Assembly (NCBI GenBank): GCA_947625125.1
Contig: CANQNF010000013.1
Coordinates: 1 to 64,000 of the forward strand
DNA: 64,000 nt
Source: an uncultured Clostridia bacterium
GTDB lineage: Bacteria > Bacillota > Clostridia > Oscillospirales > Ruminococcaceae
Direction: 5' to 3'
Part shown: positions 1 through 64,000 of the stretch, one piece after another
Position numbering within the stretch: position 1 is the stretch's first letter
Layout of the letters: each line of letters begins with the position of its first letter
Translations under genes and position numbers: made by a program
The notes under the pieces: generated by a model
Told to the model about the DNA's origin: nothing
What the model saw: only the letters and a program-made list of their open reading frames with translations
Databases searched by the model: none

Positions 1-354
1 CCACCAAGCTACACTTCCGGCGGCGTGTGGCTCAACAAATGGCTGAATGAGCAGAAATTGATTCTGCAAGGCAAGCGTGAGGGGAAGGCATTGACCGAGG
101 TTCAAAAGACTAAACTTGCCTCTATTGGCTTGACCGCCGACGAGCCGCGAGACATCAGGTGGCAGCAGAGGTATGCAGAGTTGAAACATTATTATGACAC
201 CCACGGCAATAGTCACATACCGACCGACTACACCGATTCGAGCGGGCAGAACTTGTATGTGTGGCTGATGAACCAGAAAGTCAGCGCCAAGGCCGGGAAG
301 CTGAGCGACCGAAGAAAGAATCTCCTCCGAGAGGTTGGGGCGCTGAATGGGTAA
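1..354 (+). CDS. Helicase-associated (HA) repeat protein, C-terminal end (partial)
   Basis: The reading frame is open from base 1 and ends at TAA 352-354, so only the last 117 residues are seen. The fragment holds most of one and then a full unit of the HA-type repeat (pattern: W..RY.EL..YY..HG....P, then L..WL..Q, then LS..R...L...G). The complete gene at 49993-52872 ends in the same kind of repeats and sits in the same place, just before an initiating sugar transferase. By analogy this is probably the tail of a second SF2 helicase with HA repeats heading this cluster. That the missing 5' part is a helicase is inference. Confidence 0.7.
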   Translation, partial: PPSYTSGGVWLNKWLNEQKLILQGKREGKALTEVQKTKLASIGLTADEPRDIRWQQRYAELKHYYDTHGNSHIPTDYTDSSGQNLYVWLMNQKVSAKAGKLSDRRKNLLREVGALNG

Positions 355-377
355 CACAATATAAAGTAGGTGAGGAA

Positions 378-1118
378 ATGAGCGAAGAAATAAGTAACAT
401 TGCAGTGATGGACAAGCCGGTAGAGGTTGCACCTGCGACCGTCGCGGTGGAGATACCGCATGAGCAAAAAGTCGTCCTGCCATACGAAAAAACAGGAGAG
501 TACTTTGTCGAGCAGATCGGCGATATTCCAAAAAAGCCGATTTATACCGCAGTAAAGCGAATTTTTGACATTTTCGCATCGGCAGTCGCTCTGGTAATTC
601 TTGCGATTCCGATGGCAATAATTGCAGTTTTGATCAAAATAAATTCGCCCGGTCCGGCATTTTATCATCAGGAAAGGCTCGGATTAAACGGCAAAAAAAT
701 TGATGTTATAAAGTTTCGGACGATGAAAGTGAATGCTGAAGCATCAGGTGCGCAGTGGTCACAGGGCGACGACGATCCGCGAATTTTCCCGCTTGGGCGA
801 ACGCTGAGAAAATTCCGACTGGACGAGCTTCCACAGCTCGCGGCGGTGTTCACCGGACAGCTAAGCTGGGTCGGCCCGAGACCTGAGCGCGAAATTTTTT
901 ACGACGAATTTGAGACGTATGTCCACGGGTTCCACGAGCGGCTGAAGGTTAAGCCGGGACTGACGGGTCTTGCGCAGGTCAACGGTGGGTATGATTTGAA
1001 GCCGGAGGAGAAGATCGTGTGGGATATTGAGTACATAAAACACCGCGGGCTGCTGATGGATTTGAAGATACTCTTCAAGACCGTGGCGGTGGTGTTTGAC
1101 CATGAGGGAGCGAAATAG
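378..1118 (+). CDS. Undecaprenyl-phosphate sugar phosphotransferase (initiating transferase)
   Basis: Bacterial sugar transferase family (WcaJ/EpsL-like). It moves a sugar-1-phosphate from a nucleotide sugar to undecaprenyl phosphate at the membrane and starts the repeat unit. The 246-residue protein has a soluble N-terminus of about 60 residues, one hydrophobic segment at about 63-86, and then the family core: QERLGLNGK, KFRTM, a DDPR-type motif, RLDELPQL and SWVGPRPE. It ends with KPGLTGLAQVNG. ATG 378 is chosen because GGTGAGG lies just upstream; an in-frame ATG at 261 would overlap the preceding gene. The gap to the HA-repeat gene is 23 bp. The sugar it transfers cannot be read from sequence. 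Confidence 0.9.
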   Translation: MSEEISNIAVMDKPVEVAPATVAVEIPHEQKVVLPYEKTGEYFVEQIGDIPKKPIYTAVKRIFDIFASAVALVILAIPMAIIAVLIKINSPGPAFYHQERLGLNGKKIDVIKFRTMKVNAEASGAQWSQGDDDPRIFPLGRTLRKFRLDELPQLAAVFTGQLSWVGPRPEREIFYDEFETYVHGFHERLKVKPGLTGLAQVNGGYDLKPEEKIVWDIEYIKHRGLLMDLKILFKTVAVVFDHEGAK

Positions 1119-2192
1119 GTGAGTAAATTTCAAAAGGTATTGATAGTGACATTCTCGATTAATGCCGACCATCAGGATATCGTTTTAGGAATGCATGCAG
1201 CATTGAACGGTAAAGGTCTTGCGGACAGTTATGCATTATGCAGTTCAGATTTGAAAGTTCACGTCAGCGATAATTCTAAAATATGGCAGGTCAACTGTCC
1301 TGAAAAGCCGGGAGTATGTAAGAGAACCTTTGACATTATAACTTTGATTAAAATTCTTAAAAGAATCCGAAAAGAACAGTTTGACATTATTTTTTTTGAG
1401 ACACTTCATGTTTGGAATTTGCCAATTATGCTGCTAAAGAGCAAGCGTGTTAAGACGTTCCAAATGATTCATGATATTATTCCGCATACGGGTGACAAGC
1501 AGGAAAAATCGGTTATTCTCATGAATAAAGCTGTTTGCAGATTGGCTGACAATATTGTCATCTGCAATAAAAAATACGGAAATGTCCTGACAGATTCGTA
1601 TAATGTTGAGCTGAGCAGAATTAAAACCTATAGACTTTGGCGTTCTTTCCCGGAATATACCGAGCCGTGTTATTCTAAAAAAATCCTATTTTTTGGTCGA
1701 ATAAACGCATATAAAGGTGTAGACAAGCTTTATGAAATTATCAAGAAATGTCCCGATATTCAATTTGATGTAGTGGGCAGAGTTGACATTAATTCAGAGC
1801 AGTTAGTAGAGAAGATAAAAGAGCTGCCAAATGTCGCTGTTACAGATAGGTATGTAACCAATGAAGAACTTGAGAACTTCTTTATTGGATGTGATTGGAC
1901 AGTGTTGCCGTATAATTCCGCAACACAGTCCGGAGTTATTATTGACGCATACAGATACGGTAAGCCCATTATAGCTTTTGACGTCGGCGCAATATCCGAA
2001 CAGGTGATTGAAAGCAAAACAGGTTTTCTTGTTTCACCGGACGATGTTGAAGGTTTTTCAGAAAAACTTAGGAACGCAGCAGCCATGAATAAAGAAGATT
2101 ACGATAGCATGAGCAAAGCTGCATACGAATTCGGACTGAAGAATTACAGTGTTGAATGTGCTGCAAAGGGGTTTGCGGAAATGCTTGAATAA
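1119..2192 (+). CDS. Glycosyltransferase, GT4-like (GT-B fold)
   Basis: A 357-residue GT-B transferase that probably adds a sugar to the lipid-linked repeat unit on the cytoplasmic side. The C-terminal half has the usual donor-site signature: FFGRINAYKGVD, then LPYNSATQSGVIIDAYRYGKP, then a conserved E in the terminal helix region. The GTG start follows the upstream stop directly, with AGGTGAG-type spacing. Base composition drops to AT-rich compared with the upstream transferase and the heptose genes downstream, which suggests a separate origin. Donor and acceptor are unknown. Confidence 0.82.
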   Translation: MSKFQKVLIVTFSINADHQDIVLGMHAALNGKGLADSYALCSSDLKVHVSDNSKIWQVNCPEKPGVCKRTFDIITLIKILKRIRKEQFDIIFFETLHVWNLPIMLLKSKRVKTFQMIHDIIPHTGDKQEKSVILMNKAVCRLADNIVICNKKYGNVLTDSYNVELSRIKTYRLWRSFPEYTEPCYSKKILFFGRINAYKGVDKLYEIIKKCPDIQFDVVGRVDINSEQLVEKIKELPNVAVTDRYVTNEELENFFIGCDWTVLPYNSATQSGVIIDAYRYGKPIIAFDVGAISEQVIESKTGFLVSPDDVEGFSEKLRNAAAMNKEDYDSMSKAAYEFGLKNYSVECAAKGFAEMLE

Positions 2193-2195
2193 TGA

Positions 2196-3318
2196 GTGGG
2201 GATTTCAGTGAAAAAAGCAGATGCAGTAAAAGGTGAACGCCAATCCAACTTTGAACTTTTAAGAATCATCTCTATGCTGATGATTGTGGCGCACCATTTT
2301 GTGGCAAAGAATGCTTTCAACGTCGATACGGAAATAATCGGTCTGACGGTAAATAAATTATTCCTTCAATTCATAGGTAATCACGCATTTATAGGAAACA
2401 ACTTGTTTTTCATGATTTCGGCATGGTTTTTATGCGATGTAAGCAAAGAGTATGGCATAAAGAAATCGTTAAAAAGTGTCTGGAAAATCGAACGACAAAT
2501 GCTGTTTTACAGTATTTTAATATGTATAGTGCTGATTTTGTGGGGGGGGGTATATAAACCTTCCTTTAGTTGCAAAGTCTGTGTTCCCGCTAAGTACCGG
2601 CATTTGGTGGTATCCTACGACATATGCCGTATTTCTTCTCATCAGCCCATACCTTTATAAAGGCATAAGATCACTGTCAAAAAAGGAACTTCAAGGTCTT
2701 ATCGTTGTTATGATTATTCTGTGGAGCGTGACAACATTGGTACCGTTTTTCAGTTACGGTTCAAACAATTTTCTATGCTTTGTGATGCTCTATGCGATAG
2801 TATTCTATATCAGAAATCACGCTTCCGAAAAGAAGTACAATAAGAAACTGTATATTTTGATGATTGTGATAGGGTACATATTGGCGTTTTTGAGTATTGT
2901 ATTTATGGATTTGCTCGGCACTAAAATCGGTCTTGCGGCGGAATATTCCTGTTATTTCATCAGAGGAAACTACAGGATTCTTCCGATGATAATATCAGTA
3001 GGTATTTTTCTGTGGAGCCTTAACCTGAGGCTTCAGTCAAGAGCGGTGAACTATATAGCAAGCTTAATGTTCGGAGTATATTTGATACACATGTATCCTC
3101 CGATTGAGACTTTGTTATTTACGAGAGTGTTTGATATTAGCAGCATAATAAACAATGCATATTTGCCATTGATAACCTCTGCCGATATATTGCTGTTATT
3201 TGTTGCATGCTCGGCAATTGAGGCATTCAGAAAAATCCTGTTTACCTATGTTTTTGACAGATTGGAATGTCGTATTTTTAGTAAAATAAATCTTTTTAAC
3301 GGTAGGGAAGAAGCATGA
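2196..3318 (+). pseudogene. Membrane acyltransferase (acyltransferase-3 type), frameshifted at a G9 tract
   Basis: Two open frames together make one membrane acyltransferase of about 370 residues, of the kind that acetylates surface polysaccharide. The first (2196-2660) carries the N-terminus with SNFELLRIISMLMIVAHHF, which includes the conserved His-His region. The second frame reads from the G tract through FPLSTGIWWYPTTYAVFLL to TAA 3318 with about eight more hydrophobic segments. The frames part exactly at nine consecutive Gs (2542-2550); with eight Gs a single frame runs through. As written the product stops shortly after the tract, so the gene is off, phase-variable or mis-sequenced. 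Confidence 0.85.
2542..2550 (+). repeat. G9 homopolymer in acyltransferase gene
   Basis: Nine consecutive Gs inside the coding region. Upstream and downstream acyltransferase frames differ by one base here; eight Gs would join them. Confidence 0.9.
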
Positions 3319-4325
3319 TCATCACCAAAACCCCCTTTCGCATGTCATTCTTTGGCGGCGGGACGGACATGAAAGAATTTTTTGAAAAGCACGGCGGAGC
3401 AGTGCTGTCGACGACGTTCGACAAGTACTGCTACGTCAACGTGCGCCATTTGCCGCGCTTTTTCGACTACTCGACCGAGCTTTGCTACTCGAAAACCGAG
3501 CGCGTGACCGACATTGAGCAGATCAGGCATCCGGCGATCAGAAACGCTATGAAAATGCTTGACATGCACGAAATCCGCCTTACATATGAGTCAGATTTGC
3601 CCGCTCGCTCGGGTCTCGGAACGTCATCGTCTTTCGCAGTCGGAATGCTCAACGCCTTTCACGCTTTAAAGGGCAAATACGTTGACAAAGGCAGGCTTGC
3701 AGACGAGGCGATTTATCTTGAAAGAACGCTTTGCAATGAAGCCGGCGGCTGGCAAGACCAAATCGCGGCGTCATTCGGAGGACTTAATCGCATCACATTC
3801 AGCGCAGACGGGTACGAAGTCCGTCCGGTCATAATATCTCCCGACCGCAAACGCAGGCTGAATGAAAATTTAGTTATGTTCTTTACAGGCTTCACCCGTT
3901 TTTCGTCGGAGGTTCAGGAAGCAAATGCCAAGGACCGGGGCGACAAGACCGCCCAGCTCAAGGAAATGCTCGCTTTGGTCGACGACGCGGAAAACGTTCT
4001 GACGGACAAGCATGCCAACCTTGACGACTTCGGCAGATTGCTTGACTATACATGGAAGCTCAAACGCCAGACCGGCTCGGCGATTTCCACAGACGGCATC
4101 GACGCGCTTTATGCAAAAGGCATAGCGGCCGGAGCCTTGGGCGGCAAGCTTTTGGGCGCGGGCGGCGGAGGATTCCTGATTTTCTACGTTCAGCCTGAGC
4201 GCCGCGCAAGCGTGATGGAAGCGATGAAAGACCTGCTCTATGTCCCGTTTGAGTTTGAAAACGGAGGAACAAGGGTCATATATTATTCGCCCGAAAGCTA
4301 TACCCCCGCGGAGGAGAAAAAGTGA
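3315..4325 (+). CDS. hddA: D-glycero-D-manno-heptose 7-phosphate 1-kinase (GHMP kinase)
   Basis: GHMP-family kinase of 336 residues; HddA phosphorylates heptose 7-phosphate at C1 in the GDP-heptose route. The N-terminus has TPFRMSFFGGGTD. The ATP loop PARSGLGTSSSF is at about 96-107. A GGWQDQ motif and a C-terminal LLGAGGGGFL motif are present, all in family order. The gene overlaps the acyltransferase end by 4 bp and the next gene by 4 bp (GTGA), so it is translationally coupled. The neighbours HddC-GmhB and GmhA make heptose the likely substrate rather than fucose or mevalonate. GC rises sharply from this gene onward. Confidence 0.88.
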   Translation: MIITKTPFRMSFFGGGTDMKEFFEKHGGAVLSTTFDKYCYVNVRHLPRFFDYSTELCYSKTERVTDIEQIRHPAIRNAMKMLDMHEIRLTYESDLPARSGLGTSSSFAVGMLNAFHALKGKYVDKGRLADEAIYLERTLCNEAGGWQDQIAASFGGLNRITFSADGYEVRPVIISPDRKRRLNENLVMFFTGFTRFSSEVQEANAKDRGDKTAQLKEMLALVDDAENVLTDKHANLDDFGRLLDYTWKLKRQTGSAISTDGIDALYAKGIAAGALGGKLLGAGGGGFLIFYVQPERRASVMEAMKDLLYVPFEFENGGTRVIYYSPESYTPAEEKK

Positions 4326-5584
4326 AAGTCGTCATCATGTCAGGCGGGCGTGGTACGCGTATCTCTGAGCTATTTCCCGACATTCCTAAGCCTCTTATCC
4401 CTATATGTGGCAAGCCTGTTTTGGAGCACGAAATAGAGTGCCTGCGCGAACAAGGCTTCGCCGACATAATTTTGACCGTCAGCCATATGGCGGAGAAGAT
4501 AATAGAGTATTTCGGCGACGGAGAACGTCTCGGCGTACATATAGATTATTTCGTTGAGGACAAGCCCCTCGGCAATGCGGGAGCACTGTTCAGGATAAAA
4601 GATAAGTTGACGGAAGACTTCCTGCTTCTGAATGCAGACTCGGTTTTCAATATAGACTTTAACCGCTTTGTAGCGTTTCATAAGGAGCACAACGCTCTCG
4701 CGACGCTGTTTACCCACCCGAACGATCACCCCTATGACAGCGGGCTTATAATCGCGGATGAGAATAAATCGGTGCAAAAGTGGCTTGCCAAGGAGGACGA
4801 GCGCCCCGAGTTTTACAAGAACAGGGTCAACGCGGGGCTGCACATCATCTCTCCAAAGCTTTTGGAAAACGACATCAATTTACCTAAGATAGATTTAGAC
4901 CGGCACTTGCTAAAGCCCCTTGCAGGAACTGGCAAAATGTTCTGTTATGACAGTCCCGAGTATGTCAAGGATATGGGTACGCCTGAGAGGTTTGAAGCGG
5001 TCACAAAAGATTTTGAGGGTGGAAAGGTGTTTGCAAGAAACCTCAGAAACAAGCAAAAAGCGATTTTCCTCGACCGAGATGGTACCATCAACAAATACAA
5101 AGGTTTTCTTCGCAATATTGACGATTTCGAGCTTTTGCCGACGGTAGCAGAGGCAATAAAGCTAATCAATCGCTCGGGCTATCTTGCAATAGTTGTGACG
5201 AATCAGCCCGTGATTGCGCGCGGAGAGGTAACGTTTGCCGAGCTTGACGAGATACATAACAAAATGGAGACGCTTCTCGGCGCTGAAGGCGCATACCTTG
5301 ACGGCATTTACTTTTGCCCGCACCACCCAGACAGCGGGTTTAAGGGAGAAGTCAAAGAGCTGAAATTCGACTGCGACTGCCGCAAGCCGAAGCCGGGAAT
5401 GCTGCTTCAAGCCGCTAAGGACTTCAATATCGACCTTGAGCAGTCGTATATGATAGGCGACGGCGAGCTCGACAGAGGCGCGGGCGAAGCGGCAGGTTGT
5501 CGCACAAAAATTATCCCGACCGACGGCGATTTGCTAAAGGCGATTAATGAAATTTTGGAGGATACATATGACCGAAAAAGTTAA
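4322..5584 (+). CDS. hddC-gmhB: Fused heptose-1-phosphate nucleotidyltransferase and heptose bisphosphatase (HddC-GmhB)
   Basis: Two enzymes in one 420-residue chain. Residues 1 to about 235 are a nucleotidyltransferase with SGGRGTRISELFPDIPKPLI and NADSVFN. This half would join GMP from GTP to heptose 1-phosphate. Residues from about 245 are a HAD phosphatase of the GmhB type, with FLDRDGTINKYKG, TNQPVIARG, a Cys-His zinc-loop region FCPHHP...CDCRKP, and IGDGELD. This half removes the 7-phosphate. The fusion places consecutive steps together. It starts with GTG overlapping the hddA stop. The nucleotide is inferred as GDP because hddA is present and no HldE-like protein is seen. Confidence 0.88.
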   Translation: MKVVIMSGGRGTRISELFPDIPKPLIPICGKPVLEHEIECLREQGFADIILTVSHMAEKIIEYFGDGERLGVHIDYFVEDKPLGNAGALFRIKDKLTEDFLLLNADSVFNIDFNRFVAFHKEHNALATLFTHPNDHPYDSGLIIADENKSVQKWLAKEDERPEFYKNRVNAGLHIISPKLLENDINLPKIDLDRHLLKPLAGTGKMFCYDSPEYVKDMGTPERFEAVTKDFEGGKVFARNLRNKQKAIFLDRDGTINKYKGFLRNIDDFELLPTVAEAIKLINRSGYLAIVVTNQPVIARGEVTFAELDEIHNKMETLLGAEGAYLDGIYFCPHHPDSGFKGEVKELKFDCDCRKPKPGMLLQAAKDFNIDLEQSYMIGDGELDRGAGEAAGCRTKIIPTDGDLLKAINEILEDTYDRKS

Positions 5585-6218
5585 GGCGCAGCTCGATCTG
5601 CTGATTGAGAGATACCCGAAATTGGCTGTCTGCAAGGACGATATTGCCAAAGCGTATGAAATCATTGAGACCTGCTATGCGCATGGCGGGAAGCTTTTGA
5701 TTGCCGGAAACGGCGGCAGTGCGGCAGACGCCGAGCACATCGTCGGTGAGCTGATGAAGGGGTTCAAAAATCCGCGAAAGCTCCCAAAAGAGTATGCGGA
5801 CAGGCTTATAGCCGCAAATCCCGAACTTGGGAAAACGCTTGCCGAGAACTTGCAGGGAGCGCTTCCTGCAATAGCCCTCGACGGTCACCCTGCGCTTTCG
5901 ACCGCTTACCAGAATGATTGCGAACCGCTACTCTGCTTTGCGCAACAGGTCAACGGATACGGGAACACGGGCGACGTGCTTCTCGGAATCTCGACCAGCG
6001 GGAACAGTAAAAACGTGCTTTACGCGGCAGTCACTGCAAGGGCAAAGGGCATGAAGGTCATAGGTCTTACAGGGCAAAAAGAAAGCAAGCTCAGCGAAAT
6101 GGCGGACGTGTGCATAAGAGTGCCGGAGACCGAGACGTATATGGTACAGGAGCTGCACCTGCCGGTGTATCATGCGATTTGCTTGATGATTGAGGAGAAT
6201 ATTTTTGGAGGGAAATAA
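5568..6218 (+). CDS. gmhA: Sedoheptulose 7-phosphate isomerase (SIS domain)
   Basis: GmhA converts sedoheptulose 7-phosphate to D-glycero-D-manno-heptose 7-phosphate, the first step of the pathway. The 216-residue protein has AGNGGSAADAEHIVGEL and GISTSGNSKNV, the phosphosugar-binding motifs of the SIS fold. A HLPVYHAICLMIEE stretch near the end carries the conserved His and Glu of the family. ATG 5568 is preferred over 5547 because TTTTGGAGG lies 6-7 bases before it. It overlaps the preceding coding region by 17 bp and is in the same operon as hddA and hddC-gmhB. Confidence 0.92.
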   Translation: MTEKVKAQLDLLIERYPKLAVCKDDIAKAYEIIETCYAHGGKLLIAGNGGSAADAEHIVGELMKGFKNPRKLPKEYADRLIAANPELGKTLAENLQGALPAIALDGHPALSTAYQNDCEPLLCFAQQVNGYGNTGDVLLGISTSGNSKNVLYAAVTARAKGMKVIGLTGQKESKLSEMADVCIRVPETETYMVQELHLPVYHAICLMIEENIFGGK

Positions 6219-6219
6219 G

Positions 6220-7191
6220 ATGAATTATTTAGTCACCGGCGCCGGAGGAATGGTAGGCTCGCATATGGTAGAATTGCTACATTCTCACGGCAAGAACGTC
6301 ATAGGCACATACTACAAGCCCACCACGGATATAATCGAGCTTTCGCCCGAAATCAAAATGATAGAGTGCGACGTCAGGTATCCGGAAAATATTGAGAGAA
6401 TCATCTTTGAATATATGCCGGAGCAGATATATCATCTTGCGGCGCAGAGCTGTCCCACCGTTTCTTGGAACAAGCCGTATGAAACTATCGAAACAAACAT
6501 AAGCGGCACGATTGCGGTCTATGAGGCAATCAAAAAGGCGCGGAAGTTTATTGATAAAAACTATGACCCGATTGTAGTTGTAGCGTGTTCAAGCGCAGAA
6601 TACGGTGAAACGCTCAACGAGCTTGAGGGCGATGAGGTATATGTCAAGGAAACGGCGGAGCTAAAGCCCCTGCACCCTTATGGTGTCAGCAAGGTCGGGC
6701 AGGATTTAATCTCGTTTCAATATTTTATGAACGACCATATACGTTGCATCAGGGCGAGGATTTTCAATTCTACTGGAACAAGAAAAGTAAACGACGTCAC
6801 TTCGGACTTTACATACAGAGCCGTTCAGGCAGAAAAGACCGGCGTTTATGAATTGAGGGTAGGAAACCTCGAAACACGGCGCGCGATAATGGATCAGCGG
6901 GATTTGGTAAACGCGCTTATGCTGCTTGCCGAAAAAGGCACGCCTGGAGAAGTTTACAACATATCCTCGGAGCACATTTACAGGATGAGGGATATTGTTG
7001 ATATCATCGAGGTACAAATCGGTCATAAGTTCAAAACTATCATAGATCCGAAGTTGCTAAGACCGACCGACGAAAAGATAATCGTCGGCGATGTGACAAA
7101 GTTGAAGCGCGATACGGGCTGGAAACAGAAGATAACGATGGAGCAGACCGTTAGGGATATGCTGGAGTATTGGAGAAAAGCAATAAACTAA
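6220..7191 (+). CDS. GDP-sugar 4,6-dehydratase (SDR; probably acts on GDP-heptose)
   Basis: Extended short-chain dehydrogenase of 323 residues related to GDP-mannose 4,6-dehydratase. It shows the NAD(P) motif TGAGGMVGS at 6-14, LAAQSCP and the catalytic YGVSK motif. An RARIFNSTG stretch and the NLETRRAIM segment are typical of the GMD-like group. Following four GDP-heptose genes, the likely substrate is GDP-D-glycero-D-manno-heptose, giving a 4-keto-6-deoxy-heptose as in known 6-deoxyheptose routes. ATG 6220 has GGAGGG nearby; the in-frame 6190 start would overlap gmhA by 29 bases. No separate reductase or epimerase follows immediately, so the final sugar is uncertain. Confidence 0.8.
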   Translation: MNYLVTGAGGMVGSHMVELLHSHGKNVIGTYYKPTTDIIELSPEIKMIECDVRYPENIERIIFEYMPEQIYHLAAQSCPTVSWNKPYETIETNISGTIAVYEAIKKARKFIDKNYDPIVVVACSSAEYGETLNELEGDEVYVKETAELKPLHPYGVSKVGQDLISFQYFMNDHIRCIRARIFNSTGTRKVNDVTSDFTYRAVQAEKTGVYELRVGNLETRRAIMDQRDLVNALMLLAEKGTPGEVYNISSEHIYRMRDIVDIIEVQIGHKFKTIIDPKLLRPTDEKIIVGDVTKLKRDTGWKQKITMEQTVRDMLEYWRKAIN

Positions 7192-7215
7192 AATACTTTT
7201 ACGAGGTGATCTTTC

Positions 7216-8922
7216 TTGAAGAAAATGTTATATATAACCAGCTTGTCCGGAAAAAGGATAAATGGATTTATGAGATCGGCTATATTTGCAGCTCATCGAG
7301 CACAAGTTGATTTTACGATGGCAAGTAATATGGATATGGCTGATAATGAGGGGTATAAGGAAGATTGCAATATCTATGATATTAAAACAGTGCATGTGGG
7401 TTTTGATAGAAATCCATGGAGTTTGAAGAATTTTTCAGCATATAAACAGCTGGCAAACGTAATGAAGAATGAGGACTATGACATTGTTCATTGCAATACT
7501 CCTATTGGCGGAGTCTTGGGACGAATTGCTGCAAAAAAATACCGAAAAAGAGGGATGAAAGTTATATATACTGCTCATGGATTTCATTTCTTTAAGGGAG
7601 CCCCAATAAAAAATTGGATTTTTTATTACCCTGTTGAATGGCTTCTTGCCCATTGGACAGATCTTCTTATAACAATCAATGAAGAAGATTATGAACTTGC
7701 AAAAAAGCATATGCATGCTAAGAGCGTAGAACATGTTTCGGGAGTGGGCATTGATCTTCAAAAATTTACTTCAGGAAGACTTTCTGATGAGGAAAAGGAG
7801 AAGATTAGGGAATCTATCGGAATAAGTGCAGAGGATAAGATGCTACTGTCTGTTGGAGAACTAATAAAAAGAAAAAATCATGAATCGGTGATAAACGCTT
7901 TATCAAAATTAGCAAATCCACATTTAAAATATATAATTTGTGGGCAAGGTGAATTAGAGTCATATCTACAAAATACGATTAAAGAACTTAATTTACAAGA
8001 TTCCGTAAAGCTGTTGGGATTTCGCAATGATATTTCCGAGCTTTGCGAATGCGCGGATCTGTTTGTGTTTCCGTCGCTTCAGGAGGGACTTCCCGTTGCA
8101 CTTATGGAGGCGATAGCCTCTAAGACTGCAGTCATATGCTCTCGGATACGCGGTAATACAGATTTAGTCAGCGGGAATGCGCTTTTTGAGCCTAAAAATG
8201 TGAGTCAGATCGCAGAAAAGATTAGCCAGTATATCATCTCCGACAACACTGCCGAGGTCGAACGGAATTATATAAATCTTAAGAAATTCGATCTTGAGAA
8301 AGTCGTGGAAGAAATGAAATCCCTCTATTCCGACCGGGGGGGGGTAACATGTCTTGAAGGGCTTTATTTATCTCAACAGTTGCGAAAATCTATTGGCGTG
8401 CCGATTGATTCAAAGCTTATTTTGTCAGTCGGTGAGCTGAATAAAAACAAGAATCACGAAATAGTTATCCGCGCACTGGCGGAAATAAATGACGTGACGG
8501 TCCATTATGCAATTGCCGGAACAGGCGAGTTGCATGATTATCTTGAAACCTTGGCAGAGGAGCTCGGAGTTTCTGAACGTGTGCATCTTTTGGGATACAG
8601 AACGGATGTCGCAGAGTTGTATAAAGCGGCGGATCTGTATATCCATCCCAGCCTGCGCGAGGGTCTGCCCGTATCTGTGATGGAGGCGATAGCCTCTAAG
8701 ACTCCGGTAATATGCTCAAATATACGGGGAAATGTCGATCTGGTCAGTGAAAACTCGCTGTTTGATCCCAGAGATGTTCATCAGGCCACTGAAAAGATCA
8801 GGCTGTATATCACTTCAGACAGCGCCGATGATATTGATCGGAATTATTCAAACATTATTATTTGTGACATTAAAAATGTTGAGGAAAAGATGAAAGAGAT
8901 TTATTCCCAGCAGGGAAGATAA
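7216..8922 (+). CDS. Glycosyltransferase (GT4) with a second donor-binding domain fused by a G9 tract
   Basis: The first 378 residues form a complete GT4 enzyme of EpsD/capM type, with the N-terminal domain YTAHGFHFFKGAP and donor domain LLSVGELIKRKNHE through FPSLQEGLPVALMEA. After SDRGG the frame runs on into another copy of only the C-terminal half (LILSVGELNKNKNHE, HPSLREGLPVSVMEA), which has no acceptor domain. The junction is a nine-G tract at 8336-8344. With eight Gs a TAA stop follows SDRGG at once, matching the natural end of the second copy (YSQQGR then stop). TTG 7216 has GAGGTGAT upstream; ATG 7225 is the alternative start. Confidence 0.8.
   Translation: MKKMLYITSLSGKRINGFMRSAIFAAHRAQVDFTMASNMDMADNEGYKEDCNIYDIKTVHVGFDRNPWSLKNFSAYKQLANVMKNEDYDIVHCNTPIGGVLGRIAAKKYRKRGMKVIYTAHGFHFFKGAPIKNWIFYYPVEWLLAHWTDLLITINEEDYELAKKHMHAKSVEHVSGVGIDLQKFTSGRLSDEEKEKIRESIGISAEDKMLLSVGELIKRKNHESVINALSKLANPHLKYIICGQGELESYLQNTIKELNLQDSVKLLGFRNDISELCECADLFVFPSLQEGLPVALMEAIASKTAVICSRIRGNTDLVSGNALFEPKNVSQIAEKISQYIISDNTAEVERNYINLKKFDLEKVVEEMKSLYSDRGGVTCLEGLYLSQQLRKSIGVPIDSKLILSVGELNKNKNHEIVIRALAEINDVTVHYAIAGTGELHDYLETLAEELGVSERVHLLGYRTDVAELYKAADLYIHPSLREGLPVSVMEAIASKTPVICSNIRGNVDLVSENSLFDPRDVHQATEKIRLYITSDSADDIDRNYSNIIICDIKNVEEKMKEIYSQQGR
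8336..8344 (+). repeat. G9 homopolymer at the glycosyltransferase duplication junction
   Basis: Nine Gs followed by TAA. The ninth G hides that stop codon and fuses a complete glycosyltransferase to the partial copy that follows; eight Gs would end the first gene here. Confidence 0.9.
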
Positions 8923-8949
8923 AAAATTTTAAAGGCATAGGTGAAATTT

Positions 8950-9786
8950 ATGTATGATATTTTGCGCCAACTTCAACTGACTCAGCTTGATATACTCACT
9001 GACATTGATAAATTCTGCGCAGAATATAATCTCAGATATTCTCTTTATGCCGGGACACTTTTGGGAGCGGTTCGCCACAAAGGCTTTATACCTTGGGACG
9101 ATGATCTTGACATTTGTATGCCCAGGGAGGATTATGATAAGTTTATCTCTTTGTGGCAAAATGAATCTCCGGCGGGATATATTTTGCAGAACAAAGAGAG
9201 TTCTCCGAACTTTACGCCATCGTTTACGAAGATACGCAAAGAACATACCGCCTTTGTGCAACAGGGCGAAGAAAACGCAAATTATCATCTCGGAATTTTT
9301 GTCGATATTTTCCCTATAGACCGCATGCCTAACGGGAAACTTAAAAGGCTGATTTTTACATATAGGTGCATGAAGTATCAGCTCTTTACCAGAGAGTTCG
9401 TACCGCCTAAAGGCAGTTTTGCAGAGAAGGCCGTATCGGCAGTACTGCTGGCGATGTATCCTACCGAAAAACGCATGGAGGCAAGAAAGAAACTGCTGAA
9501 AAAGATAACGCAGCAGAACAATAATAAAAATTGCGAATGTGTTGCTATAGAGATAATGTCTACGATCAGGCAGCCACTGCCTGCTGATCTGTTTGGCGGG
9601 CTCGTGCGACTCAACTTTGAATCTGGAAAGTTTTTTTGCTTTAAAGATTGGGACAGATATCTTACCATCAAATATGGCAATTATATGACGCCACCGCCGG
9701 AAAGTGAAAGAGAATGGAAACATCACCCCGTACTAATAGATTTTGAGAATAATTATGACGAAATAAAGAAAGGAACGGACAAATAA
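8950..9786 (+). CDS. LicD-family phosphotransferase
   Basis: LicD enzymes move a phospho-substituent (phosphocholine, and in relatives other CDP-linked groups) onto a glycan. The 278-residue protein has the core YSLYAGTLLGAVRHKGFIPWDDD, whose Asp cluster (DDDLD) is the metal-binding site. It then has FTPSFTKIRK and FVDIFPIDRMP. ATG 8950 is chosen because the related protein at 18597 starts at the equivalent residue and GGTG lies 6 bases upstream; GTG 8941 is possible. The stop overlaps the next ATG by one base. The transferred group is unknown. Confidence 0.85.
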   Translation: MYDILRQLQLTQLDILTDIDKFCAEYNLRYSLYAGTLLGAVRHKGFIPWDDDLDICMPREDYDKFISLWQNESPAGYILQNKESSPNFTPSFTKIRKEHTAFVQQGEENANYHLGIFVDIFPIDRMPNGKLKRLIFTYRCMKYQLFTREFVPPKGSFAEKAVSAVLLAMYPTEKRMEARKKLLKKITQQNNNKNCECVAIEIMSTIRQPLPADLFGGLVRLNFESGKFFCFKDWDRYLTIKYGNYMTPPPESEREWKHHPVLIDFENNYDEIKKGTDK

Positions 9787-10922
9787 TGCAAACCGAACCG
9801 ATAAGAGTTTTGATGGTGATAGGATGTATGGGTCTTGGCGGAGCCGAGGCGATGATAATGAATCTTTACAGAATCATCGACCGCAGTAAAGTCCAGTTTG
9901 ACTTCCTCGTTCATAAGGGAGTTAAGGGTCAATACGAAAGTGAGATAGAAAAACTTGGCGGAAAGATTTATCGCATTGATAAATATAACGTGAAAAACTA
10001 TTTTTCATATGTCCGGCAGCTCAAGGATCATTTCAGGACCCATCCGGAGCATAAGATCGTTCACTGCCACATAGGGAGTGCTGCGGCAGTTTGCTTAAGA
10101 ACTGCAAAAAAATTCGGGGCCTATACCATTGCGCACAGTCACAACACAAAGGACACGTCCGGAAACTTTCACAGCGTTTTATGGAGGATAAATTCATTCC
10201 CCACAAGATATATAGCGGATTATTTCTTTGCCTGTTCTGAGATTGCAGCTATAGACAGATTCGGTAAAAAGGTCGCAGATTCGGACAGGTGCAGAGTTAT
10301 CTACAACGGTATTGACTGCGACAGATTTGCTTTCAATGAAGAAAACAGAAATTATATCCGAAAAGAATACAGGATTGAAAACAATTTTGTTGTCGGTCAT
10401 GTCGGAAGGCATACCGTTCAAAAAAATCCAATATTCCTGCTTGCAATATTCGCTGAAATATACAGACAAGATCAGAACGTGCGTCTTCTTCAGGTCGGTC
10501 AGGGAGAGATGACCGAACAGATGAAACAGAGATGCAGTGAGCTTGGAATACAGGACGCCGTTATTTTTGCCGGAGCTCATCTTGACGTGGAGAGGTATTA
10601 TTCCGCAATGGATATGTTTCTTTTTCCATCGCTCTGGGAGGGGTTACCGGTTACGTTGGTAGAGGCACAGGCTAATGGCCTGACGATAGTTGCGTCAAAT
10701 ACGATTACAACTGAAGCTGATTTTGGATTGGGCAATTATTATATGCTCAGTTGTAGCTGCTTGGCAGCCGAATGGGCAGAGAAAATTTTGAAATTAAGAA
10801 ATTGCAAAAGGATTTCAAACACGCGAGAGATAGTTAAAATGGCTGGATATGATGTCAAAGATACTGCAGATAAATTGTCAGCATTTTATTGCACACATTA
10901 TGCAGAAAATTTTGGAAAATAG
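9786..10922 (+). CDS. Glycosyltransferase GT4, EpsF-like
   Basis: A 378-residue GT-B glycosyltransferase. The N-terminal glycine-rich loop VIGCMGLGGAEAMIMNLYR is typical of EpsF-like enzymes, followed by VHCHIGS and HSHNTKD. The donor domain has GHVGRHTVQKNP and FPSLWEGLPVTLVEAQ, with the usual E-rich nucleotide-sugar site. ATG 9786 overlaps the TAA of the LicD gene (TAATG), so translation is probably coupled. It probably extends the repeat unit in the cytoplasm; the linkage cannot be told. Confidence 0.87.
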   Translation: MQTEPIRVLMVIGCMGLGGAEAMIMNLYRIIDRSKVQFDFLVHKGVKGQYESEIEKLGGKIYRIDKYNVKNYFSYVRQLKDHFRTHPEHKIVHCHIGSAAAVCLRTAKKFGAYTIAHSHNTKDTSGNFHSVLWRINSFPTRYIADYFFACSEIAAIDRFGKKVADSDRCRVIYNGIDCDRFAFNEENRNYIRKEYRIENNFVVGHVGRHTVQKNPIFLLAIFAEIYRQDQNVRLLQVGQGEMTEQMKQRCSELGIQDAVIFAGAHLDVERYYSAMDMFLFPSLWEGLPVTLVEAQANGLTIVASNTITTEADFGLGNYYMLSCSCLAAEWAEKILKLRNCKRISNTREIVKMAGYDVKDTADKLSAFYCTHYAENFGK

Positions 10923-10949
10923 AGCAGAAAGGTACTGAATAAAAAATAT

Positions 10950-12164
10950 ATGAAAAAACGGTTTTTGTCAATAGATTTAGATTTTTTTGAAATAATTGTT
11001 TTGGCATGTTTGGCGGCATTTTCTGTCTTTGATGAAACAGGTTTGTTCCATATAATAAGTATACAGACTAATCTCAGAAAAATTGACCAGCTATTATTGA
11101 TACTTGTTTTTATAGTTTTAATTGGATGTTTTTCCCTTGCTGTCAGAAAAAAACACCATATGGACAGCTTTCAAATAAGTATAAGTATTCTGCTGCTATT
11201 GAGAGTTCCCTACTTTTTAATTATGAATATTTATAAATCATTGCCGTCTTTCTATGCATATTTTGTGATCGTGGCAATAGGACCGATCATTTTTCTTGGA
11301 ATTATTTTTTTATCTGATCATCCAAGGGAGCTTTTAATATATACCTTGAAATTTATGATTTTATTAACTGCTGTTCAACTTATTTTTACATTTATTTCAT
11401 TGTGGATACAAGGGCATCAACTTGTCGGAATAAAAAATTCTATTGGGACGCCGCTTGCAATGTCGAATACTTTGACAGCGATTATTATATTACAGACTAT
11501 TCTGGGCTATTTTTTGATTCCCAATAAAATATATTTCTTTTTGTCACTGTTGTCATTGATCTGCACCTTATCAAAGGCAGGAGTACTGTCTCTTGCTATA
11601 GTATTGATACTTATGCTTATAATAGATTCAATAAAAAAGCATTCTATCAAAGGCCTTGTTTCTATAATATCTGTTGTGGCATTAATCGTAATAGGTTTTG
11701 CAGTTGTATATGAGATTTTCCCTCAATATTTTGTTGTATATCAGCGCTTGTTCAGCGATGTTGGTAGGCTTGACTTTAGCGGATCGGAAAATGGAAGACT
11801 TAAGGTTTTTTCAGCATTTTATAATACAATAATTAATGGGAACTTGGTTTTTGGAGAAGGTCTTGGAGCTCTTCCGCCTATAGGAGCTATGGCTCACAAT
11901 TTATTACTGCAAAGCATGTTTTTTGGCGGCATAGTAGGCACTTTATTATATTTTGCCCCCATTATTGCCATTTTAAATAGATCAAAACGTTGGAAAAACA
12001 GAGGATATAAAAAAGGGCTATTATTTGCTCTTTTGGCATTTTCAATTCATGGCATAGTGGAAAATGTATATTTTACCTCACCTTGTGAGCTTGTTATGTG
12101 GGTATATATTTCTTTGATATATTTATCTGCCGAAGCAGAAATGAAAAAAGAAAAGAACATTTAA
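10950..12164 (+). CDS. O-antigen ligase/polymerase-like membrane protein (Wzy candidate)
   Basis: A 404-residue polytopic protein with roughly ten to twelve hydrophobic segments. A large loop near residues 265-300 contains SGSENGRLKVFSAFYNTII and then FGEGLG, in the position of the periplasmic-facing loop of Wzy/WaaL-type proteins. It would polymerise repeat units outside the membrane. The gene is very AT-rich and follows the glycosyltransferase by 27 bp. Wzy proteins share little sequence, so the call rests on topology, loop pattern and location between transferases and the flippase. Confidence 0.7.
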   Translation: MKKRFLSIDLDFFEIIVLACLAAFSVFDETGLFHIISIQTNLRKIDQLLLILVFIVLIGCFSLAVRKKHHMDSFQISISILLLLRVPYFLIMNIYKSLPSFYAYFVIVAIGPIIFLGIIFLSDHPRELLIYTLKFMILLTAVQLIFTFISLWIQGHQLVGIKNSIGTPLAMSNTLTAIIILQTILGYFLIPNKIYFFLSLLSLICTLSKAGVLSLAIVLILMLIIDSIKKHSIKGLVSIISVVALIVIGFAVVYEIFPQYFVVYQRLFSDVGRLDFSGSENGRLKVFSAFYNTIINGNLVFGEGLGALPPIGAMAHNLLLQSMFFGGIVGTLLYFAPIIAILNRSKRWKNRGYKKGLLFALLAFSIHGIVENVYFTSPCELVMWVYISLIYLSAEAEMKKEKNI

Positions 12165-12184
12165 AAGTAAAGAGGCAACGGAAT

Positions 12185-13204
12185 ATGCAGGATAAAAAAC
12201 ATTTTATTGTTATTGCCCCTCAGAATGATCTGGGAACACGTTTTTTTGATTTGAAGAATGACAACAGAGTTACATATATAGAGGGGTCAGGCAGAAAGCT
12301 CAATAACCGACTTTTACAACTAATTAAAAGAATCCATTTAAGTACGAGAATAAATAAGTATATTGATTTGCCATTTAAATCAATTTGGGGCTGCAATTTA
12401 GACAAGATTGATTGGAATGATGACACTACATATTATTTGGTGGCTTGCCAAGGCACATTATGGCCTATTAAGCCGTCATATCTTAAGCAGTTAAGAGATA
12501 AGTACAAGATAAAATTTGCTATAGTTTTATATGACTATTGGGATTCAAAATATGCCAAGATTGCAAGATATTATATTGAAAATCTGCATTTTGATTACAT
12601 TTTTTCCTTTGATCCTAATGATTGTTCAAAATATGGATTTGAGTTTACGAATTGTCATTATTCAAAACTAATAAGCGAATGTCCCAATGATATAGCTGTA
12701 AATTATGATATTTATTTCGCAGGAAATAATAAAAACAGAATAGATTTATTACACGAAATATATGATAAAATAAAAAATAATAAGGCGGTTGGTTATTTCA
12801 GAATATCTGAAGTTCCTAAAAAGGATCAAAAATATTCCGAGATCGTCTATAACAAAAATATAAGATACGATGAAGTTATTGAAGAAATCATTTTTGCAAA
12901 CTGCATTCTTGAAATTCTCCAATCCGGCCAATCCGGCGCCACACTCCGCTACTACGAAGCCGTCTGCTACAACAAAAAGCTCCTCACCAACAATAAAAAC
13001 GTAGTGAACCTCCCGTTTTACAACCCCGACTACATCCACGTTTTTGAGAAGCCGGAGGACATTGATTGGGAGTGGGTTAAGGAGCGTATTCCTGTAGATT
13101 ATCACTACGACGGCAGGTTCTCACCCACGCATCTCATAGACAAAATAATCGAGCTTGAAGAAGAAAAGGAGCGCAAAGAGCTTGGCAAAGTCGAAGCTGA
13201 TTGA
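12185..13204 (+). CDS. Probable glycosyltransferase of unknown specificity; mosaic gene
   Basis: A 339-residue soluble protein. The C-terminal part (ILEILQSGQSGATLRYYEAVCYNKKLLTNN) resembles the donor-side region of GT-B enzymes of the CgeB/spore-coat type, but no textbook motif is complete. ATG 12185 is preferred; an in-frame start at 12098 would overlap the polymerase. Composition changes abruptly near 12900: upstream codons are AT-rich, while downstream GCC, CTC and CGC codons dominate. That pattern points to a recombination joint inside the gene. It overlaps the flippase gene. Confidence 0.55.
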   Translation: MQDKKHFIVIAPQNDLGTRFFDLKNDNRVTYIEGSGRKLNNRLLQLIKRIHLSTRINKYIDLPFKSIWGCNLDKIDWNDDTTYYLVACQGTLWPIKPSYLKQLRDKYKIKFAIVLYDYWDSKYAKIARYYIENLHFDYIFSFDPNDCSKYGFEFTNCHYSKLISECPNDIAVNYDIYFAGNNKNRIDLLHEIYDKIKNNKAVGYFRISEVPKKDQKYSEIVYNKNIRYDEVIEEIIFANCILEILQSGQSGATLRYYEAVCYNKKLLTNNKNVVNLPFYNPDYIHVFEKPEDIDWEWVKERIPVDYHYDGRFSPTHLIDKIIELEEEKERKELGKVEAD

Positions 13205-14594
13205 TTTCATAAAAAATCTGTCCTACACATTTGTCTCAAATATTCTGTCCCTAATAATATCCGCCGTTCTGGTTCTCGTGATCCCGAAACTTGTCGGAGT
13301 CGAGACCTACGGATATTATCAGCTGTATATTTTTTATACAAGCTATGTCGGCGTACTCTATTTCGGTTGGTGTGATGGAATTTACCTGCGATTAGGCGGA
13401 AAGTATTACAAAGATTTAGACAAGCCGCTGTATTCGACGCAGTTTCGCATGCTTGGTCTGATGGAGATAATAATTTATCTCTGCATTTTCCTCGGTTCGC
13501 TCGTGTTTGTCAAAGATATTAACAAGCACTTTGTAATCGGCGCAGTATGTATAGCGGCGGTCGGAATGTGCCTGCGCTGGTTTATCACATTTATTTTACA
13601 GCCCACTGCACGAATCAAAGAATACGCAATCGTCACAATTTCCGAAAAAATCCTTTTTGTCGTACTTTCCATGTCGCTTATGGCGGCGGGATACAGGGAT
13701 TATAAGCTGCTACTCGCTGCCGATGTTTTTTCAAAATATGTCTCGCTCGGGATCGGAATATGGTTTTGCCGGGATATTGTATTTTCAAAGACAGCGCCTG
13801 TCAAATCGGCAATTCCCGAGATAAAAGAGAACATGTCCGCCGGAATAAAGCTTATGCTGGCCTCTTTGAGCAGTATGCTTATCATCGGCGTCGTCCGTTT
13901 CGGCGTTGAGAATCACTGGGACATAGCGACGTTCGGCAAAGTTTCGCTGACCCTTAGTCTGTCAAATATGGTTATGTCAGCTATTGGTGCTGTTTCTGTA
14001 GTTATGTACCCCATGCTCCGAAGGACGGGCGAGGGATCGCTGCCGAAAATTTACAGTATTATGCGCGTTCTGCTTATGGGCTTGATCTTCGGAGGCATTG
14101 TATTTTACTATCCTGCGTACAGGATTTTGTCGCTTTGGCTCCCACAGTATGCCGAGAGCCTGAGATATGCGGCAATACTGCTGCCTATGTGCGCTTACGA
14201 GTCGAAAATGTCAATGCTCGTCAATACATATTTCAAAACCCTCCGCCTTGAAAATCTTCTGATGAAATGCAATATGGCTGCGCTTGCGTTGAGCGCAGTT
14301 TGCACCGTCATATCTACTCTTGTTCTCAACAGCGTAACGGCGGCAATCCTGTCTATCCTTATCGTTCTCATTTTTCGATGCATATTGAGCGAATTGCTTT
14401 TGGCGAAGCACATCGCCATCGACGTAAAAAAGGACATCGTGATCGAACTTATCATGACTGTCGCATTTATCGTCTGCAACTGGTTCTTCGGTTTTGTCGG
14501 AATGCTCATGTACGCCGTTTGCTACGTCATGTATCTCATCATCAAGCGTAAAGATATCCTCGAATCGCTTAACTTTATCAAATCAATGAGGTAG
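13182..14594 (+). CDS. Polysaccharide flippase, Wzx/MATE-like (MVF superfamily)
   Basis: A 470-residue integral membrane protein with about 12-14 hydrophobic segments. The N-terminal FVSNILSLIISAVLVLVIPKLVG and ETYGYYQLYIFYTSYVG are typical of polysaccharide export flippases that turn lipid-linked repeat units across the membrane. Start TTG 13182 is favoured because AAGGAG lies about 10 bases upstream; TTG 13155 would add nine residues. It overlaps the upstream glycosyltransferase gene by 23 bp. A fragment of a second, related flippase lies immediately downstream. Confidence 0.85.
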   Translation: MAKSKLIDFIKNLSYTFVSNILSLIISAVLVLVIPKLVGVETYGYYQLYIFYTSYVGVLYFGWCDGIYLRLGGKYYKDLDKPLYSTQFRMLGLMEIIIYLCIFLGSLVFVKDINKHFVIGAVCIAAVGMCLRWFITFILQPTARIKEYAIVTISEKILFVVLSMSLMAAGYRDYKLLLAADVFSKYVSLGIGIWFCRDIVFSKTAPVKSAIPEIKENMSAGIKLMLASLSSMLIIGVVRFGVENHWDIATFGKVSLTLSLSNMVMSAIGAVSVVMYPMLRRTGEGSLPKIYSIMRVLLMGLIFGGIVFYYPAYRILSLWLPQYAESLRYAAILLPMCAYESKMSMLVNTYFKTLRLENLLMKCNMAALALSAVCTVISTLVLNSVTAAILSILIVLIFRCILSELLLAKHIAIDVKKDIVIELIMTVAFIVCNWFFGFVGMLMYAVCYVMYLIIKRKDILESLNFIKSMR

Positions 14595-14735
14595 TTTGTG
14601 ATTCTTTGTGCAATGAAATACCATCTTATGTGGGGTGATAGAGTTAAATATATTTAATAATTTGCATGGTTATATATTACTGACAATAAGTTATTGCTAA
14701 TATAAGGAAATCTATATGAGTTTTACCAAGGTCAC

Positions 14736-14906
14736 ATAATCGAAGCGGCGATGGCTGCGGCATTTATACTGTTTACCAATTTTCTACCTTGGTGGATTGC
14801 CTGCGCCGCATATGCTGTTTCATTGGCAGCTTATCTATGGTATTGCAGAAAGGACCTAATTGCAATAGTCGACCCAATATTACATAAATTAAGGAGCAAA
14901 AAATGA
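14736..14906 (+). pseudogene. C-terminal remnant of a second flippase gene
   Basis: In this frame about 56 codons read IIEAAMAAAFILFTNFLPWW then an Ala/Tyr-rich hydrophobic stretch, then [20 protein letters not shown] and TGA, which overlaps the rmlA start (ATGA). The layout matches the end of the flippase just upstream (two hydrophobic helices followed by KRKDI). No start codon or ribosome site fits. The bases between 14595 and 14735 are AT-rich and show nothing recognisable. I read it as the tail of a flippase gene replaced by recombination. Confidence 0.65.
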
Positions 14907-15697
14907 AAGGCATAATCTTAGCCGGCGGCAGCGGCACCCGGCTCTACCCTCTGACCATGGTAACATCGAAGCAGCTGTTACCAATCTACGACAAACCGAT
15001 GGTCTACTACCCCCTCTCGACGCTCATGCTCGCGGGAATCCGCGATATCCTCATCATCTCTACGCCCTCCGATCTCCCGAATTTCGAGCGGCTTTTGGGC
15101 GACGGCTCGGACTATGGCGTTAATTTCAGCTATAAGATTCAACCCTCTCCCGACGGTCTTGCTCAGGCGTTTATTCTGGGCGAAGAGTTCATCGGGGACG
15201 AGCCCTGTGCGATGGTATTAGGCGACAATATCTTCTACGGCAACGGCTTCAGCAAGTCGCTTCGGGCGGCTGTTACGAACGCCGAGGCAGGCCGTGCAAC
15301 TGTTTTCGGCTACTATGTTCCCGACCCCGAGCGCTTCGGCGTTGTTGCGTTCGATGAATCGGGCAGGGCAATCAGCATTGAGGAAAAGCCGAAGAATCCG
15401 AAGTCGAACTATGCGGTCACGGGACTGTATTTCTATCCCGCAGGAGTTGCGGAAAAAGCAAAGCAGGTCAAGCCTTCGGCTCGCGGAGAGCTCGAAATAA
15501 CAACGCTCAACGAGATGTATTTAAGCGACGGACTTCTGGACGTTCAGCTTTTGGGCAGAGGTTTTGCCTGGCTCGACACAGGAACAATGGACAGCCTTGT
15601 AGAAGCCACAGACTTCGTTAAGATGATTCAAAACCGTCAAGGTATTGAAATATCCGGGAGTGGCCATTCCGCCCACATTAAAAATTTTTTTGCATGA
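14903..15697 (+). CDS. rmlA: Glucose-1-phosphate thymidylyltransferase, C-terminus replaced by an insertion
   Basis: RmlA makes dTDP-glucose, the first step to dTDP-rhamnose. The catalytic core is intact: [33 protein letters not shown], and [12 protein letters not shown] with a later GFAWLDTGT. Residues 1-251 are normal; then a 111-bp element plus an 8-bp duplication adds 13 foreign residues and a stop. The missing 43 residues are found in frame downstream at 15775-15906; rejoined, the protein would have the usual 294 residues. Whether the 264-residue form works is open. The lost helices contribute to oligomer and regulatory-site contacts in known RmlA structures. RBS AAGGAG precedes ATG. Confidence 0.9.
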
Positions 15698-15766
15698 CGA
15701 TTTGCCGTTACTAAACGCTTTTCACTTCTCCCTTTTAATTTAAATGTGGCCGCTTTAGCCGCTCCA
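15656..15766. mobile_element. MITE-like insertion (111 bp) in rmlA with 8-bp target duplication
   Basis: The insert has imperfect terminal inverted repeats of about 29 bp: the left end starts GGGAGTGGCCATTCCG and the right end, reverse-complemented, starts TGGAGCGGCTAAAGCG, and both continue into CCACATT. It is flanked by the direct repeat AAATATCC (15648-15655 and 15767-15774). Removing the insert and one repeat restores an intact rmlA frame, which proves the boundaries. It carries no gene, so a transposase would have to act in trans. The family is not recognised. Confidence 0.88.
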
Positions 15767-15774
15767 AAATATCC

Positions 15775-15906
15775 GCTCCCGAGGAAATAGCTTACATAAA
15801 CGGTTGGATAACGGAAGAAGAACTTCTGCGTTCAGCTCAGAAGTATGGCAAGTCCCCATACGGTCAGCACTTGAAAGCAGTTGCAGAGGGAAAGGTAAGG
15901 TACTGA
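15775..15906 (+). pseudogene. rmlA: Detached 3' end of rmlA
   Basis: These 43 codons plus TGA read APEEIAYINGWITEEELL through KYGKSPYGQHL to AEGKVRY, the normal RmlA C-terminus. They are cut off from the main gene by the MITE-like element. There is no start codon, and the rmlB ATG follows one base after the stop. Confidence 0.9.
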
Positions 15907-15907
15907 C

Positions 15908-16972
15908 ATGAAGAAATATCTTATCACCGGCTGCGCCGGCTTTATCGGCTCGAACTTCGTTTACTACATGCTCAAAAAGTACGACGACATTCTACTCGTC
16001 AACTTGGACAAGCTTACATACGCCGGAAACCTTGAAAATTTAAAAGGCGTCGAGGGCGATCCGCGCCACGTTTTCGTGCAGGGAGATATTTGCGACAAGG
16101 AGCTTATTGCAAGCCTCTTTGAAAAATATGACTTTGACTATGTAATCAACTTTGCGGCAGAGTCTCATGTTGACCGCAGCATTGCTAATCCGGAGATTTT
16201 CGTCCAGACCAATGTGATGGGAACGGTTAATCTGCTTCAAAGAGCAAAGGAAGCCTGGTATAATCCTGAAACAAAGACTTGGAAAGAGTACAAAAAGTAT
16301 CTCCAAGTCTCCACCGATGAGGTCTACGGTGCATTGGGCGCGGAGGGTTATTTTATGGAAACGACGCCCATCAATCCCCACAGCCCCTATAGTTCCTCGA
16401 AAGCAAGCGCGGATCATTTCGTAATGGCATTCCACGATACCTACGGAATGCCGGTGAATATCACCCGATGTTCCAACAACTACGGTCCCTATCAGTTCCC
16501 GGAGAAGCTGATTCCTCTGATGATAAACAACGTCAAGCACCATAAACAGCTCCCGGTCTACGGCGACGGTATGCAGATCCGCGATTGGCTCTACGTCGAG
16601 GATCACTGCAAGGCGATAGATATGGTTGCCAACGGTGGAAAAACCGGCGAGGTCTACAACGTCGGCGGGCACAATGAAAAGCCGAATGTCTTTATAGTCA
16701 AGACGATCATCGCCCAACTTCATGACCGCTTGAAAGACGACGGTATCAGCGAGGAACTGATCAAGCACGTCGAGGACAGATTGGGTCACGACAGACGCTA
16801 TGGAATTGACCCCACGAAAATCAAGAACGACCTCGGTTGGTATCCCGAAACTCCATTTGAAGTCGGCATTGTCAAGACGATCGATTGGTACCTCGCCAAT
16901 GAAGAATGGATGGACCGCGTAACGAGCGGAGCGTATCAGACCTATTATGCCGAAATGTATAAGAACAGGTGA
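15908..16972 (+). CDS. rmlB: dTDP-glucose 4,6-dehydratase
   Basis: RmlB oxidises and dehydrates dTDP-glucose to dTDP-4-keto-6-deoxyglucose. The 354-residue extended SDR has TGCAGFIGSNFVYYML at 7-22, the active-site triad region STDEVYGALG, and YSSSKASADHFV carrying the YxxxK pair. It also has RCSNNYGPYQFPEKLIP and RDWLYVEDHC. Length is typical. It lies between the broken rmlA and rmlD and overlaps the rmlD ribosome-site region, so the rml block is one transcription unit. Confidence 0.96.
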   Translation: MKKYLITGCAGFIGSNFVYYMLKKYDDILLVNLDKLTYAGNLENLKGVEGDPRHVFVQGDICDKELIASLFEKYDFDYVINFAAESHVDRSIANPEIFVQTNVMGTVNLLQRAKEAWYNPETKTWKEYKKYLQVSTDEVYGALGAEGYFMETTPINPHSPYSSSKASADHFVMAFHDTYGMPVNITRCSNNYGPYQFPEKLIPLMINNVKHHKQLPVYGDGMQIRDWLYVEDHCKAIDMVANGGKTGEVYNVGGHNEKPNVFIVKTIIAQLHDRLKDDGISEELIKHVEDRLGHDRRYGIDPTKIKNDLGWYPETPFEVGIVKTIDWYLANEEWMDRVTSGAYQTYYAEMYKNR

Positions 16973-16977
16973 GTTCA

Positions 16978-17865
16978 ATGAAGTTTTTGGTTACGGGTGT
17001 AGGCGGTCAGCTCGGATTTGACGTGATGAACGAGCTTGCGAAGCGCGGATATGATGCGATAGGCACAGATATTCTGCCCGAGAGTGCTTTCAACAGTTAC
17101 ATACAGCTCGACATCACCGACGAAAAGGCGGTACGCGAAACAATAACAAAATTGAAGCCTGATGCGGTAGTTCATTGCGCCGCGTGGACTGCCGTCGATG
17201 CTGCTGAAGAAGATGAAAACAAGCCGAAGGTTTACGAAATCAACGTCCTCGGAACGAAGCATATAGCCGAATCCTGCAAAGAAATAGGTTGCAAGATGGT
17301 CTACATTTCGACCGACTACGTTTTTGACGGTCAGTGTACGGAACCGTGGCAGCCGGACTGTAAGGATTATAAACCGCTCAATTATTACGGTCAAACTAAG
17401 CTCGAAGGCGAGCTTGCGGTCAGCAGAACACTTGACAAGTATTTCATCGTCCGAATCGCTTGGGTGTTCGGTCTTAACGGTAAGAACTTCATCAAGACGA
17501 TGATCAACGTAGGCAAGACACACGACGAAGTGCGTGTTGTCAATGACCAAATAGGCACGCCGACATATACATACGACCTCGCGCGGCTCCTCGTGGATAT
17601 GTGCGAGACGGATAGGTACGGATATTACCATGCCACAAACGAGGGCGGATACATCAGCTGGTATGACTTCTGCTGCGAGTTTTACAGGCAGTACGGACTC
17701 GACACAAAGGTGACACCTGTCACAACGTTAGAGTACGGACTAAGCAAGGCGAAGCGCCCGTACAACAGCCGTCTTGATAAAAGTAAGCTGAGAGAAGTCG
17801 GCTTTACGCCGCTCCCGACTTGGCAGGACGCAGTGAGAAGATATTTAGAGGAGGCAAAGCTCTGA
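16978..17865 (+). CDS. rmlD: dTDP-4-dehydrorhamnose reductase
   Basis: RmlD performs the last reduction to dTDP-L-rhamnose. The 295-residue SDR shows VTGVGGQLGFDVMNEL, then HCAAWTAVDAAEED (family signature), STDYVFDG and YYGQTKLEGE with the catalytic YxxxK. It ends with the R-P-SRLDKSKLRE pattern seen in the family. ATG 16978 is preferred over GTG 16969 because AGGTGA sits five bases upstream. Its last base is shared with the rmlC start. Confidence 0.94.
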   Translation: MKFLVTGVGGQLGFDVMNELAKRGYDAIGTDILPESAFNSYIQLDITDEKAVRETITKLKPDAVVHCAAWTAVDAAEEDENKPKVYEINVLGTKHIAESCKEIGCKMVYISTDYVFDGQCTEPWQPDCKDYKPLNYYGQTKLEGELAVSRTLDKYFIVRIAWVFGLNGKNFIKTMINVGKTHDEVRVVNDQIGTPTYTYDLARLLVDMCETDRYGYYHATNEGGYISWYDFCCEFYRQYGLDTKVTPVTTLEYGLSKAKRPYNSRLDKSKLREVGFTPLPTWQDAVRRYLEEAKL

Positions 17866-18461
17866 TGCAGATAAAGGTAGAGAAGAACGTAGGCGGAATT
17901 GAGGGGCTTTGCGTTATTGAGCCTGCCGTCCACGGCGACGACCGCGGATATTTCATGGAGACATACAGTCAACGCGATATGGTGGAGGCCGGGCTGAATT
18001 ATACTTTCGTTCAGGACAATCAGTCGATGAGCACAAAGGGCGTTCTCCGCGGGCTTCATTTTCAGATCAACTATCCGCAGACGAAGCTTGTGCGTGTGAT
18101 CAAAGGCTCGGTTTTCGATGTTGCGGTCGATATCCGAAAGGGCAGCAAGACCTACGGCAAATGGTACGGCGTAGAGCTGACCGAAGAAAACAAGAAGCAA
18201 TTTTTGATTCCGAGGGGCTTTGCACACGGGTTCCTGGTGCTGAGTGATACAGCAGAGTTTTGCTACAAGTGTGACGATTTCTACCACCCGAACGACGAGG
18301 GCGGAATCGCGTGGAATGATCCGACGATTGGAATCGTTTGGCCGAAAGTAAAAGGAAAATACAAAGGTTCGGCGAGTGCAGAAGGGTATGCGATGGAGGA
18401 TGGAACGGAACTCAAACTAAGTGAAAAAGACCAGATTTGGATTGGGATAAATCGACTTTGA
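17865..18461 (+). CDS. rmlC: dTDP-4-dehydrorhamnose 3,5-epimerase
   Basis: RmlC epimerises dTDP-4-keto-6-deoxyglucose at C3 and C5. The cupin-type protein of 198 residues has DDRGYFMETYSQRD, QDNQSMSTKGVLRGLHFQ with the catalytic His, FDVAVDIRKGS, and IPRGFAHGFLVLSD. ATG 17865 overlaps the rmlD TGA; GAGGAGG is 13-17 bases upstream, inside rmlD. It completes the rmlABDC set, so the cluster can make dTDP-rhamnose if the truncated RmlA works or another copy exists. Confidence 0.95.
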   Translation: MQIKVEKNVGGIEGLCVIEPAVHGDDRGYFMETYSQRDMVEAGLNYTFVQDNQSMSTKGVLRGLHFQINYPQTKLVRVIKGSVFDVAVDIRKGSKTYGKWYGVELTEENKKQFLIPRGFAHGFLVLSDTAEFCYKCDDFYHPNDEGGIAWNDPTIGIVWPKVKGKYKGSASAEGYAMEDGTELKLSEKDQIWIGINRL

Positions 18462-18596
18462 AAATATTTTTGAGATTACCGCCGAGCCTTCAATCTGCTC
18501 CTGACGATTTATTGCAAGAGTGAGAACGTGTGCGATTGGCTGTACATCTTGGTCTAATAAAATTTATAGTTTTTGCAAGAATGGAGCTGCTATAGT

Positions 18597-19436
18597 ATGA
18601 ATGAGTTACGACGGGTACAACTTGTGGAGTTAGAAATATTAGAAGTATTTAACTATATATGCTCTAAATATAAGATAAAATATTCATTACACGGTGGTAC
18701 GCTTTTAGGGGCAGTTAGACATATGGGATTTATTCCTTGGGATGATGATTTGGATATTTTTATGCTCAGAAGTGAGTATAATAAATTTTTGAAAGCATGG
18801 AACAATGAAAAACCTATAGGTTATTTTTTGCAGAATAAAGATACAGAGCCTGCCTTTACTCGATCCTTTTCTAAAATAAGAAAGGAAAATACAACCTTTT
18901 TGCAAGAAGACGAGGATCCATCAAAAATTCATACAGGTATTTTTATAGATGTGTTTCCAGTTGATAGAGTACCTATAAATGAATTTAAAAAACTGCTATA
19001 TTATTGGAATTGCCTCAAGTATGAACTTTTTTCAAGAGAATTTGTTCCGGCAAAGGGTAATATTATCGCTAAAGCAGTTGCAACACTGATTTTAGCATTA
19101 ACACCTGAACCACGAAGAACTTCAGAACGAAATAAACTTTTTGAAAAAGTTACAAAATACAATAACGATAATAAATTACCTTTGGCAGTAATAGAAACAA
19201 CTACTACTATGAGAAAAAACTTTTCACCTAATTTGTTTGAAACATATACTTATTTGACATTTGAAGGTAAAGAATTTATGTGTATACAAAATTGGCATTC
19301 CTTGCTTACGCAATGGTATGGTGATTATATGAAACTTCCGCCTTTATCACAAAGAAAAGCTCCTCATAATGCTGTAATTATAGATTTTGATCATGATTAT
19401 TTTACACATGAGCTTTTATTGAAAAAGGAGAGATAA
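18597..19436 (+). CDS. LicD-family phosphotransferase (second copy)
   Basis: A 279-residue paralogue of the LicD protein at 8950. It has YSLHGGTLLGAVRHMGFIPW followed by the acidic DDDLDIFM metal site, FTRSFSKIRKE and IFIDVFPVDRVP. It is much more AT-rich than the rml genes before it and the genes after it. ATG 18597 has a GGAG about 11 bases upstream. It is followed at 3 bp by a cytidylyltransferase. That pairing matches known systems in which a CDP-activated small alcohol or amine is made and then transferred as a phosphodiester by LicD. Confidence 0.84.
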   Translation: MNELRRVQLVELEILEVFNYICSKYKIKYSLHGGTLLGAVRHMGFIPWDDDLDIFMLRSEYNKFLKAWNNEKPIGYFLQNKDTEPAFTRSFSKIRKENTTFLQEDEDPSKIHTGIFIDVFPVDRVPINEFKKLLYYWNCLKYELFSREFVPAKGNIIAKAVATLILALTPEPRRTSERNKLFEKVTKYNNDNKLPLAVIETTTTMRKNFSPNLFETYTYLTFEGKEFMCIQNWHSLLTQWYGDYMKLPPLSQRKAPHNAVIIDFDHDYFTHELLLKKER

Positions 19437-19439
19437 ATA

Positions 19440-19862
19440 ATGATTGTTGGCTACACCACAGGTGTTTACGACCTATTCCACATAGGTCATCTAAACTTAT
19501 TCAAAAATGCAAAAGGACTCTGTGACAAGCTTGTTGTCGGCGTCACGGTTGACGAGCTCGTTTCCTACAAGGGCAAACAGGCGTTTATTCCGTTTGAAGA
19601 TCGGATCGAGATCGTCCGCAGCTGCAAATACGTTGACGCTGCGGTCCCACAATATGACATGGACAAGCTTACCGCTTGTAAAAAACTTGGCGCAACAGTT
19701 TTGTTCGTCGGCGACGACTGGTATGCCACGGAAAAGTGGCAGGAATACGAAAAGATATTTGCTGAAGCAGGGATTAAAATTATTTATTTCCCGTACACTA
19801 AGGGAATTTCGTCAACAAAGATCAATCAAGCGTTAAATGATGCAAGAGATAAGGAGGACTAA
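19440..19862 (+). CDS. Glycerol-3-phosphate cytidylyltransferase-like nucleotidyltransferase
   Basis: A 140-residue enzyme of the TagD/PCT family, which makes CDP-glycerol or a related CDP-alcohol. It has the N-terminal GYTTGVYDLFHIGHLNLF with the HxGH nucleotide motif, VDELVSYKGK, FEDRIEIVRSCKYVD, and the C-terminal GISSTKI motif. The length equals TagD. It lies 3 bp after licD and 2 bp before the first asparagine-synthetase-like gene. The activated compound could be a phosphoglycerol, phosphoethanolamine or other small phosphate; sequence does not settle this. Confidence 0.87.
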   Translation: MIVGYTTGVYDLFHIGHLNLFKNAKGLCDKLVVGVTVDELVSYKGKQAFIPFEDRIEIVRSCKYVDAAVPQYDMDKLTACKKLGATVLFVGDDWYATEKWQEYEKIFAEAGIKIIYFPYTKGISSTKINQALNDARDKED

Positions 19863-19864
19863 AA

Positions 19865-20986
19865 ATGTCAGTAGACAAGAATTTTTGCATGAGTTCCTAT
19901 TTGGCGTTTCGCTACATAGAAAAGGATGATGTGGACTTTTGCGAGGGTATGAAGCACTCGAATATCAAGCCGGTTCCCGAGAGCGAGAAAATCTTAGTTA
20001 AAACCTCTTCGGAGATCGATTCCGCGATACAAAAAGTATTTGACGGACTTAAATGCAAAAAGCTCGGTATAATGCTCAGCGGCGGAATGGATTCTGCAAT
20101 TCTGGCTTCCTATATGCGCGGAGCCGACGCTTATACTTTCCGTTTTCTTGGCGGAGATCTTCAGAAAGAAGAGCTTGCGCGTGCAGAATATTATGCAAAA
20201 TATTACGGCTTGAATCTTCATTATGTAGACATCGACTGGAACGTCGTCGAGAAAAATGTTGACGCCGTGATGAAAGCAAAGTGCGCGCCGGTCCATTCGA
20301 TCGAGCCTCAGATCCTTGAAGCAGCTTTGCAGGCAAAAGCGGACGGTATTGAAATGATGGTAGTAGGCGAGAGCAGCGACCTCATTTTCGGGGGAATGGA
20401 TCAGCTTCTTGCAAAGGATTGGGATTTTGATGAGTTTGCAAATAGATATACGTTTACCGACCCAAAAGCCGTTCTGAAAGAGCCGGTTGATATGAGCTAC
20501 TTATTTGAAAGATACCGTCAAGGCGAGAAAATTGATTTCCTCAGTTTTATGGATGATGTATTTTCTGTGGAAAGCTCAAGTTCATATTTGAACGCCTTTA
20601 GTGTGGCACGGATGCCGTATGTTGATCCTTATGCAAAGCTTAAAATGGCAGATCCTCTGGATTTATACAGAGTGCGCCACGGCGAGCCGAAGTATCTTAT
20701 CCGCGAGCTTTTTGCAAAGAAATATCCCGAGATCCCCGTACCGAACAAGGTACCTATGCCCCGCCCGGTTGATGAGTATTTTAAGACATGGCAAGGACCG
20801 CATAGACCGGAATTCCGCGAGGATATTGATATGAGCAAGTTCACCGGAAATCAGAAATGGCAGATGTGGTGTTTGGAGAGGTTTATAAATCTGTCGGAAT
20901 GCAAATCACTCTCGGGGGTAATAAATCTAAATAATTACTTAGATTTACTATTTTGGCACTTTCCTGATAAGGAGGTTGCGGCATGA
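19865..20986 (+). CDS. Asparagine-synthetase-like ligase without glutaminase domain (copy 1)
   Basis: A 373-residue protein with the ATP-pyrophosphatase (PP-loop) signature IMLSGGMDSAILASY at about 70-84, followed by VVGESSDLIFGGMDQLL, the usual second ATP and substrate region of AsnB C-terminal domains. The N-terminal glutamine-hydrolysing domain with its Cys1 is absent, so ammonia or another amine or nucleophile must come from elsewhere. The family activates a carboxylate (or carbonyl) by adenylation. It overlaps the next, related gene by 4 bp. A role in amide formation on a sugar or polyol is inference. Confidence 0.75.
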   Translation: MSVDKNFCMSSYLAFRYIEKDDVDFCEGMKHSNIKPVPESEKILVKTSSEIDSAIQKVFDGLKCKKLGIMLSGGMDSAILASYMRGADAYTFRFLGGDLQKEELARAEYYAKYYGLNLHYVDIDWNVVEKNVDAVMKAKCAPVHSIEPQILEAALQAKADGIEMMVVGESSDLIFGGMDQLLAKDWDFDEFANRYTFTDPKAVLKEPVDMSYLFERYRQGEKIDFLSFMDDVFSVESSSSYLNAFSVARMPYVDPYAKLKMADPLDLYRVRHGEPKYLIRELFAKKYPEIPVPNKVPMPRPVDEYFKTWQGPHRPEFREDIDMSKFTGNQKWQMWCLERFINLSECKSLSGVINLNNYLDLLFWHFPDKEVAA

Positions 20987-22032
20987 TTATAGATAGAACA
21001 TATTGTTCAAGCTCCTATTTGATGTTTCGGACGATGGCAGATCCGAACAGGTGTTTTTCCGAAGAATACCCCACGAATCTATATAAACATCCTGCGCGGA
21101 CAAGTCTGTATCCGGTTTATAATGGTAAAAATCTTCTTGAATATTTTGAAGAACGTATCTCGGATATATGTGCTCGCTCTAAGACAGCACTGGCATTAAG
21201 CGGCGGAATTGATTCTGCGGTTCTTGCGCATTTCATGCCAAAAGGCTCTATAGTTTACACTTTCAAATGCGTTGTTCCTGGCGTGAAAGTGACTGATGAA
21301 ACGCCAACTGCTGCAAGATATGCTGAAATGAATGGGCTTGACCACAGAATTATCGAAGTATATTGGGATGATTTTGAAAAATACGCTCCGATTTTGATGA
21401 AACATAAGGGCGCACCAATTCATTCTATTGAAGTGCAGATATACAAAGCGGCATTACAGGCGTTATCAGATGGAATGGACACAATCATTTTCGGTGAGTC
21501 AGCTGATTTGAACTATGGCGGTCTAAGTGGTTTGCTGTCAAAAGACTGGACTGTCGGCGAATTTATCGACAGATACTCTTATGTAAAACCATATCAAGTT
21601 TTGAAAGAATTTGATTTAATAACAGAACCTTACAAAAGGCATGAATATGATGGTATGATAAATGTTCACGAATTCTGCCGCGGATTTTTCCTATGCGAGG
21701 CAATGGGTTCATATACGAATGCTTGCCAAACTGCCGGAATCGAATTAAAAACACCTTATGCGGAAACGACTTTGGCAGAGCCCCTTGATTTGCATCGAAT
21801 TCGAGCAGGAGAAAATAAGTATGTAGTCCGCGAGGCATTCAGCGCCTTATACCCGGGTTTTGTGATGCCTCCAAAAACGCCAATGCCCCGCCCGATGAAC
21901 GAGTGGATGGCAAACTGGTCTGGCCCTACCCGCCCCGAATTCTGGCCGCATTGTACGGATAATATGACAGGCGACCAGAAATGGATGGTATGGGCGTTGG
22001 AGAGGTTTTTGAATATGCTTGATGAAAAATAA
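20983..22032 (+). CDS. Asparagine-synthetase-like ligase without glutaminase domain (copy 2)
   Basis: A 349-residue paralogue of the preceding gene with LALSGGIDSAVLAHF, GAPIHSIEVQIYKAAL and FGESADLNYGGL. Both copies end in a shared P-MPRP-(V/M)(D/N)EW..W.GP.RPEF pattern. The ATGA overlap shows translational coupling, so the two proteins may form a heterodimer or act in series. There is no glutaminase domain here either. I know of no characterised pathway with this exact tandem; function is not assigned. Confidence 0.74.
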   Translation: MIIDRTYCSSSYLMFRTMADPNRCFSEEYPTNLYKHPARTSLYPVYNGKNLLEYFEERISDICARSKTALALSGGIDSAVLAHFMPKGSIVYTFKCVVPGVKVTDETPTAARYAEMNGLDHRIIEVYWDDFEKYAPILMKHKGAPIHSIEVQIYKAALQALSDGMDTIIFGESADLNYGGLSGLLSKDWTVGEFIDRYSYVKPYQVLKEFDLITEPYKRHEYDGMINVHEFCRGFFLCEAMGSYTNACQTAGIELKTPYAETTLAEPLDLHRIRAGENKYVVREAFSALYPGFVMPPKTPMPRPMNEWMANWSGPTRPEFWPHCTDNMTGDQKWMVWALERFLNMLDEK

Positions 22033-22045
22033 CGGAGGGTATCAC

Positions 22046-23248
22046 ATGTATAAGGTTGGAATCGAATCGGCTGATAATTATAGGCTTGAGACTGTAAAAG
22101 AAACACTGCAGAAGTGCTTTGCAGATATTGGCTTGGATCCGTCAAATCCTTTATCAGGCATTGTTAAACCGGGAGACAAAGTTTTTATTAAGCCTAATTG
22201 GGTAGCGTCACGTTGGAGGGAATCCTGCCCGCATAAAGACAATTTGTATTGCGTAATTACACATCCGAGTGTAATCGAGGCAGTGACTGATTTTATCGTT
22301 GAGGCACTTCAGGGAAAAGGCGAAGTGATGATCGGTGACAATCCTTCCATTGATGCAGATTTTGATGAACTTATGCAATTTACTGATATTCGACGTCTTG
22401 AGCATAAATATGACGTGCCTGTGTCTATAATGGATTTACGCCCGTTGGTCTGTGACGACCTCGCTAATTATGGCAAACGGGATAAAATGGTATCTCATTC
22501 CGGAGATCCGAACGGAACAGTAGAGGTAAATCTGGGAAAAGAGTCTATGTTCTACGGCATTGATCCTGCACGGTTCCGCGGCGTCTTTGATGAGCGTGAT
22601 GAAACGATTGCATCCCATATAGGTGAAACTCAGTTATATACTTTCTCTAAAAGTCTATATGATGCAGACGTATACATATCTATTCCTAAGTTGAAGACAC
22701 ATCAGAAAGTCGGAGCAACATTGAACCTGAAGGGTTTGGTTGGCTCGGTTACGAATAAGAATCAGCTTGTCCATTGGCAGATAGGCTATCCGGAGATTCA
22801 TGGGGACGAATACCCTTCAAAGGAAGCGTGGGAGGCCGCACAAACAGCCAAAGTTACGCACAGAGGATCATGGCCGGGAAACGACACCATCTGGCGTATG
22901 GTAGTCGATTTGTATCAAGCGATGCAGATGAAAGAGAGAAAATATCTTTCCGTTATTGACGGAATAATTGCCGGTGAGGGGCAAGGACCATTTTGCACGA
23001 CAAGCAAAAATGCAAACACGCTGATTGCAGGAGAAGACCTGCTAGCGGTAGATTTATCCACGGCAAGATATATGGGATTTGATCCGCAGAGAATCAAGTA
23101 TTTGGCCCACTTTATCAATCGTGGAATAGCGGATTATCAAAATATCCAAGTTTTGTTAAATGGAGAAGTACGAAAAGATTTCTTTATCAATGATTCCAAA
23201 TATAAAGACTTTTATATTGTGGAACAATGGCGGGGGATAAAGAAGTAA
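22046..23248 (+). CDS. DUF362 domain protein
   Basis: A 400-residue protein of the DUF362 family, recognised from VKPGDKVFIKPNWV near the N-terminus, GDNPSIDADFDEL, SIPKLKTHQKVGATLNLKGL and VIDGIIAGEGQGP. Some family members carry C-terminal ferredoxin clusters; none is seen here. No biochemical role is established for stand-alone members. ATG 22046 has GGAGG at a good distance; 22019 is an alternative. It is the last gene of the LicD/cytidylyltransferase/ligase set and shares its direction and tight spacing, so it probably takes part in the same modification. Confidence 0.78.
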   Translation: MYKVGIESADNYRLETVKETLQKCFADIGLDPSNPLSGIVKPGDKVFIKPNWVASRWRESCPHKDNLYCVITHPSVIEAVTDFIVEALQGKGEVMIGDNPSIDADFDELMQFTDIRRLEHKYDVPVSIMDLRPLVCDDLANYGKRDKMVSHSGDPNGTVEVNLGKESMFYGIDPARFRGVFDERDETIASHIGETQLYTFSKSLYDADVYISIPKLKTHQKVGATLNLKGLVGSVTNKNQLVHWQIGYPEIHGDEYPSKEAWEAAQTAKVTHRGSWPGNDTIWRMVVDLYQAMQMKERKYLSVIDGIIAGEGQGPFCTTSKNANTLIAGEDLLAVDLSTARYMGFDPQRIKYLAHFINRGIADYQNIQVLLNGEVRKDFFINDSKYKDFYIVEQWRGIKK

Positions 23249-23257
23249 TTTATTTAC

Positions 23258-23515
23258 CCAGCGATTATCGATCTGGATACTTTTTCAGCAGTTCAAAAAG
23301 AGAAAGCGTCACGCACCGCACAATTCAAATAGAATCCGGTAAAGAAGCGAGCCTATACGTTTTCAGTCTTTTAGTTTGCGCCAATTGCAGAAAAAATTAC
23401 AGGTGAAAAATCACTGACGCCTGACCTGTATGGATATGCTCTACATACAAATTCTTTGGGCAAATCCGCTGTGCCTCTAAGCTAATCTCCGAGGATACTC
23501 TTTTTATATGCTACG
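23258..23515 (+). pseudogene. Degraded C-terminal fragment of a large serine recombinase
   Basis: One frame begins PAIIDLDTFSAVQKEKASRT, the typical start of the recombinase domain after the catalytic part. Another frame reads LLVCANCRKNYR and then WICSTYKFFGQIRCASKLIS, which is the zinc-ribbon region with its paired cysteines. Stops and frame changes break the sequence, and no N-terminal catalytic serine domain is present. It is debris of a mobile element at the end of the first polysaccharide cluster. Confidence 0.65.
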
Positions 23516-23716
23516 GCAGGAGTTCTCGGACGGTCAGATTATAGGGAGGAGACACTGCGCAGTCGCATGAGTTCGATTGTTGTATGCCCAACACATTGGT
23601 CAATCATTTGACTGATGGCACGGAAGTCATAAAGCATTTGAAATACTCTTCGGAACCCGTTTTCGTTAAAAGATGACAGCAAAATCCCTTTAATAAACAG
23701 CATTTGCAAAAAGAAA

Positions 23717-23761
23717 CTGCACACTCTTTTGATACGGCATTGTATCAAAATAGGCGTGCAG
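23717..23761. other. Strong hairpin beside partial tRNA copy
   Basis: CTGCAC (23717-23722) pairs with GTGCAG (23756-23761), and inside it TTTTGATAC pairs with GTATCAAAA around the loop GGCATT. It ends four bases before the tRNA-like fragment. It could be a terminator relic or part of an attachment region. No T-run follows on the + strand. Confidence 0.5.
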
Positions 23762-23763
23762 TT

Positions 23764-23808
23764 TTGGTTGCGGGGGAAGGACTTGCGGAGCGACCTCCGG
23801 GTTATGAG
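23764..23808 (-). pseudogene. Partial copy of the 3' half of initiator tRNA (possible att site)
   Basis: This stretch matches 43881-43926: 22 identical bases, then a 5-against-6-base difference, then 18 identical bases ending in the anticodon region (GTTATGAG on the + strand). It covers the acceptor 3' end, T arm and anticodon loop, but the 5' half is missing. It has the same orientation as the full tRNA gene 20 kb away. Such fragments are left by integrases that target tRNA 3' ends. Confidence 0.6.
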
Positions 23809-24063
23809 GAATTCCTTAATATAATTAACAATATGACAGCGAGCTGAATAGCTTGAAAATGGGCGATATAGAATCAAAACCAAAACGTTAAAATATGGAA
23901 TGTTCTGATTTGTCCTATTTTTGAGCAAATAGAAAGGGGTTGTATTGGAGTCAATGATAAGGTATCTTTCGCAAAAAGAAAATCGGGACAAAAAAGTAGA
24001 CATGTCTCCGCACTTCTGATAGAATGAAGTAACCGTAACATCATTCGAGAGGAAGTAAGAAAC

Positions 24064-25233
24064 ATGTCCGAAAAAATTATAACATTAAACGAGGATGCCG
24101 TCAAGACCGAACTGAAAGATTTGGTGCGCAAAAGCGTGGAGGAGACTCTGAACGAGCTCCTTGACAGCGAAGCAGAAGAACTGACCGGTGCCGCAAAGTA
24201 TGAACGCAACGAATCCCGAAAAGGTTACCGCAGCGGGCATTATACGAGAAATCTCACCACCACGTCGGGTAATGTAAAGCTGTCCGTGCCAAAGCTCAAA
24301 GGAGTACCGTTTGAAACGGCAATCATCGAGCGTTATCGTCGCCGTGAAAGCTCCGTGGAAGAAGCTTTGATCGAGATGTATCTTGCGGGCGTATCTGTAC
24401 GCCGCGTAGAGGACATCAGCGAGGCACTGTGGGGCAGTCGAGTTTCAGCTTCTACCATCAGTGACCTGAATCAGAAAGCCTATGTACATATTGAGGAATG
24501 GCGGCAAAGACCACTCCATGGCAAGTATCCATACATATACATTGACGGCATATACCTCAAGCGGAATTGGGGCGGCGAGTTTGAGAATGTGAGCATTTTA
24601 GTGGCAATAGGAGTTGACGAAGAGGGTTATCGCGAAGTTATAGGTGCTGCCGAAGGTATGAAAGAAGACAAGGAAAGCTGGAGAAGTTTCCTTGTATGGC
24701 TGAAAGAAAGGGGTTTGGACGGCGTTAAGCTCGTAGTCGGAGATAAGAACCTCGGAATGTGTGAATCGGTTCATGAAGTCTTTCCGGACGCAAAATACCA
24801 ACGCTGCACGGTGCATTTCTATCGCAACATCATGTCAAGCGTACCGAGAAACAGGATTCGGGAAGTCACTATGATGTTGAAAGCAATCCATGCCCAGGAG
24901 AGTAAGGAGGCTGCGAGAAAGAAGGCGAGAGAGGTCGTTGAAAAGCTGCGAGAAATGAAACTCAATGCCGCTGCCAAAAAGCTTGAAGACGGGATCGAAG
25001 AAACGCTTACCTATATGGATTTCCCGTCGCAGCATTGGCTTAAGATACGCACGAACAATGTAATTGAGCGGCTGAACCGCGAGATCCGGCGCAGAACGAG
25101 GGTGGTCGGTGCGTTTCCCGACGGGAACTCGGCTTTAATGCTCGTTTGTGCGAGGCTGCGCTATGTTGCCGGAAAGGATTGGGAGTGCAAGAGATATTTG
25201 GGTATGAAATATCTTGAAGAAGCTGCAGAATAG
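24064..25233 (+). CDS. IS256-family (Mutator-type) transposase
   Basis: A 389-residue DDE transposase. The N-terminal helix region leads to GRKGYRSGHYTR-like residues, then YIYIDGIYLKRNWGG (first Asp), VVGDKNLGMCESV (second Asp), and NNVIERLNREIRRRTRVVG with the catalytic Glu, in family order and spacing. YQRCTVHFYRNI precedes the C-terminal part and is the family signature. Length matches complete members and no frame break is seen, so the element may still be active. ATG has GAGAGGAAG upstream. Confidence 0.93.
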   Translation: MSEKIITLNEDAVKTELKDLVRKSVEETLNELLDSEAEELTGAAKYERNESRKGYRSGHYTRNLTTTSGNVKLSVPKLKGVPFETAIIERYRRRESSVEEALIEMYLAGVSVRRVEDISEALWGSRVSASTISDLNQKAYVHIEEWRQRPLHGKYPYIYIDGIYLKRNWGGEFENVSILVAIGVDEEGYREVIGAAEGMKEDKESWRSFLVWLKERGLDGVKLVVGDKNLGMCESVHEVFPDAKYQRCTVHFYRNIMSSVPRNRIREVTMMLKAIHAQESKEAARKKAREVVEKLREMKLNAAAKKLEDGIEETLTYMDFPSQHWLKIRTNNVIERLNREIRRRTRVVGAFPDGNSALMLVCARLRYVAGKDWECKRYLGMKYLEEAAE

Positions 25234-25265
25234 TTCCAAGGTGGCGCTTCAAAGCGTTAAACTGT

Positions 25266-25283
25266 CCCTCGGCATGCCGAGGG
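25266..25283. terminator. 18-bp perfect palindrome after IS256 transposase
   Basis: CCCTCGGCATGCCGAGGG lies 33 bases after the transposase stop and inside the right end of the element. It would form a strong stem, but no T-run follows, so a terminator role is only likely, not shown. Confidence 0.45.
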
Positions 25284-25448
25284 TGATAATCCAAAAATTT
25301 TACTTCATTCTATGGAAATTTGCGAAAAAGGGTTGACAGGACCGAGTCAATAATATCAGCAATTTGTTTTTTTAATAATACCTGTTGATTTTTCCTTGCA
25401 AATGTAGTATTATATAAATGGAGTAATGTAAGCAAAGGAGTGATTGCA

Positions 25449-26348
25449 ATGCCGGACTATGAGAGCGAGCGCCTGCGTCAGGAATATATAGCGCGGATAC
25501 GCGGGTTAAGACCGATCGACGATGACTTTATGAGATGCCTGTTTCGCGACAACATTCCTCTTGCTCAGATGGTTCTGAGAATTGTGACGGGCATTGAAGA
25601 TCTGGTTGTGACGGAGCTGTCTGTCCAAAAGGATTTAAAGCGTCTCGGCGATTCCCGCTCAATTTGCCTTGACGCATACGCCAAGGATTCAAGCGGCAAG
25701 ATATTTGACCTTGAGATCCAGAGGGCAGATGTAGGAGCGGACGTCCGCAGGGCAAGGTATCATTCAAGTGCAATGGATATAGAAAATCTTAAAGCAGGGC
25801 AGGATTTCAGCGAGTTGCCCGAGACCTATACGATTTTCATAACCGAGAATGATTTTTTCAGAAAAGGCAGAGCGGTTTACCGCTTTGAAAGAATGGACGC
25901 CGAAGACAAAACGCCATTCAACGACGGCGAGCATATACTCTATGTCAACGGCGCGTTCAGGGACAATTCGGATATAGGCAGGCTGATGCACGACTTTTCC
26001 TGCTGGAATCCGGAAGATATGAATTATGATTTATTGAGAGATAAGGCAAGATATTTCAAGGAAGATGCGAAAGGAGTATCCGATATGTGCAGAGTATTTG
26101 AAGAAGTTAAGAATGAAGGAATCAGGATAGGAGAAATCAGGGGAAAGGAAATAGGCGAAGCGATAGGCAGAGAGATAGGAAAAGAGATAGGCAAAGAGAT
26201 AGGAAAAGAAATAGGAAAAGACGAAGCTACCATAGGCAACATTAAGAGCATAATGGAAACCTTGAATATAACTTCCAAGCAGGCTATGGATATGCTCAAG
26301 ATTTCTGCCGAAAAGCAGGAGGAGTATTCCCGGTTGCTAAATTCATGA
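25449..26348 (+). CDS. PD-(D/E)XK nuclease family transposase-like protein (Rpn/DUF4351-type relative)
   Basis: A 299-residue protein. The N-terminus DDDFMRCLFRDNIPLAQMVL is followed by the nuclease core: DAYAKDSSGKIFDLEIQRAD, in which D, then E-x-Q, fits the PD-(D/E)XK pattern. RRARYHSSAMDIENLKAG and YTIFITENDFF follow. This is the widespread recombination-promoting nuclease family of gut Firmicutes. Residues about 228-262 are a run of short repeats built on GKEI/GREI, encoded by near-identical 12-base units. ATG 25449 with AGGAG is preferred over GTG 25440. A terminator follows. Confidence 0.85.
   Translation: MPDYESERLRQEYIARIRGLRPIDDDFMRCLFRDNIPLAQMVLRIVTGIEDLVVTELSVQKDLKRLGDSRSICLDAYAKDSSGKIFDLEIQRADVGADVRRARYHSSAMDIENLKAGQDFSELPETYTIFITENDFFRKGRAVYRFERMDAEDKTPFNDGEHILYVNGAFRDNSDIGRLMHDFSCWNPEDMNYDLLRDKARYFKEDAKGVSDMCRVFEEVKNEGIRIGEIRGKEIGEAIGREIGKEIGKEIGKEIGKDEATIGNIKSIMETLNITSKQAMDMLKISAEKQEEYSRLLNS
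26140..26222 (+). repeat. Short in-frame tandem repeats (12-base units) in nuclease gene
   Basis: Units close to ATAGGAAAAGAG are repeated in tandem and encode alternating IGKE/IGRE residues. Copy number could change by slippage without breaking the frame. Confidence 0.8.
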
Positions 26349-26388
26349 CATGTAGCGATTAAGCGTAGAGATGTCACAATAAAAAGAA

Positions 26389-26426
26389 CAAAGCCGTACA
26401 GTCTAATTGTACGGCTTTGTTTTATC
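26389..26426 (+). terminator. Rho-independent terminator
   Basis: CAAAGCCGTACA pairs with TGTACGGCTTTG around GTCTAAT and is followed by TTTTATC. It ends the nuclease gene transcript. Between here and 26700 I see no gene, only AT-rich sequence without clear coding pattern. Confidence 0.9.
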
Positions 26427-26707
26427 GTGTTCAGAAATGCGGAAATTTTTTAGCACTCTTGCTATGTAAGTGCTAAATAAGCCTTTGCGCTTTGTTATAA
26501 ACGACGAAAAACTTTTTTTGGAGTGGAGATAGAGAGGATTTACTTGCCGATGCCTTCATACACGTCTGGAACCACGATGAAGCTTCTGATTTCAAGTACT
26601 TGAAGCATGTAAGGATGTCATCAAACAGCGTCTGTGTGTACCGATGGCATAATACTCATCTTTTTGGGCTCAAGTGGTAGATGTATTTCTTAACAAAGGT
26701 TGATATT

Positions 26708-26905
26708 TTATTCCGTCCTCAGTGCGACGACCGGGTCTTTCTTTGCCGCGCTCCTTGGCGGTATGAATCCTGCAATCAGCGTCAGCAACATGCTTATCGC
26801 AATCAGAATCAGCGCGGCGGGGATAGGTAGGAATTCGCTAAGGGTTTTGATGCCGGTAGATTTTTTTAAGACTACAAAAGCCTTGTGTACTTCGTCATGC
26901 TTTCT
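26708..26905 (-). pseudogene. C-terminal fragment of an FtsX/MacB-like ABC permease
   Basis: On the minus strand the frame reads LKKSTGIKTLSEFLPIPAAL, ILIAISMLLTLIAGFIPPRS and AAKKDPVVALRTE then TAA. This is the typical last transmembrane helix and the PxxxAAxxDPVxALR ending of FtsX-like permeases. Nothing upstream continues the protein, so only about 65 residues survive. Confidence 0.75.
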
Positions 26906-27003
26906 CCCCCCATTCCGACCTTTCGGACTGGAGGGAGTTTTTATACACTCTTTTTTCCCTAATTCTTACCTGGCAGAAAAATCGATTGAAAGTCATTGTG
27001 CTG

Positions 27004-27032
27004 TTGACAATCAACCGTCTTGCGGTTATAAT
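27004..27032 (+). promoter_or_regulatory. Consensus sigma-A promoter
   Basis: TTGACA (27004-27009), a 17-base spacer and TATAAT (27027-27032) match the consensus fully. It lies 34 bases before the start at 27067 and probably drives the three-gene set ending with the GH53 galactanase. Confidence 0.9.
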
Positions 27033-27066
27033 AGTCTTGACATCTTGAAAAGAAAGGAAAAATGCC

Positions 27067-27567
27067 ATGGAAGGACGGGTCATCGGGCTTTACTCCGATT
27101 CGGACAAAGAAAGGCTTCGCCAAAAAATAAAGCTTTGGTCAATAGGGCTGGCAGTTTTCGGCGCAATATCTCTTGCGGTCTGTATTGCCTCGGCAGCGCT
27201 TGTGACGACCGCAAATGCCGTCGGAAACGAGCGGTTGGCAGTCTTTGTCGCCATAATTTCGGGGTGGATAATAATTTACTGCGTTATCTATTTAATAGGC
27301 GGGGCGAGAAAAGAGCTTTCGCACGCCCAAACTCTTTCGGACGGCGGGGCAGAGCGGGTTGCGGGCAGCCTCACCCTGACGGGCGAGCGAATGACGATAC
27401 GCAACAGCGTCGACGTTTTGGGCTGCGAGGTGCTGGCGGAGGACGGCAGACGTCACTTCTGGGTTGCCGCGAGCAGGGCTAAAAAGCTCAAAAATGCGCG
27501 CGTCTGTGCGGTCTACGCCGTTCACGGCTACATCGCAGCGATTGAGGTGCAAAATGAAGATCCTTAA
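27067..27567 (+). CDS. Small membrane protein of unknown function
   Basis: A 166-residue protein with two hydrophobic helices (about 24-48 and 58-78) and a soluble C-terminal domain of about 85 residues with a beta-strand-like pattern (GSLTLTGERMTIRNSVDVLG, GYIAAIEVQ). I do not recognise a family. It is the first gene after a perfect promoter and overlaps the next gene by 14 bp. RBS AGAAAGGAAA precedes ATG. Co-transcription with the galactanase is likely; a functional link is only suggested. Confidence 0.6.
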   Translation: MEGRVIGLYSDSDKERLRQKIKLWSIGLAVFGAISLAVCIASAALVTTANAVGNERLAVFVAIISGWIIIYCVIYLIGGARKELSHAQTLSDGGAERVAGSLTLTGERMTIRNSVDVLGCEVLAEDGRRHFWVAASRAKKLKNARVCAVYAVHGYIAAIEVQNEDP

Positions 27568-28042
27568 AAATATATTTAAAAAGCTTTACCTTTTTGTCGC
27601 CTGGGCGATCGTCGCGTTCATCTTCTGGAGCTGGATCTTCACCTTTGCCACCGATACCTCCCCCGAAAGGAAAATCACCGTCTACTGCCATGTACCCGAG
27701 ATAAGCGGCACCGAGCTTGCCGTGAAGCTTGAGGAGGATAAGCCCGAGGGGATAAAGATGATAAAGGTTCACAGTTTTGAGTATGTGATGTTCGACGTTG
27801 AATCCATCGAAAACGGCGATATATTTATCCTGCCCGAATCATTGATCTCGGAATATGACGAGCTTCTTATTGACCCCGAGGGCGGAATAAAAATCTACGA
27901 TTCCGAATCGGGAACCGGCTCTGCCGACAGCTGTATCGGCTATTCCGACGAGGATTATTACCTGTTTTTAGGAGCAAAATCGGCTCATTTGGTGGACGGA
28001 GCGGCCGAAAAGGTCGCGGAAAACCTGATCGGTCTTGACTGA
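27554..28042 (+). CDS. Membrane-anchored protein of unknown function
   Basis: A 162-residue protein with one N-terminal hydrophobic segment (about 9-30, YLFVAWAIVAFIFWSWIFTF) that could be an uncleaved signal anchor, followed by an acidic extracellular-type domain. No known motif is seen. ATG 27554 is preferred over the in-frame 27464 because the longer form would overlap the preceding gene widely. It sits between the small membrane protein and the GH53 gene. Confidence 0.6.
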   Translation: MKILKNIFKKLYLFVAWAIVAFIFWSWIFTFATDTSPERKITVYCHVPEISGTELAVKLEEDKPEGIKMIKVHSFEYVMFDVESIENGDIFILPESLISEYDELLIDPEGGIKIYDSESGTGSADSCIGYSDEDYYLFLGAKSAHLVDGAAEKVAENLIGLD

Positions 28043-28049
28043 ACTATAA

Positions 28050-29393
<1,344 letters not shown>

Positions 29394-29522
29394 CAGACCG
29401 TGAAAACCCGGCGGTAAAGTGATTCAATGAGTAAAAATGTTAAAGCAGCGTTGAGCATTTCACACAAAAAATTTTATAAAAGTTCATCTAAAACGATAAC
29501 GGGTTTTCGGGCCGAAAATTAT

Positions 29523-29550
29523 TGAATTCGTAAAAAAACTGTGATATAAT
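29523..29550 (+). promoter_or_regulatory. Promoter of the maltodextrin operon
   Basis: TTGAAT (29523-29528), a 16-base spacer and TATAAT (29545-29550) lie 100 bases before the binding-protein start. Just upstream, AAAACGATAACGGGTTTTCG and a near-palindrome TTTTCGGGCCGAAAA could bind a LacI-type or CcpA-type regulator; this last point is inference. Confidence 0.65.
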
Positions 29551-29649
29551 GTAAAAGATAACAGTTTTGAGCAGAGCATGTTCTGCTCTTTGCCGATCAG
29601 CAAAGCTGCGGCAGGCTGTTGTTGACCTATATTTTCAGGAGGTATAAAT

Positions 29650-31177
29650 ATGAAAAAATTATTGGCACTCATTTTGGCGCTTGCCATGATGATTTCCCTC
29701 GTTGCCTGCGGTGACTCTTCACAGCCTACCGGGGGGGGGATCTGACGGTGCAGACGGTGCGGGCGCAGAGCTTGCAGGTACATATGATATTGTCATTTGG
29801 GCGCCCGAAGCGGCGGTAGATCTGACAAAGACTCAGGTCGCCGACTTCAACAGCTCCAACGAATACGGCATTACCATCAACGCGACAGTCGAGCCCGTTT
29901 CCGAGGCCGACGCGGCAACCAACATGATCACCGACGTTCAGGCCGGCGGAGATCTCTATTTCTTCGCTCAGGACCAGCTCAGCCGTCTGATCCAGGCGGG
30001 CGCACTCTCCAAGCTCGGAGACGCCGCCGTTGAATTCGCAAAGTCCAACAACAACGCCGCTTCTATCCTCGCGGCTCAGTCCGGCTCCGATCTCTACGCC
30101 TATCCGCTGACCGCCGATAACGGCTACTTCATGTATTATGACAAGAGCGTCGTTCCGGATTCCGATGTTGACAGCCTCGAGGCAATTATCGCCGACTGCG
30201 AGGCCGCAGGCAAGAACATCTCCTATGAACTTGAGAACGCTTGGTACACCGCGGGCTTCTTCTTCGCCACCGGCTGCCATTCCGATTGGGTCACCGATAA
30301 CGACGGCAACTTCATCTCCATAGACGACGACTTCAATTCCGACAAGGGCCTTATCGCCGCCAAGGGCATTCAGAAAGTCGTCACCTCGAAGAGCTATGTA
30401 AACTCCTCTAACGCCGATTTCGCCAGCGGTTCCGCCGTTGTCGTCACCGGCACATGGAACTATGCGACCATCAAGGATCAGCTCGGCGACAACTTCGGCG
30501 TTACCGATCTTCCCTCGTTTGAGGTCGACGGACAGAGCTATCACATCGGCTCCTACAGCGGCTGCAAACTCCTCGGCGTAAAGCCCCAGACCGACGCCAC
30601 CAAGGGCGCCGCAATCGCAAGGCTCGCCCAGTATCTTACCGGCAAGGACTGCCAGCTTGCAAGATTTAACTCATTCGGTTGGGGTCCCTCCAACAAGGAA
30701 GCACTTGCTGATCCCGCCGTTGCTGCCGATCCTACCCTCGCCGCTCTCAACGAGCAGGGCAGTTACGCCATTCCTCAGCCCAATATCCACGGTTCTTGGT
30801 GGGATATCGCCAAGGTAATCGCCACCGATATCAGGGATTCCGACGGCTCCGAGTCCGCTCTCAAGGCCGCTCTTGAAAAATATGAGCAGAGCATTCAGGC
30901 TGTGTTCACCATGTCCGACGACGTTAAGAACGCTTTCACCGTTATAGGCTCTATCAACGGCGACGGCTGGACTCTCGACCTGCCCATGACCGCCGAGGGC
31001 GATATCTGGACTTCAAACGAGGCTTACACCATGGACGCCGGCGTTGAGTTCAAGTGCCGCCAGGGCAAGAGCTGGGACGTCGCTTATCCTGCCGACAACT
31101 ATGTCGTCGAGACCGCCGGTACCTATTACATCCAGCTCAACGCCGCTACCGGCGAAGTAAGCCTTATTCCTGCATGA
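29650..31177 (+). CDS. malE: Maltodextrin-binding lipoprotein with SusE/F-like C-terminal domain; frameshift at a G9 tract
   Basis: Solute-binding protein of a maltodextrin ABC importer. ATG 29650 gives a lipoprotein signal ending LVACGDSSQPT, then nine Gs (29731-29739) shift the frame and TGA follows. The rest continues in another frame from GSDGADG with the binding-protein fold (YDIVIWAPEAAVDLT, VQAGGDLYFFAQDQ, GTWNYATIKDQLGDNFG). Eight Gs would give one protein of about 509 residues. The last 80 residues (VIGSINGDGWTLDLPM, AGVEFKCRQGKSWD, AGTYYIQLNAATGEV) resemble the starch-binding domains of Bacteroides SusE/SusF. The gene heads malF-malG-msmX. Confidence 0.85.
29731..29739 (+). repeat. 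G9 homopolymer in binding-protein gene
   Basis: Nine Gs directly after the lipoprotein signal and linker. Signal peptide and mature protein are in different frames; eight Gs would join them. Confidence 0.9.
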
Positions 31178-31239
31178 TCAAGCAACCAAAGCAAAAACAA
31201 TAAATAGCTTTGGCATTGCCTGACAATAAACAACTATCA

Positions 31240-31264
31240 GTCGGGGCTGCAAAACGGCCCCGAC
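31240..31264 (+). terminator. Intergenic hairpin between malE and malF
   Basis: GTCGGGGC pairs with GCCCCGAC around TGCAAAACG, then ATTTTATT. Such partial terminators or processing stems often keep binding-protein mRNA more abundant than permease mRNA. Confidence 0.6.
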
Positions 31265-31285
31265 ATTTTATTAAGGGGTGATTCA

Positions 31286-32917
31286 ATGAAACGGAAAAAA
31301 GGCACCGACCCCGAGAAATCATCGGTGCGCAGAAAACATAAAAGTCCGAAAGTATTTTTCAAAGAGATCGGCGCGCTCTTAAAAGAGTACACCGACAAGG
31401 GCTATCTGAGACTTTCAAAGCTCCAGAAATTTATCTATAAGATCCTCGCATTCTTCAAAGCGATCCCGTTTGCAATCGCTCGGTTCTTCAAGAATATCGG
31501 CGTCTGCATAAAGAACGCCGCGATCTCGGTAGTTGAGGAATTCAAGGACATCGGCCAAACCTTTGCAAACGGCGACTGGAAGACAAGGGTATCATTTTTT
31601 GTGATGGGCTTCGGCAACATCGCCCGCGGTCAGATTCTCCGCGGAATACTTTTCCTCCTCTTTGAGATCGTCTTTATCGTCTATATGATCGTCGCGGGCG
31701 GCTACTGGCTGTCGATGCTCCCGTCGCTCGGAAAGCAGGGCCCGACTCAGTCCTACGACGCCGTGCTCGATACATATACCACCGTCTATAACGACAACTC
31801 GTTCAAAATCCTGCTCTACGGCGTTCTGACTATATTCTTCATCATCGCCCTGATCTACACTTGGCGGCTGAATGTCAAACAGAACAAGCTCGCCGAGCAG
31901 TATCTGAAAAGCGGCAAGAAGCTGAAAAGCGACAAGGACGACCTGAGATCAATGGTCGACGAGCAGTTCTATAAAACTCTCCTTGCACTCCCTCTGACCG
32001 GCATTCTTATTTTCACTGTAATGCCGATCGTATTCATGATCCTCGTCGCGTTCACCAACTACGACGGCGCCCACAACGGATTTTCAAACAACCTCTTCTC
32101 CTGGGTCGGGCTTGACAACTTCAATACCCTGCTCTCGTGGCAGAGCGCCGGCGGCGGGCAGTCATATTCGGCGACATTCGGCGAGATTTTAGCTTGGACG
32201 CTTATCTGGGCTTTCTTGGCGACTTTTACAAACTACTTCCTCGGAATGTTTGTCGCAATGATGATCAACAAAAAGGGGATAGCGCTCAAAAAGCTCTGGC
32301 GCACCATTCTCGTCATGACCGTCGCGATACCCCAGTTCATCTCGCTGCTCTATGTTTCAAAGATGTTCGCCAAAAACGGACTTATCAACCTGACACTTAA
32401 AGACACTCTCGGCTGGATCTCTCAGCCGCTGCCGTTCTGGGAAGACCCGATGTGGGCGAGAGTGACGGTAATTTTAGTCAATATCTGGATAGGAATACCC
32501 TATCTCATGCTGATAACGACCGGTATTCTGATGAACATTCCCGCCGATCTCTATGAATCCGCGAGAATCGACGGTGCAAACGCCTGGCAGCAATACACCA
32601 AGATCACTCTGCCCTATATGCTGTTCATAACCGGCCCTTATCTTCTCACCAGCTTTACCGGAAACATGAACAACTTCAACGTCATCTATCTGCTGACCGG
32701 AGGAGCACCGACAAATCCCGCGGCCTCGGGCGCGGCAGGCTCGGTTGGCTACACCGATCTTCTGATAACCTGGCTGTTCAAGATAACGACCGGCGCCGAG
32801 TCGCAATATTATCTTGCATCCGTCGTCGGCATCATGGTGTTCGTGGTGGTAGCGCTTATTTCGCTTATCGTCTATAATGTGCTGCCTTCGATCAAGAATG
32901 AGGAGGACTACCAGTGA
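31286..32917 (+). CDS. malF: Maltodextrin ABC transporter permease MalF
   Basis: Permease of 543 residues. An N-terminal basic region of about 95 residues precedes the first hydrophobic helices. The transport domain has the ATPase-contact EAA loop ESARIDGANAWQQYTKITLP near residue 430, typical of MalF. FTNYDGAHNGFSN and WVGLDNF also fit maltose-type permeases. The gene overlaps malG by 4 bp (ATGA) and has AAGGGGTGA upstream. The long N-terminus is seen in MalF-like proteins that need extra membrane helices. Confidence 0.92.
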   Translation: MKRKKGTDPEKSSVRRKHKSPKVFFKEIGALLKEYTDKGYLRLSKLQKFIYKILAFFKAIPFAIARFFKNIGVCIKNAAISVVEEFKDIGQTFANGDWKTRVSFFVMGFGNIARGQILRGILFLLFEIVFIVYMIVAGGYWLSMLPSLGKQGPTQSYDAVLDTYTTVYNDNSFKILLYGVLTIFFIIALIYTWRLNVKQNKLAEQYLKSGKKLKSDKDDLRSMVDEQFYKTLLALPLTGILIFTVMPIVFMILVAFTNYDGAHNGFSNNLFSWVGLDNFNTLLSWQSAGGGQSYSATFGEILAWTLIWAFLATFTNYFLGMFVAMMINKKGIALKKLWRTILVMTVAIPQFISLLYVSKMFAKNGLINLTLKDTLGWISQPLPFWEDPMWARVTVILVNIWIGIPYLMLITTGILMNIPADLYESARIDGANAWQQYTKITLPYMLFITGPYLLTSFTGNMNNFNVIYLLTGGAPTNPAASGAAGSVGYTDLLITWLFKITTGAESQYYLASVVGIMVFVVVALISLIVYNVLPSIKNEEDYQ

Positions 32918-33780
32918 TGAGTAAAAACAGACACCACATGGGTATAAAAACCCTCAACCGGCTCAGCAACAGCGCGATATACGTTCTTTTGGTGATAATA
33001 AGCATTATCTGGCTGATACCGTTTATATTCATCGTTTTGCAGTCTTTCAGGGTTGAAAATACCTATCAGGTCGGATATGTAATTCCCCAGCAGTGGGGGC
33101 TCCAGAACTATATCAACCTCTGGAACTCCGACTTTAAGCGCTGGTACTTAAATACTTTCATCATCGCGCTTGCGGCCGCCGTTTTCCAGACAATAATCGT
33201 TCTCTGCATGAGCTACACCCTTTCCCGCTTCCGCTTCAAGATGAGAGGCCCTCTGATGAGATTCATGCTCATTCTCGGAATGTTCCCCGGAATGCTCACG
33301 ATGATCATTTTGTACCGCGTCCTGTCTGACCTCGGGCTCACGCAGTCCAACGCCGTTCCGGGCCTTATCTTAGTCAGCGTTGCCTCCTCGGGTATGGGAT
33401 ATTACGTCTCAAAGGGATTCTTTGACACGATCCCGAAATCCCTCGACGAAGCGGCGAGAGTCGACGGCGCAACAAGACTTCAGGTCCTTTATAAAATCAT
33501 TCTGCCGCTCGCAAAGCCGATAGTTATTTATACTATCCTCACCGCTTTCATGGGCCCTTGGGGCGACTATGTTTTCGCGAGATACGTTGCGTTCGGCACC
33601 TCCGCAGGCTATAACGTCGCCGTCGGTATGTACAGCTGGCTGACCAACGACCAGATCAACAATATGTACACGACTTTCTGCGCCGGCGGCGTAATTGTCG
33701 CACTGCCGGTCACTATCCTCTTCCTCTGCCTACAGAAATACTATGTCGAGGGCGTTACCGGCGGAGCCGTCAAGGGCTGA
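32914..33780 (+). CDS. malG: Maltodextrin ABC transporter permease MalG
   Basis: Second permease subunit, 288 residues, with six hydrophobic segments and the EAA loop LDEAARVDGATRLQVLYKII at about residue 185. QSFRVENTYQVGYVIPQQW is the usual MalG-type segment after helix 1. ATG 32914 overlaps the malF stop; ATG 32917 is equally possible. Followed after 22 bp by the ATPase gene. Confidence 0.93.
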   Translation: MMSKNRHHMGIKTLNRLSNSAIYVLLVIISIIWLIPFIFIVLQSFRVENTYQVGYVIPQQWGLQNYINLWNSDFKRWYLNTFIIALAAAVFQTIIVLCMSYTLSRFRFKMRGPLMRFMLILGMFPGMLTMIILYRVLSDLGLTQSNAVPGLILVSVASSGMGYYVSKGFFDTIPKSLDEAARVDGATRLQVLYKIILPLAKPIVIYTILTAFMGPWGDYVFARYVAFGTSAGYNVAVGMYSWLTNDQINNMYTTFCAGGVIVALPVTILFLCLQKYYVEGVTGGAVKG

Positions 33781-33802
33781 TTTGAAAGGAGAATACAGGA
33801 TT

Positions 33803-34924
33803 ATGGCAAGTGTAAAACTGACTAACGTCAAAAAAATATATGATAAAAACGTTGTAGCCGTTCACGACTTCAACCTTGAGATTAAAGACAAGGAATTTGT
33901 GGTATTCGTCGGTCCCTCGGGCTGCGGAAAATCCACTACTCTGAGAATGATCGCCGGGCTTGAGGAAATAAGCGAGGGAACAATTGAGATAGACGGCGAA
34001 GTCGTCAACGACCTTCAGCCGAAGGACAGGGGCATCGCGATGGTGTTCCAGAACTACGCCCTCTATCCTCACATGACCGTCTATGACAACATCGCTTTCT
34101 CGCTTCGGCTCAAAAAAGTCCCCGAGGACGTGATCTATGACAAGGTCACAAAGGCCGCCGAAACCCTCGGAATAACCGAATATCTGATGCGCAAGCCGCG
34201 CGCTCTCTCGGGCGGCCAAAGGCAGCGCGTCGCCATCGGCCGCGCAATGGTGAGAGATTCAAAGGTCTTTTTGATGGACGAACCTCTTTCAAACCTTGAC
34301 GCAAAGCTGAGAAACCAGATGCGCGCCGAAATCATTCTTTTGAGGCAGAAGCTCGACACCACTTTCATTTACGTCACCCACGACCAGACCGAGGCGATGA
34401 CCCTTGCCGACCGCATCGTCATCATGAAAGACGGATTTATTATGCAGGTCGGCTCGCCCGACGAGGTTTTCGATATGCCCGACAACCTCTTTGTCGCCGA
34501 GTTTATCGGCGCGCCGAAGATGAATATAATCAGCACCGAGCTTCTTTGCGAGAACGGAAAATATTATGTGACCCCATTCGGCGCGAAGATAGCGGTTGAC
34601 GGCGATAAGGGCGAGATACTCGCTAAGAAAAATGTCAAGGCGGGGCGTGTTCTTCTGGGCGTTCGCCCCGAGCATATCGAGCTTGCAAGCGAGGGCGAAA
34701 ACGCCATTCCCTGCACGCTTGTGGTAGACGAGATGATGGGCTCTGAGCTTCATCTTCATGTCGACACCGAGGACGGAACAAGGCTTATCGTCCGCGTTCC
34801 GACCATCGACATCAGCAAGGAGGAGCGCAAGGCTCTGGTCGCCGGCGCAAAGCTCAATATCACCTTTGAGGGCAAGGCGATGCACCTGTTCGACCCCGAG
34901 ACCGAAAAGAATCTTCTTGTCTGA
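33803..34924 (+). CDS. msmX: Sugar ABC transporter ATP-binding protein (MsmX/UgpC family)
   Basis: A 373-residue ATPase that powers oligosaccharide importers and can serve several permeases in Firmicutes. Walker A GPSGCGKST is at about 36-44, the Q-loop is in FQNYALYPHMTVYDNI, the signature LSGGQRQRVAIGRA follows, Walker B VFLMDEPLSNLD and the switch His in YVTHDQ are present. The C-terminal TOBE-type regulatory domain runs from about 240 (GAPKMNII, GVRPEHIEL). ATG 33803 with AAAGGAG is preferred; the in-frame 33695 start would lie inside malG. Confidence 0.93.
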   Translation: MASVKLTNVKKIYDKNVVAVHDFNLEIKDKEFVVFVGPSGCGKSTTLRMIAGLEEISEGTIEIDGEVVNDLQPKDRGIAMVFQNYALYPHMTVYDNIAFSLRLKKVPEDVIYDKVTKAAETLGITEYLMRKPRALSGGQRQRVAIGRAMVRDSKVFLMDEPLSNLDAKLRNQMRAEIILLRQKLDTTFIYVTHDQTEAMTLADRIVIMKDGFIMQVGSPDEVFDMPDNLFVAEFIGAPKMNIISTELLCENGKYYVTPFGAKIAVDGDKGEILAKKNVKAGRVLLGVRPEHIELASEGENAIPCTLVVDEMMGSELHLHVDTEDGTRLIVRVPTIDISKEERKALVAGAKLNITFEGKAMHLFDPETEKNLLV

Positions 34925-34948
34925 CGAACCCGCGTAACCGCGCTTTTT

Positions 34949-34976
34949 GGGCTGTGACCGTTCACGGTCGCAGCCC
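34949..34976 (+). terminator. Hairpin between msmX and amylase gene
   Basis: GGGCTGTGACCG pairs with CGGTCGCAGCCC (one G-T pair) around TTCA, followed by TTTG. It could end or reduce transcription after msmX. Confidence 0.6.
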
Positions 34977-35004
34977 TTTGACTGCCAATAACAAGGAGGA
35001 TAAA

Positions 35005-36663
35005 GTGAAAAAACGCATACTTTCTCTGATACTTGCCGCTCTGCTCCTTTCGGGCTGCGCCGGAGCCGAGGAAGACCCGACCGATTCCGGAATGAACGGT
35101 CTCGACAAAACCGGAAAATATCATCTTGCCGAGAGCGGCGAGGCGGTGATCGACGACTGCGGCGGGGCAGTCGCGACCGAGGACAACTACCGCGTGTTTT
35201 ATGAAATATTCGTCGGCTCCTTTTCCGATTCCGACGGCGACGGCACCGGCGATCTTCGGGGAATCATCAACCGAATGGACTATCTTAACGACGGCGACGA
35301 CTCCTCCGGCCTAAGCCTCGGCGTCGAGGGAATTTGGCTCAGCCCGATCTTCAAATCCCCGAGCTATCACAAATATGACGTCGACGACTATTATCAGGTC
35401 GACCCGAAATTCGGCACCGAGGAAGACCTCAAAGAACTTATAAATATATGCCATGAGAGAAACGTCAAGGTGATTCTTGACCTCGTTATCAATCACACCG
35501 GCTTCAACAACAAGTGGTTCAGCGCTTTTCGCGGCGCGCATATAAACGGCGACAAGTCCGACCCGTATTATGACTTTTACGTCTATTATACCGATGGCGA
35601 GACCCCGCCGACCGGCAGGACATTCTCAAAGCTGCAGGGTACAAAGGACTTCTATGAGTGCAACTTCTCTGAGAGCATGCCGGAGCTGAACTATGACAAC
35701 GATGAGGTCCGCCAAGCCGTTTTAGACGTCGCGAAATATTATCTCGATCTCGGCGTGGACGGCTTCAGGTTCGACGCCGCGAAATATATCTACTATGGAG
35801 ATAACACCGCGAGCGCGGAATTCTGGAAGTGGTATATCGGCGAACTAAAAACAATAAAGCCGGACATATACACCGTCGCCGAGGTGTGGGACAGCGACGG
35901 CGTGACCGACTGCTACTATCCCGCGCTCAACTGCTTTGATTTCACCACCTCGCAGACCTCCGGCCTTATCGCGCAGACTGCTCAGGCGGGCGATGTCAAC
36001 AAATATACAAGCTATGTCGAGGAATATCTCGAGCGGGTCAAAGCTTTGAACGACAGCGCGATGATAGTTCCGTTCATAGCAAATCACGACACCGACAGGG
36101 CCGCGGGGTATCTGACCGAGGCGAGCGGGCAGATGAAAATGGCGGCAAACCTCTATATCCTCTCCTCCGGATCGCCGTTTATCTACTACGGTGAGGAGAT
36201 AGGGCTCAGGGGCTCGCGCGGGGGCTCTGACACCGACGCCAACCGCCGCCTTAAGATGGAATGGGGCGACGGCGACACCGTAAAGGATCCGACAGGCGCG
36301 AATTATAAGTCCGCGAGGGTGGAGGCGAGCGCCATGGAGCAGCTCGCCGACGGAGGGAGCCTTTTGAGCTACTACAAAAAGTTGATCATGATAAGAAAAG
36401 CGAACCCCGCCATCGCAAGGGGCGACTATACGGCGCTCAGCTTTTCCGGCACAAAGGTCGGCGGGTTTATCTCGACCTATAACGGAAGCTCGGTCGCGGT
36501 TATTCACAACACCACAAACAGCGAGCAGACGGTTGACCTTTCGTCGGTCGGAATCGGTGGTGCGCAGCTCAGAGCATTTATCGGCGTAGGCTCGGCCTCG
36601 CTCGACGGGAATACGCTCACCCTCAGCGAAAAGACGAGCGCGGTCTTAGGTCTCGCAGCGTGA
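35005..36663 (+). CDS. Alpha-amylase family lipoprotein (GH13)
   Basis: A cell-surface GH13 enzyme of 552 residues that would cut starch or maltodextrin to feed the transporter. The signal MKKRILSLILAALLLSGCAG ends in a lipobox Cys. The four GH13 regions are present: DLVINHTG, GFRFDAAK with the nucleophile Asp, VAEVWD with the acid Glu, and FIANHDTDR with the third carboxylate. Calcium-site-like SDSDGDGTGDLRG lies near residue 70. The start is GTG 35005 with ACAAGGAGG; the longer 34954 form begins inside the hairpin. Confidence 0.93.
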   Translation: MKKRILSLILAALLLSGCAGAEEDPTDSGMNGLDKTGKYHLAESGEAVIDDCGGAVATEDNYRVFYEIFVGSFSDSDGDGTGDLRGIINRMDYLNDGDDSSGLSLGVEGIWLSPIFKSPSYHKYDVDDYYQVDPKFGTEEDLKELINICHERNVKVILDLVINHTGFNNKWFSAFRGAHINGDKSDPYYDFYVYYTDGETPPTGRTFSKLQGTKDFYECNFSESMPELNYDNDEVRQAVLDVAKYYLDLGVDGFRFDAAKYIYYGDNTASAEFWKWYIGELKTIKPDIYTVAEVWDSDGVTDCYYPALNCFDFTTSQTSGLIAQTAQAGDVNKYTSYVEEYLERVKALNDSAMIVPFIANHDTDRAAGYLTEASGQMKMAANLYILSSGSPFIYYGEEIGLRGSRGGSDTDANRRLKMEWGDGDTVKDPTGANYKSARVEASAMEQLADGGSLLSYYKKLIMIRKANPAIARGDYTALSFSGTKVGGFISTYNGSSVAVIHNTTNSEQTVDLSSVGIGGAQLRAFIGVGSASLDGNTLTLSEKTSAVLGLAA

Positions 36664-36678
36664 TAAGGAGGGCGGAGC

Positions 36679-38640
36679 TTGAAATTTATCTTTGACAGTT
36701 TTCCGACCCTTGAATCGGGCGAAAAGAACTGCTGGCTTCTGACAAACGGGCTCGGGGGCTTTGCGTCAACCTCTGTCGGCTTTTCGGTGACGAGAGCCGA
36801 CCAGGGGCTTCTGATTGCGGCCGAATCGCCGAGCAAAAGATATACGCTTGTCCACCGCCTCAGCGAGAGGCTCTCGGCTGGAGATGATAAAGTTTTTCTT
36901 TCAAGTCAGAGTTTTTATGACGGAGGCGGCGAGGACGGTTTTTTGCATCTTCGGGAGTTTACTTTAGACGATCTGCCCGAGTGGAGATATTCTGCGCTCG
37001 GGGTCGAGGTTGTAAGACATGTCGGCATGGCTTGGGAGGAAAACGCTTCGGCGATCGAGTATGAGATAACTAACCGCTCGGACAAGACCTGCACGCTCGC
37101 CGTGACGCCGGTATTTCAGATGGCTCCAAAGGGGAAGCCTCCGCAGAAAAAGCTCGAAGTAAATTCGGGCGATGGCTTTGTCGAGGCTGCGGGGTTTAGG
37201 GCGTTCGTCCGCTCAAACGGCGAAATAAAGGTTAATCCGTTAAAATATGAGAGGCTTATTTATCCTGACGACCTAAAAGACGGCAGGCGGGAAAGCGGCT
37301 TCGGGTTCAGCTGCCTGAGCGTGGAATTAAGCGTCTGCGCGGGCGGGAGCGGCAGGCTTCGGGTTGTGTTTTCCTCGGAAAAATGCGAAAAAACCGGCGG
37401 GGAGATAATTCTCGCCTGTAAAAGCAGGAGAAAAGCGCTCATCGAGAGATCGCGCTTCAAAAGCCCCGAGGCAAGGGAGCTTTCCCGCGCGGCGGATTCT
37501 TTCATCGCCTACAGAAAATCGGTGGGCGGAAAGACCGTGATCGCGGGCTACCCGTTTTTCGGCGACTGGGGGCGGGACACGATGATAGCACTTTCGGGCC
37601 TATGCATCGCGACGGAAAGGCTTTCGGACGCAAAGAGCATACTTAAGACGTTTATCGGCTTCGAGCGCGGCGGACTGCTGCCGAACTGCTTCCCCGAGGG
37701 CAGCGAGGAGCCGATGTATAACTCGGCGGACGCGCCGCTTTTGTTTATAAACTGCGTCTGGGCGGTCTATCGCGAGACGGGCGATTTGGAGTTTCTTCGG
37801 CGCGCGTGGCAGACCGTCAAAAGGATAATTTCTACGTATATCAGCGGCACCGATTTCGCCATAAAAATGGATTCGGACGGGCTTATTTCGGCGGGCAAGG
37901 GGCTCGATCAAGTGACCTGGATGGACGTTCGGATCGGCGACATTCTCCCCACGCCCCGCCACGGCAAGCCGGTCGAAATTAACGCCTACTGGTACAGCGA
38001 TCTTATGGCGGCGGAGCTTATGGCTCGGGCTCTCGGCGAGGACGGCGGGGAATACGGAAAACTCGCCGAAAAGGTAAAAAAGTCCTTCAACGAGAAATTC
38101 TGGCTAAAGGATAAGGGGTATCTTCGCGATGTGCTATCCGGCACCGAGGCGGACGAAAAGCTTCGCTGCAATCAGATCTGGGCGCTTTCGATGCCCTTTA
38201 CGATGCTCCCCGAGGAGCGCGAAAAAATGGTCTTGGAGGCGGTCGGGAAGCATTTATACACGCCGTTCGGGCTTCGCACGCTCTCGCCCGACGACCCCGA
38301 TTTTCACCCGTTTTACGGCGGCTCGCAGTTTTCGCGGGACATGGCGTATCACCAGGGAACGGTCTGGCCGTTCCCCGCGGGGGCGTTTTACCTTGCGGCG
38401 CTGCGGCTCGGGGGATATTCAAAGGAGGCGGCGAAAAGAGTCAGAAAGCTGCTCGGGAAGATGCCGGAAATTCTTCGCGAGGGCTGTATCGGGCAGATCG
38501 CGGAGATATACGACGGGTTGAATCCTAAGGAATCGAGGGGCTGCTTCGCCCAGGCGTGGAGCGTCGGCGAGATGCTCACGGTCTACCGAAAATTAGAAGA
38601 AATTGAGGGCGCAGATGAGAGCGGAAAACGTTGTTTTTGA
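36679..38640 (+). CDS. Glycogen debranching enzyme, amylo-alpha-1,6-glucosidase type (GH133)
   Basis: A 653-residue cytoplasmic enzyme (no signal) that removes alpha-1,6 branches from imported or stored glucans. The N-terminal domain has LTNGLGGFASTSVG; the catalytic (alpha/alpha)6 domain has GYPFFGDWGRDTMIALSGL, GLLPNCFPEG, SADAPLLFINCVW, DQVTWMDVRIG and YHQGTVWPFPAGAF with SRGCFAQAWSVGEML near the end. The TTG start at 36679 has AAGGAGGGCGGAG upstream. It overlaps the following HAD gene by 26 bp. Confidence 0.9.
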   Translation: MKFIFDSFPTLESGEKNCWLLTNGLGGFASTSVGFSVTRADQGLLIAAESPSKRYTLVHRLSERLSAGDDKVFLSSQSFYDGGGEDGFLHLREFTLDDLPEWRYSALGVEVVRHVGMAWEENASAIEYEITNRSDKTCTLAVTPVFQMAPKGKPPQKKLEVNSGDGFVEAAGFRAFVRSNGEIKVNPLKYERLIYPDDLKDGRRESGFGFSCLSVELSVCAGGSGRLRVVFSSEKCEKTGGEIILACKSRRKALIERSRFKSPEARELSRAADSFIAYRKSVGGKTVIAGYPFFGDWGRDTMIALSGLCIATERLSDAKSILKTFIGFERGGLLPNCFPEGSEEPMYNSADAPLLFINCVWAVYRETGDLEFLRRAWQTVKRIISTYISGTDFAIKMDSDGLISAGKGLDQVTWMDVRIGDILPTPRHGKPVEINAYWYSDLMAAELMARALGEDGGEYGKLAEKVKKSFNEKFWLKDKGYLRDVLSGTEADEKLRCNQIWALSMPFTMLPEEREKMVLEAVGKHLYTPFGLRTLSPDDPDFHPFYGGSQFSRDMAYHQGTVWPFPAGAFYLAALRLGGYSKEAAKRVRKLLGKMPEILREGCIGQIAEIYDGLNPKESRGCFAQAWSVGEMLTVYRKLEEIEGADESGKRCF

Positions 38641-39340
38641 CCTTTACGGGACGCTTGTGGACATTCGCACCGACGAGCACGGCAAAGAGTGCTGGGAAAG
38701 AACTGCCGAAATTTTTCACGAAAACGGGGCGGAATATTTACCCAAAGAGCTTGAAAAGCGCTATTTTGAGGTGGTGAGCGAGCTTGAACACGAGACGGAT
38801 ATTGACCTGAAAAAGGTCTATCCCGAGATAGATATTTTGCGGGCCTTTCGGATTTTGTATCGCGAAAAGGGCGCTTCGGCGGACGGTGAGCTCGCTGAAA
38901 AAACCGCGGTGGTGTTCCGGCAAGCCTCGACAAAATTTATCCGCCTTTACCCGAACGTCGTGCGGCTGCTCTCGGGGCTTTCGGAGGACGGCGCGAGGGT
39001 GATTCTGCTCTCGAACGCGCAGGCGGCCTTTACGCGGCCGGAGCTAAGGCAGCTCGGACTCGACGGGCTGTTTGACAAAATATTCCTATCGTCCGACTTT
39101 GGCATAAAAAAGCCCGACCTACGGTTTTTCGGGGCGGCGCTTAAAGACCTCGACCCTCAAAGGACGGTAATGGTCGGAAACGACATGACCTGCGACATTG
39201 AGCCTGCGAAAAAGCTCGGCCTCTCGACGGTCTACGTGAGATCGAAGATCTCGCCGAAAGGCGATAACCCGAGCGCGGATATGATCATAAGGAGCGGGGA
39301 GATCACGAGAGTGAGGGAGTGGGTGAATAGGGAGAATTGA
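38615..39340 (+). CDS. HAD-family hydrolase (YjjG/phosphoglycolate-phosphatase-like)
   Basis: A 241-residue HAD-IA phosphatase: FDLYGTLVDIRTDEHG holds motif I (DxYGT variant), LLSNAQ is motif II, KKPDLRFF gives the motif III Lys, and VMVGNDMTCDIEPAKKLG is motif IV. The inserted helical cap lies between motifs I and II. ATG 38615 with GAGGG is chosen; TTG 38603 is possible. Substrate is not known. A beta-phosphoglucomutase role is less likely because the DxDG motif is absent. Confidence 0.82.
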   Translation: MRAENVVFDLYGTLVDIRTDEHGKECWERTAEIFHENGAEYLPKELEKRYFEVVSELEHETDIDLKKVYPEIDILRAFRILYREKGASADGELAEKTAVVFRQASTKFIRLYPNVVRLLSGLSEDGARVILLSNAQAAFTRPELRQLGLDGLFDKIFLSSDFGIKKPDLRFFGAALKDLDPQRTVMVGNDMTCDIEPAKKLGLSTVYVRSKISPKGDNPSADMIIRSGEITRVREWVNREN

Positions 39341-39736
39341 GGCGCAAAGCCTCAATTTTTTTGAGAGCGGGGAGGCTGTCATTGCGACGGCTTTGGAGCG
39401 GCGGATTTTTTGCTTTGCTTTGCAGAAATCCGCGGCGAAGTAATGGTACACATTACATTCGATCCGACATTCCCTGCCGTATTTACGCTCATACTCGATA
39501 AACTCAATAATTGTCCCAAGTTCCCAATCGGTGATTTGCGGATAACGGAAGAGCTTTTTATAAAATACCCCATCCCACACCTTGGTACATTCAAAATTGC
39601 CGACTTTAATAATCACAATTCTATTTATGGTCGGTCGGAAAAAACATCTCATAGAGTATGCAACATCACTGATTCGCTTCCCCAAAAACTGGAATTTATC
39701 GTTCCGATTCACTTCCCGAACAGCAGGAATATCCAT
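39119..39736 (-). CDS. Uncharacterised protein, probably read through past its natural end
   Basis: On the minus strand, directly after the MBL-fold gene, a frame starts MDIPAVREVNRNDKF and stays plausible for about 108 residues (to about 39415), with VIIKVGNFECTKVWDGVFY and ITDWELGTIIEFIEYERKYG. After that it runs antisense through the HAD gene, where composition changes, so the true C-terminus seems lost. I do not recognise a family. An inverted repeat (GCGGATTT and AAATCCGC near 39400-39432) marks the change point. Confidence 0.35.
   Translation of the reverse strand: MDIPAVREVNRNDKFQFLGKRISDVAYSMRCFFRPTINRIVIIKVGNFECTKVWDGVFYKKLFRYPQITDWELGTIIEFIEYERKYGRECRIECNVYHYFAADFCKAKQKIRRSKAVAMTASPLSKKLRLCASILPIHPLPHSRDLPAPYDHIRARVIAFRRDLRSHVDRREAELFRRLNVAGHVVSDHYRPLRVEVFKRRPEKP
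39336..39363 (+). terminator. Rho-independent terminator of the maltodextrin operon
   Basis: ATTGAGGC pairs with GCCTCAAT around GCAAA, followed by seven Ts. It starts at the HAD stop codon region. Confidence 0.9.
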
Positions 39737-39740
39737 CACA

Positions 39741-40325
39741 CTACATCATTACTTTTTCGTTTACATGGGCATATAAAATCCTCTTTGGTTTATAGCTCAT
39801 GATGCGTCTCCAGTCCTTTTCAAGCCTTGGATTATCTTCATAAGCGTCCAAAAAGTCGATAGGCTCCAAATCGCCGACAATACAATCCCCATCGTCCAAA
39901 ATTACAGAAACGCTGTCCTCGCTATGGCTTGGCGTGCTGATGATTTCTCCATTAATTCCCATTGAGATAAGAAACGAACGGCTTTCAGCACAGCTTATAA
40001 CCGTGGCGAGGCTTTCATCTATCGGAATATATTTTATCTGTTTTTCCCGGCTGAAGATTTCATCAGAAAAATGAACATACCCGGTTTGCGTATCAATCAA
40101 CAGCAGTTTTACGCCGTGTTCCATCAGCTCACTAATAAGGCCAATATGATCTGGGTGATAATGCGTAGCCATCACATACGTTATATCCCGCACATCTATG
40201 CTATGCCTTTTTATCTCCTTGTAAAATGTCGGCAGTGTTCCGGCGTAATCTGTATCAATCAGTAAATTGGCCGCCTCCCCGCACAGCAAAAAAGTATTTG
40301 TATTCCCATATCGAAGTTTTACCAT
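39741..40325 (-). CDS. Metallo-beta-lactamase-fold hydrolase
   Basis: A 194-residue MBL-fold protein. The metal motif THYHPDHIG (HxHxDH) is at about 54-62, and the next ligands fit STPSHSEDSVSV and DDGDCIVGD. The family includes varied hydrolases; the short length and lack of extra domains do not allow a substrate call. ATG 40325 has AGGAG about 10 bases upstream. The gene is followed within a few bases by the uncharacterised frame on the same strand. Confidence 0.82.
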   Translation of the reverse strand: MVKLRYGNTNTFLLCGEAANLLIDTDYAGTLPTFYKEIKRHSIDVRDITYVMATHYHPDHIGLISELMEHGVKLLLIDTQTGYVHFSDEIFSREKQIKYIPIDESLATVISCAESRSFLISMGINGEIISTPSHSEDSVSVILDDGDCIVGDLEPIDFLDAYEDNPRLEKDWRRIMSYKPKRILYAHVNEKVMM

Positions 40326-40394
40326 GTGCGTTGTTCTCCTACATTGCGATTTGACAAAACAACATATCTATCATCAATTCTATAATTTGTACGC

Positions 40395-41579
40395 TCACGC
40401 TTTCAGTTGGTTCATCCATCCCCGGCGCTTGAAAACGACGAGGGAGACGGCAAAGCGGACGCACTCCTCAAGGGACAGGGCGAGGTAAACCAACGGGACG
40501 GGCCGGTGGAACACGAAAGCTGAGAGGAGGCCCAAGGGGACGCCGAAAAGCCAGGTGCCCATCAGGTCGATGGCCATGACATAGGTTGTCTTTCCGCCGC
40601 TGCGCAGGATGCCGCTGCCGATGATCATATTCAGCACCTTGAAAGGCATGACCGCGGCGTAGGCGGCAAGGATCTGTACTGTCAGCTCCCGGATACCGGT
40701 CTCCACCTTGAAAATGAGTACATACCGGTGGCTTACAAAGAATATTACCGCAGACAGCGTCAGGGAGCCCGCCAAGCCGTAAAACAGGAGCTTTTCGGCT
40801 TCCCGGTAGGCCGTTTCCGGGTCTCCGTCGCCAAGGCGCTTGCCGATGAGGATCGCCGCTGCCTGGCTCAAGCCGCATAATGCCCCGATAGCCATGGACT
40901 GCACGGGGTTCTTCAGCGTCATTGCGGCGCTGGCGTCGGTGCCCAGGTGCCCGTAAATGCCGGCGTATACGTTTTCACCTAGGGCCCACATGAATTCACT
41001 GATCAAAAGCGGCAGAAGCATGGAGAGATACTGTCTCCATGCAAAGGGATCTGCCGCAGCGTTGGCCGCCCTCTCCCGATATTTCAGATACATCACAAGA
41101 ATAACTGCAAAATAGACGAGCTGCGAGAGCAGCGTGGCCAGCGCCGCCCCGGTGACGCCGAGGGTCGGTGCGCCCAGCCGCCCGAAGATCAATATCCGGT
41201 TGAGGCACGTGTTGACCGCCGCCGAGGCAAGCCCTGCCCAGAGCGGAAAGGTCGCTTTCTCCATGCACCGCAGATACGTGGACAGGATCGTGATCCCCGC
41301 CGTCGGCAGGAAAGTGCAGGAGACGATGGCGAGATACCGACCCGCCGTTTCCGCCGTCGCGTGGGCATTGATGACCACTCCCACAATTTTCGCAGGGTTT
41401 TCTGCCAACAGCACCTCCGCCGCCCGCGGCAGATACCCCCGCTCCTCTAAGGCGCGGCGCACACGCACCGCCGTTCGCTCGGACACCATGTTGGTCTTGC
41501 CGTGGAGCACATACGACACCGCCGCCGTGCTGAGCCCCAGCTCTTCCGCAATATCCGAAAGCCGCACTTTTTCTTCCAT
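40395..41579 (-). CDS. LacI-type DNA-binding domain fused to a truncated MATE transporter
   Basis: Residues 1 to about 65 are a LacI-family headpiece (VRLSDIAEELGLSTAAVSYVLHGK, then AVRVRRALEERGYLP and the hinge ENPAKIVGVVI). From about residue 75 the sequence changes to a MATE efflux protein without its first helices (GITILSTYLRCMEKATFP, CLNRILIFGRLGAPTLGVTG, GLSQAAAILIGKRLGDGD). No natural protein class has this order, so a deletion joined two genes in frame. ATG 41579 has GAGGT upstream; 41597 is possible. The product is unlikely to work as regulator or pump in the usual sense. Confidence 0.8.
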   Translation of the reverse strand: MEEKVRLSDIAEELGLSTAAVSYVLHGKTNMVSERTAVRVRRALEERGYLPRAAEVLLAENPAKIVGVVINAHATAETAGRYLAIVSCTFLPTAGITILSTYLRCMEKATFPLWAGLASAAVNTCLNRILIFGRLGAPTLGVTGAALATLLSQLVYFAVILVMYLKYRERAANAAADPFAWRQYLSMLLPLLISEFMWALGENVYAGIYGHLGTDASAAMTLKNPVQSMAIGALCGLSQAAAILIGKRLGDGDPETAYREAEKLLFYGLAGSLTLSAVIFFVSHRYVLIFKVETGIRELTVQILAAYAAVMPFKVLNMIIGSGILRSGGKTTYVMAIDLMGTWLFGVPLGLLSAFVFHRPVPLVYLALSLEECVRFAVSLVVFKRRGWMNQLKA

Positions 41580-41615
41580 GTTATACCTCTTTTCCATTTC
41601 CCGAAAAACGGGAAT

Positions 41616-42137
41616 TTATTTTTCAAACAACCCCTCTGCTATCAGTAATTCAAGAACACGCGCCTCCCGCTCAAACATCACCTGATCATGCGGGCGTTGC
41701 ACCACATGGCGGTTTTTCCTGATCGCAGCGTCTGGTTCAACATATTCTAAGGTAAACCTTTCTTTCGCTTCATAATCATCAAGTTCTTGGAGACTGACCT
41801 CATCAGCCGTTTCGCAAAGATAGTAATAGTTATCCTGAATAAAACACTCCGTTTCGTCCATGTCACTTCTTTGGATTCGATGTACATATCCGTATTCTTT
41901 GACGGTATCTGTTTTGACAATTAAGCCCGATTCCTCGCGGGTTTCCCGAATCATCGCATCCACGGGGCTTTCTCCGTTTTCGATCCCTCCGCCCGGAAAC
42001 TTGTAATAATCATATTTCATGCTGTGAATCATGGCTACTCTTTTGTTTTTGATGATGATACTCCTCGCCGAGTTACGGACAAATGAATGTGTACATTTAT
42101 CGTAGTCCTTTTTGTCCATTTCAAATAGCAACCTCAT
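41616..42137 (-). CDS. NUDIX hydrolase
   Basis: A 173-residue NUDIX protein with the complete box GGGIENGESPVDAMIRETRE followed by ESG, in which the REx-EE metal ligands are intact. These enzymes hydrolyse nucleoside diphosphate derivatives; the exact substrate is not evident. ATG 42137 (GGAGG nearby) is preferred to 42155. It looks intact although its neighbours are eroded. Confidence 0.87.
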   Translation of the reverse strand: MRLLFEMDKKDYDKCTHSFVRNSARSIIIKNKRVAMIHSMKYDYYKFPGGGIENGESPVDAMIRETREESGLIVKTDTVKEYGYVHRIQRSDMDETECFIQDNYYYLCETADEVSLQELDDYEAKERFTLEYVEPDAAIRKNRHVVQRPHDQVMFEREARVLELLIAEGLFEK

Positions 42138-42192
42138 AGCAACCTCCGCAATCATAAATCTCGATTTATCGCTCTGATTCCTTATTGCTGCC

Positions 42193-42519
42193 TCACTGTC
42201 TTTTCATCTGCCGCAAAAATGCGAATACCGCTATGGCGGTCACGGCGGCGTAGCCTATTACCCACCAGAGGTGGGGGAACACTCCCGCATAATCTCCGCG
42301 CAGAACGGCCCGCTCCATCTCCACGGCGTGGACGAACGGCAGCAGATTTGCGATTTTCCGGAACGTGCCGCCCACCAGCCCCAGGTCAAACCGGATGCCG
42401 GATAGCCACGCCGTCAGGTTTGTGAGTAAAGCCCCGCAAATACCGCCCACCTGTTTATCCGTGAAAATGCTGCCGCACAGAAGCCCTAACGACACGAACA
42501 GCAGCGCGATGGGGAGCAC
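42193..42519 (-). pseudogene. ABC-2 type permease, C-terminal fragment
   Basis: About 108 residues with the last helices of an ABC-2 permease (LPIALLFVSLGLLCGSIFTD, FVHAVEMERAVLRGDY, VIGYAAVTAIAVFAFLRQM). The N-terminal half is missing; the frame meets the truncated ATPase gene at about 42520-42535, so one deletion removed the end of the ATPase and the start of the permease. Confidence 0.75.
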
Positions 42520-42869
42520 AAAATTTCCAGATCGTTGCGCTTAGAAAATGACAGAGTTTTCATGCCTGCCATCAGCTCCAGATTTTCCTTGGCAGTGAGA
42601 TTCGGGGCGACTGCCGTTTCCTGCGGAGACGCCGCAATCGCCGACTTCACCGCCGCGCTCTCGGTCAAAATGCTTTTTCCGAGAAGATATGCGTCGCCGG
42701 AGGTGAGTCGTGTGAGTCCCGTCAGCATTTTAATCGTCGTGGTCTTGCCCGCGCCGTTGACCCCCAGCAGGGACAGCAGCTCGCCCTGCTGGACGGTGAG
42801 ATTCAGCCTGTCCACAGCGGTCAAATCTTTGTATTTTTTTGTAAGATCAATCGTTTTAATGGCGTCCAT
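42486..42869 (-). pseudogene. ABC transporter ATPase, N-terminal fragment
   Basis: 127 codons with Walker A LLGVNGAGKTTTIKML and Q-loop region AIAASPQETAVAPNLTAKEN, then the frame breaks into unrelated residues at about 42530. Signature, Walker B and switch motifs are absent. The TetR regulator lies 4 bp upstream, and the permease fragment follows. This is the remnant of a drug or antibiotic exporter. Confidence 0.82.
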
Positions 42870-42873
42870 GCTC

Positions 42874-43437
42874 TTATTCCTCCGCTGCGCAGAAACGTGT
42901 TTTCAGACCCATGTAGGCGTCGGTCAGTACCTCGCTGACGGTTTCCATCTCAAGGTCCAGATACGAGGTGGCGATCATGGACGCGACGCCATGCACGAAG
43001 ATCCACATTTCCAGATGAAACAGCTCCGCTTTTTCTCTGGTAAGTCCTGTGTTCTTCATGATAAGAGGAATAATCACATCCATTTCCTTCCCCGGCTTCA
43101 GCGGCTCCCCTTTGCGGTCACACATGAAAAGCAGCTTAAACAGCTCTCTTTCCTCTCTGGCAAAACGGATATAGCCCATGCCGCTGGCCTTGTAGGTCGG
43201 ATATTTCCCCGCGGCCATGTCCTCAGCGATATAGCCTTGATACAGCTCGTCTGCGGCAGACAGCACCGACGTCTGCACCTCTTCCATATTCTTAAAAAGC
43301 CCGAAAATCGGCTTGACAGAACAGCCGAGCCCCTCAGCAAGCGAACGAGCGGTCAACCCTGCAAGCCCACTCCTTCGCACTATATTCAGCGCGGCACAGG
43401 TGATCTCATCTCGTGTAAACATAAATTTTGGCGGCAT
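42874..43437 (-). CDS. TetR-family transcriptional regulator
   Basis: A 187-residue regulator. The N-terminal helix-turn-helix reads FTRDEITCAALNIVRRSG, LTARSLAEGLGCSVKPIFGL, and a TetR C-terminal ligand domain follows (ELFKLLFMCDR, FHLEMWIFVHGVASM). It probably controlled the adjoining ABC exporter, which is now truncated. ATG 43437 with AAAGGAG is chosen over ATG 43464. A good promoter lies upstream. Confidence 0.88.
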   Translation of the reverse strand: MPPKFMFTRDEITCAALNIVRRSGLAGLTARSLAEGLGCSVKPIFGLFKNMEEVQTSVLSAADELYQGYIAEDMAAGKYPTYKASGMGYIRFAREERELFKLLFMCDRKGEPLKPGKEMDVIIPLIMKNTGLTREKAELFHLEMWIFVHGVASMIATSYLDLEMETVSEVLTDAYMGLKTRFCAAEE

Positions 43438-43487
43438 AATAAGTTTCTCCTTTTTGAGTATCAAGTGTTATGCAACTTATATTACTT

Positions 43488-43515
43488 ATTATACACGATA
43501 TTTTGAACTTGTCAA
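43488..43515 (-). promoter_or_regulatory. Promoter of the TetR gene
   Basis: On the minus strand TTGACA (43515-43510), 16 bases, TATAAT (43493-43488). The sequence between promoter and gene holds repeated ACTTAT/ATAAGT-like blocks that could be the operator. Confidence 0.8.
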
Positions 43516-43587
43516 GAGGGGAGAGTGAAAATTTTGTGGAGATAGAAAATATCCTATGATTGCTTAGAACCCAATCATAGGATATCT

Positions 43588-43713
43588 GTGTCAAAACGGC
43601 TCGGTCATTTCAAGACCAGCACCACAACTGACATCTATGCTCACGTTATAAATGAGGCAGACGAGCAAGCAAGCGAGAGTCTTGCCGACGTTATGCTGCG
43701 AAACAAGACATAA
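43588..43713 (+). pseudogene. C-terminal remnant of a tyrosine integrase
   Basis: The frame reads SKRLGHFKTSTTTDIYAHVI followed by NEADEQASESLADVML and TAA. RLGHF and TDIYAHV are the last catalytic His and Tyr motifs of phage-type integrases. Nothing upstream continues the gene. It lies 169 bases from the 3' end of the tRNA-fMet gene, where an integrase would normally sit. Between it and the tRNA are two copies of TGCGCCAAAT. Confidence 0.8.
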
Positions 43714-43837
43714 CAATTTCCAGTTCTTTTTGAAAAGATTGATGTATTGTCATATTGCAATCCTCATATTTTCGATTATCGCAAAATATCTTGTGCGCCA
43801 AATGTGCGCCAAATCGGAGAATTTCAAGAAACAAAAG

Positions 43838-43876
43838 AAACCGCTTAGACCGGCAAATGTCCTATCTAAGCGGTTT
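43838..43876. terminator. Hairpin terminator at the tRNA 3' side
   Basis: AAACCGCTTAGA pairs with TCTAAGCGGTTT over 12 bp, with T-rich flanks on both strands (TTTTATC on +, TTTCTTTTG on -). It can end transcription of the minus-strand tRNA and of anything coming from the left. Confidence 0.85.
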
Positions 43877-43881
43877 TATCT

Positions 43882-43957
<76 letters not shown>

Positions 43958-43986
43958 ATATTCGTGCGCTTTTACGGCGCCTCATT

Positions 43987-44015
43987 ATCATACCACATTT
44001 CAAACCGTTTGTCAA
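43987..44015 (-). promoter_or_regulatory. Promoter of the tRNA-fMet gene
   Basis: On the minus strand TTGACA (44015-44010), 17 bases, TATGAT (43992-43987), about 30 bases before the tRNA 5' end. The sequence between 44016 and 44251 shows no gene. Confidence 0.85.
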
Positions 44016-44251
44016 GCGATTTTCGCAAATTATTTTCAGAAAATTTCCAATCCGTCCCAAATTACCTGTTTTAAGTATTTTTCATCATCCTTTTCGCGTT
44101 AAACTTTTTCCCAGCCCTCGCTTTACTTTAAGTTTTCATTATACCATAGTATAATACATTTTTCAAATTGCCCTTTCCCCCCATCAAAAAACATGCTATA
44201 ATCCATTCACACCGGCTCGCTCATTTTCGCATACTTCTCAGGGAGTAAAAA

Positions 44252-44896
44252 ATGAATCGCAGGACCGCCGCTATGCTATTTGAAAATATCATGCACAGGC
44301 GTGCAGACCGCGTTGAACGCTGCGGGACCGGCATTGCCAACTACGTTTTTATCGTCACTGCCGCCGAAGAAAGGTTCGTTCTTCGATGCAAAAATGACGG
44401 CGGCTACGATACTGCCGTTTACCTTCTTGGCAAACTCTCTGCCTGCGGGATACCTGTTCCGGCCGTCATAACTTCCGGCGAGTACGGCGGCTTTGCATAT
44501 CTTGTCCTCAGCTGCATTCCCGGCGACGACCTCGGAAACGTTTACGGCGGGCTTGATGATGACGAAAAAAGCGGCTTGCCAAGGAAGTTATCGCGGTACA
44601 GAGAAAAGAAATCTGCCCGAACGAGACTGAATACCGGGCATTTTTGTTCTACTTCCTGCTCTATTGCGTTGATTTTATGGGCGAAAGGGGCATGCGATTT
44701 TTGGATAAAACCGTCCCGGGAGACGCTGCCGCAGTCAAGAAGCTGAACGATATTTTCAATATTTTAATGGAGCATTGGGAGCAGGCCGCGAATCCCCTTG
44801 ATTTTATGCCGAAAAAGTGTTACAATCGACGTGCAGATTTCGGCATGACCGTCGACGGTTCGACCGCGGCCAAATATATACTCGGGAGGAATTTTT
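44252..44896 (+). pseudogene. Aminoglycoside-phosphotransferase-like kinase, broken
   Basis: The first frame gives an APH-type N-lobe (GTGIANYVFIVTAAEERFVL, then RCKNDGGY with the ATP-binding Lys region, YLVLSCIPGDDLG) up to about residue 108. After a one-base frame change the sequence goes on as AKEVIAVQRKEICPNETEYR, FLFYFLLYCVDFMGERG, FNILMEHWEQ, which resembles the C-terminal helices. The middle with the catalytic HxD and metal Asp loops is missing. An internal deletion plus a frameshift make it non-functional. Confidence 0.7.
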
Positions 44897-45886
44897 ATGC
44901 ATATTGCAAGCGAAAAAAGATACGAAAAAATGCCCTATCGGCGGTGCGGGAGAAGCGGCCTCAGGCTTCCTGCGGTGTCGCTGGGACTGTGGCAGAACTT
45001 CGGCTTTAAGGGCGTTTACGCCAACATGGAGGCGATGGTCCACACCGCGTTCGACCTCGGGGTCACTCACTTCGACCTCGCAAACAACTACGGCAACCCC
45101 TACAACGGCAGCGCTGAGGAGAATTTCGGCAGGATTCTTAAGGACATGCGGCAATATCGCGATGAAATGATAATCTCGACAAAGGCGGGCTACGAGATGT
45201 GGCCGGGGCCTTACGGCGACCGAAACGGCAGCCGCAAATACCTGACCGCCTCGCTCGACCAGAGCCTTAAGCGCATGGGTCTTGAGGATGTTGACATTTA
45301 TTACCATCACGTCTACGACCCGAACACGCCTCTCGAAGAGACCGCGCTCGCGCTCGACAACACCGTCAGACAGGGCAAGGCGCTCTATGTCGGGATCTCG
45401 AACTACGGCCGCGAACAGACTGCGGAAATACTTAAGATATTTAAAGAACTGCGCACGCCGTTTGTCATCAATCAGCCGAGCTATTCGATGCTGAATCGAT
45501 GGATAGAGGACGACAGTCTGGACAAATTCTGCATTGAAAACGGAATCGGGCTGGCGGTATTTTCGCCGCTTTATCAGGGCTTTTTGACAAATAAATACCT
45601 CAACGGCGTGCCGCAGGATTCGCGGGTCGGTCGGGGCGAGACGTGGATAGGGAACCAGCTCGACGAGAAGATGATAACGAGGCTCAACCGCTTAAATGAC
45701 GTCGCAAAAAGCCGTGGGCAGACGCTCTCGCAGATGGCGCTGGCGTGGGTGCTGCACAACGAAGCCGTCGCGACGGTTCTTATCGGCGCAAGCAGGCCGG
45801 AGCAGATAGTTGAGAATGTGGGGTGCATTGATAGGCTCGATTTCAGCGAGGACGAGATTGAGATGATTGAGGAGATACTGAAATAA
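44897..45886 (+). CDS. Aldo/keto reductase (YghZ/Gpr-like)
   Basis: A 329-residue NADPH-dependent reductase. It has the N-terminal CGRSGLRLPAVSLGLWQNFG, THFDLANNYGNPYNG with the catalytic Asp and Tyr, the Lys in ISTKAGYEMWPGPYG, and the His in IYYHHVYDP. The segment YGDRNGSRKYL and length fit the L-glyceraldehyde-3-phosphate reductase (YghZ) group. GGGAGG precedes ATG 44897. It appears to be a single gene. Confidence 0.9.
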   Translation: MHIASEKRYEKMPYRRCGRSGLRLPAVSLGLWQNFGFKGVYANMEAMVHTAFDLGVTHFDLANNYGNPYNGSAEENFGRILKDMRQYRDEMIISTKAGYEMWPGPYGDRNGSRKYLTASLDQSLKRMGLEDVDIYYHHVYDPNTPLEETALALDNTVRQGKALYVGISNYGREQTAEILKIFKELRTPFVINQPSYSMLNRWIEDDSLDKFCIENGIGLAVFSPLYQGFLTNKYLNGVPQDSRVGRGETWIGNQLDEKMITRLNRLNDVAKSRGQTLSQMALAWVLHNEAVATVLIGASRPEQIVENVGCIDRLDFSEDEIEMIEEILK

Positions 45887-45937
45887 AGCTGCGCCGAATT
45901 CACATTTTGAACAAAATGCTCCGTTATGCAAATAAAC

Positions 45938-46202
45938 TTAAGGCACCACCGCGCAATTAGCGGCTAACGCCTTTTTGGCGCAACTGCGAATAAACGCGGG
46001 GTTTTATCCAAGAGGACGAGTGGGCGGTCGTTTATGTCCACGAAGTCCGATTGGGAATAAAACCAGCTTTTATTGCATATTTTTCGTCATATTTCACAAA
46101 AATCCTCGCGAATACACAAAGTATTAGCTCCGGTTTTTGTTTCATCTGACAAAAAATCTGACTGCGTATCTGCACCAAAATAATTGTGCGGTGGCGCCTT
46201 AA
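45938..46202. mobile_element. MITE-like element, about 265 bp
   Basis: The ends are inverted repeats of 22 bases that match at 20 positions: TTAAGGCACCACCGCGCAAT at the left and, read on the other strand, TTAAGGCGCCACCGCACAAT at the right, each followed by TA. No transposase is encoded. The TTAA ends suggest a TA or TTAA target, not proven. It lies between convergent genes and could also act as a terminator through its long-range pairing. Confidence 0.72.
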
Positions 46203-46264
46203 CATTTCAAAAGCCATACCCGGGTTTCGGATATGGCGTTCTTCGTATTATGTACTTTTTACGC

Positions 46265-47347
46265 TCAATTTTCCCTTGAGGTATTTATCGCGAAAACCAC
46301 GCCGCTCATCGGGTATATCCACTTGTCCTGGATATTAAACTCAAACGAGTCGACGCTGTGGGTGGCGTTTTCGAGAGAGCTGTCGTCGCAGTCGTTGAGG
46401 AACGAAAACGCCTTTACCTCCATCTCTGTTTCGGGATATGACAGCTCGATGACCGGCGAATATGCCGGCTCGGATATCGACACCATGAAGTCGCTGATTC
46501 CACGCCTTTGGGGCATCGAGAAGCTTATATCGACGTCGTGGACCTTTGCCGCCTCGTCATGCTCCGAGAAATAGTTTACGGTTATGATATTCTCGCCGAA
46601 GCTGAAATCCTCAAGACGGCATGGCTTCCCGTCAATATAAATCGAGAGATGAAGTTCGTTTTCGATGAAGTCCTTCTTTTCTGCCTCCGGCATATCAAGA
46701 AGCTTTTTAAGCTCGGCGTCGTTTATCGCAAGATTTTCCTGGAATATATAAGTCCTGTTTCTGAGCGCGTCGTCGAGAGCGTTGGCGTTCATGATAAAGG
46801 CGACGCTGAATTTTTGGGGCAAAGAGCTGTCGGCGGCATAATGCTTTCTGTATCTTAAGCTTTCGTATATTCTGTAATAGCTCTCATCGCTGAACAGGTC
46901 GCTTTTCGGGCTGCTGCGCAGGGTTATCTTATACCTGAACACAGTCCTGCGGTTATATTTTCCGGTGATATATGGCTCCATCACAGCATATACCATGTCA
47001 TATGATTCATCGCCGACGAGGTGCTTGACGGTGTTTTTGACAAAGCGAATTTTGTCGTCGTCCTTAAATGCGCCTATCGCCTCGGATTCCCCCAAAAGGG
47101 TCTGGGTTATCTTTTCACTGATGTCGCTGGCGATATTGTCCCTTGTAAGATATTCCAGTCCGAAGTCGAATATCAGCAGCGGCGGGATTATACCTATCAT
47201 ATTTGAAACGATGTCGTCTATTATGCTTTCGCCGTCTGCGCCCCAGAAATGAAGCTTGATGACAAACAGCAACGCCCATATTAAAAGCGTTATCGCAAAA
47301 AGCATGAATGTCTTTATTTTCATATCCTGCCTGTTTTTACGGTTCAT
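46265..47347 (-). CDS. Membrane protein of unknown function
   Basis: A 360-residue protein with two N-terminal hydrophobic helices (about 12-31 and 46-64, FAITLLIWALLFVIKLHF and MIGIIPPLLIFDFGLEYL). A cytoplasmic helical stretch and a C-terminal beta-rich region (FSFGENIITVNYFSEHDEAA onward) follow. I do not recognise a family. The start overlaps the end of the dipeptidase gene by 11 bp with GGGGGAC upstream, so the two are co-translated on the minus strand. A link with cell-wall sensing or repair is a guess from this pairing. Confidence 0.65.
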   Translation of the reverse strand: MNRKNRQDMKIKTFMLFAITLLIWALLFVIKLHFWGADGESIIDDIVSNMIGIIPPLLIFDFGLEYLTRDNIASDISEKITQTLLGESEAIGAFKDDDKIRFVKNTVKHLVGDESYDMVYAVMEPYITGKYNRRTVFRYKITLRSSPKSDLFSDESYYRIYESLRYRKHYAADSSLPQKFSVAFIMNANALDDALRNRTYIFQENLAINDAELKKLLDMPEAEKKDFIENELHLSIYIDGKPCRLEDFSFGENIITVNYFSEHDEAAKVHDVDISFSMPQRRGISDFMVSISEPAYSPVIELSYPETEMEVKAFSFLNDCDDSSLENATHSVDSFEFNIQDKWIYPMSGVVFAINTSREN

Positions 47348-48026
47348 TTTTTTGTCCCCCTATGATTCCTCTGTACATCGCCGGCCTGCCTGTGTAATAG
47401 CTCCAGAAGCTGTCGCCGTAGTCATAATGCCACCATTCGAGCGGGTAGTTCGTGAAGCCCGCCTCCGTCATGACCCGATATAAAAGACGGCGGTTGTCGC
47501 GTATTTCGGCATGGTCCGAGTCTTCAAAATGAGCGGTCAGAGATTTTTCGGTGAAGTCGTCAAAGCCCGTGCCCATGTTCAGTTCTCTGCCGGAATTGAT
47601 TTCGATTATCGTGAGATCTATCGCACCGCCCGAGTTGTGTACCGACGGGCGCTCGGGGTCCATGGACGGAAGCGATACGAATTTTTTAGTCTCTACAGTG
47701 AGCTGTTCATCATTCCAATCGGGATTATCTGCTTTAAGAGAATCATAAAAACGCCGAAACAGCGCAGTCTGGACCTCGATCGGCCGCCATGCGTCAAAGA
47801 CCTTGAACGTCAGCCCTTTCGGCAGCCGCTCAAGCGCTTTTTTCAAAAGAACGGCCGCAGATTTGCGCAGATAGCAGCCGTCGACCGCCCCGCTCAGCCC
47901 CTGATAAAAATACTGAGGAGAAACCTTTATTCGATTGCCGAAATATTCGGAAAGCGATATAAGCGGCTCGTCGATGAATTCATGCCTCCCGCATTCCCGC
48001 GGCGGTTCAGATTTTGGTATATTCAT
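47337..48026 (-). CDS. ddpX: D-alanyl-D-alanine dipeptidase (VanX/DdpX family, M15D)
   Basis: A 229-residue zinc dipeptidase that would split D-Ala-D-Ala. The zinc motif SVHNSGGAIDLTI (SxHxxGxAxD) is at about 128-140, and the catalytic Glu plus third His ligand are in PLEWWHYDYGD. The Arg of FKVFDAWRPIEVQ fits the substrate-binding region. No vanH, vanA or vanRS genes are nearby, so a role in peptidoglycan recycling is more likely than glycopeptide resistance. It has its own promoter. Confidence 0.9.
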   Translation of the reverse strand: MNIPKSEPPRECGRHEFIDEPLISLSEYFGNRIKVSPQYFYQGLSGAVDGCYLRKSAAVLLKKALERLPKGLTFKVFDAWRPIEVQTALFRRFYDSLKADNPDWNDEQLTVETKKFVSLPSMDPERPSVHNSGGAIDLTIIEINSGRELNMGTGFDDFTEKSLTAHFEDSDHAEIRDNRRLLYRVMTEAGFTNYPLEWWHYDYGDSFWSYYTGRPAMYRGIIGGQKNEP

Positions 48027-48067
48027 AACATCACCTTGTAAGTTTGGTTGGGAGTTTGGTTGGGGAT

Positions 48068-48096
48068 ATTATAGCATAATAATATACGTTTTGCAA
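48068..48096 (-). promoter_or_regulatory. Promoter of ddpX
   Basis: On the minus strand TTGCAA (48096-48091), 17 bases, TATAAT (48073-48068), about 42 bases before the ddpX ATG. The leader contains a doubled GTTTGGTTGGG on the + strand. Confidence 0.8.
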
Positions 48097-48240
48097 GGTG
48101 TTTGGTGTAACGGCGTGAATATGGCATTGTTAAATATTAATAGATTAAACTTTTTCTTGTTCAAATAAACATATTTTTGATTGAGCACTTCTTGTATTTT
48201 GTTTAAATTCACTTAATTTTTCGGCCAAAAATAAAAAATC

Positions 48241-48269
48241 TTTCGCAAAGTTACTACATTTGCGAAAGA
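48241..48269 (+). repeat. Left inverted repeat, recombinase core site
   Basis: TTTCGCAAA, spacer GTTACTACA, TTTGCGAAA, then GA. The two 9-bp arms are perfect inverted copies of each other around an asymmetric 9-bp spacer. That is the layout of tyrosine recombinase crossover sites. Confidence 0.9.
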
Positions 48270-48285
48270 CTCAAATCTTGCTTGT

Positions 48286-48314
48286 ATTATAACACATCGA
48301 CAAAAGAAATGCAA
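48286..48314 (-). promoter_or_regulatory. Outward-facing extended -10 promoter inside the invertible segment
   Basis: On the minus strand TTGCAT (48314-48309), 17 bases ending in TGT, then TATAAT (48291-48286). The -35 is weak but TGTTATAAT is a full extended -10. The predicted start point lies next to the left repeat, so transcripts leave the segment. Confidence 0.65.
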
Positions 48315-48491
48315 TAGTTTTAGTGAAATTTCTAAAAATTCAGCAAAAATATACGAATGAAATGACAAAAAACAATCAGAAAATATTGAAATTACGCCTG
48401 AGACAGCGTGTAGTAAAGCCCTTTCCGCAGTCAAAATCGCAGTCAGATATAATTTTATTGTATAACTAAAATATAACTTTTGGAGGAATTT

Positions 48492-49592
48492 ATGAAAGAT
48501 GAGAATATTTTCAAGCGCAAGGACGGTCGCTGGGAAGCACGATATGTTAAAAGCCGTGCGCCGTCCGGTCAGATAGTTTACGGATATTGCTATGGCAAAT
48601 CCTATAAAGAGGTCAAGGAAAAGGTCGCGAGGTTCAAGACAACCGAGCCGAAAAATGCAAATATTTCCTTAAACTCCGGTCGCAAAAAGTTTGCAGTTTT
48701 CTGCGATAAATGGCTTGAATCCTGCCGAGGACGGCTTAAAGCTTCAACTTGCGAGAGATACAGGACTGCTATTGAGTGCCACATAAAGCCTAATCTTGGG
48801 GAATGCTTGCCGCAGAGCATTACAAGCGAGATGGTAGCAGAGTTTTCGTCAATTCTTTTGGGCGAGGAATTATCCCCAAAAACTGTAAAAGATGTGCTAA
48901 TTGTGCTGCGTTTGGTGCTGAAATACACATCAAAACAGTTGCCATTCGGTCTGCCGGAGATCGAGATTACATACCCGAAAGAGCAGAAAAAGGAGGTTCG
49001 CGTCCTGTCATCAGAGGAGCAGGAACGCTTTATTTCCTATCTTTCAGAGGACATGGACTGCTGCAAATTCGGTGTGCTGCTTGCGATGTTCACCGGCTTG
49101 CGGATCGGCGAGCTCTGTGCGTTGAAATGGGAGAATATATCAATCCACGACAGGACGATTAAGGTTACAGCTACAATGCAAAGGCTCAAAAGTGGGAATA
49201 CCGGGCATACAAAAGTCGTTGTTGGCAGTCCTAAAAGCGACCTTTCGTATCGTATAATACCCCTTTCAGACGCGGCTGTCAAGCTCTGCAAAAGCATGGA
49301 GGTCAAGAGCCGAAACGCCTACATATTGACCGGTAACGGCGACTTTATTGAGCCACGGACGCTGCAATACCGCCTTAAAAAATATGCGAAAGACTGCGGA
49401 ATTGAGGACATTCATTTCCATACTCTTCGGCATACTTTTGCGACGCGCTGTGTTGAAGTTGGGTTTGAGATCAAGAGCCTTTCAGAGATTTTGGGTCATG
49501 CTACAACCGCTATAACAATGGAGCGTTACGTTCACCCATCGCTCGCTCTTAAGCGTGAAAATATGCAAAAATTGACTGCGGTGGGGCTGTAA
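48492..49592 (+). CDS. Tyrosine recombinase (predicted DNA invertase)
   Basis: A 366-residue integrase-family protein. The N-terminal arm-binding-like domain (FKRKDGRWEARYVKSRAPSG) and a SAM-like core-binding domain come first. The catalytic domain follows with Arg in FTGLRIGELCALKW (about 200), HTLRH (about 310), LGHATTA and the nucleophile Tyr in TMERYVH (about 344). All catalytic residues are present. ATG 48492 with TGGAGG is preferred over TTG 48480. It lies inside the paired inverted repeats and ends before its own terminator. CCGCAGTCAAAA occurs at both ends of the segment (48425, 49616) and may be an accessory binding sequence. Confidence 0.92.
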   Translation: MKDENIFKRKDGRWEARYVKSRAPSGQIVYGYCYGKSYKEVKEKVARFKTTEPKNANISLNSGRKKFAVFCDKWLESCRGRLKASTCERYRTAIECHIKPNLGECLPQSITSEMVAEFSSILLGEELSPKTVKDVLIVLRLVLKYTSKQLPFGLPEIEITYPKEQKKEVRVLSSEEQERFISYLSEDMDCCKFGVLLAMFTGLRIGELCALKWENISIHDRTIKVTATMQRLKSGNTGHTKVVVGSPKSDLSYRIIPLSDAAVKLCKSMEVKSRNAYILTGNGDFIEPRTLQYRLKKYAKDCGIEDIHFHTLRHTFATRCVEVGFEIKSLSEILGHATTAITMERYVHPSLALKRENMQKLTAVGL

Positions 49593-49640
49593 TTTTTACG
49601 GCTTCCGAAATTTCTCCGCAGTCAAAAAAGTGTGTCAAAT

Positions 49641-49682
49641 GCCGCCTTGATGATGCAGAAGTATCAAAAAGGCGGCTTTTTT
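49641..49682 (+). terminator. Rho-independent terminator of the recombinase gene
   Basis: GCCGCCTT pairs with AAGGCGGC, with a smaller inner stem GAT/ATC, followed by six Ts. It lies inside the invertible segment, so recombinase transcripts do not enter the polysaccharide cluster in this orientation. Confidence 0.9.
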
Positions 49683-49708
49683 GGGCGCTTTTCGGGCGTT
49701 TTCAGTTT

Positions 49709-49737
49709 TCTTTCGCAAATGTAGTAACTTTGCGAAA
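49709..49737 (-). repeat. Right inverted repeat, recombinase core site
   Basis: Exact reverse complement of the left site over 29 bases; on the + strand TC, TTTCGCAAA, spacer TGTAGTAAC, TTTGCGAAA. Opposite spacer orientation predicts inversion rather than excision. Confidence 0.9.
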
Positions 49738-49992
49738 AACGGAAAAGTCCAAAAGTGCGAAAAACAAACGGGGGGGGTAACTGCCCCTTATCGTCTCCGC
49801 AAGCGCGGTTTTTCGGAATCGAAGAACCTTTAGTGCGACGGTTGGCGACAGCGCAGTCGCACTTTTTGAAATGTAGAAATGAGAGTTGCAGGCGAAATTC
49901 ATAATGTGTTGGCAGAGTGCGGGTCACTATGCCCTCTTGCATTGATTTCGCAAAGGCGGCTTTCGGGCTGCCTTTTTTCGGAGGTGAACGGC
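49738..49992 (+). promoter_or_regulatory. Leader of second polysaccharide cluster with two terminator-like hairpins
   Basis: No convincing promoter is seen between the right repeat and the helicase start. Hairpin 1: AGTGCGAC (49832) pairs with GTCGCACT (49856-49863), then TTTT. Hairpin 2: AAGGCGGC (49953) pairs with GCTGCCTT (49967-49974) around TTTCGG, then TTTT, just before GGAGGTGAACGGC and the ATG. A G8 run followed by TAACTGCCCC is near 49770. The pattern suggests transcription attenuation needing an antiterminator. Confidence 0.6.
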
Positions 49993-52872
49993 ATGGCTAT
50001 CAAGCTTTTTGAGCATAATCGGACGGCTTATGAAGCCGCCGTTTCGATGCTCAAAGACGCCGGCAAGGCAGCTATAATCCACCCCACCGGCACCGGTAAG
50101 TCGTTCATTGGCTTCAAGCTTTGTGAGGACAACCCGGACAAGCGGGTTTTGTGGCTTTCTCCGTCGGAATATATTTTCAAAACTCAGCTTGAAGCTCTTA
50201 AAAAGGCTTCGGGGTATGAACCCGAAAATGTTAAATTTTTTACTTATGCCAAGCTGATGAATCTCACGGAGTCCGAAATTTTGGACTTGAATCCCGACTA
50301 CACCGTCCTTGATGAATTTCATAGGGCGGGCGCCGAGATGTGGGGTAAGGGCGTTCAGAAGTTGCTGAATGCGTATCCAGATGTGCCTGTTTTGGGACTG
50401 TCGGCTACTAATATAAGGTATCTCGACAATCAGCGGGATATGGCAGACGAGCTGTTTGGCGGTTGTATAGCTTCCGAAATGACCCTCGGCGAAGCAATAG
50501 TTTGCGGAATTCTTAACCCTCCTAAATATGTACTATCTATATATAGCTATCAAAAAGACTTGGAAAAGTATGAGCGGCGTATCAAAACCGCGAAGAATAA
50601 GGCGGTCAGAGACGCTGCGGAGCGGTATCTTGAAGCTCTCCGCAGGGCTTTGGAGAAGGCCGACGGACTCGACGTAATCTTCAAAAAACACATGACCGAC
50701 CTGCGAGGGAAGTATATTGTTTTCTGCGCGAATGCCGAGCATATGCGTGCGATGATGGCGGAATCGAAGGCTTGGTTTAGTGGTATTGACCAAAATTATC
50801 ATGTTTATTCTGTATATTCCGACGACCCGGAAGCCTCGCAATCTTTTGCGGATTTCAAGGCTGATGACAGCAATCACCTGCGCCTTTTGTTTTGCATCGA
50901 TGCTCTCAACGAGGGAATCCACGTTGATGACGTGGCGGGAGTGATCCTACTTCGTCCGACCGTTTCACCGATCATTTACAAGCAGCAAATCGGTCGTGCG
51001 CTTTCGGCATCTTCAACAAAAAATCCGGTTATTTTTGATATAGTGAACAATATTTCGGGACTTTACAGCATTTCAAGCTTGCAGGACGAGATGAGCGAGA
51101 TTGTAAGATACTACCAATATCTTGGCGAAAATCACTATATCGTCAACCAAAGATTTGAAATTTTCGACGATCTCAAGGACTGCCGGAGGATTTTTGATGA
51201 GCTGGAGACCGCTCTTTCGGCGAGTTGGGAGTTTATGTTCGACGAGGCGAACGCCTATTTTAAAAGGTATGGCGACCTACTTCCCGGTAATGATTACGTC
51301 ACCGAAGATGGCATGAAGCTCGGGAAATGGCTCGTCACGCAGCGGATAAATTACCGAAACGGCTCCGGGATTTCGCAGGCAAGAATTGAAAAATTGAACT
51401 CCATCGGCATGGATTGGAGAACTCTTCACGAGCGTCAGTGGGACGAAGGTTATGAGCTTGCAAAGGCGTATTTTGAGCGGCATGGCAGCCTTGAAACGAG
51501 CGCGGAAATGCTCCCAAAACTGTCAAACTGGCTAACAAAACAAAGGCAAAGACAACGCGAGAACGAGATGCCGTTTGAACAGTTTGAGAAGTTGTCCGAA
51601 ATCGGCATGATTTGGGAGTTTGAGGACACCTGGGAGCAGAAATTTGAGCTCGCGAAAAAGTTTTATGAGATTAACGGAAATTTAGATATACCCGCAGCGT
51701 ATGTGACCGATGACGGCGTTGCTTTAGGAGCATGGCTGCGCGGGGCTAAGAATCAGTATCGAAGCGGAAATCTCTCGGCCGAACGCGTCGCAAAGCTCGA
51801 ATCCATCGGCGTTGAGTGGGAGTCGGTGCTTGCCCGCAACTGGGCGAATTATTACGAACTCGCGAAGAAATATTTCGACGAGCACGGCGATTTGAACGTC
51901 AACGCGCATTATGAAGTCGGCGGAGCGAAGCTTGGCACTTGGATCTCGTCGCAGCGCGAAAGCTTCAAAAAGGGCCGCCTAAGCGATGAACAGATAAACA
52001 AACTTAACGAAATTGGAATGTCGTGGCAGCGGTTTTCCGGCAAATGGGATAACGCGTATGAGTATGCGAAGGCATATGCCGACAAACACGGCGCGCTCGA
52101 CCCGCCTGCCGAGTTTAAGGCGGACGACGGCTTTGCGCTTGGGGCTTGGGTCTCAAGTCAGCGGGCAAAATATGCCGACGGAAAGCTGAAGCCTATGCAA
52201 ATTAAAAGATTAAACGAATTAAAGATTTCTTGGGACGTCCTGCAGGAGGCTTGGCAGAATGGCTTGGAGCATGCGAAGGCTTATTATGCCGAACGCGGGG
52301 ACTTGAATGTCCCGGGGCAATACGAATGTGCCGACGGATATAAGCTCGGGGTTTGGATTGCAAATCAGCGGTCAAAGTACAAGTCCGGGAAGCTGGCGGA
52401 GGAGCGCAAGGTCGAGCTTGAAGCCCTCGGAATTAAGTGGGACGGCAACAAGGACCGCTGGCAAATCGGCTATGAGCATGCGAAAGTATATTATAAGGAA
52501 TATGGCAGCTTGAACGTGCCGCAGGACTATATTTGCGACGACGGATACACATTGAACAACTGGATCGCCGCACAGAGAAAGGCGTTCAAAAACGGCAAGC
52601 TGACCGACGAACGGATAACATTGTTAAATAAAATTGGCATGGTCTGGAACCAAAACGACAGCAAGTGGGACAACGGCTACAGGTACGCCGCGAGTTACTG
52701 CAAACGCGGCGGCGGGCTGCCGATTCCGCAGACCTTTGTCACACCGGACGGGTATCCGCTTGGCGAGTGGGTGAGGTCGCAAAAGAGGCGCTATCGGAAC
52801 GGCAGGCTAGAGTCCGAAAAAGTCCGCAAACTGGCGGAGATTGGGGTCAGGCTGGACGGAAGCGCGGGATAA
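49993..52872 (+). CDS. SF2 DNA/RNA helicase with eight C-terminal helicase-associated (HA) repeats
   Basis: A 959-residue protein. The helicase core has Walker A HPTGTGKSFIG (about 30-40), motif II TVLDEFHRAG (about 104-113), motif III LGLSATN (about 134-140), and the second RecA-like domain with FCIDALNEGIHVDDVAG and KQQIGRALSA (motif VI, about 335). From about 418 to the end there are eight repeats of about 67 residues with W...(Y/F)E.AK.Y...HG.L..P, LG.W...QR..Y..G.L, and L..IG..W. HA repeats are rare in Firmicutes and their role is unknown. ATG 49993 with GGAGGTGA is chosen because the longer frame from 49879 would translate the leader hairpins. It is the first gene of the cluster. Confidence 0.88.
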   Translation: MAIKLFEHNRTAYEAAVSMLKDAGKAAIIHPTGTGKSFIGFKLCEDNPDKRVLWLSPSEYIFKTQLEALKKASGYEPENVKFFTYAKLMNLTESEILDLNPDYTVLDEFHRAGAEMWGKGVQKLLNAYPDVPVLGLSATNIRYLDNQRDMADELFGGCIASEMTLGEAIVCGILNPPKYVLSIYSYQKDLEKYERRIKTAKNKAVRDAAERYLEALRRALEKADGLDVIFKKHMTDLRGKYIVFCANAEHMRAMMAESKAWFSGIDQNYHVYSVYSDDPEASQSFADFKADDSNHLRLLFCIDALNEGIHVDDVAGVILLRPTVSPIIYKQQIGRALSASSTKNPVIFDIVNNISGLYSISSLQDEMSEIVRYYQYLGENHYIVNQRFEIFDDLKDCRRIFDELETALSASWEFMFDEANAYFKRYGDLLPGNDYVTEDGMKLGKWLVTQRINYRNGSGISQARIEKLNSIGMDWRTLHERQWDEGYELAKAYFERHGSLETSAEMLPKLSNWLTKQRQRQRENEMPFEQFEKLSEIGMIWEFEDTWEQKFELAKKFYEINGNLDIPAAYVTDDGVALGAWLRGAKNQYRSGNLSAERVAKLESIGVEWESVLARNWANYYELAKKYFDEHGDLNVNAHYEVGGAKLGTWISSQRESFKKGRLSDEQINKLNEIGMSWQRFSGKWDNAYEYAKAYADKHGALDPPAEFKADDGFALGAWVSSQRAKYADGKLKPMQIKRLNELKISWDVLQEAWQNGLEHAKAYYAERGDLNVPGQYECADGYKLGVWIANQRSKYKSGKLAEERKVELEALGIKWDGNKDRWQIGYEHAKVYYKEYGSLNVPQDYICDDGYTLNNWIAAQRKAFKNGKLTDERITLLNKIGMVWNQNDSKWDNGYRYAASYCKRGGGLPIPQTFVTPDGYPLGEWVRSQKRRYRNGRLESEKVRKLAEIGVRLDGSAG

Positions 52873-52892
52873 ATAATTAAGGAGCTAAGGAA

Positions 52893-53642
52893 ATGGCGGA
52901 GCCGGAAATGAGAGAGGGAAACGTCGCGACGATCGAAAAAGACGTCGAATTGGGCGGGAATTACAGCGACGTTGTCGCCCCACTTAAAGTACATAAAACC
53001 GAAATTGTCGCGGCTGTTCCGACGAAAGAGCGAGTGCAGGTCGAGCCAAAACCGCTGTATGACTTCGTAAAAAGGGCGTTTGACATAATCGTTGCGCTGA
53101 TTTGCCTGACCGTGGGCCTGCCGGTTTACCTGATTATGATCCTCGCGATCGTGATCGACGACCCGGGGAATCCGTTCTTTGTTCAGGAGCGCGTTGGCCT
53201 CAACGGGCGGGTCTTCAAAATGGTCAAGCTACGGACGATGAGGAAGGACGCAGAGCAGATAAAGGTGAATTTGGCCGAGCAGAACGAATATAAATCCGTG
53301 CATTTCAAGATTGAAAACGACCCACGGGTGACAAGGGTCGGGAGATTCTTCCGCCGGACAAGCCTTGACGAGACTGCGCAGGTGCTGAATCTTCTGACAG
53401 GAAGTATGACGATAGTCGGACCGAGACCGTTTATCCCGAGCGAACAGGAGCAGCTTCCAAGTGACAGATTGCAGGTCAAGCCGGGTTTGAGCTGCTACTG
53501 GCAGTTAGAGCGAACGCTTGATATGAATGACGAGGAACAGCTGGAACTGGATTATAGGTACATAAGGGAGCGCGGAATTTTGACCGACTTGAAGATAATT
53601 TGGAAAACCGTGTGCTCCGTGGTCGGGGCGAAAAATTGCTGA
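52893..53642 (+). CDS. Undecaprenyl-phosphate sugar phosphotransferase (second cluster)
   Basis: Initiating transferase of 249 residues. A long soluble N-terminus leads to a hydrophobic segment at about 65-88 (FDIIVALICLTVGLPVYLIM), then VQERVGLNGRVFKMVKLRTM, DPRVTRVGRFFRRTSLDE and MTIVGPRPF with KPGLSCYWQLE. It resembles galactose/glucose-type transferases but differs clearly from the one at 378. It follows the helicase gene by 20 bp, the same order as in the first cluster. Confidence 0.9.
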   Translation: MAEPEMREGNVATIEKDVELGGNYSDVVAPLKVHKTEIVAAVPTKERVQVEPKPLYDFVKRAFDIIVALICLTVGLPVYLIMILAIVIDDPGNPFFVQERVGLNGRVFKMVKLRTMRKDAEQIKVNLAEQNEYKSVHFKIENDPRVTRVGRFFRRTSLDETAQVLNLLTGSMTIVGPRPFIPSEQEQLPSDRLQVKPGLSCYWQLERTLDMNDEEQLELDYRYIRERGILTDLKIIWKTVCSVVGAKNC

Positions 53643-53661
53643 CAGTAAGGATGAATCAAAA

Positions 53662-54771
53662 ATGTATAATTATTTAATCATTGGAGCGGGCTTATTTGGC
53701 GCCACATTCGCCCAGCAAGCCCACGCCGCCGGCAAATCCGTTTTGGTCATCGACAAGCGCCCGCACATCGCCGGAAACGTCTACACCGAGCGGGTCGAGG
53801 GCATAAACGTCCACAAATACGGCGCGCACATCTTCCATACGAACAACAAAACCGTCTGGAACTACCTGAATCAATTCGCGGAGTTCAACCGCTTCACAAA
53901 CAGCCCCGTCGCGAATTACAAAGGCGAGCTCTATTCGCTCCCGTTCAACATGTACACGTTCAACAAGATGTGGGGCGTGACGACTCCCGAGGAGGCCGCC
54001 GCGAAGATCGACGAGCAGCGCAAGGCCGCAGGAATCACGAATCCGCAGAATTTGGAGGAGCAGGCGATTTCGCTTGTCGGCACCGACATCTATCAAAAAT
54101 TAGTTAAGGGATATACCGAAAAGCAATGGGGCCGTGACTGCAAAGACCTGCCCTCGTTTATCATCAAACGGCTTCCGGTCCGCCTGACTTTCGACAACAA
54201 CTACTTTAATGCACTCTATCAGGGCATTCCCGTCGGCGGGTACACGAAGATGGTCGAGAATATGCTCGACGGCATTGAGGTGCGGCTTGGTGTTGATTAT
54301 TTGGAGCATAAAGCCGAGCTTGACAAGCTTGCCGAAACGGTCGTCTACACCGGCCCGATTGACGCCTACTTTGGTTATAAACTTGGCTATTTGGAATACC
54401 GTTCGGTCAGGTTCGAGACAGAGCTTCTTGACATGCCGAATTTCCAAGGCAATGCCGCAGTAAATTACACCGACCGTGAGACTCCGTGGACGAGAATTAT
54501 TGAGCATAAGTGGTTTGAATTCGGTAAGGATGAGCAGGGGAATGACCTGCCGAAAACCGTCATCAGCCGAGAATTTAGCTCTGAGTGGAAGCCGGGCGAT
54601 GAGCCGTATTATCCCGTTAATGACGAAAAGAATTCGGCATTGTATGCAGAGTATAAACAGCTTGCAGACGCCGAGAAAAATGTCATTTTCGGCGGAAGAT
54701 TGGCGGAGTATAAGTATTACGATATGGATCAGGTCGTCGAAAAAGCTTTGAAAATGGTGGGTGAAATATGA
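53662..54771 (+). CDS. glf: UDP-galactopyranose mutase
   Basis: Glf interconverts UDP-galactopyranose and UDP-galactofuranose using reduced FAD. The 369-residue protein has the FAD motif IIGAGLFGATFAQQA, VIDKRPHIAGNVYTE, and the family signature HKYGAHIFHTNNKTVWNY. It also has GYTEKQWGRD, RLPVRLTFDNNYF and the C-terminal GRLAEYKYYDMDQV. It shows that the second polymer probably contains galactofuranose. It overlaps the next gene by 4 bp. Confidence 0.95.
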   Translation: MYNYLIIGAGLFGATFAQQAHAAGKSVLVIDKRPHIAGNVYTERVEGINVHKYGAHIFHTNNKTVWNYLNQFAEFNRFTNSPVANYKGELYSLPFNMYTFNKMWGVTTPEEAAAKIDEQRKAAGITNPQNLEEQAISLVGTDIYQKLVKGYTEKQWGRDCKDLPSFIIKRLPVRLTFDNNYFNALYQGIPVGGYTKMVENMLDGIEVRLGVDYLEHKAELDKLAETVVYTGPIDAYFGYKLGYLEYRSVRFETELLDMPNFQGNAAVNYTDRETPWTRIIEHKWFEFGKDEQGNDLPKTVISREFSSEWKPGDEPYYPVNDEKNSALYAEYKQLADAEKNVIFGGRLAEYKYYDMDQVVEKALKMVGEI

Positions 54772-55835
54772 AAAAGATTCTTATGATTTGCGAGGCGTTC
54801 GGAGGTGGAGTCTTTACATATGTTTCGCAGCTTTGCAACGATATGTGCGGCGAATTCGACGTGTATCTGGCTTATTCCGTGCGCTCGCAGACGCCGAAGG
54901 ATTATAAAAAATTTCTTGACAAGCGAGTGCATCTTATTGAGGTCAAAAATTTCGGAAAAAGCTTATTAAATATTGTTAATGACGTTAAAGCAATAAAGGA
55001 GCTCAGGGCGATCGACAAAGAAATAAATCCAGACGTAATTCATCTTCATTCCTCGATCGCCGGAGGGATAGGCAGGCTTGCGTTTAGCGTGAAAAATAAG
55101 CCGGTTCTTTATACTCCTCACGGATATGCGCATATTCTGATGGGCTCGGGAATGAAAAGTCATGTATATAAATTTGCCGAAAAACTGCTCGGAAACCGCG
55201 CTATAACGCTGACCTGCTGCGAGAGTGAGGATGAGGAAGCGAAGAAATTCAGCAAGAAAACCGCTTACATAGAGACGGGCGTGAATCTTAAGGATCTGTC
55301 TGCGGCGCTTGACGGGATAGAACCCGTTAAGAATGATAAATTCACGGTTTTTTCACTCGGAAGAATTTGCGTGCAGAAGCAGCCGCAGGTGTTTAACAAG
55401 ATTGCCGAATTAGTGCCGGAAGCGAGATTTTTATGGATAGGGGACGGCGAGCTGAGAGATCAGCTGACCGCGCCTAATATTGAGATCACAGGATGGAAAC
55501 CGAGACATGAGGCGCTCGCGATGGCGAAGGGAGCAGACGCGTTTGTCCTTTGTTCGCTCGGTGAGGCAATCGCGATGAGTCTGATCGAGAATATGTATAT
55601 CAAGAAGCTGTGCCTTGTCAGCAACACTATGGGAAATAAAAGCGTTATTAAGGATGGCGTGAATGGATATGTTTGCAATAAGGCTGAGGAGTATGCGGAA
55701 AGAATCAAAAGCGCTATGCAGAGCTTTCCGGATGAGCTGCCGAAAGCGGCTTATAATGATGTGATGGAGATATATAACACGGACGTGATGAAATCGAAAT
55801 TTGTGTCATATTACAACACGTTGTCAAAAGGATGA
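54768..55835 (+). CDS. Glycosyltransferase GT4
   Basis: A 355-residue GT-B enzyme with EAFGGGVFTYVSQLCNDM at the N-terminus, HLHSSIAGGIGRLA and TPHGYAHI in the acceptor half, and FSLGRICVQKQPQVF, LWIGDGELRDQL, and ALAMAKGADAFVLCSLGEA in the donor half. It overlaps glf by ATGA, so it may act with UDP-galactofuranose, but that is a guess from position. The preferred pattern ends before the pyruvyl transferase start. Confidence 0.86.
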   Translation: MKKILMICEAFGGGVFTYVSQLCNDMCGEFDVYLAYSVRSQTPKDYKKFLDKRVHLIEVKNFGKSLLNIVNDVKAIKELRAIDKEINPDVIHLHSSIAGGIGRLAFSVKNKPVLYTPHGYAHILMGSGMKSHVYKFAEKLLGNRAITLTCCESEDEEAKKFSKKTAYIETGVNLKDLSAALDGIEPVKNDKFTVFSLGRICVQKQPQVFNKIAELVPEARFLWIGDGELRDQLTAPNIEITGWKPRHEALAMAKGADAFVLCSLGEAIAMSLIENMYIKKLCLVSNTMGNKSVIKDGVNGYVCNKAEEYAERIKSAMQSFPDELPKAAYNDVMEIYNTDVMKSKFVSYYNTLSKG

Positions 55836-55842
55836 GCAAGAT

Positions 55843-57033
55843 ATGAAAAAGACAGCTGTAGTTTCATGCTATTATATACATAATTATGGAAGTGCTTTAC
55901 AAGCATATGCCACTCAAAAAGCTTTAAACAGACTGTCTGTTGATAATGAAACTATAAATGTGGACGGGTTTATTAGCAGACTTCGGAGCGCTCAATATAA
56001 ATATATTTTAAAATCCGGAATAAGGTCGGATATATTTAAGGATAGAGCAGGAAAAGCTAAAAATGTGCTTGTAAAAAAATTTATAAAGAATAAGTATACA
56101 AAAAACATAAGAATTAGAGATAAACGGTTTGAAGCGTTTACTGATAAATATATAAATAAATCCATTGTTTTTAGCTCAATGGAAGAACTTAACAAGGACT
56201 GTATAAATAAATATCACACTGTAATTGTAGGAAGTGATCAGCTATGGTTACCTACAAACATAGTGGCAGATTATTTTACACTAAGTTTTGTACCAAAAGA
56301 AATTAATTCAATTGCTTATGCGACAAGCTTTGGGGTGGCGTCATTACCTGTTGATACAGAACAGGCTGCAAAGGCTTTTCTTCCGAAAATAAAGCACATA
56401 AGCGTGAGGGAAAGCGCCGGACAAAGACTTGTGAAAAACCTCATTGGCAGGGAAGTCCCAGTAGTATGTGATCCGACTCTGCTTTTTACCGGTGAAGAAT
56501 GGATGGATATTCAAAACAAAAATCCCCTCTATAATGAGCCGTATGTATTTTGTTATTTTATCGGGAGTACACGGCTGCATCGTGAATTTGCATGTAAATT
56601 AGCAGATAAAACAGGGTGCAAGATTGTAGCCTTGGCGCATATTGATCATTATATGAAATCTGATGAAGGATATGCGGATTATATGCCTTATGATATTGGC
56701 CCTGAAGATTTTTTAAATTTGATACGAAATGCGACATTTGTCTGCACTGATTCATTTCATAGCACCGTATTTTCTATTTTATATAAGAAAAATTTCTTCG
56801 ATTTTCGCAGGTATACTGAAGACACTAAACTTTCAACAAATGACAGGCTTGATACACTGTTAAATCATTTGAATATAAGCGATAGGATGCTGTTGGGCAA
56901 TGAAGATATACAAGAATGTCTTGATAAAAAGATAGACTATGATACAGTACATTATAATCTTTCTAAATTAAGGGAGGCGTCTTACGATTATCTTATTAAA
57001 GCCCTGAAAGATGAAGGGAGTACAGACCTTTGA
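55843..57033 (+). CDS. Polysaccharide pyruvyl transferase family protein
   Basis: A 396-residue PS_pyruv_trans protein (CsaB-like family), which adds ketal-linked pyruvate from phosphoenolpyruvate to a sugar. It has the N-terminal YYIHNYGSALQAYATQKALN, IVGSDQLW, ISVRESAGQRLVKNL, VVCDPTLLFTGEEW and TDSFHSTVFSILYKK, the family's conserved His-bearing motif. ATG 55843 is chosen over 55801. It overlaps the iron-sulfur gene behind it by 4 bp. The two families are often neighbours in Clostridia polysaccharide loci. Confidence 0.87.
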   Translation: MKKTAVVSCYYIHNYGSALQAYATQKALNRLSVDNETINVDGFISRLRSAQYKYILKSGIRSDIFKDRAGKAKNVLVKKFIKNKYTKNIRIRDKRFEAFTDKYINKSIVFSSMEELNKDCINKYHTVIVGSDQLWLPTNIVADYFTLSFVPKEINSIAYATSFGVASLPVDTEQAAKAFLPKIKHISVRESAGQRLVKNLIGREVPVVCDPTLLFTGEEWMDIQNKNPLYNEPYVFCYFIGSTRLHREFACKLADKTGCKIVALAHIDHYMKSDEGYADYMPYDIGPEDFLNLIRNATFVCTDSFHSTVFSILYKKNFFDFRRYTEDTKLSTNDRLDTLLNHLNISDRMLLGNEDIQECLDKKIDYDTVHYNLSKLREASYDYLIKALKDEGSTDL

Positions 57034-58214
57034 TAGAACTAAAAAATAAAACAGACTGCTGTGGGTGCAGTGCCTGCATGAATATTTGTCCACGAAAATG
57101 TATACATATGCTGTCTGACAACGAAGGTTTTTTATATCCTAATATTGATATAGATCAATGCATAAATTGTGGTCTTTGTGAAAAATGTTGTCCTATTATC
57201 AATTTTAAAGAACGAGCTATGAAAGTTCCGGAGGCTTATGTTATACAGAATAAAGATGCTGCAGTTTGTCACGAAAGCACATCCGGCGGAGCATTTACTG
57301 CAATAGCGGAATATGTCATAGAAAATCATGGCATAGTTTTTGGCGCTGAAATGACTGATCAATACAAAGTTCGGCACTGTGCAGTAGAAGCAAAGGCAGA
57401 TTTGAAGAAATTCAGAAATTCAAAATACGTCCAAAGCGATGTTGGACAAACTTATCAAGAGGTCAAAAAGTATCTCAAAGAGGGAAGATTAGTTTGTTAT
57501 AGCGGAACGCCATGCCAAATTGAGGGCTTGCTTCAATATCTCGGTGAATGTGAAAAAGATAGTCTTGTATTGGTAGATTTGGTATGCAGAGCAGTACCAT
57601 CACCCGGGGTGTGGAAAAAATATGTAGCATTTCTCGAAAATAAATACGGCAAAATTTCATCTATAAGATTTCGCGATAAGACATTGGGATATCAATATTC
57701 TACAATGGAGATTATCTTTGAAAATGGAAAAGTACTGCGCGAAGGAATTGAATCTGATAAATGGCTTCGTATGTTTTTCTCCGGAATGATAATAAGACCA
57801 TCATGTTCGTCGTGCAAATTCCGGTCTATAAATCGAAGAAGTGATTTTACACTGTGGGATTGTCTTAATATACATAGAATAGATAAAAGCTTGGATGAAA
57901 AACTGGGTGTGACGCGTGTTTTGGTTCATACTAATAAAGGTAAAAAGATTCTTGATGCAATAGGTGATAAAATAGAATGTCATCATATTTCAGTAGATGC
58001 AGCTATTAACCATGTCAATGAGCTTTCTGTATCACCTAATATAAACGAAAAAAGGGCGTCTTTTTATGAAGATATCGGTAAAACTTCCATGGAGAAAGTA
58101 CTGAACACATACTTTCCGAATACTTCAGCAATAAAAATAAAAAGAAATGTTCGACGCATAATGAATCGTTTAGGGATCGATGTAATAATAAAGCATTTCA
58201 TTCGTAAAGGATAA
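57030..58214 (+). CDS. Coenzyme F420 hydrogenase/dehydrogenase beta-subunit-like protein, two 4Fe-4S sites
   Basis: A 394-residue protein. The N-terminus has two ferredoxin motifs, CCGCSACMNICPRKCI and CINCGLCEKCCPII. The F420-beta N- and C-terminal regions follow (SGGAFTAIAEYVIENHGIVFG, YSGTPCQIEGLLQYL, SCSSCKFRSINRRSDFTLWD). Clostridia do not normally make F420, so a flavin or other cofactor is likely. Its coupling to the pyruvyl transferase suggests a reductive step on the glycan or its precursor; the reaction is unknown. The TTG start overlaps the upstream stop. Confidence 0.85.
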   Translation: MIELKNKTDCCGCSACMNICPRKCIHMLSDNEGFLYPNIDIDQCINCGLCEKCCPIINFKERAMKVPEAYVIQNKDAAVCHESTSGGAFTAIAEYVIENHGIVFGAEMTDQYKVRHCAVEAKADLKKFRNSKYVQSDVGQTYQEVKKYLKEGRLVCYSGTPCQIEGLLQYLGECEKDSLVLVDLVCRAVPSPGVWKKYVAFLENKYGKISSIRFRDKTLGYQYSTMEIIFENGKVLREGIESDKWLRMFFSGMIIRPSCSSCKFRSINRRSDFTLWDCLNIHRIDKSLDEKLGVTRVLVHTNKGKKILDAIGDKIECHHISVDAAINHVNELSVSPNINEKRASFYEDIGKTSMEKVLNTYFPNTSAIKIKRNVRRIMNRLGIDVIIKHFIRKG

Positions 58215-58263
58215 TAACAGGATAAAAAACTATTATTAAATTCCAAAAAAGTGGTGATAGATT

Positions 58264-59448
58264 ATGAAGTTACTATTTATTCAGGGAGGATCACGTTGGA
58301 AATTTGACACAGATGGTAATGTTTATACGGATTCCAATTTTAATGAACATATTTGGAATCGATATAGAGAATATTGCGATGACCTAACTGTTATTCTAAG
58401 AAAAGAACAGAATGTATATAGCCCTCAAGAGGCAAAGAAAAGGTTTAACCAATTTGATATTAATCAATCGTCAGCGGTTGCATTACCTGATTTATATAGA
58501 CCGGTTACAAACAGCCTCAAAGTCTCAATTCGGGCATATATTGAAAAAATGATTGCCAAAGAAGTAAAGACAACAGACAAAATCATAATTAGATCATTAG
58601 GAAATATATATACAAATACCGCTTTGAAATATGCGAAAAAATATCATAAACCGTATTTGGTGGAAGTAACCGGTTTTGTTCGTGAGTCACTTTGGTTTCA
58701 TAGTCTGCATGGTAAGATTCTAGCGTGGCCAAAAGAGTGGCAATATTGCCATTTGATGAAAGATGTTCCTTATGCAGTGTATGTAACTGACGAAGCATTG
58801 CAAAACCGTTATCCTTGTAAAGGAGTTTCGATTGGATGCTCAGATGTAGAAATTCAAGACATGGATAAAACAGTATTAGAAAAACGCCTTGATAAGATTC
58901 AGAAAGGAGGAACTAAACTCATTATAGGAACGGCTGCATTACTTGATGTTCGTTGGAAAGGTCAAGTTACCGTAATAAAAGCGCTTGCAAGATTAAAGAA
59001 GGAAGGCATTACAAATATCGAGTATCATTTAATAGGGGTCGGTTCAGGAAATTATCTAAAGGAACTGAGTAAAAGCCTTGGCGTTGAGAATCAGGTTTGT
59101 GTAATTGGCGCTTTACCACATGAAGCTGTTTCCAAGTGGATGGATTCAATTGATATATATGTTCAGCCCAGTTTCCAGGAAGGCTTATGCCGCTCCATAG
59201 TTGAAGCGATGAGCAGAGCTTGTCCTGTAATAGCAAGTGACGTGGGCGGCAATTATGAACTGGTAAATAAAAAATGGTTGTTTAAAAAGGGAAATGTTAG
59301 CGAAATTACTGCTTTGTTAAAATCGATGATCAGTAATGGAGCGATGAAACAAGCAGCTATAGACAATTTTGAAACAGCAAAAAAATACAGTAAAGACATA
59401 TTAGACAAAAAACGAGATGAATTTTATACAGAGTTTTTAAATAATTAA
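58264..59448 (+). CDS. Glycosyltransferase GT4
   Basis: A 394-residue GT-B transferase: N-terminal LLFIQGGSRWKFDTDGNVYT, then IIRSLGNIYTNTALKYAKK and EVTGFVRESLW. The donor domain has LIIGTAALLDVRWKGQVTVI, YHLIGVGSGNYLKEL and YVQPSFQEGLCRSIVEAMSR. AT-rich like its neighbours. AAGTGGTGATAG precedes ATG. Linkage unknown. Confidence 0.84.
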   Translation: MKLLFIQGGSRWKFDTDGNVYTDSNFNEHIWNRYREYCDDLTVILRKEQNVYSPQEAKKRFNQFDINQSSAVALPDLYRPVTNSLKVSIRAYIEKMIAKEVKTTDKIIIRSLGNIYTNTALKYAKKYHKPYLVEVTGFVRESLWFHSLHGKILAWPKEWQYCHLMKDVPYAVYVTDEALQNRYPCKGVSIGCSDVEIQDMDKTVLEKRLDKIQKGGTKLIIGTAALLDVRWKGQVTVIKALARLKKEGITNIEYHLIGVGSGNYLKELSKSLGVENQVCVIGALPHEAVSKWMDSIDIYVQPSFQEGLCRSIVEAMSRACPVIASDVGGNYELVNKKWLFKKGNVSEITALLKSMISNGAMKQAAIDNFETAKKYSKDILDKKRDEFYTEFLNN

Positions 59449-59583
59449 GTAAAATCAGATGCGCAATAATTTCAGTGGATTTTCTGATGTGATTATATAC
59501 AGTTTGTCAATTATATATTAAATCTGTTAATTGCAAGAAAGCAAATAAGATTAAACGAATACTTGACTGCAAAGGAGAATGGA

Positions 59584-60399
59584 ATGATCAATATTTACAT
59601 AGTTACACACAAGCCTGTTGACCTGTCATCATATAATCTGGATAAATGTTATAAAGTAATCCGTGTAGGCAATTATGCACAGGAAAATAGTGATTTATTA
59701 TCAGACAACACAGGGGAAAACATATCAAAGAGAAACAGTAATTATTGTGAGCTAACCGCCTATTATTGGATATGGAAAAATGATACGTCTGACGTAGTGG
59801 GGCTTGTTCATTACAGAAGATTTTTTACAAAAGCATTGATAGATAATTCACCCCGACATTTTTTGAGGGAAAATGACGTCAGAAAAATATTGGAAAAATT
59901 TGATGCAATTGTTGCGCGAAAGAGCATAATTACAGAGGGCGCATATGTGAAGTATTTGAGGTGCGGATATGCTAAAGATTTGGATCACGTCAAAGAAGCT
60001 ATAAGAATACTATGCCCTGAGTACCTACCTTATTACAATAAATATTTTGAGTACAGTGCAGGGTTCAGACCATTTAACATGATTATTACACGAAAAGAAA
60101 TTTTCGATTCGTATTGCGAATGGCTATTCAAAATTTTGGAATACACTGAGAGTAAAACCGATTTGAGCGGGTATACACCTCAAGAAAAGCGCATTTATGG
60201 ATATATTTCTGAACGTTTGTTAGACGTTTGGCTCGAAGCCAATCAAATTAAATGCAAAAGCATGAAGGTTATCAATACTGACGAAAAATTCAATTTAAAG
60301 TATATTTTAAGAAACACGAAACTGTGGAAATGGATCAAATTAGTAAGATTTCACTTAAAAATGAAAAGCAGGGAAGCAGATGTCGAAAATATCAAATAG
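59584..60399 (+). CDS. DUF4422 family glycosyltransferase
   Basis: A 271-residue protein with the DUF4422 pattern: IYIVTHKPVD at the N-terminus, an ISKRNSNYCELTAYYWIWKN stretch, GLVHYRRFF, and YSAGFRPFNMIITRKEIFD followed by CEWLFKILE. Family members are found in capsule loci and are thought to transfer galactofuranose or related sugars, in line with glf here. ATG 59584 has AAAGGAG; 59563 is an alternative. Confidence 0.84.
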   Translation: MINIYIVTHKPVDLSSYNLDKCYKVIRVGNYAQENSDLLSDNTGENISKRNSNYCELTAYYWIWKNDTSDVVGLVHYRRFFTKALIDNSPRHFLRENDVRKILEKFDAIVARKSIITEGAYVKYLRCGYAKDLDHVKEAIRILCPEYLPYYNKYFEYSAGFRPFNMIITRKEIFDSYCEWLFKILEYTESKTDLSGYTPQEKRIYGYISERLLDVWLEANQIKCKSMKVINTDEKFNLKYILRNTKLWKWIKLVRFHLKMKSREADVENIK

Positions 60400-60511
60400 A
60401 ATAATCGTATTTTTGAGTTATGTTTCTATTGCTTTATGGCTTGTTATATCGTTTTTCCTGTGTATGGAATATATGCGAAATATTTACCGAAACAAAATGG
60501 GCGTGATTTGA
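60380..60511 (+). CDS. Small single-helix membrane protein (43 residues), tentative
   Basis: ATG 60380 overlaps the DUF4422 gene and reads MSKISNRIIVFLSYVSIALW, then a hydrophobic run and a basic tail (MRNIYRNKMGVI) to TGA. One transmembrane helix is likely. It fills the gap before the polymerase gene. It may be a real small protein or a decayed remnant; no family is recognised and there is only weak ribosome-site support (GGGAAGCAG). Confidence 0.4.
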   Translation: MSKISNRIIVFLSYVSIALWLVISFFLCMEYMRNIYRNKMGVI

Positions 60512-60512
60512 A

Positions 60513-61847
60513 GTGATTACCAAACAACAAATATGGGATATTTTTGAGTATATAATTATACTTTTCTTTATATTGGATACAAATACAGTATATTCGACAG
60601 CACTTGAAGTTAATTTCTATATTCCAGAAATTACCATAGTTTTGCTCGCGGTATACCTGATTATGCGATTTTCAAAAAGAAGCATGAAAAAAACTCTCGT
60701 CGGAAGAATTGCAGGCGTTTTGTCCATTTATTATTTTTCAATGTTTTTCCTTTTTATAATGAGTGTCAGTGAAAAAAGCCGCTTTACTTTTATTGCTCGG
60801 ATTCTCCTTGCTTTTCCAATGATAATTTTGTACTTTTGCGATCACATAGACCGCGAAGCGCTGTTTGACCCGATTTATATGTATATTAACGTAATGACGG
60901 TTATTTCTGTTATTTCGCTTTTCTTCTGGATATTTGGTTCACAGTTGCATATCATTTCACCCACAGGTAGCATTTGCAGCGGATGGGGGGCTCAACTGCG
61001 CGGCATATCTTATCCGAGCTATTTTGGCCTTTATTTTGAACGACAAGGAGTTACATTCTTAAGCTATTCTGGCATGAGAAACCAGGGAATATTTGCAGAA
61101 GGCCCGATGTTTTCCCTTTGCCTTGTATTGGCCATTGGAGCAGAACTTTTTTTGCCAGCGAAGATGACGAAGATGAAGCGAAAAGATTTTCTTTTTTCCA
61201 CCTGGCGTGGTAAGAGACATATGGTCAATCTGAAACTACTTTCCTTAATGACTACACTGATTACAACTTTTACAACTACAGGCCAGATCTTTCTGATACT
61301 TATGCTTGCGTTTCGCTTTTTTATGCAAAAACCAAAAGTTAAATTTAATAATCTGATAAAGCTGCTGATAGGGGGCATTTTGGTTGTTGTAGGCGCTTAT
61401 GCAACAATTTCCATCTTTTTGCTTAAAGTAACATCGGTTTCTTGGCTATTACGAACTGATGATCTTAATGCTGGATTTCATGCGTGGCTGTCCTCGCCGA
61501 TTTGGGGAAAAGGTTTTGGGGATCTGTCAGTCGTGAATTCCTTTCGTTCGCAAACTGCTTCTCAGTTTACAAGAGGAGAAAACGGAAGCAGCAGTTCCCT
61601 TATGATGGTATTGTCCCAAGGTGGAATGTTGCTTTTATTCATTTATATATTCCCTATATACAGGGCCATCCAAAAGGCCTTGTGGGAGAAAAACGTAGGC
61701 ATGCTCATGATGATTACGATTATGATTCTTGAATTTGTCTTTACTACCGCAGCATATCATTTTGTGATAATGTTCTTTTTTTCTCTTTTATATGCTTATA
61801 TGCTGGCGGGATATTGTGCAGTATGCGGAAGCGAAAAAGCTGGATAA
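60513..61847 (+). CDS. O-antigen ligase/polymerase-like membrane protein (Wzy candidate)
   Basis: A 444-residue polytopic protein with about ten hydrophobic segments. A loop between helices near residues 150-185 contains GAQLRGISYPSYFGLYFERQ and then SGMRNQGIFAEGPMF, a pattern (RNxGIFxEG) typical of O-antigen polymerase-like proteins. A second loop has GFHAWLSSPIWGKGFGDL. It would link repeat units outside the membrane. The GTG start has little ribosome-site support, so a downstream start is possible. Confidence 0.75.
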   Translation: MITKQQIWDIFEYIIILFFILDTNTVYSTALEVNFYIPEITIVLLAVYLIMRFSKRSMKKTLVGRIAGVLSIYYFSMFFLFIMSVSEKSRFTFIARILLAFPMIILYFCDHIDREALFDPIYMYINVMTVISVISLFFWIFGSQLHIISPTGSICSGWGAQLRGISYPSYFGLYFERQGVTFLSYSGMRNQGIFAEGPMFSLCLVLAIGAELFLPAKMTKMKRKDFLFSTWRGKRHMVNLKLLSLMTTLITTFTTTGQIFLILMLAFRFFMQKPKVKFNNLIKLLIGGILVVVGAYATISIFLLKVTSVSWLLRTDDLNAGFHAWLSSPIWGKGFGDLSVVNSFRSQTASQFTRGENGSSSSLMMVLSQGGMLLLFIYIFPIYRAIQKALWEKNVGMLMMITIMILEFVFTTAAYHFVIMFFFSLLYAYMLAGYCAVCGSEKAG

Positions 61848-62043
61848 AAAACATCGTGTAGAATATCTGATGTTAAAAATGTGATTATTATTGCTTATTT
61901 GCTTTTTCTATTATGTTTGTTATGAATATATGCAGAAGAATCAGAGAATAAAGCATTCTTTGATGCTCTCTGATGATTAAACTGCTATGATAATGCTTTA
62001 GTTTAATTTAGGAAAATAAAGTTTTTGAAAAGGAGATGTCAAA

Positions 62044-63114
62044 ATGTTGAAGGAGAGAATTAAATCATCAGAATACATGCATAGATTCATATTACGCCAT
62101 ATGCTAAAAAAGAGTCCAATATTTAGAGAATGGTGTAATGACTATTATGAATGCCATACCATGTTCAAATTCCAAGAATTTGGAAAATTGAATCAGGATA
62201 AGCTTATATATTGTATTAAAATTACAAATCCTACATGGGGCTTCTTTGCTGCATGGAAAAGAGTGTGTATGGGGCTTTTGGTAGCTGAGAGGTATAATTT
62301 TATTCCTGTAGTGGATTGGACCGATAGCTTGTATTTTGAACCTAAAGGAGTCAACGGGGTTTTTAATCCCTTCGAGTATTATTTTGAGCCAGTTTCAGAT
62401 ATTTCTCTAGATGAAGTTAATAACAGTTATAACGTAACTTTTTATGGTAAAAATTCAAATGGGATGATAGATACTTCATATGGGGTGGATAATAAAACGA
62501 TTGATGACTTTGTTAGAGTTAACCAGAAATATATCCGCATCCGAAATGATTTATATAATAGTTTAATAGAACAAATCAAATCATTATTTGGTCACAGAAA
62601 GATACTAGGCATGCACGTTCGTGGGGTGGAATGGGGGAACATAAAGGCCCATCCAATCCCCGCGGGATTAGATGATTATGCAGATAAAGCAGATAAGGCA
62701 ATAGAAGCGTATGGGTTTGAAAAGATATTTATTGCAACTGACAGTGAGGACACAATTGCTTTCTTTCAAAAGAAATATGGCGATAATCTAATTTTTTATA
62801 AAGATTCACTTAGATCAAGTAGCGGTAAAAAGGTACTTGCCATCTATGATGACACAATTCAAAGAGACGAGAACCATTATTGGTTGGGATATGAGGTATT
62901 AAGGGACATGTTAACGCTTTCTTTTTGTGATGGCATTATAGCAGGTATATCTAATGTGAGTCTTGCTGCAGAGGTGTTCAAAAAAACGCGGGAAGAAGTA
63001 TGGGACTATAAATATATATTGGAGCAGAAATTGTGTGAAAGTGGGATTTCAGTCAGTAAAGCAATAAAAAAGATGAAGAAAGAAGCAAACTCATATCAAA
63101 ATGGAACTAAGTAG
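62044..63114 (+). CDS. Fucosyltransferase-like (FUT8/NodZ-type) glycosyltransferase
   Basis: A 356-residue soluble protein. NPTWGFFAAWKRVCMGLLVAE and VVDWTDSLYF near the start, LGMHVRGVEWG in the middle (HxRG), KIFIATDSEDTIAFFQKKYG, and a late GIIAGISNVSLAAEV resemble the donor-site motifs of the alpha-1,6-fucosyltransferase and O-fucosyltransferase fold. AAAAGGAGATG precedes the ATG. The fold call is reasonable; the sugar is not known, and no GDP-fucose genes are seen in this window. Confidence 0.65.
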   Translation: MLKERIKSSEYMHRFILRHMLKKSPIFREWCNDYYECHTMFKFQEFGKLNQDKLIYCIKITNPTWGFFAAWKRVCMGLLVAERYNFIPVVDWTDSLYFEPKGVNGVFNPFEYYFEPVSDISLDEVNNSYNVTFYGKNSNGMIDTSYGVDNKTIDDFVRVNQKYIRIRNDLYNSLIEQIKSLFGHRKILGMHVRGVEWGNIKAHPIPAGLDDYADKADKAIEAYGFEKIFIATDSEDTIAFFQKKYGDNLIFYKDSLRSSSGKKVLAIYDDTIQRDENHYWLGYEVLRDMLTLSFCDGIIAGISNVSLAAEVFKKTREEVWDYKYILEQKLCESGISVSKAIKKMKKEANSYQNGTK

Positions 63115-63165
63115 CAAAGAAATACCCGCTGACGAAGCTCCTAAACATGGCAAAGGAGTCAAGCA

Positions 63166-64000
63166 ATGTCCGTAGAAAAGCAAAAATCGTTGAAATTGAA
63201 TATGGTTTTAAACGCCGTTCGCGGCGTGCTATCCGTTTTGTTTCCATTGATTACATTTCCCTACGTTTCCAGAATTCTCGGCGTTGAAAACATTGGCAGA
63301 TATAATTATTCAAGCTCGATAATAAGCTATTTTATCTTATTATCAGGGCTTGGCATAGCGAACTATGCAATCAGAGACGGTGCAGCGCTTCGTGAAAACA
63401 AGCTCGAATTAAACCGCTTTGCCAACGAAATGTTCACTATAAATATGCTTTCGACCATCATTTCCTATGCTCTGCTTATAGTCGTAATGTTTGCATTTCC
63501 GGGGATGAAGGCATATTGGACTTTGCTGATTATCCTGTCGTTCCAGGTGATTCTAAAAACTATCAGTATAGATTGGATATATTCGATCTATGAGGATTAC
63601 CTCTATATAACCGTAAGAGGCATTGCGTTTCAGGTCTTATCTCTTATTATGCTTTTTTGCTTTGTACATACTGCCGAAGATTTAAATTTATACGCCTTAA
63701 TCACAGTAATTGCAAATGCTGGCTCAAGTATTCTAAACTATATTCATGCGCGAAAATATGTTAATCTGAGGCTTACCAAAAAAGTCGATTGGAAGAAGCA
63801 TATGCGCCCGATAATGATACTGTTTGCTATGTCTCTGACTGTAACGATTTATGTCAGCTCGGATATAACGGTGCTGGGAATACTTTGCGGTGACGAAAGG
63901 GTCGGCATTTATTCTGTATCTACCAAAATTTATTCAATCATAAAGAACTTACTGTCTACAATACTTGTTGTATCCATACCTCGGCTGTCCGCGCAATTCG
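63166..64000 (+). CDS. Polysaccharide flippase, Wzx-like (partial, runs off the window)
   Basis: ATG 63166 with AAAGGAG opens a frame that stays open to the end of the window (278 codons). The start MSVEKQKSLKLNMVLNAVRG, then SVLFPLITFPYVSRILGVEN and GRYNYSSSIISYFILLSGLG, are typical of RfbX/Wzx flippases. Helix-forming segments continue, with SSDITVLGILCGDERVGIYS further on. It provides the export step of the second cluster. Its 3' end is not in view. Confidence 0.9.
   Translation, partial: MSVEKQKSLKLNMVLNAVRGVLSVLFPLITFPYVSRILGVENIGRYNYSSSIISYFILLSGLGIANYAIRDGAALRENKLELNRFANEMFTINMLSTIISYALLIVVMFAFPGMKAYWTLLIILSFQVILKTISIDWIYSIYEDYLYITVRGIAFQVLSLIMLFCFVHTAEDLNLYALITVIANAGSSILNYIHARKYVNLRLTKKVDWKKHMRPIMILFAMSLTVTIYVSSDITVLGILCGDERVGIYSVSTKIYSIIKNLLSTILVVSIPRLSAQF

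Follow-up and report, generated by a model that had tools for sequence, protein, structure and literature searches.

The window, as we call the whole stretch of 64,000 nucleotides analysed here, contains a segment of about 1.5 kb that is bounded by inverted repeats and encloses a tyrosine recombinase gene, in front of a helicase gene and polysaccharide genes. Segments of this kind are called cassettes below, and their two ends the P (promoter) end and the T (terminator) end. The features of the locus are as follows.

47337..48026, minus strand: M15 D-Ala-D-Ala dipeptidase-like gene flanking the switch on the left, with its own promoter match (TTGCAA-17-TATAAT with TG)
48241..48269, plus strand: left inverted repeat and candidate recombinase core site (27-bp core 48241-48267; 29/29 match, 0 in 100 shuffles)
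48286..48314, minus strand: outward promoter match of the P end, pointing left as shown (TTGCAT-17-TATAAT, TG before the -10; -10 at 48291-48286)
48326..48357, strand not assigned: A+T-rich block upstream of the P promoter, strongly conserved in an alignment of 11 cassettes
48427..48445, plus strand: two arm-type repeats GCAGTCA in tandem, spaced 12 bp apart, ahead of the recombinase gene (1 in the window, 0 in 100 shuffles)
48492..49592, plus strand: tyrosine recombinase of 366 aa, putative self-encoded invertase (Pfam, PDB matches, invariant residues)
49616..49624, plus strand: third arm-type repeat, CCGCAGTCA, past the recombinase stop codon (motif search)
49641..49682, plus strand: terminator-like hairpin of the T end, GCCGCC...GGCGGC followed by six T (fold of 49631-49690, -28.5 kcal/mol)
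49709..49737, minus strand: right inverted repeat and candidate core site, with the same spacer as the left copy in opposite orientation
49738..49992, plus strand: leader between switch and helicase; contains a poly-G tract (49770-49777) and, close to the helicase start, a terminator-like hairpin
49993..52872, plus strand: helicase with eight helicase-associated (HA) repeats, first gene of the presumed operon (HA E 1e-147; ResIII, Helicase_C)
52893..53642, plus strand: sugar transferase (Bac_transf), start of the polysaccharide genes (Pfam/NCBIfam profile matches)
53662..54771, plus strand: UDP-galactopyranose mutase (Pfam/NCBIfam profile matches)
54768..55835, plus strand: glycosyltransferase (Pfam)

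The two repeats (48241-48269 and 49709-49737) match each other in inverted orientation at 29/29 bp, with 1439 bp between them, and the enclosed gene is intact, in agreement with the original prediction of perfect repeats around a complete tyrosine recombinase gene. The predicted layout was likewise seen in both repeats: the 27-bp core is TTTCGCAAA-GTTACTACA-TTTGCGAAA, with 9-bp arms around an asymmetric 9-bp spacer, and the two copies are opposed in direction. A search for this core at up to 3 mismatches returned two positions in the window, the repeats themselves, and 0 in 100 shuffles. Across the genome of the window (G000, 3.17 Mb), the core arms were matched at up to 3 mismatches in 10 places, compared with 3 for a backwards control pattern. 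Four of the 10 are good sites (0-1 mismatch): two form the window pair, and two lie in inverted orientation on contig C10, at 77954 and 78289, with spacer GTTAGTACA. Each of the other six has 3 mismatches, and in five of these the same sequence recurs near contig ends. A scan of viral contigs for the core site gave 0 matches. Some distant cassettes have tandem core-site copies at one or both ends (L075, 3015-3126 and 4549-4623; L078, 11200-11254; L079, 9741-9796 and 11200-11257).

The recombinase matched the Pfam profiles Phage_integrase (E 7e-27) and SAM_3 (E 1e-9). Alignment of 24 recombinases, including that of the window, revealed R204, K248, H310, R313, H336 and Y346 to be invariant, and we take these residues to be its catalytic set. 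The Pfam matches and the invariant columns together identify a tyrosine recombinase catalytic domain (R, K, H-x-x-R, H, Y). In the PDB the recombinase matched, among others, XerA and chains named 'Int protein', the latter presumably Tn1549 Int; NCBIfam gave sub-cutoff matches only. The N-terminal 66 residues did not match a Pfam arm-binding domain at E up to 5, and comparison of the N-terminus with solved structures gave no related match, the best being ClpX (E 0.096).

The arm-type motif was noticed first in cassette alignments and counted afterwards. A further CCGCAGTCA-type copy lies on the minus strand at 49573-49581, and one occurs elsewhere in the window, at 44729. The motif GC(A/C/G)GTC(A/G) is present upstream of the gene in 17/17 embedded-recombinase cassettes, including L064, whose left repeat falls off the contig, and after the stop codon in 14/17; the upstream pair is exactly 12 bp apart in 14/17. 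In all 14 cassettes with motifs on both sides the variable letter is the same upstream and downstream (7 A, 7 C), and the two C-form cassettes in the genus of the window are G017:C44 and L062 (G011:C6). The short cassette G000:C10 has one arm of the C form and the others of the A form. The upstream motif was detected at 21/21 recombinase loci with repeats, compared with 1/7 genus relatives without them (Fisher p 2e-5, uncorrected for relatedness, with the seven repeat-less relatives all from one genus and only 148 bp available downstream for L108). The set of 21 consists of the 17 cassettes plus L079, L072, L077 and L111, the last three assigned by imperfect repeats (L111 at only 16/20). Among 24 order-wide recombinase loci, which may partly duplicate the set of 24 named loci considered below, the gene was located in 21, and 17 of these have flanking inverted repeats matching at 19 or more of 22 positions; one shuffled control per locus reached at most 18/22. 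Where these order-wide loci have arms on both sides, the letters agree in 9/10 and disagree in L132. The arm repeats are probably accessory binding sites of the recombinase. The locus L101 (796-996, G020:C10), a recombinase relative with a P-end match upstream (E 1e-9), was excluded from the arm count as its gene is cut by the contig end; it has no core site within 3 mismatches and is possibly a decayed embedded cassette.

The outward extended -10 promoter described beside the left repeat is real as a sequence match, and its TG-extended -10 makes a 5' end near 48279 plausible; its -35 agrees with the consensus at only 3/6 positions. We aligned 11 segments, eight without recombinase (359-386 bp) and three with it (the window, G017:C44 and G009:C12, with the gene represented as N). 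The -10 hexamer and the -35 core are invariant among them. In all 11 the P end combines the promoter match with the A+T-rich block, and the T end has a GC-rich hairpin with T residues behind it, as judged from the sequence alignment. A strict terminator scan missed the T-end hairpin of the window, the stem of which has internal mismatches. The inverted repeats thus surround a promoter-bearing segment, as expected of an inverton, with the promoter assigned by sequence match.

No convincing plus-strand promoter was found in the leader (49738-49992), where the best candidate was CATAAT with a 1/6 match at -35. The proposal that the operon lacks a clear promoter in the orientation shown agrees with this result as far as the leader goes, and the absence is weak evidence because one promoter scan also misses the P promoter. 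The strict terminator rule identified terminators in 4/11 leaders (4 in total; shuffled mean 0.26, maximum 2) and none in the other 7/11, giving partial support to a model of leader attenuation in which terminators between promoter and helicase would require antitermination. A poly-G tract of 8 to 11 bases was observed in 6/11 leaders (the window, L064, L100, L103, L104 and L105); its length varies among loci, and contigs G000:C33 and G016:C19 start inside it. This tract could be a second phase-variable element, based on slippage.

Ten further cassettes in the genus share the ends of the window segment, two of them enclosing a recombinase and eight without one, indicating that the recombinase gene occupies the centre of a cassette that is standard in other respects. 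Recombinase-less cassettes occur in the window's own genome as well as in its genus. One far-side (non-helicase) neighbourhood adjoins a short cassette in G003:C8 and G028:C6 and a recombinase-containing, inverted one in G009:C12, consistent with gain or loss of the gene inside a cassette. The 9-bp spacer is identical within each of 11 resolved cassette pairs, and six different spacers were found among the 11 cassettes (GTTACTACA, GTTAGTACA, GTTACATCA, GTTAGCACT, GTTAGCTAC and GTTAATACA). Two cassettes of G003 share one spacer, as do two of G010; the spacer therefore does not isolate every cassette, and exchange between such cassettes is possible. The far-side flanks of the two G010 cassettes (L094 2541-3000 and L095 1953-2412, on C34 and C69) are about 98% identical over about 460 bp, which might reflect duplication or recombination between cassettes.

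Orientation was called by placing models of the P and T ends relative to the helicase start, ON denoting the P end nearer and OFF the T end nearer. The window segment has its T end towards the helicase/polysaccharide operon and is accordingly read as OFF. Among 11 unique cassettes with a helicase on the same contig, four are ON (G003:C8, G003:C32, G028:C6 and G017:C44), six are OFF (the window, L064, G010:C34, G010:C69, G020:C107 and G017:C84) and one received no call (G017:C76). This count includes L064 beside the genus cassettes and excludes L066 as a duplicate of L105; L064 and G017:C84 were called OFF with the T end alone on the contig. Recombinase-containing cassettes are found in both states, and DNA alignment of the window (OFF) with G017:C44 (ON) matched the segment at 70% on the minus strand and the helicase at 78% on the plus strand. 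The segments of G003:C8 and C32 and of G010:C34 and C69 are 93-96% identical and are inverted relative to their helicase flanks (66-73%). The clearest case of inversion between genomes is that of L078 and L079, from two sister MAGs outside the genus, at an S-layer/SLH locus: the recombinase-containing segment is 97.2% identical on the same strand, and the adjoining S-layer-homology gene region is 95.8% identical on the opposite strand. Comparison of genomes for both orientations, as the original prediction had proposed, thus recovered both, and its invertible-promoter reading is borne out by same-ended cassettes lying either way round relative to the helicase and by the inverted recombinase-containing form in sister genomes.

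We therefore favour, with a probability of about 0.92, a self-encoded site-specific inversion switch (inverton) that would make a surface polysaccharide operon phase-variable. The repeats, the polarity of their spacers, the intact recombinase, the P and T ends and the two orientations across genomes are all read directly from the DNA. We infer that this recombinase flips the segment in living cells, and that the P promoter works and controls the operon. In the proposed mechanism, the recombinase would be expressed from inside the segment, bind the inverted 27-bp core sites, and probably the GCAGTCA arm repeats too, and invert the 1.5-kb segment. An ON state would have the P end beside the helicase and the promoter reading into the helicase-HA/sugar transferase/glycosyltransferase operon. 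In the OFF state the T end would be beside the helicase, as it is in the window, with the promoter pointing away and the hairpin standing between the recombinase gene and the operon. Where spacers differ, inversion would stay within each cassette, even though one enzyme could recognise the arms they share; recombinase-less cassettes would be flipped in trans by the window recombinase or a paralogous one. A second recombinase in the same genome (L088 8727-9839, G000:C17) is 76% identical and has no flanking repeats; similar lone genes are present in G003, G006, G010, G015, G022 and G028, and such enzymes may act in trans on short cassettes.

The switch might instead act mainly on the genes to its left (the M15 peptidase gene and 46265-47347), or on each side in turn. 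The P promoter as shown does read toward the minus-strand gene at 47337-48026, but that gene has its own promoter match, and only 2/6 OFF cassettes with an orientable far-side gene have a first such gene that runs the same way as P (the window and L100, the others being L094, L095, L102 and L107, with L102 and L107 called OFF by the leader alone). The window promoter thus points at the M15 gene, but the orientation of the far-side gene is not conserved, and we read the element as an ON/OFF switch for the operon; control of the left-hand side is improbable.

Contig ends provide an indirect indication of both orientations within one population. At one repeat in G000, the contig ends of C25, C54 and C30 share exactly 77 bp, C48 shares 76 and C33 extends one base further, which gives an assembler k of 77, a value derived from G000 contig ends alone. 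Contig G000:C10 ends exactly 77 bp past the point at which the P and T ends diverge, as does G009:C12, which is expected if reads of both orientations were present and the assembly graph branched there. Site-bearing contigs of the genus end less than 100 bp from the site in 7/15 cases, two of which fit k = 77 exactly, and for G028:C44 the end falls at the divergence point of the P and T ends in another G028 cassette. The ends of G016:C6 and of G017:C60, C76 and C84 lie near sites and off the k = 77 prediction, so contig-end geometry is treated as supporting evidence only; repeats shared between loci can also cause contig breaks. The window's own contig passes through the switch unbroken.

This single visible orientation, together with seven genomes of the genus that have a recombinase relative without flanking repeats, would be compatible with a former switch that is now locked, its recombinase or sites dead and the operon permanently off in this species. 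Such a state is very unlikely, as neither repeat has a mismatch and the complete recombinase retains every conserved residue. Also, the C10 cassette of the same genome is presumed ON, from its helicase-type leader only (the contig stops short of the helicase), and its contig breaks where inversion is predicted.

The cassettes adjoin a characteristic gene. We examined 16 loci (the 15 genus contigs with a core site and L064), and a helicase-HA gene starts beside the cassette in 11 of them (the window, L064, L091, L092, L094, L095, L097, L100, L103, L104 and L105); in the remaining five (G000:C10, G009:C12, G016:C6, G017:C60 and G028:C44) one side is cut less than 100 bp from the site. A sugar transferase or other polysaccharide genes lie downstream of the helicase in 9/9 loci read (six by Pfam, three by similarity to window genes). 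The association is not universal, since G011:C6 and G024:C24 have a recombinase inside diverged or imperfect repeats in genomes without a helicase match. PADLOC matches of the helicase are weak and confined to the helicase domain (E 4e-16 to 8e-4), and we do not assign it as a defence gene, although it may have such a role. Positions 1-354 of the window match the helicase HA repeats (35% identity) and are followed by a sugar transferase (261-1118), so contig C13, on which the window lies, seems to carry two helicase-led polysaccharide clusters. Tandem helicase-HA gene pairs were observed at L089 (G000:C33, 228-5626), where they lead another polysaccharide cluster, and at L104 (G017:C84, 324-3624); compared with the N-terminal part of the window helicase they are 65-66% and 84-86% identical.

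Outside the genus, 14 helicases of at least 54% identity were found, and the upstream region could be read in 10, leaving out L172 (upstream unread) and three loci with under 260 bp of upstream sequence. By raw count, 7/10 have a pair of inverted repeats of 20-26 bp directly before the helicase (L155, L156, L158, L159, L163, L164 and L166), with site sequences unlike those of the window. L160 and L162 have no such pair before the helicase, and four more distant helicases (40-41%) have none either. At G056:C90 (L167/L184), 83-bp inverted repeats run up to the end of the contig and into the frame called as helicase; they are likely an assembly artefact and were not counted. In two of the seven the repeats surround a tyrosine recombinase with 35-37% identity to that of the window (L174 in G342, L179 in G500), and four others have a different, Xer-like recombinase of 277-292 aa next door (L173, L175, L178 and L182). 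The gene after the helicase is of polysaccharide type in 7/9 tested loci of the at least 54% group, with or without repeats, the exceptions being L178 (no match) and L181 (acetyltransferase). The helicase-HA gene thus marks these loci more than any one recombinase does.

Relatives of the window recombinase (E up to 1e-90) were detected in 26/394 sampled genomes of the order, and 20/24 named recombinase loci come from MAGs labelled 'Lapin', taken to mean rabbit. Among the 31 genomes of the genus, the core site (at most 1 mismatch) is present in 8, the recombinase (E up to 1e-60) in 12 and the helicase (E up to 1e-40) in 7; core site and helicase occur together in 6 (Fisher p 2e-4, uncorrected for relatedness). 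G016 has the core site and no recombinase at E up to 1e-60.

Least probable of all is that a small mobile element, an integrase gene with terminal repeats, inserted here with only an incidental promoter effect: the resemblance of the recombinase to Int proteins and XerA in the PDB, the occurrence of related cassettes at varied loci by different genes, such as S-layer genes, and the short (G003:C8, G028:C6) and long (G009:C12) cassettes at one locus in different species would fit it, but cassettes without the recombinase retain the P end, the T end and the sites, and tyrosine integrases leave directly oriented rather than inverted att sites on integration.

If the inversion switch is real, the invertible surface-gene switches of gut Clostridia form a defined family, for which core sites, arm sites, ON/OFF ends and a recombinase can be predicted, and an integrase-like tyrosine recombinase with accessory sites would serve as a chromosomal invertase. 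Helicase-HA proteins would be pointed to as a recurrent first gene of phase-variable polysaccharide operons. A broader and rather doubtful extension is that gut Clostridia possess their own dedicated system of capsule phase variation, paralleling that of Bacteroides, with a self-flipping master that carries an integrase-like recombinase and arm sites, same-ended satellites obeying in trans, and operons led by helicase-HA as a locus-specific, UpxY-like transcription factor (acting by antitermination or cross-locus control), whatever recombinase flips them.

Among known systems, Hin is a serine recombinase with an enhancer/Fis mechanism and a site of about 26 bp. In the portion of PMC5903667 available, Hin exemplifies a recombinase lying inside its invertible segment; the H segment of Salmonella (fljBA flagellar phase variation) resembles that of the window in containing both the invertase gene and an outward promoter. 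The window differs in having a recombinase of the tyrosine rather than the serine type and arm-type repeats, in the existence of cassettes that lack a recombinase yet share its ends, and in targeting polysaccharide genes.

According to the available parts of PMC12632263 and PMC5903667, Bacteroides fragilis has many Mpi-controlled invertible promoters before polysaccharide operons, which, as in the window, are often led by conserved first genes, and one recombinase may serve several loci. Mpi is there a global serine recombinase, the first genes are UpxY/UpxZ, and the phylum is another; the window has a tyrosine recombinase and helicase-HA first. The place of helicase-HA recalls that of UpxY in Bacteroides (PMC12632263 and PMC11892184, in part), a likeness of position only.

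Inversion switches operated by tyrosine recombinases at short inverted repeats include fimS/hyxS/ipuS of E. coli (PMC6083910) and the RecV switches of Clostridioides difficile (PMC5903667). In the sections of these sources available, the recombinase lies beside or far from the segment and arm repeats are not described, whereas in the window it lies inside, with arms. The Tn916/Tn1549 integrases are tyrosine recombinases with an arm-binding domain (PMC8138268, in part). The window recombinase resembles them in its SAM-like and catalytic domains, an extra N-terminal region of about 60 residues, and paired repeats near the core sites; it differs in its probable use for chromosomal inversion rather than mobility, and its arm-binding domain is putative. 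Inverton group 139 and invertase group 35 belong to Clostridia of hCom2, with linkage defined as within 5 kb (PMC11892184, in part). Like the window, group 139 combines a clostridial inverton with a linked tyrosine-type recombinase, a likeness taken from the description.

Among the literature matches listed (titles and openings of abstracts), with the subscription literature mostly outside their scope, there was no report of an embedded tyrosine invertase or of a helicase-HA/inverton link, and a prior description is possible. The original prediction had regarded an element with a self-carried invertase before a helicase/HA gene as unfamiliar. A recombinase inside its own switch is already known, as in Hin (PMC5903667, in part), a precedent that the prediction missed. 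It also missed the terminator-like end, the arm-type repeats and the recombinase-less cassettes, as well as the direction of the promoter towards the M15 gene in the orientation shown. What looks new is the tyrosine/arm-repeat version, the recombinase-less cassettes, and the repeated occurrence of helicase-HA as the first gene behind unrelated inverted-repeat segments.
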